Virus record (IMG/VR): IMGVR_UViG_3300018080_000647
Location: 1 to 21,843 of that record
Reading direction: 5' to 3' (one strand)
DNA: 21,843 nt
DNA from: a virus
Part shown: piece by piece, positions 1-21,843 of the stretch
Layout of the letters: each line of letters begins with the position of its first letter
Position numbering within the stretch: position 1 is the first letter of the stretch
Position numbers and translations under genes: made by a program
Notes under the pieces: model-generated
What the model saw: only the letters and a program-made list of their open reading frames with translations
Told to the model about the DNA's origin: nothing
Database searches by the model: none

Positions 1-48
1 CCCTCCACTCGAGACCCAATTATTTTTGAGGTGCGAAAGTTTTACCAG

Positions 49-94
49 CATGTTAACTTTTTTTGTTAACCGCTATTGACATGGTTAACTTTTT
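49..94. repeat. Cluster of three GTTAAC palindromes (operator or terminase-binding sites)
   Basis: GTTAAC occurs at 52-57, 65-70 and 84-89. The first two are separated by exactly seven T residues. The first and third share a longer context (CAT, GTTAAC, five T), with one extra G in the third copy. The third lies inside the spacer of the promoter at 76-104, so a bound protein would block RNA polymerase. Two readings are possible: an operator for a phage repressor, or recognition sites for the HTH of the adjacent small terminase, as lambda gpNu1 binds R sites in cosB beside its own gene. The repeats are seen; the function is inferred. Confidence 0.5.
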
Positions 95-104
95 GGTGTA
101 TAAT
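76..104 (+). promoter_or_regulatory. Consensus sigma70-type promoter P1, predicted leaderless start of terS
   Basis: A perfect TTGACA box at 76-81 is followed by a 17-base spacer and a perfect TATAAT box at 99-104. Seven bases separate the -10 box from the ATG at 112, so transcription should begin at about 111-112, on or one base before the start codon. That leaves no room for an SD site. A GTTAAC palindrome in the spacer suggests repression. Confidence 0.8.
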
Positions 105-111
105 TATTTTC

Positions 112-876
112 ATGTCACAACATAATCAATCGAAATTTGCAAAACTTGCCGGCGTATCAAAGGTTGCTATATCAAATGCAATTAAGCGTGGTAAACTCGT
201 TTTAAATGAGTCAAAGAAAATAGATGATAATAATCCACTTGCTATAAAATATCTTAGGAATCAACTTGAGAAAAGCAAAAAGAGTTTAGTTCGTGATCAG
301 GTAAATAAAGAGCGGTCAAAGGAAAAACCGAAACGAAAGGAAAAACAGGAGAAATATAAAGAGATAGCTAAAGAATTAAAAAAGATAATTCCGCCTGAAG
401 AAAAAAAAATAATTGACAATCTTTTTAAATCAAAGCCTGAGTTATTAGTTCCAATGCTTGAATCTGCTAAAAAAATAAAAAACGAAAAGCAAAAACAACC
501 TGAAAAAATAAAACAACCTGAAATAAAATCAATATCATCACAAATTGACGATGAAACGGTAAATGGATTTTTTGAGAAAGAAACGGTTGAAATTGAATAT
601 AAAAAAGCAAACACCGAAAAAGTAAAAATAGCGAATGCAGAAAAATTAAAACTACTCGTTCCTGTTGACGTGGTTCAGAAAAAGTTTGGTAAAATATCAA
701 GTGTGATACTTAATTTTTTTTTTCCTTTGGGGGATAGGCTCGCCCCGGTAATATGTGGTGAGTGCGGTATAACTGATCCGAAAATAATTAAAAAAGTAAA
801 ATCTAAAATTGATAATGAGGTTACACGTAGTTTGAGTGAATTTAAAAAAGTAGCCGCTGAGGAGGTTGGGGAATGA
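112..876 (+). CDS. terS: Terminase small subunit, Nu1-like
   Basis: A 254-residue protein directly upstream of a GpA-type large terminase. Residues about 8-30 (FAKLAGVSKVAISNAIKRGK) look like a helix-turn-helix, followed by an ID-x2-NP-x3-YL stretch common in phage small terminases. Residues about 50-170 are very rich in Lys and Glu and probably helical. The C-terminal part (VPVDVV... LGDRLAP, then a charged helix) resembles the C-terminal region of Nu1-family subunits. It would recognise the packaging site and recruit the large subunit. I chose ATG 112 over an in-frame TTG at 76, because the TTG lies in the -35 box and its codons run through the -10. lambda gpNu1 is 181 residues, so this is longer, mainly in the charged middle. 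A run of ten T at 714-723 encodes the Phe-rich stretch before LGDRLAP. The stop overlaps the next start by four bases. Confidence 0.75.
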   Translation: MSQHNQSKFAKLAGVSKVAISNAIKRGKLVLNESKKIDDNNPLAIKYLRNQLEKSKKSLVRDQVNKERSKEKPKRKEKQEKYKEIAKELKKIIPPEEKKIIDNLFKSKPELLVPMLESAKKIKNEKQKQPEKIKQPEIKSISSQIDDETVNGFFEKETVEIEYKKANTEKVKIANAEKLKLLVPVDVVQKKFGKISSVILNFFFPLGDRLAPVICGECGITDPKIIKKVKSKIDNEVTRSLSEFKKVAAEEVGE

Positions 877-2975
877 TCCTTAACCTTTCCGGCGGTATGA
901 CATGGACTGCCCCTGATTATTTTTTAAAAAACACAAACGATTTTTTAAATGAAAACATTTTAGAAATACCATCCGAACTGCCAACACTAAAAATATCAGA
1001 ACACGCCGAAAAACATAGAGTAATGCCGGCAGGTACTCCACGCCCCGGCCCTCTTGATTTAAAAAATTATACTCCGCATTTAATTGAGCCGATGGATACC
1101 ATGAGTCCTGATAGCATGATACAACGAACGGTCATATTAAAAGGGGCGCAGCAAGGTTATACCATGATGGCGGAATGCGTTCTTTTATATTACATGGGAT
1201 ACTCTCCGGCTGATATTTTGTTTATGAGTGCTACTGCTGATAGTTTGGAGCGTTGGAGTAGCCGCCGCCTTGAGAGTGCAATCGATACTTACGATTATCG
1301 AAAATATATATATGCGCAGGAAACAAATACAAAAACACGTAAGTCAGGAGATAAGGTTTACAGTAAGCAGTATTTTGGCTGTCGGCTTGACATGGCATCT
1401 TATGGTTCGCCTGCCGCTATGGCTTCGGTAGATAAGCGTATTTTAATTCAGGATGAAACCGACCGGGCTAAAGTTTTACTATCAACCGGGGAGGGTTCGC
1501 CGATGGAAGTTGCACGTGCCAGACTAAACGCATGGGGTGACCGTTCTAAAAACCTTGTATTTTCTACACCTACCACATATGACACTTCTTATGTTTGGAA
1601 AGAATATTTAAAAGGCGATCAACGAAAATATTTTATGCCATGCCCACGGTGCGGAGAGTATATTCAGTTTGAAATGGAATTTGATTATGATCGTAAAGGT
1701 TTTGGATTTAAGCCTATTTATGATGATAATGAAGTTGTAGACTGCGTTTATATTTGCCAGGAATGTAAAAAAGAAATAAAAGAATATGAAAAACAATTAA
1801 TGTTACAAAATGGAGAATGGCGTCCGACAACAAAAAGCACTGATAAATTTTTAAGAAGTTATTACTCGCCGTCCGTTTTAGCACCGTCTGACATGTTATC
1901 ATGGACTAAGATTTATAAAAAATACCTTGAAGCAAAAGAAGACCCTGACATAGGGATGAGAACATTTACAAATATTTATATGGGATTACCGTTTCAAGAA
2001 ACAGGCGAGCGTCCGAAAATAGAAAATGTTCATCATTTACGTGGTATATATAAACGAAACACAATCCCGGACGATGTTTTATTTTTAACCTTATCTGCTG
2101 ACGTTCAAAGGGGAAAAGAAAAATATCAGGATATGAACGCTGATGATTTAGAGTTAGAAATAAAGAAAGCAAAAAAAGAAAAAACGTTTCCGAAGTTTCC
2201 ACGTGTTGAAATTGAGATTTTAGGTCATGGCATGGGGTATCGCACATGGTCTATAAATCATTTAATTTTTAATGGACATATTGGAAATATCGAGCAGGGA
2301 GCATGGAAAAAAATATCTGATTATTTTAAAAAGTTGGCGGAGGATTCTGACATTGTACGTGGCGGTTATAAAATACCTTCACTGAAAAGACATGACGGAT
2401 ATAATTTTGAAATACCGATAGGATTATTTGATGCTGGCGATGGCATGTACATGGATATAATCTGTTCGTTTACAGATAAGTATGCAAACTTTTATCCGTC
2501 AATGGGTGTAAGGTCTGACCGTGACAAAAGAGAAAAAGGAGACAGGCAAAGCGCAAGCGATAAATCCCGGTATAGACTTAGTAAGTCCGGAAGTTCAACA
2601 AATACCTACATGTTATCGACATTATATTATAAACGTGCCATTTACCAACGTGGGAAAATTGAACGCTCGGAGGTCGGGCAAAACCGGGCTGGATTTATGG
2701 ATCACCCGCAAGAATACACGGACGAATATTTTAGACAATTATTTAATGAAGAGGTTCGCCGGGATGGAACATTTCATGCTGGTAATAGACCGGTTGAAGC
2801 ACTCGATTTAAAAGTATATAATTTTGCTGCCGGAGATATATATTTAGACATGTTAGTTAATTACTGGCAGGATAATTATAAGAAAAAAGGATATAGTCAA
2901 GAAAAAGTTAAAAATGAGATTACGAAAATATGGGTTTTACAATATTTAAAAAACTTGACAAAAATTAAAAAGTAG
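873..2975 (+). CDS. terL: Terminase large subunit, lambda GpA family
   Basis: A 700-residue packaging motor. The ATPase half has the family's atypical Walker A at about 90-97 (KGAQQGYT), Walker B at 190-198 (ILIQDETDR) and a coupling motif near 230-234 (FSTPT). A Cys cluster, CPRC at 257-260 with CQEC at 295-298, looks like a zinc ribbon. The nuclease half begins with SADVQ (Asp410) and continues with FDAGDG (Asp520, Asp523) and EALDLKVY (Glu642, Asp645), a usual GpA C-terminal motif. About 27 charged residues (417-443) sit between the first nuclease strand and VEIEILGHG, apparently longer than in lambda gpA. The ATG overlaps the terS stop (ATGA) and is preceded by GAGGAGG, so it is probably translationally coupled. 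It pumps DNA into the procapsid and cuts it; GpA enzymes usually work at cos sites. Confidence 0.93.
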   Translation: MILNLSGGMTWTAPDYFLKNTNDFLNENILEIPSELPTLKISEHAEKHRVMPAGTPRPGPLDLKNYTPHLIEPMDTMSPDSMIQRTVILKGAQQGYTMMAECVLLYYMGYSPADILFMSATADSLERWSSRRLESAIDTYDYRKYIYAQETNTKTRKSGDKVYSKQYFGCRLDMASYGSPAAMASVDKRILIQDETDRAKVLLSTGEGSPMEVARARLNAWGDRSKNLVFSTPTTYDTSYVWKEYLKGDQRKYFMPCPRCGEYIQFEMEFDYDRKGFGFKPIYDDNEVVDCVYICQECKKEIKEYEKQLMLQNGEWRPTTKSTDKFLRSYYSPSVLAPSDMLSWTKIYKKYLEAKEDPDIGMRTFTNIYMGLPFQETGERPKIENVHHLRGIYKRNTIPDDVLFLTLSADVQRGKEKYQDMNADDLELEIKKAKKEKTFPKFPRVEIEILGHGMGYRTWSINHLIFNGHIGNIEQGAWKKISDYFKKLAEDSDIVRGGYKIPSLKRHDGYNFEIPIGLFDAGDGMYMDIICSFTDKYANFYPSMGVRSDRDKREKGDRQSASDKSRYRLSKSGSSTNTYMLSTLYYKRAIYQRGKIERSEVGQNRAGFMDHPQEYTDEYFRQLFNEEVRRDGTFHAGNRPVEALDLKVYNFAAGDIYLDMLVNYWQDNYKKKGYSQEKVKNEITKIWVLQYLKNLTKIKK

Positions 2976-2983
2976 TGTATAAT
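2955..2983 (+). promoter_or_regulatory. Consensus promoter P2, predicted leaderless start of the gpW-like gene
   Basis: TTGACA at 2955-2960, a 17-base spacer and TATAAT at 2978-2983, overlapping the last codons and stop of terL. The next ATG (2991) is seven bases past the -10 box, exactly as at P1, and the core GTGTATAAT is shared. No SD precedes the ATG. A leaderless mRNA is predicted. There is no GTTAAC site here, so control may differ from P1. Confidence 0.8.
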
Positions 2984-2990
2984 AATTATT

Positions 2991-3293
2991 ATGACTTGTA
3001 ATTTACCATCATGGAAACGCACTATGCTTATCGCTCGCCGCGATAAGTTAAAAACTCAAATTGAAAATATCGAAACAGTCATAGATAAAGCAATAACAAG
3101 CGGTCATTTATCAGGAATTGAATTTGATTCGGGAGATGGCAAAGAAAAATCAACATATCGAAACCTTAACGAAATAAGAAAATTTCAAGAGTCATTAGAG
3201 TATGAATATGAGCGTGTTTTAAATCGTCTTTTATGCCGTGGTGTTGTTAATCTTGGTTTGCGGCGTTATCGTTTTTCTAACAATAGATATTAA
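2991..3293 (+). CDS. gpW-like head completion / head-tail joining protein (DUF6148-like)
   Basis: A 100-residue protein between large terminase and portal, the position of gpW in lambda. It has helical N-terminal residues (LIARRDKLKTQIENIETVID), a central segment with SGDGKEKSTYRNLNEIRKF, a second helix (ESLEYEYERVLNRL) and a basic tail (LGLRRYRF). This two-helix plan with a polar beta turn and an R-rich end fits gpW/DUF6148-type small connectors; gpW is 68 residues. Such proteins sit below the portal and stabilise packaged DNA before tail attachment. The assignment rests on position and overall pattern rather than a catalytic motif. Its ATG has no SD and appears to be read from a leaderless mRNA made at P2. 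Confidence 0.6.
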   Translation: MTCNLPSWKRTMLIARRDKLKTQIENIETVIDKAITSGHLSGIEFDSGDGKEKSTYRNLNEIRKFQESLEYEYERVLNRLLCRGVVNLGLRRYRFSNNRY

Positions 3294-3301
3294 AAAAAAA
3301 T

Positions 3302-4903
3302 ATGAAATTATTTGGACTTACATTTTTTGAAAAAAAGCAGACCTCTACCGCTGATAGACTGCCGCCTATTGCTTCCTATGGAAACAGTCATCACGGCAGG
3401 TCAATAACCAGTTACCGTTCTGACGGTTCAAAATATATAGGTGGTATATCAGGCGTTAGTAATCCCATGTATTACGATCATTACGCAATCCGTAGAAACG
3501 CAAGAAATGCATATCAGGATAGTGTACATGCTCATGGCATTGTTTCACGCCGTCAAGATACCGTTGCGGATATAGGTCTAAAACTTGACGCTTCACCGAA
3601 TTGGAAACTACTCGGAATAACTCCGGAGCGTGCGGAAGAATGGGCTGCTGATGTTGAGTCACGTTTTCATTTATGGGCGCGTGATAAAAAACAACACCGC
3701 GCTGAAAATATGTCATGGTATCAAACTCATAGACTATATCAGGGTGACGATGAAAAAGACGGTGAGAACTTCGTAAGATTTTTTTATTCGAAAGAAAGAA
3801 AACTTCAAAACCCATTACAGTTTGAGTTTATAGACCCTGATCAAATACGTGGCGACGCATATACTAGTACTCAAGGGCCATATCATACTAATGATGGTAT
3901 TATTCGTGACAATCGTGGACGCGAAAAAGCGTATAATATTTGGGTATCGAAATATACAAATAATCGTTATTATATTAAAAACGAAACAATCCCACGTATC
4001 GGGGAAAAATCAAAACGCGTAATGATGATACACGGATTTACCCCTGAGTTCCCCGGTCAAAAACGTGGATTTTCAAAATTAACTCATTGTTTACAAGAGT
4101 TTCAAAACATAACAGATTTTACACTTGCACAAATAAAAAAAGCAATAAATCAGAGTAATTTGGTTATGGCTATTGAAAACAATTTGCAAGACCCGAGCAA
4201 TCCAACCGAGGATATGCCACTTACCCCCCCGGGTGGAGAGGGGTACGGTGTTATAGCGGAAACTGATCCGACTGGAGATAGTGCAGGAACATCTGAAACA
4301 GACTTACACTACACACCCATGAATGAAGTTGATATGACGGTTCCGGGATCAACCGCATATTTTAATACTCGCATGGGTGATAAAATAAAAGCGTTTGAAA
4401 ACACCGCTCCGTCTGATAGTTACGAAACATTTAAAAATGCATTTATAACAGACCTCGCCGCTTCACGTGGTATGCCTGCCGAAGTTTTACAAATGAAGTT
4501 TAACTCTTCATACAGTTCAGCACGTGCTGCCCTCGTTATGTTTTGGCGTGTTGCTTTAATTTGGCGTGAAGAGATGGCTACTGATTATTTAAATCCTACG
4601 TATGAAATGTGGTTAAATGAAGAAATAGCCGCCGGGAGAATAACTGCTCCCGGTTGGAATGACCCCATTTTAAAAAATGCATGGATGAATTGCTCATGGG
4701 TTGGTAGTCCTATGCCGAATATCGATCCAATGAGAGAGGCAAAAGCGAATAAAGAAAATCTTGCTATGAGTTTGACAACCGTTGACCGCGCCGCACGTGA
4801 ACAGAATGGAAGTGACGCGAAAACAAATATAATGAAAAATAAAAAAACATTTACCGAGATGCCTGTTCCATTTTGGGAAGATAAAGGAATAAATAATGGC
4901 TAA
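3302..4903 (+). CDS. Portal protein, lambda gpB family
   Basis: A 533-residue portal, the length I recall for lambda gpB. Family features in order: a polar N-terminus with YDHYAIRRNARNAY (about 58-71), VADIGLKL (88-95), the FEFIDPDQIRG strand (174-184), HGFTPEFPGQKRG (244-256), and near the C-terminus GRITAPGWNDP and WVGSPMPNIDPMREAKA. Twelve copies should form the ring at one capsid vertex through which terminase pumps DNA and to which the connector binds. The start has no SD: only an A-rich run lies between the previous stop (3291-3293) and the ATG, so initiation may depend on re-initiation by ribosomes from the upstream gene. The 3' end overlaps the next gene by eight bases. Confidence 0.92.
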   Translation: MKLFGLTFFEKKQTSTADRLPPIASYGNSHHGRSITSYRSDGSKYIGGISGVSNPMYYDHYAIRRNARNAYQDSVHAHGIVSRRQDTVADIGLKLDASPNWKLLGITPERAEEWAADVESRFHLWARDKKQHRAENMSWYQTHRLYQGDDEKDGENFVRFFYSKERKLQNPLQFEFIDPDQIRGDAYTSTQGPYHTNDGIIRDNRGREKAYNIWVSKYTNNRYYIKNETIPRIGEKSKRVMMIHGFTPEFPGQKRGFSKLTHCLQEFQNITDFTLAQIKKAINQSNLVMAIENNLQDPSNPTEDMPLTPPGGEGYGVIAETDPTGDSAGTSETDLHYTPMNEVDMTVPGSTAYFNTRMGDKIKAFENTAPSDSYETFKNAFITDLAASRGMPAEVLQMKFNSSYSSARAALVMFWRVALIWREEMATDYLNPTYEMWLNEEIAAGRITAPGWNDPILKNAWMNCSWVGSPMPNIDPMREAKANKENLAMSLTTVDRAAREQNGSDAKTNIMKNKKTFTEMPVPFWEDKGINNG

Positions 4904-5159
4904 TCCAACTAATGTAACTTGTACTGCTGATACGTGGACTAAGGTTGCTACAAATGTAGTAACGGGCGTAATATGGAAAAAGGACTCAAGTCCTGATTAT
5001 TTGCAAACATATAGAGAAACGGGTGGTGATGCTCCTACTAACTTAGATGACGCAGTAAAAACACTTGAAGGTAATAGTGAGTTTATATCAAGTTCTGACC
5101 CTATAGATGTTTATATTTATGCTGTTGGAGATGATGGACTTGTGAGGGTAGATTTGTGA
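4896..5159 (+). CDS. Small beta-rich protein of unknown function, cassette gene 1
   Basis: An 87-residue protein starting inside the portal stop region behind AAAGGA. I do not recognise a characterised family. It is short-stranded and Thr/Val/Asp-rich: an NVTCTADTWTKVATNV stretch at the N-terminus, then SPDYLQTYRETGGDAPT, then ISSSDPIDVYIYAVGDDG. There is no signal peptide or membrane segment. Together with the two following genes it forms a contiguous insertion between portal and protease, neighbours in lambda. A virion surface or decoration role is the natural guess for such small beta proteins inside a head operon, but nothing in the sequence proves it. Its TGA stop overlaps the GTG start of the next gene. 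Confidence 0.6.
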   Translation: MANPTNVTCTADTWTKVATNVVTGVIWKKDSSPDYLQTYRETGGDAPTNLDDAVKTLEGNSEFISSSDPIDVYIYAVGDDGLVRVDL

Positions 5160-5677
5160 TACAACCTATAGGCAACTCAAGTTGGCGTGATCCTAATGTC
5201 GGCGTAAAAGATCAATGGGTAAGCGTTCCTTATGTTTTAGGACAAAACACTGTATTTGCTCACTTGAACACGGCATACTATCATGTACACGGAACTCCTT
5301 TTGTATATCCTGACTTGGCAGACGCGGTAACTCTTACTTCTGCTTCACCCGCATGGGATGATAGCGGTTCGATAATTGAAGTAATACCGGCTGACACGTT
5401 AACGGTATCGGATTTTGATTTACATTTTATAAATATTTCAGACATATCAGGTGACGCTCAAATTCAGATTGATATTTTTAAGGGGTTATCAGGAGAAGAG
5501 GTAAAAATTAGTTCTACACGTGCCGTGAGGACTGGCGGAGCAGTAAGAAACGCACCACAAAGAATACAGATACCACAGCAGGTATCTGGCGAAAGAATAT
5601 CGTGTAGATTAAGTGATAGTTCATCTTCAAGTAAAAGTTGCGATGTAAGTTTTGAAGGTCATTATTACGCAGGGTAA
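5156..5677 (+). CDS. Beta-rich protein of unknown function, cassette gene 2
   Basis: A 173-residue protein starting at GTG 5156 in a GTGA overlap with the previous stop; GAGGG lies upstream, so the two genes are probably translationally coupled. Alternating hydrophobic residues run through it, for example IIEVIPADTLTVSDFDLHFI and AQIQIDIFKGLSGEEVKISS. It ends in a Ser-rich loop (SDSSSSSKSCDVSF) and HYYAG. This is what a beta-sandwich, jelly-roll or carbohydrate-binding-like fold looks like in sequence. Two Cys are present near the C-terminus. No enzyme motif, signal peptide or transmembrane segment is visible. Position suggests a virion component such as a head decoration or fibre protein; this is inference. 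Confidence 0.6.
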   Translation: MIQPIGNSSWRDPNVGVKDQWVSVPYVLGQNTVFAHLNTAYYHVHGTPFVYPDLADAVTLTSASPAWDDSGSIIEVIPADTLTVSDFDLHFINISDISGDAQIQIDIFKGLSGEEVKISSTRAVRTGGAVRNAPQRIQIPQQVSGERISCRLSDSSSSSKSCDVSFEGHYYAG

Positions 5678-5680
5678 AAG

Positions 5681-6442
5681 ATGATAGGAAACAAAGGGTT
5701 CGGCGATGTTTTTATACAAGATACCCATCAACCATTATTTCAATTTTATGTTCAAATAGAGCAAAAAACAGATATTACTTTAACGTCAGCGGTATCTGTT
5801 GATGATAGTGTTATTAGCGTTAGTTCCGGACATGGTTTTACAGTTGGCAATGATGTTTTAATGACGATAGTTGAGGGTGATAAAATTGAGCAAGCAAGTG
5901 TGATAGGTGTATCAGGTGATGATATCACTATTGCTATCCCGTCTGCATTTTCATTTACTACTAACGCGAAAGTAATAAGGGGTAATAAAAATCTTAATGG
6001 TGATGGTTCTGTGTCTGAAATAGAGTCATGTTTTAAATTTTATGATATAAATAATTCTAAAATACCGATAGATATTTCAAAAGTAAAAATAACAATGTCT
6101 CATGCAAACGCTGGCGACTCTGGAAAGTTTGGCGGCATATCTGCATTATCTGGAGGTGGTTTTTATTTTAGGAGAGTTAATGCTTCACGTGTTAATCTTG
6201 GTAATTATATAAATAATCAAGATTTTCAAGATAAGGGAGCGATAGTTTTATATACAGATAAAGGCCCCGGCGGGATAAATGCAACAGAAATAACTTTTAA
6301 TATGAAAGATATATTTGGTCAGGTGTTAAGGTTATCACCTAATCATGATGATGAAATTTGTGCAGTAAATAGAAACGATTTATCTTCTTTAACTAATTTT
6401 TATATATCTTTAATAGGAAGTTATACAGAATGCGAACAATAA
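5681..6442 (+). CDS. Beta-rich protein of unknown function, cassette gene 3
   Basis: A 253-residue protein three bases after the preceding stop. Residues about 30-105 (TDITLTSAVSVDDSVISVSS, GHGFTVGNDVLM, GDDITIAIPSAF) look like a small beta-barrel domain of the kind found repeatedly in virion surface proteins. A linker with GDGS follows, then a second domain (KVKITMSHAN, SGKFGGI, YFRRVNASRVNLGNY, YTDKGPGGINATE, GQVLRLSPNHDDEI) ending in FYISLIGSYTECEQ. Two-domain architecture and position fit a structural appendage protein, but I cannot assign a function. It is the last gene before promoter P3, so it marks the end of the cassette. Confidence 0.6.
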   Translation: MIGNKGFGDVFIQDTHQPLFQFYVQIEQKTDITLTSAVSVDDSVISVSSGHGFTVGNDVLMTIVEGDKIEQASVIGVSGDDITIAIPSAFSFTTNAKVIRGNKNLNGDGSVSEIESCFKFYDINNSKIPIDISKVKITMSHANAGDSGKFGGISALSGGGFYFRRVNASRVNLGNYINNQDFQDKGAIVLYTDKGPGGINATEITFNMKDIFGQVLRLSPNHDDEICAVNRNDLSSLTNFYISLIGSYTECEQ

Positions 6443-6460
6443 AAAAAAATAAAAAACCCC

Positions 6461-6489
6461 TTGACTTTTTTATAAAAACATATTATACT
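6461..6489 (+). promoter_or_regulatory. Promoter P3 for protease, scaffold and capsid genes
   Basis: TTGACT at 6461-6466, a 17-base spacer and TATACT at 6484-6489. An A-rich run at about 6440-6456 just upstream could act as an UP element. Unlike P1 and P2 there is a leader of about 45 bases before the ATG at 6542. The predicted start falls inside an inverted repeat, AACTG (6491-6495) TT CAGTT (6498-6502), a possible operator. Confidence 0.7.
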
Positions 6490-6499
6490 TAACTGTTCA

Positions 6500-6535
6500 G
6501 TTTCAAAAGGATTTGAAACATAGCCATGGAGGGCT
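6500..6535 (+). promoter_or_regulatory. Structured 5' leader of the protease mRNA (two adjacent hairpins)
   Basis: GTTTCAAA (6500-6507) and TTTGAAAC (6512-6519) form a perfect 8-bp stem with an AGGA tetraloop. Two bases on, AGCC (6522-6525) can pair with GGCT (6532-6535), placing most of the SD (GGAGG, 6528-6532) in the loop. There is no U-tract, so this is not a terminator. It could stabilise the mRNA or modulate initiation of the protease gene. Pairing is seen; function is inferred. Confidence 0.5.
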
Positions 6536-6541
6536 TACTGA

Positions 6542-7654
6542 ATGACAATCATTTCTCTTAATGGTATCATCGGTTGGGATGTTACCGTTGAAGATATTAA
6601 ATCACAACTCGACAAAGCGACTGGCGATATCACTGTAGAAGTATCATCTGGCGGTGGGCTTGTTTATCCCGGTATTGCTATCTTTAATCTTTTCCGCAAT
6701 TATTCAAAAGGTCAAGTCATAATGAAAATCATTGGACTTGCCGCTTCTATGGCTTCTTATATTCCACTTGCAGGCGATAAAATCATAGCGTATGATAACG
6801 CTGTTTTTATGATACACAATGCCTTAAATGGAATTGTTGGCAATTATCTTGACATGAGAAAAAATGCCGATTATCTCGAAAGCATATCTAATCTACTCGC
6901 AAAAACATACCAAAAGAAAACAAAAAAACCTATCGATGAAGTTAAAAAAATGATGGATGAAGAGACGTTTTTTTTCGGTGAAGAAATGAGAGAGTCCGGG
7001 TTTATAGATGAAATAATTGAGTCTGAAAAAGAAACTGAAAACGAAAATAAAGAAGATAAAGACGTTTTAATTAATTCTGCAAAGGCTGAAATTGATAATT
7101 GCAGAATGACAATCCGTGAACTCGATATGTCAAAAGATGATATTGAGAAAGCGGCTGCGTGTATAGATTTTATACCCGCACAAAATAAAAAAGATTTTTC
7201 CCCGGAAAATTCGGGAAAAATAAATAAAACTAAAAAGGATGATGAAATGTCAAAAACATTAAATGAGATCCTTGCCGAAAACACCGGGGCAAAGGCTGAA
7301 TATGACAAAAATATTCAGGCTGCGGAAAAAAAAGGTAAGGACGCTATAAACGCACGAATTGAAAGCGCAAAAAACTTTCTCGGAAATGAAAAATATCCGA
7401 AGTCAGTCGCTGAAATTGCCGTAAAAGTAATTACTGGCGAAACGTCAAGCGAAGTTTTGACCGCTACTGTAGCAGCCGTTGACGCTGTAAATGAGCAGAA
7501 AAATTCAGACGCTGCTAAAAAAGAAACCGAAAAACACGGCGAAACTCCCGCAAGTGGAGAAGAAAACGTAAACGATTCAGGAATTTGCGATGACGAAAAA
7601 GCCTTTCAGGCTGAAATTGCTCGTGTAAAAGCCGAAAAAGAAGGAGTTAACTAA
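6542..7654 (+). CDS. Head maturation protease with C-terminal scaffold (lambda C/Nu3-like)
   Basis: A 370-residue two-part protein. Residues 1-160 are a ClpP-like serine protease: SSGGG (35-39), GLAASMAS with probable nucleophile Ser69, MIHN with His92, and a probable acid at Asp139 in MDEETFFFGEEM, followed by ESGFIDEII. After an acidic linker, residues 236-370 are helical and rich in Ala, Lys and Glu, typical of a scaffold. This is the lambda gpC arrangement, in which the protease carries the scaffold domain at its C-terminus. The protease matures the procapsid and is lost or inactivated afterwards. The start is supported by GGAGG nine bases upstream and by promoter P3. The stop overlaps the next ATG (TAATG). 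Confidence 0.88.
   Translation: MTIISLNGIIGWDVTVEDIKSQLDKATGDITVEVSSGGGLVYPGIAIFNLFRNYSKGQVIMKIIGLAASMASYIPLAGDKIIAYDNAVFMIHNALNGIVGNYLDMRKNADYLESISNLLAKTYQKKTKKPIDEVKKMMDEETFFFGEEMRESGFIDEIIESEKETENENKEDKDVLINSAKAEIDNCRMTIRELDMSKDDIEKAAACIDFIPAQNKKDFSPENSGKINKTKKDDEMSKTLNEILAENTGAKAEYDKNIQAAEKKGKDAINARIESAKNFLGNEKYPKSVAEIAVKVITGETSSEVLTATVAAVDAVNEQKNSDAAKKETEKHGETPASGEENVNDSGICDDEKAFQAEIARVKAEKEGVN
7195..7220 (+). promoter_or_regulatory. Hairpin upstream of the internal scaffold start
   Basis: TTTTT (7195-7199) and CCCG (7201-7204) can pair with CGGG (7212-7215) and AAAAA (7216-7220), with one bulged C at 7200 and a seven-base loop. It lies 26 bases before the scaffold ATG. The A residues after the stem rule out a rho-independent terminator. 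It may affect ribosome loading at the internal start or mRNA processing. Confidence 0.35.
7247..7654 (+). CDS. Nested in-frame scaffold protein (Nu3-like)
   Basis: An internal start in the same frame as the protease gene gives a 135-residue protein (MSKTLNEILAEN...EKEGVN) equal to its C-terminal third. AAAAAGGA lies directly upstream with seven bases between AGGA and ATG, a spacing as good as for the separately encoded genes. The protein is helical and rich in Ala, Lys and Glu with no enzyme motif, as expected for a scaffold that fills the procapsid and exits or is degraded. In lambda, Nu3 is made in the same way from inside gene C. That precedent, the internal SD and the sharp change of composition support it; expression itself is inferred. 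Confidence 0.7.
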   Translation: MSKTLNEILAENTGAKAEYDKNIQAAEKKGKDAINARIESAKNFLGNEKYPKSVAEIAVKVITGETSSEVLTATVAAVDAVNEQKNSDAAKKETEKHGETPASGEENVNDSGICDDEKAFQAEIARVKAEKEGVN

Positions 7655-8415
7655 TGAGTGTTCAAACTTCTACAGATATAAATACGCGTCCGTTTGTGCT
7701 TGCTGGTCACCCGGTTGCACTGAGAAAAGACGCAGAAACAATTAAGCAGGACGTAGAACGTGCTATAGCACTTGCAAGCCGTACCCTTATGGGTAGGCAA
7801 CAAGTTTTAAGCGCAATCACTCCAGTTGCTGGCGGGGAGAATACAGGTAACGGAACCGTCACACTGGCTACTGTTGTCGGTATCGGAAATTCTGGCGAGC
7901 GTGTAATTCCTAAAGCCGGGTCATGGGCTTTTACCCTTACCGCCGCTCTTGTTGGTAAAATTACTGACCCTGACGGAAACGATGTTGTGACTGGAATTGC
8001 ATTAAACGACGGGACTACAACCGTTGTAAAATATGCAGGTTTACAATTTACCGTAACCGATGGCGCTACAGCGTTTGAGGCTGACGATACTTTTAGCCTG
8101 CCCGTTGTTGCCGATGGTGACTGGGTTCCTTATAATGCTGATAATGTTCTCGGTGCTGCTTACCCGCAGGGTATTTTTGATCCCGGCGCAGAGGTTGGCG
8201 ACATTGCAGCCGCTGATATTGTAGCCGCTGATATTACGGACGTTCCTATTCTTGTTTCAAGCGCACGATTTGATTCTGGCTTGCTTGTGATTGAGGACTC
8301 AGGCGCACTAACTGACATGGTTCCTGATACCGGACTTACGGTTGAAGAATACCTACGACAAAGACAGCTAATAGCCGAAAGCACAATAGCCGGCTCCGCT
8401 GCTGAAAACTCTTAA
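7654..8415 (+). CDS. Head decoration protein, gpD-like position
   Basis: A 253-residue protein between scaffold and major capsid genes, the place of gpD in lambda, but more than twice the length of gpD (110). The N-terminus (NTRPFVLAGHPVAL, then a helix KQDVERAIALASRTLM) is followed by a beta domain at about 60-150 beginning GNGTVTLATVVGIG and including DPDGNDV, of the type seen in large phage decoration and cement proteins. After an Ala/Asp-rich stretch comes a C-terminal part (ILVSSARFDSGLLVIEDSG, TVEEYLRQRQLIAES). It should bind the expanded capsid surface and stabilise it. A near-perfect 15-base tandem duplication (8206-8235) encodes the AAADIVAADI stretch. The start overlaps the previous stop (TAATG) behind GAAGGAG. 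Function is from position and pattern. Confidence 0.68.
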   Translation: MSVQTSTDINTRPFVLAGHPVALRKDAETIKQDVERAIALASRTLMGRQQVLSAITPVAGGENTGNGTVTLATVVGIGNSGERVIPKAGSWAFTLTAALVGKITDPDGNDVVTGIALNDGTTTVVKYAGLQFTVTDGATAFEADDTFSLPVVADGDWVPYNADNVLGAAYPQGIFDPGAEVGDIAAADIVAADITDVPILVSSARFDSGLLVIEDSGALTDMVPDTGLTVEEYLRQRQLIAESTIAGSAAENS

Positions 8416-8426
8416 AGGATAAAAAA

Positions 8427-9629
8427 ATGAGTACACCTAACGCAACAGATCAGTATACCCGGTTTATGGTATCTCTCTTTGACGAGAGAGAAGTACAGGG
8501 AATACCAAAAGCATTTCAGTCTTTTTTCGGAAAAGGCGGAGCGGATCAGACTGTCTTTGAAGAAGACGCTGGAACCGTTGAGATTGATATTGTCCGTGCA
8601 AACGGCGAGCAACTTGCAAGCCTCGTAAATCGTGGGCAGTCGTCTGATACTATCAGCCGACAGAAAAATACCACCGATGAGGTATTTACTAATCAAGTAC
8701 GTAAATGGCCACTTATCGAAGAAGAGTCTAATATTAATTCTACTCAACTTCTAAAAAGAATGGCAGGCGAAAATCCATTTTCCGGACGACCTCGAATGGA
8801 TAGGAATAGAAATCTTGCTATGAAACTCCATTTCGATCAGATTCGAAAAACTTGTCGTACTATGGAGTTTTTGGCTGCACAGTCAATACTAACCGGCAAA
8901 ATGCCCGCTCTTCTCGGAACAACTAACGATGATCTGATTTACGATTTCAAACGTAAAACTGCTCATACTGTTACCGTTGATAACGCATGGGATAGCGGAT
9001 CACAAACTATCTTAAAAGATATTGATAGCGCATGCGAATTGATTGAAGCAAACGCGTATATGACTCCAAACTTCATGGCTATCGGTGATGACGCTATGGC
9101 CGCTCTTATCGATGACAGCGATGTACAGACTGTTGCTGATAACCGCCGATTTGAGTTAATCGAAGTTTCAAGCATGAACCCAGTACCATCAGAGTATATG
9201 AGATTTGTAAACGCTGGATGGATTCCACGTGGCAGATTAAAAACTCCCGGCGGCCGTATCCTTTGGCTATTTAATAACAACCAACGATATACCAACACTT
9301 CCGGAGTATCTACTCGTTATATGCCTTCCGATCAGGCTTTTATACTTGATATAAATGCAAGATTTGATAAATATTTCGGGCCTCGTGATTCATTCGACCT
9401 TACCCCGGATGAAATTGCATGGATGCGCAATATGTTTGGATTTAATCTTGACGCTGGGATGATGCCTTCTAATGTTGCTGAGGCTGGCATTGTTGATCCA
9501 CGTTCATTTTACTTTGACGCGTATCGACCTGACGGCAGAAAAACCGTTGTAATGCGATCACAGTCTGCGCCGATTTTTCCGACTACTCAGACTGATGCGA
9601 TTGTGGTTCTTAAAGGTCTAATAGACTAA
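8427..9629 (+). CDS. Major capsid protein, lambda gpE family
   Basis: A 400-residue coat protein; lambda gpE is 341. The order of features matches the HK97-fold gpE family: an N-terminal arm, AGTVEIDIVRANGEQLASLV (about 47-66), a long stretch with VRKWPLIEEESNI, the helical spine (MKLHFDQIRKTCRTMEFLAA, then QSILTGKMP), an A-domain with FMAIGDDAMAAL, and near the end DLTPDEIAWMRNMFGF, YFDAYRPDG and SQSAPIFPT. Hundreds of copies should form the icosahedral shell. It has a strong SD (AAAGGA) merged with the previous TAA stop, in keeping with high expression. It is flanked by decoration and gpFI/gpFII-position genes exactly as in lambda. Confidence 0.92.
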   Translation: MSTPNATDQYTRFMVSLFDEREVQGIPKAFQSFFGKGGADQTVFEEDAGTVEIDIVRANGEQLASLVNRGQSSDTISRQKNTTDEVFTNQVRKWPLIEEESNINSTQLLKRMAGENPFSGRPRMDRNRNLAMKLHFDQIRKTCRTMEFLAAQSILTGKMPALLGTTNDDLIYDFKRKTAHTVTVDNAWDSGSQTILKDIDSACELIEANAYMTPNFMAIGDDAMAALIDDSDVQTVADNRRFELIEVSSMNPVPSEYMRFVNAGWIPRGRLKTPGGRILWLFNNNQRYTNTSGVSTRYMPSDQAFILDINARFDKYFGPRDSFDLTPDEIAWMRNMFGFNLDAGMMPSNVAEAGIVDPRSFYFDAYRPDGRKTVVMRSQSAPIFPTTQTDAIVVLKGLID

Positions 9630-9641
9630 TAGGAATAAACA

Positions 9642-10028
9642 ATGAAAAAATTATATTGGATTGATAAATCAAGCGTCCTCGGAGTTGGAGATGGCGCTTT
9701 AAAGTATGGCGATGAAGTAAAAGTAGAAAAAATGAAAGAAGAGCGTGTTAAAAAACTGATTGAAAATAATCAGATTGGCGAAATGCGCGAACCTGTAAAA
9801 GTAGGCATTGAAAAAAAGATTGCTGATCTTGAAAAAGAAAACGAGTCTTTGAAAAAAGAGATAAAAAAATCTACTAAAGAATGCAAGGCTTGCAAAAAGA
9901 AAGATTCTGAAATTAAAAAATTAAATGAAATAATTGAAGAACTTGAAGGTCATATTGAAGAACTTGAAGGTCATATTGAAGAACTTGAAAAGCCTGCTGA
10001 TAAAGATACTGAGGATTCTGAAAAATGA
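9642..10028 (+). CDS. Coiled-coil protein in the gpFI position
   Basis: A 128-residue, very Lys/Glu-rich protein after the capsid gene; lambda has gpFI (132 residues) here, which helps terminase dock on the procapsid. The N-terminal 45 residues (KLYWIDKSSVLGVGDGALKY, GDEVKVEKM, ERVKKLIENNQIGEM) form a compact unit that recalls the end of gpFI. The rest is a predicted coiled coil with heptads, a CKAC motif in the middle and 2.7 copies of the heptad EELEGHI near the end. So the coiled coil is C-terminal here, whereas the charged helical part of gpFI is N-terminal. No enzymatic motif. The gpFI role is inferred from position, size and composition. Stop and next start share ATGA. Confidence 0.55.
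   Translation: MKKLYWIDKSSVLGVGDGALKYGDEVKVEKMKEERVKKLIENNQIGEMREPVKVGIEKKIADLEKENESLKKEIKKSTKECKACKKKDSEIKKLNEIIEELEGHIEELEGHIEELEKPADKDTEDSEK
9933..9989 (+). repeat. Tandem 21-base repeat, 2.7 copies, encoding heptads
   Basis: Two identical 21-base units (9933-9953 and 9954-9974) and the first 15 bases of a third (9975-9989) encode IEELEGH heptads in the coiled-coil gene. Perfect identity at the DNA level suggests a recent duplication. A 21-base unit keeps both reading frame and heptad phase, so copy number could vary without breaking the protein. Confidence 0.9.
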
Positions 10029-10207
10029 AACTAAAACCCGGTGTTAGTATTCGCGCTAAAAATCATAAAAAGTATACTGGCGAAATACCAGACGATTTGC
10101 TTGATGATAAATCAAAACAATTATTGTCTGGTAACTCCGGGAAAAAGTTTAAAACTAAAGAACCAAAAGTAGAAGAAAAAAAAGAGAAAGTAGAAGAGAA
10201 TAAATGA
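10025..10207 (+). CDS. Small basic protein of unknown function
   Basis: A 60-residue protein overlapped on both sides by ATGA junctions, so it is embedded in the operon and probably real. The N-terminus, KPGVSIRAKNHKKYTGEIPD followed by DLLDDKSKQLL, resembles small phage modules of the form G-V-x-hydrophobic...Y-x-x-G-x-hydrophobic-P. The start of the preceding gene has a comparable KYGDEVKVEKM element, so both may derive from a gpFI-type C-terminal module. The end is a Lys/Glu-rich tail. It is too short for firm assignment; a packaging accessory or capsid-associated role is possible. Confidence 0.5.
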   Translation: MKLKPGVSIRAKNHKKYTGEIPDDLLDDKSKQLLSGNSGKKFKTKEPKVEEKKEKVEENK

Positions 10208-10572
10208 GCAATAACAGGGACTTGCAACGACGCGATATGGAAACATTGCGTGATGATTGGTGGGTTCCTGTTGTTTTGGTTGCTCCCGATAAAACAGTTT
10301 ATTCTGATTTACTCGGTGATGTAAGGACAGAAAGCAAAGTTTTTGATCCTGAAACTGGCGGTAAAATAAGCGTAAAAGAAACTTCTATCGTTTTATTAAA
10401 AAGTGATCTAACGCGTATACCAGCAGAAAATGAGACGTGGTTTATAAAATATCCTGATTCACTACTTGATTCAGGGACTTTAATAACTGCGTCTTTTGAT
10501 TTTAATAACGTATCTGAGGTTGGCGATAGCCTCGGATACATAAAAATATACCCGCAAGAGATTGAAACCTGA
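10204..10572 (+). CDS. Head-tail connector, gpFII-like
   Basis: A 122-residue protein close in size to lambda gpFII (117) and in the same position after the capsid and gpFI-position genes. It has a polar N-terminus (RRDMETLRDDWWVPVVLVAP), a loop with GDVRTESKVFDPETGGKISV, then strands SIVLLKSDL and ETWFIKYPDSL and a final IKIYPQEIE. This fits the small beta-barrel gpFII proteins that form the head side of the neck. It is the last gene that is clearly lambda-like; the next genes belong to a contractile tail. Identification is from order and pattern, with no diagnostic motif. Confidence 0.62.
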   Translation: MSNNRDLQRRDMETLRDDWWVPVVLVAPDKTVYSDLLGDVRTESKVFDPETGGKISVKETSIVLLKSDLTRIPAENETWFIKYPDSLLDSGTLITASFDFNNVSEVGDSLGYIKIYPQEIET

Positions 10573-11159
10573 TGATGAATTTTCGGACGATTAAGTCTAA
10601 TATTATATCGATACTTGAAACCGCAGCCGCCGGGCGATATGAAGTAGTTCAATCTCAAAGACAAAAGCAGGGCGCTAAAGATATAAACAGTAATAAAAAA
10701 GTTATTGTCTATTTTTATAACGATCAGTTTTCAAATAATGCAGGATCAACAAATGGCGAGGTACAAAGCGAAGTAACTTTTAGAATACATTTGGAAGTTT
10801 CAAGTAAAGGCAAATTTACAGATTTAACTGATCCCGGAAGTTTGAAAAGTGCTGAGTTAGTAGCGGATGATGACTGGGATGAATTTGCAGAAACAATTTA
10901 TCAGATTTTAATGGACGCTCGCAATATGGATTTAGGAATGACGGTTGGTAATGTTGCTAATCGTTATATAACTAATATTCAAAAAGATGATATAAATAAT
11001 AATGGCGAAAATGTTGTAATGGTTGGAAGAATGGATTTGACATGTATTACACCCGAGTCCGTACCGGGAGATGATGGAGTTGATGGTTCATCGGTTTATA
11101 GTAGTATGGAAATAAACGGCGATACTGAAAGCAAAACAGGTATCACCGTAGCACCTTAA
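10572..11159 (+). CDS. Probable tail terminator / tail completion protein
   Basis: A 195-residue protein between the head connector and the tail sheath. An N-terminal helix (RTIKSNIISILETAAAGRYE) is followed by strands (KKVIVYFYND, SEVTFRIHLEVSSKG), a helix (WDEFAETIYQILMDARN) and a final strand (NVVMVGRMDLTCIT). This alpha/beta plan, with a TFRIHLEV central strand, matches phage tail terminators and minor tail proteins that cap the tube and join it to the neck. The Ser/Asp-rich last 40 residues are probably disordered. The start uses a one-base overlap (TGATG); a second ATG follows immediately. I am moderately sure of the tail-junction role, not of the exact family. Confidence 0.5.
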   Translation: MMNFRTIKSNIISILETAAAGRYEVVQSQRQKQGAKDINSNKKVIVYFYNDQFSNNAGSTNGEVQSEVTFRIHLEVSSKGKFTDLTDPGSLKSAELVADDDWDEFAETIYQILMDARNMDLGMTVGNVANRYITNIQKDDINNNGENVVMVGRMDLTCITPESVPGDDGVDGSSVYSSMEINGDTESKTGITVAP

Positions 11160-11179
11160 ATTATAAAAGGATATAAAAA

Positions 11180-12748
11180 ATGGCTTTAACAGAAAACTCA
11201 CTTGCTCCGGCCTTGGGAATTGCAGGAAAAAATGTCCCGCAAAAAATAGGCGCAGAGGTTTTACAAAGAAAGATTTTACTAATAGGAACGTATGACCCGT
11301 CTATTGACACTGTTGTTGACGAAGTTCCGAAACGTGTTTTTTCGCCTGAGGACGTTGGCGCTCAGACTGGATTTGGTTTTATGCTCCACAGGATGGCGGT
11401 ACGTGCTTTTAAAGGCGCTCCTTCCGTTGAGATTTATATACAACCGCAGGCTGAGGCTGGCGGATCTGATCAATCAGAGGGGAGTATTTTATTTACTGCT
11501 GCCGCTGGAAAAGCAGGAACTATTTATTTTTATGTAAATGATCAGGTTGTTTCTATAAATGTCGCTGCCGATGATACGGTTGACGATCATGCTACTGATT
11601 TAATCGCTGCAATAAACGGCGATAAAACACTACCGGTTACTGCACTGGTTGACGGTGTAGAGTCTGCGCAGGTAAATATCACTGCAAAGTCTGCCGGCGA
11701 ATACTGGGGAGATAGTATATCTCTTGCTGTTGGAATAAACGGCGAAGAAGAACTCGGGGACGTTGCCTATACCATTACTGCAATGAATAGCGGCGCCGGT
11801 ACACCTGATATTACAGATGCACTCGAAGCACTCGGGACAGGCAGCGCACAAAACTCTGATTTTTATACAGACGTTGTACACGGATACGGTCCCGTCACTG
11901 CGGTACTCGACAAGGTTCAAAGCTATAACGGCATTGCAGATACGGAAGTAGGAAACTTTGATGATTTAGTACATAAGCCTTTTAGATCATTAAACGGAGA
12001 TACTACCGCAGGAACTGGAGGACTTTCTACTCTCATTTCATTTGGAGATGGGCGGCAGGAAACCGATAGAACTTCCGGTATAATTCCCGTACCCGGCTCA
12101 AAAAGTCACCCGGTTGAAATTGCATGTATTGCAATGGGTTACATGGCGAGTCAAAATAATAAGCAGGCTGAACTTTCTTACCGTGGAATTATTCTCGAAG
12201 GAATACACCCCGGAGATGTTTCAGACCGTTGGACTAACGATTATTCAACAGGTAGAGACGCCGCCGCTCAGGCCGGTATATCAAGCACACTGGTTAAAAG
12301 TGGTAGCGTAACAATGCAAAACGCTCTAACTTTTTATCACCCTGCTGCAATCCCCGCAACGTCAAACGCATATAGAAACATGAGAAATATTTCTATTATT
12401 CAGAATATTTTTAATTCTGTAAATGCTGTTTTCAGTTTACCGACATGGCAAAACTTTTCAATTGTTACTGATTTGGCATTTGTTTCAAATGTTAATTCAC
12501 GAAAAACTGCGAAAAGCGTTTCAAGTGTTAAAGACGCATGGATAGCATTATTTGAAGCATTTGCAGGGCGTGCATGGATTGCAGATTTACAGTTTTCAAT
12601 TGACGCCCTCAAAGAGTCAAGTTCTGTAATTATAAGAACTGGCGGAAATGGATTTGATAGTAATCCGAAATTTATATTTTCCGGCGATGGAGATATTATC
12701 GATAATAATATCGAATACGATACAAGTTTTGCAGTATTGCAACAATAA
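11180..12748 (+). CDS. Contractile tail sheath protein, Mu gpL-like
   Basis: A 522-residue sheath; Mu gpL is 495. The N-terminus (APALGIAGKNV, ILLIGTY) and the PEDVGAQTGFGFMLHRMAVRAFKG segment are the family's sheath start. A surface domain at about 95-220 includes AGTIYFYVNDQVVSI and AGEYWGDSISLAVGING. Then come PVTAVLDK, PGSKSHPVEIACIAMGYMA and the conserved core near AFAGRAWIADLQFSIDAL, ending in NNIEYDTSFAVLQQ. Stacked rings surround the tube and contract at infection. SD is AAAAGGAT. Its presence shows a myovirus-type tail, whereas lambda itself has a non-contractile one, so head and tail modules have different relatives. Confidence 0.9.
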   Translation: MALTENSLAPALGIAGKNVPQKIGAEVLQRKILLIGTYDPSIDTVVDEVPKRVFSPEDVGAQTGFGFMLHRMAVRAFKGAPSVEIYIQPQAEAGGSDQSEGSILFTAAAGKAGTIYFYVNDQVVSINVAADDTVDDHATDLIAAINGDKTLPVTALVDGVESAQVNITAKSAGEYWGDSISLAVGINGEEELGDVAYTITAMNSGAGTPDITDALEALGTGSAQNSDFYTDVVHGYGPVTAVLDKVQSYNGIADTEVGNFDDLVHKPFRSLNGDTTAGTGGLSTLISFGDGRQETDRTSGIIPVPGSKSHPVEIACIAMGYMASQNNKQAELSYRGIILEGIHPGDVSDRWTNDYSTGRDAAAQAGISSTLVKSGSVTMQNALTFYHPAAIPATSNAYRNMRNISIIQNIFNSVNAVFSLPTWQNFSIVTDLAFVSNVNSRKTAKSVSSVKDAWIALFEAFAGRAWIADLQFSIDALKESSSVIIRTGGNGFDSNPKFIFSGDGDIIDNNIEYDTSFAVLQQ

Positions 12749-12765
12749 ATAAAAAGGAATAAAAA

Positions 12766-13146
12766 ATGGCAACTACCACTGGATCACTCAGAGGGATGAC
12801 AATAGACGGTGTACAGTACCGAGTACCCGGAGATGCTAATATAAATGTTCGGTTTTCTTCATTTGAAACTGAGGCTCTACCAACATCAGGAGAGACCGTT
12901 TTTAAAATGACTATTATAACTCCCGATATTGACGCGGTTCCTTTATCGCTTACTCCGGAAGAAGCCGAGGGACTTGCTGACAGTGCCGCAAAAACAGAGG
13001 ACTATGATTTATCGTGTGTTCTTGCAGACGGAACGGAAATGAAAGCGCAAGGACGTATACATATGAATGAGTATACTTCAGAGGACGGCAGGGCAGAAAT
13101 TAAAGCAATGCCTAATAATGCGTTAAAAGGTTGGCAGAGATTTTAA
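12766..13146 (+). CDS. Tail tube protein, Mu gpM-like
   Basis: A 126-residue protein directly after the sheath gene; Mu gpM has about 118. It shows the tube pattern: a short N-terminal arm (GSLRGMTIDGVQYRVPGDAN), strands INVRFSSFETEAL and FKMTIITPDIDAV, a helix LTPEEAEGLADSAAK, and YDLSCVLADGTEMKAQGRIH with a closing strand. Rings of this protein stack inside the sheath to form the DNA channel. The SD is AAAAAGGA with an A-rich spacer. High expression is expected, since many rings are needed per tail. Confidence 0.85.
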   Translation: MATTTGSLRGMTIDGVQYRVPGDANINVRFSSFETEALPTSGETVFKMTIITPDIDAVPLSLTPEEAEGLADSAAKTEDYDLSCVLADGTEMKAQGRIHMNEYTSEDGRAEIKAMPNNALKGWQRF

Positions 13147-13188
13147 TTAAAATTAAAAAATAAAAAAAACATAATAAGGGGACTGATT

Positions 13189-13620
13189 ATGGAAAATAAA
13201 AATATAATACCGAGAGATTCGGCAGAGCAACAAGTTGATTTGTTTCTTGATTTTTACGACATTGACACTGATGAAGACGCGTCTGATACTAACCACAGAA
13301 ACATGCTAAAGGCTTCTAAAAATAAGCTGATAAAACACGTTATGCGTGGTCGTGTTGAAATATCTGAAAATGATGACGGAGATGTTGTTGTTAAGCAGAC
13401 TTTAAAATTTCCTGTTAATGATGTTGACCATTTAGAATATAAAGTACTTGGCGGTATTGCTAAAAAGCAAATGAAAAATGCTGAGGATTCTGATTATTCC
13501 GGAAAGGTTTATAATCTATGCGGTTCACTAACTGGATGGACAGGAAACTCAATCGCAAAATTAAAAGGTGTTGACCTTTCAGTCGTTGAGTGTTTAGGGG
13601 CGCTTTTTTTGGTTGTATAG
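13189..13620 (+). CDS. Tail assembly chaperone, short (unshifted) form
   Basis: A 143-residue protein between tube and tape measure, the place of the gpG/gp41-type chaperone. The sequence is polar and acidic early (FYDIDTDEDASDTNHRN), with VRGRVEIS-like and VVVKQTLKFPVND strands, then the GSLTGW motif often seen near the end of these chaperones. It finishes ALFLVV and TAG. These proteins coat the tape measure during tail assembly and are not part of the finished tail. Its last codons overlap a slippery site; ribosomes slipping by -1 make the longer form described for 13611-13769. SD is AAGGGGA about seven bases before ATG. Confidence 0.82.
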   Translation: MENKNIIPRDSAEQQVDLFLDFYDIDTDEDASDTNHRNMLKASKNKLIKHVMRGRVEISENDDGDVVVKQTLKFPVNDVDHLEYKVLGGIAKKQMKNAEDSDYSGKVYNLCGSLTGWTGNSIAKLKGVDLSVVECLGALFLVV

Positions 13621-13650
13621 AGCGTGTCCATAATTGGTGCGGTGCGCTCT
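13605..13650 (+). promoter_or_regulatory. Programmed -1 frameshift signal: slippery heptamer plus hairpin
   Basis: Heptamer T TTT TTG at 13605-13611 is in the correct phase (0-frame codons CTT TTT TTG) and fits X XXY YYZ. Seven bases later AGAGCG (13619-13624) pairs with CGCTCT (13645-13650); the stem can extend inward by four more pairs, three of them wobble, leaving a 12-base loop. A downstream structure at this distance is the usual stimulator of -1 slippage. Confidence 0.8.
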
Positions 13651-13769
13651 TTTACCGTAGACAGTCGATGAAAGAAATTGAGGAGTCCAGTTATTCAAAA
13701 TTAAAATACTGGAATAATTGGCATGAAATAATGTCAAAACAGGAAGCGCCCCCGGAGGGTATAAAATAG
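13611..13769 (+). CDS. Frameshift extension of the tail assembly chaperone (gpT/gp41'-like)
   Basis: After a -1 slip on 13605-13611, translation continues with GGT TGT ATA for 52 codons to TAG at 13767-13769, ending immediately before the tape measure ATG. The extension begins GCIERVHNWCGALFYRRQSM, continues with SSYSKLKYWNNWHEIM and ends APPEGIK, giving a fused product of about 193 residues. Trp/Tyr/Arg-rich extensions of this size at this position are typical of gpGT and of P2/Mu-type chaperones. The +1 frame closes within seven codons, so only -1 is productive. Without the shift, this stretch would be a 149-base gap in an otherwise gapless operon. The longer form is made in small amounts and binds the tape measure protein. 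Confidence 0.82.
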   Translation, partial: GCIERVHNWCGALFYRRQSMKEIEESSYSKLKYWNNWHEIMSKQEAPPEGIK

Positions 13770-15413
13770 ATGCCTACATATAATGTTTCTACTCAGTTTA
13801 AAGGAATTGACAGAGTATCAAACGCATTTATAAATATGGGCAGGAATGCGCAATCTTTCCGTAAAAAAGCAACTGGATCTTTTAAAGCCGCAAGCAAACA
13901 GGGATCACTTTTTGGCGCTGTACTCGGTGGTAATTTGGTATCTGGCGGGATACAGTCTTTACTTTCAAAAGCACAAGAATTACCAAAAGAATTTAAAGAA
14001 ATTGCTCAAAGATCACAAGCAATGGAAACGGCGTTTCGTTCTGTATTTGGAAAAGACTCACAAAATCAATTACAATTTGTAAGGGATAATGCTTTTTCTA
14101 TGGGACTGGAAATTGAATCAGCATCAAACGCCTATAAAGATATTGCTGCTGCCGCCAAAGGTTCCGCCATTGCAAATACGGAAGTTCAAAAAGTTTTTAT
14201 CGGTGTTTCTAAAGCGGCTACAAGTTTACAGCTTGACTCTGAAAAAACAGGTGGTGCTCTTACAGCACTATCACAAATGATATCAAAAGGAAAAGTACAG
14301 GCTGAGGAGCTACGAGGTCAACTTGGCGAACGAATACCGGGTGCGTTCCAAATTGCAGCACGTGCTATGAATATGACAACCGGAGAACTGGATAAGTTTA
14401 TGAGTGATGGTAAACTTACTGCTGAAAAGTTTATACCTGCTTTTGCTAATCAGTTAGAAAAAGAATTCGGAAAATCAGCTATAGAAGCATCAAAAAGTTT
14501 TCAGGCCGCTGAAAATAGATTTAAAAATGTTTCATTTTTTTTCAAGCGAGATGTTGGTACAATTATTTTACCAGCACTTTCAACAATGATGACAGAGGTA
14601 TCTAAAATAATAAAACCAATTTCAAAATGGGCGCAGGCAAATAGAGAATTATTACAAACAAAAATATCTAATTTTATAGATATTATAATTGTAAAAATAA
14701 AAGAATTTACTCCTATGATTAAAACTGCTTTTAATTTCATAAAAGATAACCGAAGCGTTATAATCGGAATTGCGAAAGCATTTTTAATTTGGAAAGCGGC
14801 AACGTTAGTGACTACGATAGCATTACAGGGAATGAATGTAATCGGTATTATCGGAAAAGTTATGCAGTTTACAAGAATAATTTTTAAAATTGCAAAAGCT
14901 AAGGGTATATGGACTGCCGCACAATGGGCATTAAATGTTGCAATGAGTGCGAATCCAGTAGGTCTTATAATTGCTGGCGTAACTGCTCTTATTGCGGTTG
15001 GAGTTTTGCTTTATAAAAATTGGGATAAAATAAAAGATTTTTTTGCTGGTCTTTTTCCTGTTTTTAAAAAAGTTGGTGAAACAGTTTTTAAGTTTTTAAT
15101 TACACCTATAAAATTATTACTCGGTTTAATTGCAAAAATTCCCGGAGTTGGTAAGTTTGCAGACATGGGACTTGAAAAAATAAACCAATTTGAGAATAAA
15201 ATGTTTGGAAATAATGAACCTCTTATTAGTACCAATAATAATAATAAGATTTTCGGTAATGAGCAAGCACCTAACAGAAATGCAGAGGAAGGACGTAGAC
15301 AAATTTCAGGTAATGCTGAAATAGGAATAAGGGCAGAGGCTGGGACTGAAGTTGTTAATTTTAACAATGGACTAAATGGTGTAGATTTTGCGTTTGCGGG
15401 GACTAATCAATAA
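13770..15413 (+). CDS. Tail tape measure protein
   Basis: A 547-residue protein following the chaperones. Residues about 75-270 hold the tape-measure N-terminal domain, with the hallmark stretch ending EELRGQLGERIPGAF (179-193), GELDKFMSDGKLTAEKF and AFANQLEKEFG. Two hydrophobic regions follow, about 329-364 and 396-415 (ANPVGLIIAGVTALIAVGVL), then YKNWDKIKDFF, a combination common in tape measures whose hydrophobic parts help DNA cross the inner membrane. The tail end is Asn/Gly-rich. It sets tail length; at roughly 0.15 nm per residue it predicts a tail near 80 nm. GGAGGG upstream overlaps the end of the frameshifted chaperone, so translation of the two may be linked. Confidence 0.92.
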   Translation: MPTYNVSTQFKGIDRVSNAFINMGRNAQSFRKKATGSFKAASKQGSLFGAVLGGNLVSGGIQSLLSKAQELPKEFKEIAQRSQAMETAFRSVFGKDSQNQLQFVRDNAFSMGLEIESASNAYKDIAAAAKGSAIANTEVQKVFIGVSKAATSLQLDSEKTGGALTALSQMISKGKVQAEELRGQLGERIPGAFQIAARAMNMTTGELDKFMSDGKLTAEKFIPAFANQLEKEFGKSAIEASKSFQAAENRFKNVSFFFKRDVGTIILPALSTMMTEVSKIIKPISKWAQANRELLQTKISNFIDIIIVKIKEFTPMIKTAFNFIKDNRSVIIGIAKAFLIWKAATLVTTIALQGMNVIGIIGKVMQFTRIIFKIAKAKGIWTAAQWALNVAMSANPVGLIIAGVTALIAVGVLLYKNWDKIKDFFAGLFPVFKKVGETVFKFLITPIKLLLGLIAKIPGVGKFADMGLEKINQFENKMFGNNEPLISTNNNNKIFGNEQAPNRNAEEGRRQISGNAEIGIRAEAGTEVVNFNNGLNGVDFAFAGTNQ

Positions 15414-16660
15414 TGTCATGGCAAGATCGTTTACGTCAAAACATAACTCTAACATCTCCACTGGGGACGATATTTGAACCTAAATGGATAGGTAACGAAC
15501 GTTCAAAAGAAAAAAAACTAGGTTTATTCACATACCCTAATGTGGCGGGGACGGTAGTTCAGGATTTAAATATTAGTTCTACGCGGTGGCCGCTTACTGT
15601 TTATTTTTCAAACAGTGATCATGATTTAGACTCTGAGGATTTTTGGAACGCATTAGATGAAACTGGATTATGGAGAGTTATACACCCCACAAAAGGATTA
15701 GTTGATTTACAATTAGTTTCTGCAAGTGAAAACGTACAGCCAGTCACTGATGGAAATTATACAGTTTTTAATTTAGAATTTATCCAACCTGCTGGAGTTG
15801 ACGTTTTACAATCAGGCGAAGCTCAAAAAAGTTTACTCGATAGACTACTTGACGCGCTTAATGATAATGCACTCACTCAGTTTGCTGATCAAGTAGAGGC
15901 GGTATCTGACGCTGCGCGAACGGCTGTAAATAATGCTGTCAAGTCTGTAAATGGTGCTATTGATTCTGTACTCGGCCCCATTGCTCAAATTGATGATGCT
16001 ATTGATTCAGCATATACAGGTATAGGTAGAAGTATTGATAACGCCATAGACGCGGTAACTCTTGCCCCTGAGCAACTTGCTGGATCATTACAAAATTTAG
16101 TACAATTACCTGCACGTGCTACGCTTTCATCGTCTCAAAAATTAGCAGTATTTAGTAATTTAATTTCAGAAGTTTCTAAATTAGAGGGAACTACAAAAGA
16201 AACATTTGCCGTTAAGGATTTGGTTTTGTCAGCGGCGAATGGTGCTATTTCTATTATAGCCGCAAACACAGACGCTCAGACTCGGACTGATATTGTTAAT
16301 CAAGTAGAAAATATATCATCGTCATTTGATAATATTGTAAACACTCTCAGTAACGATCAGGATAATGTTGAAACTGATAAATTAGAAGATCAGTATATTT
16401 CACAGGAAACAAGTTATCCGCAAAATTTAATTTTAGCATCTGCGGCGATTAGATTTTTATTACAAGCGTCTGCTGATTTGTCAATAGAAAAAAGATTTAT
16501 TTTAAAAGAATATCGGCTACCAATTTTTATAACGATTAAAGAATATGGAACGGATGAATTGTTAGATTATTTTTATGAAACAAACAAAATAGAAAAAGAA
16601 GATTTTTTATTACTTCCGCCCGGGCGTGAAGTTGTTGTATATCCCGGAGTGATAGTATAA
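15413..16660 (+). CDS. DNA circularisation protein N-terminal domain (Mu gpN-like)
   Basis: A 415-residue protein whose first 100 residues (MSWQDRLRQNITLTSPLGTI, FEPKWIGNERSKEKKLGLFT, YPNVAGTVVQDLN and the strand TVFNLEFIQPAG) match the DNA_circ_N family that includes Mu gpN. In Mu this is a tail baseplate-hub protein, despite the historical family name. The remainder is mostly helical and Ala/Asn/Asp-rich (AVNNAVKSVNGAIDSVL, IDDAIDSAYTGIGRSIDNAI) with a compact end (FILKEYRLPIFITIKEYG, LLPPGREVVVYPG). It should join the tape measure and tube to the gpP hub. Start and stop both use one-base TAATG overlaps. Confidence 0.85.
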   Translation: MSWQDRLRQNITLTSPLGTIFEPKWIGNERSKEKKLGLFTYPNVAGTVVQDLNISSTRWPLTVYFSNSDHDLDSEDFWNALDETGLWRVIHPTKGLVDLQLVSASENVQPVTDGNYTVFNLEFIQPAGVDVLQSGEAQKSLLDRLLDALNDNALTQFADQVEAVSDAARTAVNNAVKSVNGAIDSVLGPIAQIDDAIDSAYTGIGRSIDNAIDAVTLAPEQLAGSLQNLVQLPARATLSSSQKLAVFSNLISEVSKLEGTTKETFAVKDLVLSAANGAISIIAANTDAQTRTDIVNQVENISSSFDNIVNTLSNDQDNVETDKLEDQYISQETSYPQNLILASAAIRFLLQASADLSIEKRFILKEYRLPIFITIKEYGTDELLDYFYETNKIEKEDFLLLPPGREVVVYPGVIV

Positions 16661-17910
16661 TGGCACGCCCTACTCCAGGAAAGCAATACACTATCGTAAC
16701 TGGCGATAACCTAACAAAAATAGCTACTATTGCATATGGTGACGGCACTAAATGGCCTAAAATATATAATGCTAATCAAACACGATTAAAAAGCGGTGAC
16801 CCTAATTTAATTTTTCCCGGAGAGGTTATTTTAATTCCTAAACTTTCGGAACTAAAAAATTTAGAAGACGGCGACATAGTAGAAAAAGAAGGACGTGACA
16901 AGGTACGAATGATTATAAACGATACTGATATACCATTTCAGGCTATAAGTATTTTTCGCACTATGGATACCGCAGCAGACGGTTGGGAAAGTTCTATAGG
17001 ATGGAACCCCGGAGATGATGAAAATATAGACGCCGCAACGAAACCATACGGATATCAAAATGCTTCTATTTATATCGGTGGCAAAATAATAATAAATGGT
17101 TCTCTATATGATGTTACACCGACACTTGATAATAATAAACGTGGTAAAAATTTAGTCGGTTGGTCTTTTACTGCAGACGCTATTGACTCGACAATAAAGC
17201 CGCCTTATGAAGTTTCTAATTATACACTTCGGCAACGTGCTAAGGATTTAATTGAACCGTTTGGAATTTCAATTAAATGGAGTATTGATGATGATTTAAA
17301 ATTTGACAAAATGACAGCGTCCCCGACCGATACAGTATTTTCACATTTGCTGAAATATGCAAAACAAAGGGGAGTTTTAATATCGTCAACAAAAACAGGC
17401 GACCTTGAGTTTTTACGTGCAAATACAGGCGGTGAGTCTGTTGGCACTATTGAAGAGGGAGAGCAGGGATTTTTAGAATACACCGCAAAATTTGAAGGCA
17501 GGAAACGATTTAATGCGTATAAAGCAATCGGTCAAAGTCCGGGATCAAATAGCAAATTTGAAATAGCAAAAGATGACTCAGTTCCAAAGTCACGAATGAA
17601 AACATTTAACAATCCTGACACTACAAAAGGTGATTTAAAATCAGCGGCAGAATGGGAACGTTCAAAACAATTAGCTGATGCACTGACAATTCCATTTAAT
17701 GCTACAGGATTTTATGCTCCTAATGATGAACTATTTCAAGAAAATACAATTATAACGGTTAAAAGCCCTGTCCTTTCTATTAAAAAAGGATTTAATTTTT
17801 TAATAAAACGTGTTAATTATACATTAGAAAATGGAGGACGTAGCACTAAATTATCGTTAGTTCCTCCGCAAGTTTATACAGGCGAGCAAATACCTGATAT
17901 TTTTATTTAA
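16660..17910 (+). CDS. Baseplate hub protein: LysM domain fused to Mu gpP-like protein
   Basis: A 416-residue protein in two parts. Residues 8-58 (KQYTIVTGDNLTKIATIAYG, WPKIYNAN, FPGEVILIP) are a LysM domain, a peptidoglycan-binding or baseplate-structural module. From about 70 onwards the protein resembles Mu gpP (gp44), the hub related to T4 gp27 and P2 gpD: VRMIINDTDIPFQAISIFRT, SIGWNPGDDE, a tail-hub fold with YGYQNASIYIGG, then LRQRAKDLIEPFGI and TDTVFSHLLKYAKQRGVLIS. P2 carries LysM as a separate small protein (gpX); no separate gene is present here, so the fusion probably replaces it. SD is GGAG about ten bases upstream. Confidence 0.87.
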   Translation: MARPTPGKQYTIVTGDNLTKIATIAYGDGTKWPKIYNANQTRLKSGDPNLIFPGEVILIPKLSELKNLEDGDIVEKEGRDKVRMIINDTDIPFQAISIFRTMDTAADGWESSIGWNPGDDENIDAATKPYGYQNASIYIGGKIIINGSLYDVTPTLDNNKRGKNLVGWSFTADAIDSTIKPPYEVSNYTLRQRAKDLIEPFGISIKWSIDDDLKFDKMTASPTDTVFSHLLKYAKQRGVLISSTKTGDLEFLRANTGGESVGTIEEGEQGFLEYTAKFEGRKRFNAYKAIGQSPGSNSKFEIAKDDSVPKSRMKTFNNPDTTKGDLKSAAEWERSKQLADALTIPFNATGFYAPNDELFQENTIITVKSPVLSIKKGFNFLIKRVNYTLENGGRSTKLSLVPPQVYTGEQIPDIFI

Positions 17911-17911
17911 T

Positions 17912-18466
17912 ATGAAAACATATACTGGAAAAGTTTTATCACAAGAAATTAAAAAAAATCGTGACGGCGAAAACGATGTGAGAATGTTATCGGTTGAGAT
18001 AACTGAACCAGACGACATACAGGAAATACAGCAGATATTTTTATCAGGAGAAGACAACGCACCTGCTCCCGGTGATGATGTTGTCATACTTGAAATTTCT
18101 GAAACATATAAAATTGTTATTGCTATTGAGGATGGTGTTACACCGTCTGTTGAAGTTGGCGAGAGAGCAATGTATTCACGTGATGATAATGTCGTAAAGG
18201 CTTTTGTTTATTTAAAAAATGACGGTCAAATGATTTTAAATGGCGATGGAGATTTTGCAGTAAGATATAATGAACTAGAAACTGCATTTGAAGTGTTGCG
18301 GGCAGATTTAAATGATTTAGTTACAACATATAATTCTCATACGCACCCGACCGCACCAACTGGCCCCGTTAGCGTTCCTTCTTCACTAGGCATAGAGTCT
18401 TTTGCAGATATAACGCCGTCAAAAATTGATTCTATTGAAGTTCCTCCTGCGAGCAAGTTTGCGTAA
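17912..18466 (+). CDS. Baseplate spike (Mu gp45 / P2 gpV-like)
   Basis: A 184-residue spike. The N-terminal 70 residues form an OB-fold-like domain (TYTGKVLSQEI, APAPGDDVVILEI). A short beta stretch (KAFVYLKNDGQMILNGDG) is followed by a helix (RYNELETAFEVLRADLNDLV) and the apex, SHTHPTAPTGPVS, with His143 and His145. Paired His residues at the apex of P2 and Mu-type spikes hold an iron ion that hardens the tip, and this H-x-H is well placed for the same role. A trimer would sit under the hub and pierce the outer membrane, pointing to a Gram-negative-type envelope. One base separates it from the hub stop; there is no evident SD, so coupling is likely. Confidence 0.88.
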   Translation: MKTYTGKVLSQEIKKNRDGENDVRMLSVEITEPDDIQEIQQIFLSGEDNAPAPGDDVVILEISETYKIVIAIEDGVTPSVEVGERAMYSRDDNVVKAFVYLKNDGQMILNGDGDFAVRYNELETAFEVLRADLNDLVTTYNSHTHPTAPTGPVSVPSSLGIESFADITPSKIDSIEVPPASKFA

Positions 18467-18478
18467 AAGGTATAAAAA

Positions 18479-18916
18479 ATGACAGATATTTATCAAGGAG
18501 ATCCTAAAATATATGTAAACGCTGAGGGTGCAGATTTTAATTTTCCCGGTAATGCAGGCCAACCAAAAATGGAGCAAGGCGTAGAAAATTTAGCAGTAAT
18601 TTCACTTTTAACCGATGAAGGATGGGAAGGAAATTTTTATCTAAAAACACAAGATGAAAAAATAGGTAGCGGTTTTCGTGTTGCAAACGAACAGCCGATA
18701 ACATTGTCAAATTTGGAAAATATAAGACAAACCACAATAAAAGCATTAAGTAATCCAGCATTTGGAAAAGTTATACCGAACGTAACGGCAAACGTAGGGA
18801 ATAGAATAAATAATAGAATTGTAATTGAGCCCCCCGGAAAAGACGCTCAGGAAATTGTTTTAAATAAAAACGGATTTAATTGGATTTTACAATCTGAAAA
18901 AGATGAGGAACTATAA
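18479..18916 (+). CDS. Baseplate protein gp46-like (GP46 family)
   Basis: A 145-residue protein between spike and baseplate J genes, the Mu order. It begins MTDIYQGDPKIYVN and has the family element VENLAVISLLTDEGWEGNFY, the equivalent of the conserved 'AV..SLFTD.RA' and 'GWWG' region; the rest includes LENIRQTTIKALSNPAFGKV and a final strand. It corresponds functionally to the gp25/gpW wedge components that join the sheath start to the baseplate. AAAAGGT precedes the ATG by six bases and is fused to the previous TAA. Confidence 0.83.
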   Translation: MTDIYQGDPKIYVNAEGADFNFPGNAGQPKMEQGVENLAVISLLTDEGWEGNFYLKTQDEKIGSGFRVANEQPITLSNLENIRQTTIKALSNPAFGKVIPNVTANVGNRINNRIVIEPPGKDAQEIVLNKNGFNWILQSEKDEEL

Positions 18917-20101
18917 ATGTCAGTAACTATACCAAAAACACAGGATTTAGTGACTCGTAATGTCACGACATTTGAGAGCAAACTAAGTCAATCAGTCCCG
19001 GCGGCAGATAAATCATTTTTACGTGTTTTGTCTGTCGCTTTGGCGGCTATTGAAACAGAGGTAATTAGAAAACTTATTTTTGAATCAAAACAAAATATCG
19101 GATTAACTGCTTCAGGTAGTGGTCTTGATGAATTGTACTTTGGAAAAATTGGCGCTCGTAATCCTGCAGAGGCATGCGTATTGACCGGGACGATTAGCGC
19201 AGATACTGCCGCAACACTACCAGCTACAATTTCGTTTGTAGGGGACAGTAACGGTGTTTTATATTTTCCCGATTCAAGTTATACAGAGTCAGGCGGTGTA
19301 ATTACGGCAACGGTTACCGCCGATGAACTTGGATTAACTGGAAATTTAGAAGTAGGGGACACTCTTTCAATTAGTTCAAAAATATCCGGTGTGGGTTCTG
19401 TACTTACGGTTACAAGTGTTGATAATCTCGGAGTAGAACAGGAAAGTGATGAAGATTATCGGCAGCGTGGACTTGACTCTGAAAGACTAATTACAGGTGG
19501 CGGGAACTCTGCCGATTATAGAATATGGGCTGAGGCTGTTAATGGTGTGACACGTGCATATCCTTACGCAGGGTTACCGTATCCAGATGATCCGCTTGAC
19601 GCTGTCCCACCTGATAGAGTCGTTTATGTCGAGGCAAATACGGATATTGACCCTGACGGCATAGCACCGTCAACGTTAATTGATGAAGTTAGGGACGCAA
19701 TAAATAACGACCCCGTAACTGGAATTGATAACGAGCCATTAGGACTTGTCGATGAAAGTTTATATGTTGAGTCCATACGCCGAACTACTTTATATTTTGA
19801 AGTACGTGGATTAAATGTACCTGCTGCGGATGAGTCTTCTATACAATCACAAATTGAGTCTGCTCTTAGTTCATATTCTCGCTCACTACGTCCTTATGTT
19901 GAAGGTCTTGATTTTGTTGGAGACAAAAACGACACAATAACTGATCTTACCGTTTCCGATTTGGTACAAGGTATTTTAACATCTGTTGGCGGAGATGCTG
20001 AGGGTGTTACATTCGGACTTTCTGTAGGTGTGAACATTCCACGATACACACTTGGAGAGGGAGAAATGGCAAAAAGTGGAGGCGTAACGTATGTCGCTTG
20101 A
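18917..20101 (+). CDS. Baseplate J-like wedge protein (Mu gp47)
   Basis: A 394-residue Baseplate_J family protein. Typical blocks are GSGLDELYFGKIGARNPAEA near 67-86, a beta domain (AATLPATISFVGDSNGVLYF), SDEDYRQRGLDSERLITGGG near 187-206, SADYRIWAEAVNGVTRAYPY near 209-228, and a C-terminal part with LRPYVEGLDFVGD and TLGEGEMAKSGGVTYV. Such wedge proteins build the hexagonal baseplate and connect to gp48 and the fibres. SD is GAGGA eight bases upstream. The 3' end overlaps the next gene by eleven bases. Confidence 0.92.
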   Translation: MSVTIPKTQDLVTRNVTTFESKLSQSVPAADKSFLRVLSVALAAIETEVIRKLIFESKQNIGLTASGSGLDELYFGKIGARNPAEACVLTGTISADTAATLPATISFVGDSNGVLYFPDSSYTESGGVITATVTADELGLTGNLEVGDTLSISSKISGVGSVLTVTSVDNLGVEQESDEDYRQRGLDSERLITGGGNSADYRIWAEAVNGVTRAYPYAGLPYPDDPLDAVPPDRVVYVEANTDIDPDGIAPSTLIDEVRDAINNDPVTGIDNEPLGLVDESLYVESIRRTTLYFEVRGLNVPAADESSIQSQIESALSSYSRSLRPYVEGLDFVGDKNDTITDLTVSDLVQGILTSVGGDAEGVTFGLSVGVNIPRYTLGEGEMAKSGGVTYVA

Positions 20102-20888
20102 AAAAGTATGTGAACTTTTAGTTAGAGCGTCACTTCCAAAAGGTGCAGCGTGGGAACCGAAAACAAACGGTAATTATGACAAAGTTATATCCGCAACTGG
20201 CGAAATTATAAAAGAAATTTGTGAACGTGCTGAAAATGCTCGACATGTTCGTGATCCGCAGAATACTTTTTTGCTCGATGATTTAGAGCGTGAATTTGGT
20301 ATTTTAAAAAACGAAGCATTTACAGAACAACAGAGGCGTGATAATCTTTCTGCTAAAATAAATATGGTTCCTGGAAATGGTACAGCAGATGATTTACAGT
20401 CTGCACTTGACGCCGCTGGTTTTGATTTACAGGTACATAAAAACAATCCTGCTGTTGACCCTGCTATTTTTTTAGATCAGGCGTTTCAAATGGTGGCAGG
20501 TGGTGATAATGCGTATGCTGGTAGACCTGACGCATACGCCGGACGTATAGGCGGAGAGTTGCTTGTAAATGGATCAGTTTTTGAGCAGGTTGAAGCGTAC
20601 CTCATGCAGGCAAACGGTTCAACCTCTTACGCTGGTAATAGTAATGCAATATCAGGTTATTTTGAGAGTATAAAAAGAACTCCGATTGAGTATACTATAC
20701 CAACTGATCCAGACACATGGGGATTTGTTTTTTTTATCGGTGGTGACGCTACACGAAACGTAAGCGGAGAACTTACAGATATTGAACAGGCAGAAGTAGA
20801 ATTAGTGAGAAAAGAAGAATTAAAAAGAATTATTTTATCGATTAAGCCTATGTATACATGGGCAGGATTGATAATTACATACACATAA
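20091..20888 (+). CDS. Baseplate/tail protein gp48-like (DUF2313, YmfQ family)
   Basis: A 265-residue protein starting inside the baseplate J gene behind GGAGG. The N-terminus carries the family's 'LLP-x-G-x-AW' element as VRASLPKGAAWEP (11-23), followed by a helical region ending in a QQRRDNLSAKI segment. A central insert (about 133-190) has short repeated motifs: AYAG at 141 and 148, SYAG at 179. The end (RKEELKRIILSIKPMYTWAG, then LIITYT) is the usual closing strand of the family. In Mu this protein lies between baseplate J and the fibre gene and contributes to the wedge or fibre attachment. Function is inferred from family and order. Confidence 0.82.
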   Translation: MSLEKVCELLVRASLPKGAAWEPKTNGNYDKVISATGEIIKEICERAENARHVRDPQNTFLLDDLEREFGILKNEAFTEQQRRDNLSAKINMVPGNGTADDLQSALDAAGFDLQVHKNNPAVDPAIFLDQAFQMVAGGDNAYAGRPDAYAGRIGGELLVNGSVFEQVEAYLMQANGSTSYAGNSNAISGYFESIKRTPIEYTIPTDPDTWGFVFFIGGDATRNVSGELTDIEQAEVELVRKEELKRIILSIKPMYTWAGLIITYT

Positions 20889-20901
20889 AAAGGACATTAA
20901 A

Positions 20902-21690
20902 ATGATACAATACAGTACTTTAACAAACGTAACCGGGAGTTTTCCTAATTACACAGGAAAAAATGCTACAGGTGCGGGGGCAACTGACGGCACGCCGTTC
21001 GTAGCCGCTTTTATAGATGATATATGGGGGCGTTTTCAAGCGTTAATGGATAGAGCAGATTTAACACCGAATGCTATAACAGAGTCGGCAAGTGCTTCAC
21101 AGCATATTGACTCACTAAAAAAAGGATTTGCTCTCGGTGCTGGATATGTCGTTCAGTATATGAAAGCAGACTCTCCGGCAACTAATGGCGATAGGGTTTT
21201 ACTTTTAACAGGGCAGGGTATTTTACGTGCAAGTTATCCTGAACTTGACGCTGCTGTCTATGTCGGCGATGCAAATAACGCAGCAGTAGCAGCGGCAGGA
21301 GGTGCTTTTTTCCGTGCTGATAATTCAGACGGTAGTTCACCGAGTACCACAGGCGTATATTTAATTATGCCTGAAACTCGTGGTAGAGTACCTCGTGGTG
21401 ATGATGCTGCGGCGAGTGTTGACCCCGATGGTGCAAGTCGATATTTGGGTGATAATCAGGCTGATGCTTTTCAGGGGCATAAAATGGGAATAGAGGACGG
21501 CAGCGGTAATGTTTTTGTTTCAACAAATCAAGCCCTGACCGGGTCAACCGACAGGGTAGTAGGAACAGGGTCACCAGCAAATTCTATAAGGGCGGCTGGT
21601 TTTTTCACTGACGGCACTAACGGAACCCCTCGCATTGACGAAGAAACCCGCATGGCTAACTTTCAAACAAAATGGGCAATTACTTATTAA
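20902..21690 (+). CDS. Tail fibre protein with collar-type domain
   Basis: A 262-residue protein after the last baseplate gene. The N-terminal 70 residues (including FVAAFIDDIWGRFQALMDRA and a helix with HIDSLKKGF) look like a baseplate-attachment region. The remainder resembles the phage tail collar domain: GDRVLLLTGQGILRASYPEL, then MPETRGRVPRGDDA, NQADAFQGHKMG and a closing RIDEETRMANFQTKWAITY like the conserved 'E-T-R-x-x-N' end of collar fibres. It is short for a host-range fibre, so it may be a fibre base or one of several tip proteins. SD AAAAAGGA merges with the previous TAA. Confidence 0.78.
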   Translation: MIQYSTLTNVTGSFPNYTGKNATGAGATDGTPFVAAFIDDIWGRFQALMDRADLTPNAITESASASQHIDSLKKGFALGAGYVVQYMKADSPATNGDRVLLLTGQGILRASYPELDAAVYVGDANNAAVAAAGGAFFRADNSDGSSPSTTGVYLIMPETRGRVPRGDDAAASVDPDGASRYLGDNQADAFQGHKMGIEDGSGNVFVSTNQALTGSTDRVVGTGSPANSIRAAGFFTDGTNGTPRIDEETRMANFQTKWAITY

Positions 21691-21699
21691 GGATAAAAT

Positions 21700-21843
21700 A
21701 TGAAAACAGTAATATATAATTCAGATGATATTATAATCGGATTCGATACGCCTCAAATTGATCCGATAGAAACTAAAAAGAAAATAAAAACAAAATTTTC
21801 AAAACTTCCAGAGGTTAAAGAATTTGAGCAGGAAAAAAGCAAA
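21700..21843 (+). CDS. Small downstream protein, cut off by window end
   Basis: The ATG at 21700 is preceded by TAAGGA, in which the stop of the fibre gene forms part of the SD. The 48 visible residues (MKTVIYNSDDIIIGFDTPQI, then DPIETKKKIKTKF and ending FEQEKSK) stay open to the last base. Position right after a fibre gene is usual for fibre assembly chaperones or small fibre-associated proteins, but the visible part shows no recognised motif. Confidence 0.6.
   Translation, partial: MKTVIYNSDDIIIGFDTPQIDPIETKKKIKTKFSKLPEVKEFEQEKSK

Follow-up and report, generated by a model that had tools for sequence, protein, structure and literature searches.

A variable gene slot between portal and protease in environmental phages, with a candidate adaptor and peptide-tagged cargo

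Comparison of related contigs suggests that three small genes, A, B and C, which lie between the portal and protease genes of a 21,843-base IMG/VR virus fragment (the window, by which we mean the whole stretch of DNA analysed), do not make up a fixed three-gene system but fill, in this phage, a slot whose content varies. A, the first gene of the slot, is conserved, while the genes that follow it, here called cargo, vary and often carry near the N-terminus a short peptide of the I-G-N type, here called the tag. We see somewhat better than an even chance that A is a virion adaptor on which tagged cargo docks by its N-terminal peptide for display; location, docking and adhesion are what we infer from these comparisons.

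Gene layout and fillings of the slot

The DNA of the window is AT-rich and, according to Pfam and PHROGs searches, also encodes a terminase GpA and a relative of the major capsid protein E. The features relevant to the slot are the following, with relatives given by the number of the contig or locus (L).

3302..4903 (+): lambda-family portal, upstream border of the slot (PF05136, 1.3e-49; phrog_21, 2.9e-69)
4896..5159 (+): A, 87 aa, first gene of the slot, candidate adaptor or anchor (new family, 19-row alignment)
5156..5677 (+): B, 173 aa, GTG start, tagged cargo (relatives in L004-L006 and L009-L012; AlphaFold2)
5168..5176 (+): I-G-N tag codons of B, residues 5-7 (motif statistics)
5285..5671 (+): beta-sandwich domain of B, residues ~44-172 (AlphaFold2 model and structure matches)
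5681..6442 (+): C, 253 aa, tagged cargo (relatives in L016-L028 and several L049+ loci; AlphaFold2)
5684..5692 (+): I-G-N tag codons of C, residues 2-4
5753..5989 (+): small beta-barrel of C, residues ~25-103 (structure match to tailspike N-terminal barrels)
6020..6424 (+): jelly-roll-like domain of C, residues ~114-248 (AlphaFold2; jelly-roll matches near Z 7)
6461..6489 (+): promoter-like sequence 5' of the protease gene, unproven (TTGACT-17-TATACT, 10/12 consensus)
6542..7654 (+): ClpP-type head maturation protease, downstream border of the slot (PF00574, 6.8e-28; phrog_94, 1.9e-57)
7654-8415: decoration-like gene directly after the protease gene (related genes in other contigs)
20902-21690: the phage's own tail fibre

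The coordinates and sizes of the three open reading frames (87, 173 and 253 residues) agree with those given in an earlier note on this DNA, as does their tight coupling: A shares 8 bp with the portal gene and 4 bp (GTGA) with B, and 3 bp separate the stop of B from the start of C. A, B and C are genuine genes and not chance reading frames, because relatives at 40-60% identity, with part or the whole of the trio in matching order, exist in other contigs. As had been proposed, Pfam, PHROGs and PADLOC searches gave no enzyme family for any of the three, and inspection of the N-termini, a heuristic, revealed no signal peptide; PADLOC likewise returned no defence-model match, and a sequence search of the PDB yielded no useful match to any of the three. 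The supposed new promoter at 6461-6489 did not stand out from chance, since 12 promoter-like matches were found in the region against 11.7 expected.

As judged from its sequence, A defines a new protein family outside Pfam, PHROGs and the PDB, where searches gave no confident match. Its relatives share 26-60% identity, and the 19-row alignment yields the consensus MANPxxVxCxxxTWTKVATNVTxGxI...YxxTYRxTGxxAPT...IDVYI...GxVRVDL. The family was absent from 50,697 phage records searched by tblastn, in which B and C gave only weak matches, from every record of a cultured phage searched, and from the plasmids searched. No strong host signal emerged: only two MAG prophages (bacterium SM23_31 and Candidatus Zixiibacteriota) had the gene, and within one phylum 1 of 132 genomes. 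The gene lies directly 3' of the portal gene in 46 of 49 A-bearing contigs, and in L061 A and C are fused in one protein. Kinship of A with the small proteins preceding the B relatives in L004 and L012 (profile probability 4.6%), as well as with the N-terminal domain of Vibrio phage proteins (1.2%), was considered and dropped.

Some A genes deserve separate mention. The homologue at L018:6506-6784 has no ATG, GTG or TTG at the expected start, where an ATA is found about 10 bases past an AGGAGG; this is either a rare start codon or a sequencing error. Two A genes occur in the slots of L050 (5005-5265 and 6997-7257) and L060 (4445-4711 and 5429-5698). Each copy in L050 precedes its own IGN-tagged cargo, which suggests duplication of the whole anchor-cargo unit.

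Around A homologues, those of the two MAG prophages included, the gene order is gpW-like gene, portal, A, variable genes, ClpP protease, decoration-like gene and capsid. A denominator was obtained by a survey with the portal alone as query, which gave 73 loci once duplicates were removed, 53 of them with a complete portal-protease interval. A was present in 35 of these 53, a share that may be inflated because the portal seeds were taken mainly from A-bearing contigs; 31 of the 35 held further genes and 4 held A only, and A stands alone in the slots of L099, L115, L140 and L144. Five intervals were empty and 13 contained other genes; the shortest interval measures -49 bp and the longest about 5,200 bp. 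Direct adjacency of portal and protease, which we take to be the arrangement of lambda, was seen in five relatives and, among cultured phages with more distant portals, in Vibrio phage 1.087; since such empty slots exist, the module is dispensable. In Flavobacterium phage FCL-2, also cultured and with a more distant portal, the slot is filled by eight genes, including an M15 peptidase.

A, B and C are three independent families, which combine freely. Other fillings include A with B (L009), A with C (L018), A with C and a B' unrelated to B (L016/L017), and A with unrelated cargo; L004, L005 and L012 have B but no A of the window family. Part or all of the trio, put forward in the earlier note as a set, was found in the same order elsewhere; its genes were also found apart and in other combinations. 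The contig comparison within the portal family led us to reject a fixed three-gene system in favour of A plus variable cargo as the unit. The open-access papers searched contained no description of the slot, and in the passages searched of two papers on FCL-2 its slot genes were not assigned to the virion.

Predicted folds of B and C

The relatives of B are 45-59% identical (L004-L006, L009-L012). The head genes of their contigs are otherwise different, and the B relative is found in several places: it follows the capsid gene in L005, neighbours head-adaptor-like genes in L004 and L012, and precedes a portal of another family in L009. The beta-rich character ascribed to all three proteins is borne out for those of 173 and 253 residues by AlphaFold2 models, with mean pLDDT values of 73.6 and 81.6, respectively. 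Specifically, B is predicted to form a jelly-roll-like beta-sandwich preceded by a disordered arm (residues 1-43, mostly with pLDDT below 50). Its best structure matches reach Z values of about 8 and are jelly rolls of a generic kind, among them CBMs, TNF, phage cement and turret proteins, so that the modelled fold class is the only secure statement on B.

Among those matches are the KHP40 cement protein (7dou, TMt 0.49), Pam1 (7eel, Z 7.7) and the HFTV1 turret (Z 7.4), all level with many unrelated jelly rolls. This likeness at the level of the fold, together with the location in the head operon and the N-terminal arms that anchor some decoration proteins (PMC7602432), would fit a role of A, B and C as capsid cement or stability proteins on the lattice, with no part in adhesion. 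Extreme cargo turnover would nevertheless be unexpected next to a conserved capsid protein, a separate decoration-like gene follows the protease, empty slots occur, and lectin-type and fibre-like cargo is found; we hold the cement role to be the least probable of the three alternatives weighed in this work.

A relative of B at L006:3996-4535 (IMGVR_UViG_3300007537_000001), and also that in L007, carries in-frame TGA codons at conserved glycines; translated with code 25 (TGA=Gly), the frame is open throughout. This suggests a phage of Gracilibacteria/Absconditabacteria-like hosts.

The relatives of C range from 49% down to about 21% identity, some being fused to other domains, and those in Vibrio podophages are hypothetical proteins encoded between terminase and portal. 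In the AlphaFold2 model (pTM 0.79), residues 1-15 are disordered and are followed by a small barrel and a jelly-roll-like domain. Residues 25-103 match 7w1c_A with a Z of 11.9 and an rmsd of 1.8 over 77 residues, and Foldseek aligned the barrel with 4ru5_C at an rmsd of 2.3 over 87 columns. A Pfam match of C to birnavirus VP2 was rejected as weak (E 0.069), and so was homology between B and C, for which profile comparison gave a probability of 0.7%, though both proteins end in a similar strand.

Cargo turnover, the tag and the proposed display function

Cargo and anchor differ sharply in conservation: the first cargo proteins were BLAST-similar in 39 of 820 pairs, the A proteins encoded on those contigs in 773 of 820. 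Many cargo proteins nevertheless share the tag, the starts seen including MIGNG, MKIGNGK, MICEVIGNK, MEQVGNGE, MTDMTQFIGNGE and MSNNDLVIGNR. The tag was defined on the first loci and then tested on contigs retrieved by A homology only, in which 14 of 39 slot genes carried it, against 1 of 170 other genes (p=9e-11). In the portal-family contigs from L068 onwards, the strict form [IV]GN was present in 10 of 39 first genes after A and in 2 of 631 background genes (p=8e-12). A broadened form, [IV]G[NPSGDTAQ], reached 28 of 39 first genes against 31 of 631 (p=2e-24), a figure to be read with the fact that this form was picked after seeing the data and that related contigs are not fully independent. 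About a quarter of the first genes are without even the broadened tag, and L054 is without any. A DNA scan for the literal MKIGNGK gave N-terminal matches in two contigs only, both already known.

These data bear on the possibility that the cargo consists of mere mosaic accessory genes at a recombination-tolerant operon end, with the shared start as a by-product of recombination or translational coupling. Indeed, A-to-cargo junctions are mostly 4-bp overlaps, and lysis genes, membrane proteins and genes of unknown function share the slot. However, the codons for I, G and N differ synonymously across 26 tagged genes, and because of this variation the tag appears to be maintained as a peptide, which points to selection acting at the protein level. 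In addition, the tag ranges in position from residue 2 to 16, is found on cargo genes in second and third place too and is seldom seen in the other genes of these contigs, and A is retained in most filled slots. We rate the mosaic explanation as unlikely, if a little less so than the cement role.

At L005:7193-9252, small beta-type genes with MRIGNG, MKIGN and MRIGG starts form an array after the capsid gene, with no A of the window family; judging from this array, the tag may pair with anchors other than A.

Part of the cargo resembles adhesion or structural proteins. LamG/ConA lectin domains were found in L050 and, twice, in L062, PHROG matches to 'virion structural protein' in L059, L062 and L118, and a 'head decoration' match in L103, while fibre-like repeats were recognised by eye in L087, L103 and L138. 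The slot also houses lysis genes (Amidase_2 in L064, the M15 peptidase in FCL-2) and is thus open to late genes of other kinds. At L064:3835-4252 and L049:4213-4750, overlapping small genes in different frames with hydrophobic N-terminal segments show a spanin-like Rz/Rz1 layout; the pair in L064 adjoins the Amidase_2 endolysin, which places lysis genes between portal and protease.

Clear Sec-type signal peptides were found on the A-C fusion of L061 (7935-9035), on some slot proteins of L071, L103, L118 and L138, and on the C relatives L019:1678-2790 and L022:4457-5818. These virion- or fibre-type proteins, A-C and C fusions among them, are encoded within structural gene clusters, and their signal peptides are hard to reconcile with cytoplasmic virion assembly. 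Together with the lysis genes in the same slot, they would favour slot proteins that are not virion parts but late host-surface or exported factors, which would cover or modify the surface of the host (superinfection exclusion, receptor masking, aggregation). Against export, a hydrophobic N-terminus occurs in only 1 of 54 A proteins and in none of A, B and C of the window, the first slot gene overlaps the portal gene within the head operon, and some cargo belongs to virion structural or head-decoration PHROGs. We consider export improbable, though the least improbable of the three alternatives.

The head-surface appendage or host-adhesion module formed by one complex, as the earlier note tentatively had it, remains the best reading on comparative grounds, once the fixed trio is given up. 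In the mechanism that we propose, A would sit on the virion, at the portal, neck or capsid, as an adaptor or anchor; the flexible N-terminal tag of B and C would dock on A or on a shared site next to it; and the folded domains would be shown outward as accessory adhesion or receptor-binding elements beside the phage's own tail fibre. Exchange of a tagged gene would then alter the displayed domain and leave the anchor unchanged. We counted in support of display the conservation of A but not of cargo, the protein-level tag, the disordered tag regions in both models, the adhesion- or fibre-type cargo, the Vibrio podophage relatives of C and the A-C fusion of L061; counted against it were the signal peptides on some slot proteins, a tag that is not universal and the lysis genes in the slot. 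The fuller claim, that of an undescribed plug-in display with an 87-aa adaptor after the portal and an IGN-type docking peptide, giving a switchable second surface-binding layer on head or neck, is put forward tentatively, at somewhat less than an even chance. In any case it is likely that the truth is mixed, the hotspot having room for display modules as well as for lysis genes.

If the display reading is true, many environmental phages would possess a dedicated, easily searched slot that swaps surface-binding modules independently of tail fibres. With the A family and the tag, such cargo can be found in genomes whose cargo genes are so far almost all 'hypothetical', and ideas on head or neck adhesion and on the evolution of host range can be put to the test. 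Under the alternatives, too, the head operon has in this slot a newly mapped hotspot of accessory genes.

Comparison with known systems

Decoration and head-fibre proteins such as Hoc, gpD, Dec and phi29 gp8.5 are accessory, head-borne and mostly beta-rich, some of them aid host adhesion, and N-terminal arms that become ordered upon binding are known among decoration proteins (PMC7602432). No sequence relation to these four was found, and the present system, with its putative place on the head, differs from them in its separate anchor and cargo genes and in its extreme cargo turnover.

The small N-terminal barrel of C is like those of the tailspikes K1 lyase (7w1c), phi297 gp61 (4ru5) and AP22 gp54 (4y9v), and similar barrels are found in other phage and cellular proteins. 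Unlike these tailspikes, C has no central beta-helix or enzyme family, and a jelly-roll-like domain follows its barrel. The hypothetical proteins p0030 of Vibrio phage PS25B.1 and NVP1021A_05 of Vibrio phage 1.021 are homologous to C in their C-terminal part (BFVD match, TM 0.78); unlike C of the window, they are fused to another N-terminal domain and encoded between the terminase and a podophage portal.

The closest parallel in organisation is with SP6, K1-5, K1E and the KP34- and KP32-type Klebsiella phages, whose interchangeable tailspikes are described as docking on an anchor protein by short conserved peptides (PMC6872550). As in these phages, a short conserved N-terminal peptide is present on the variable proteins. 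A is conserved next to variable cargo, and the two would take the parts of adaptor and receptor-binding proteins. In contrast to their tail modules and tailspike depolymerases, the genes described here lie between portal and protease, the peptide is [IV]GN-like and differs from those in PMC6872550, and the candidate adaptor comes from a family of 87-aa proteins for which no known protein gave a match. Since the genes stand outside the tail module and the tail fibre is encoded elsewhere (20902-21690), we do not file the slot as a member of the SP6/K1-5 type. In conclusion, the slot may work like these adaptor-peptide systems, by analogy and with parts that look unrelated.
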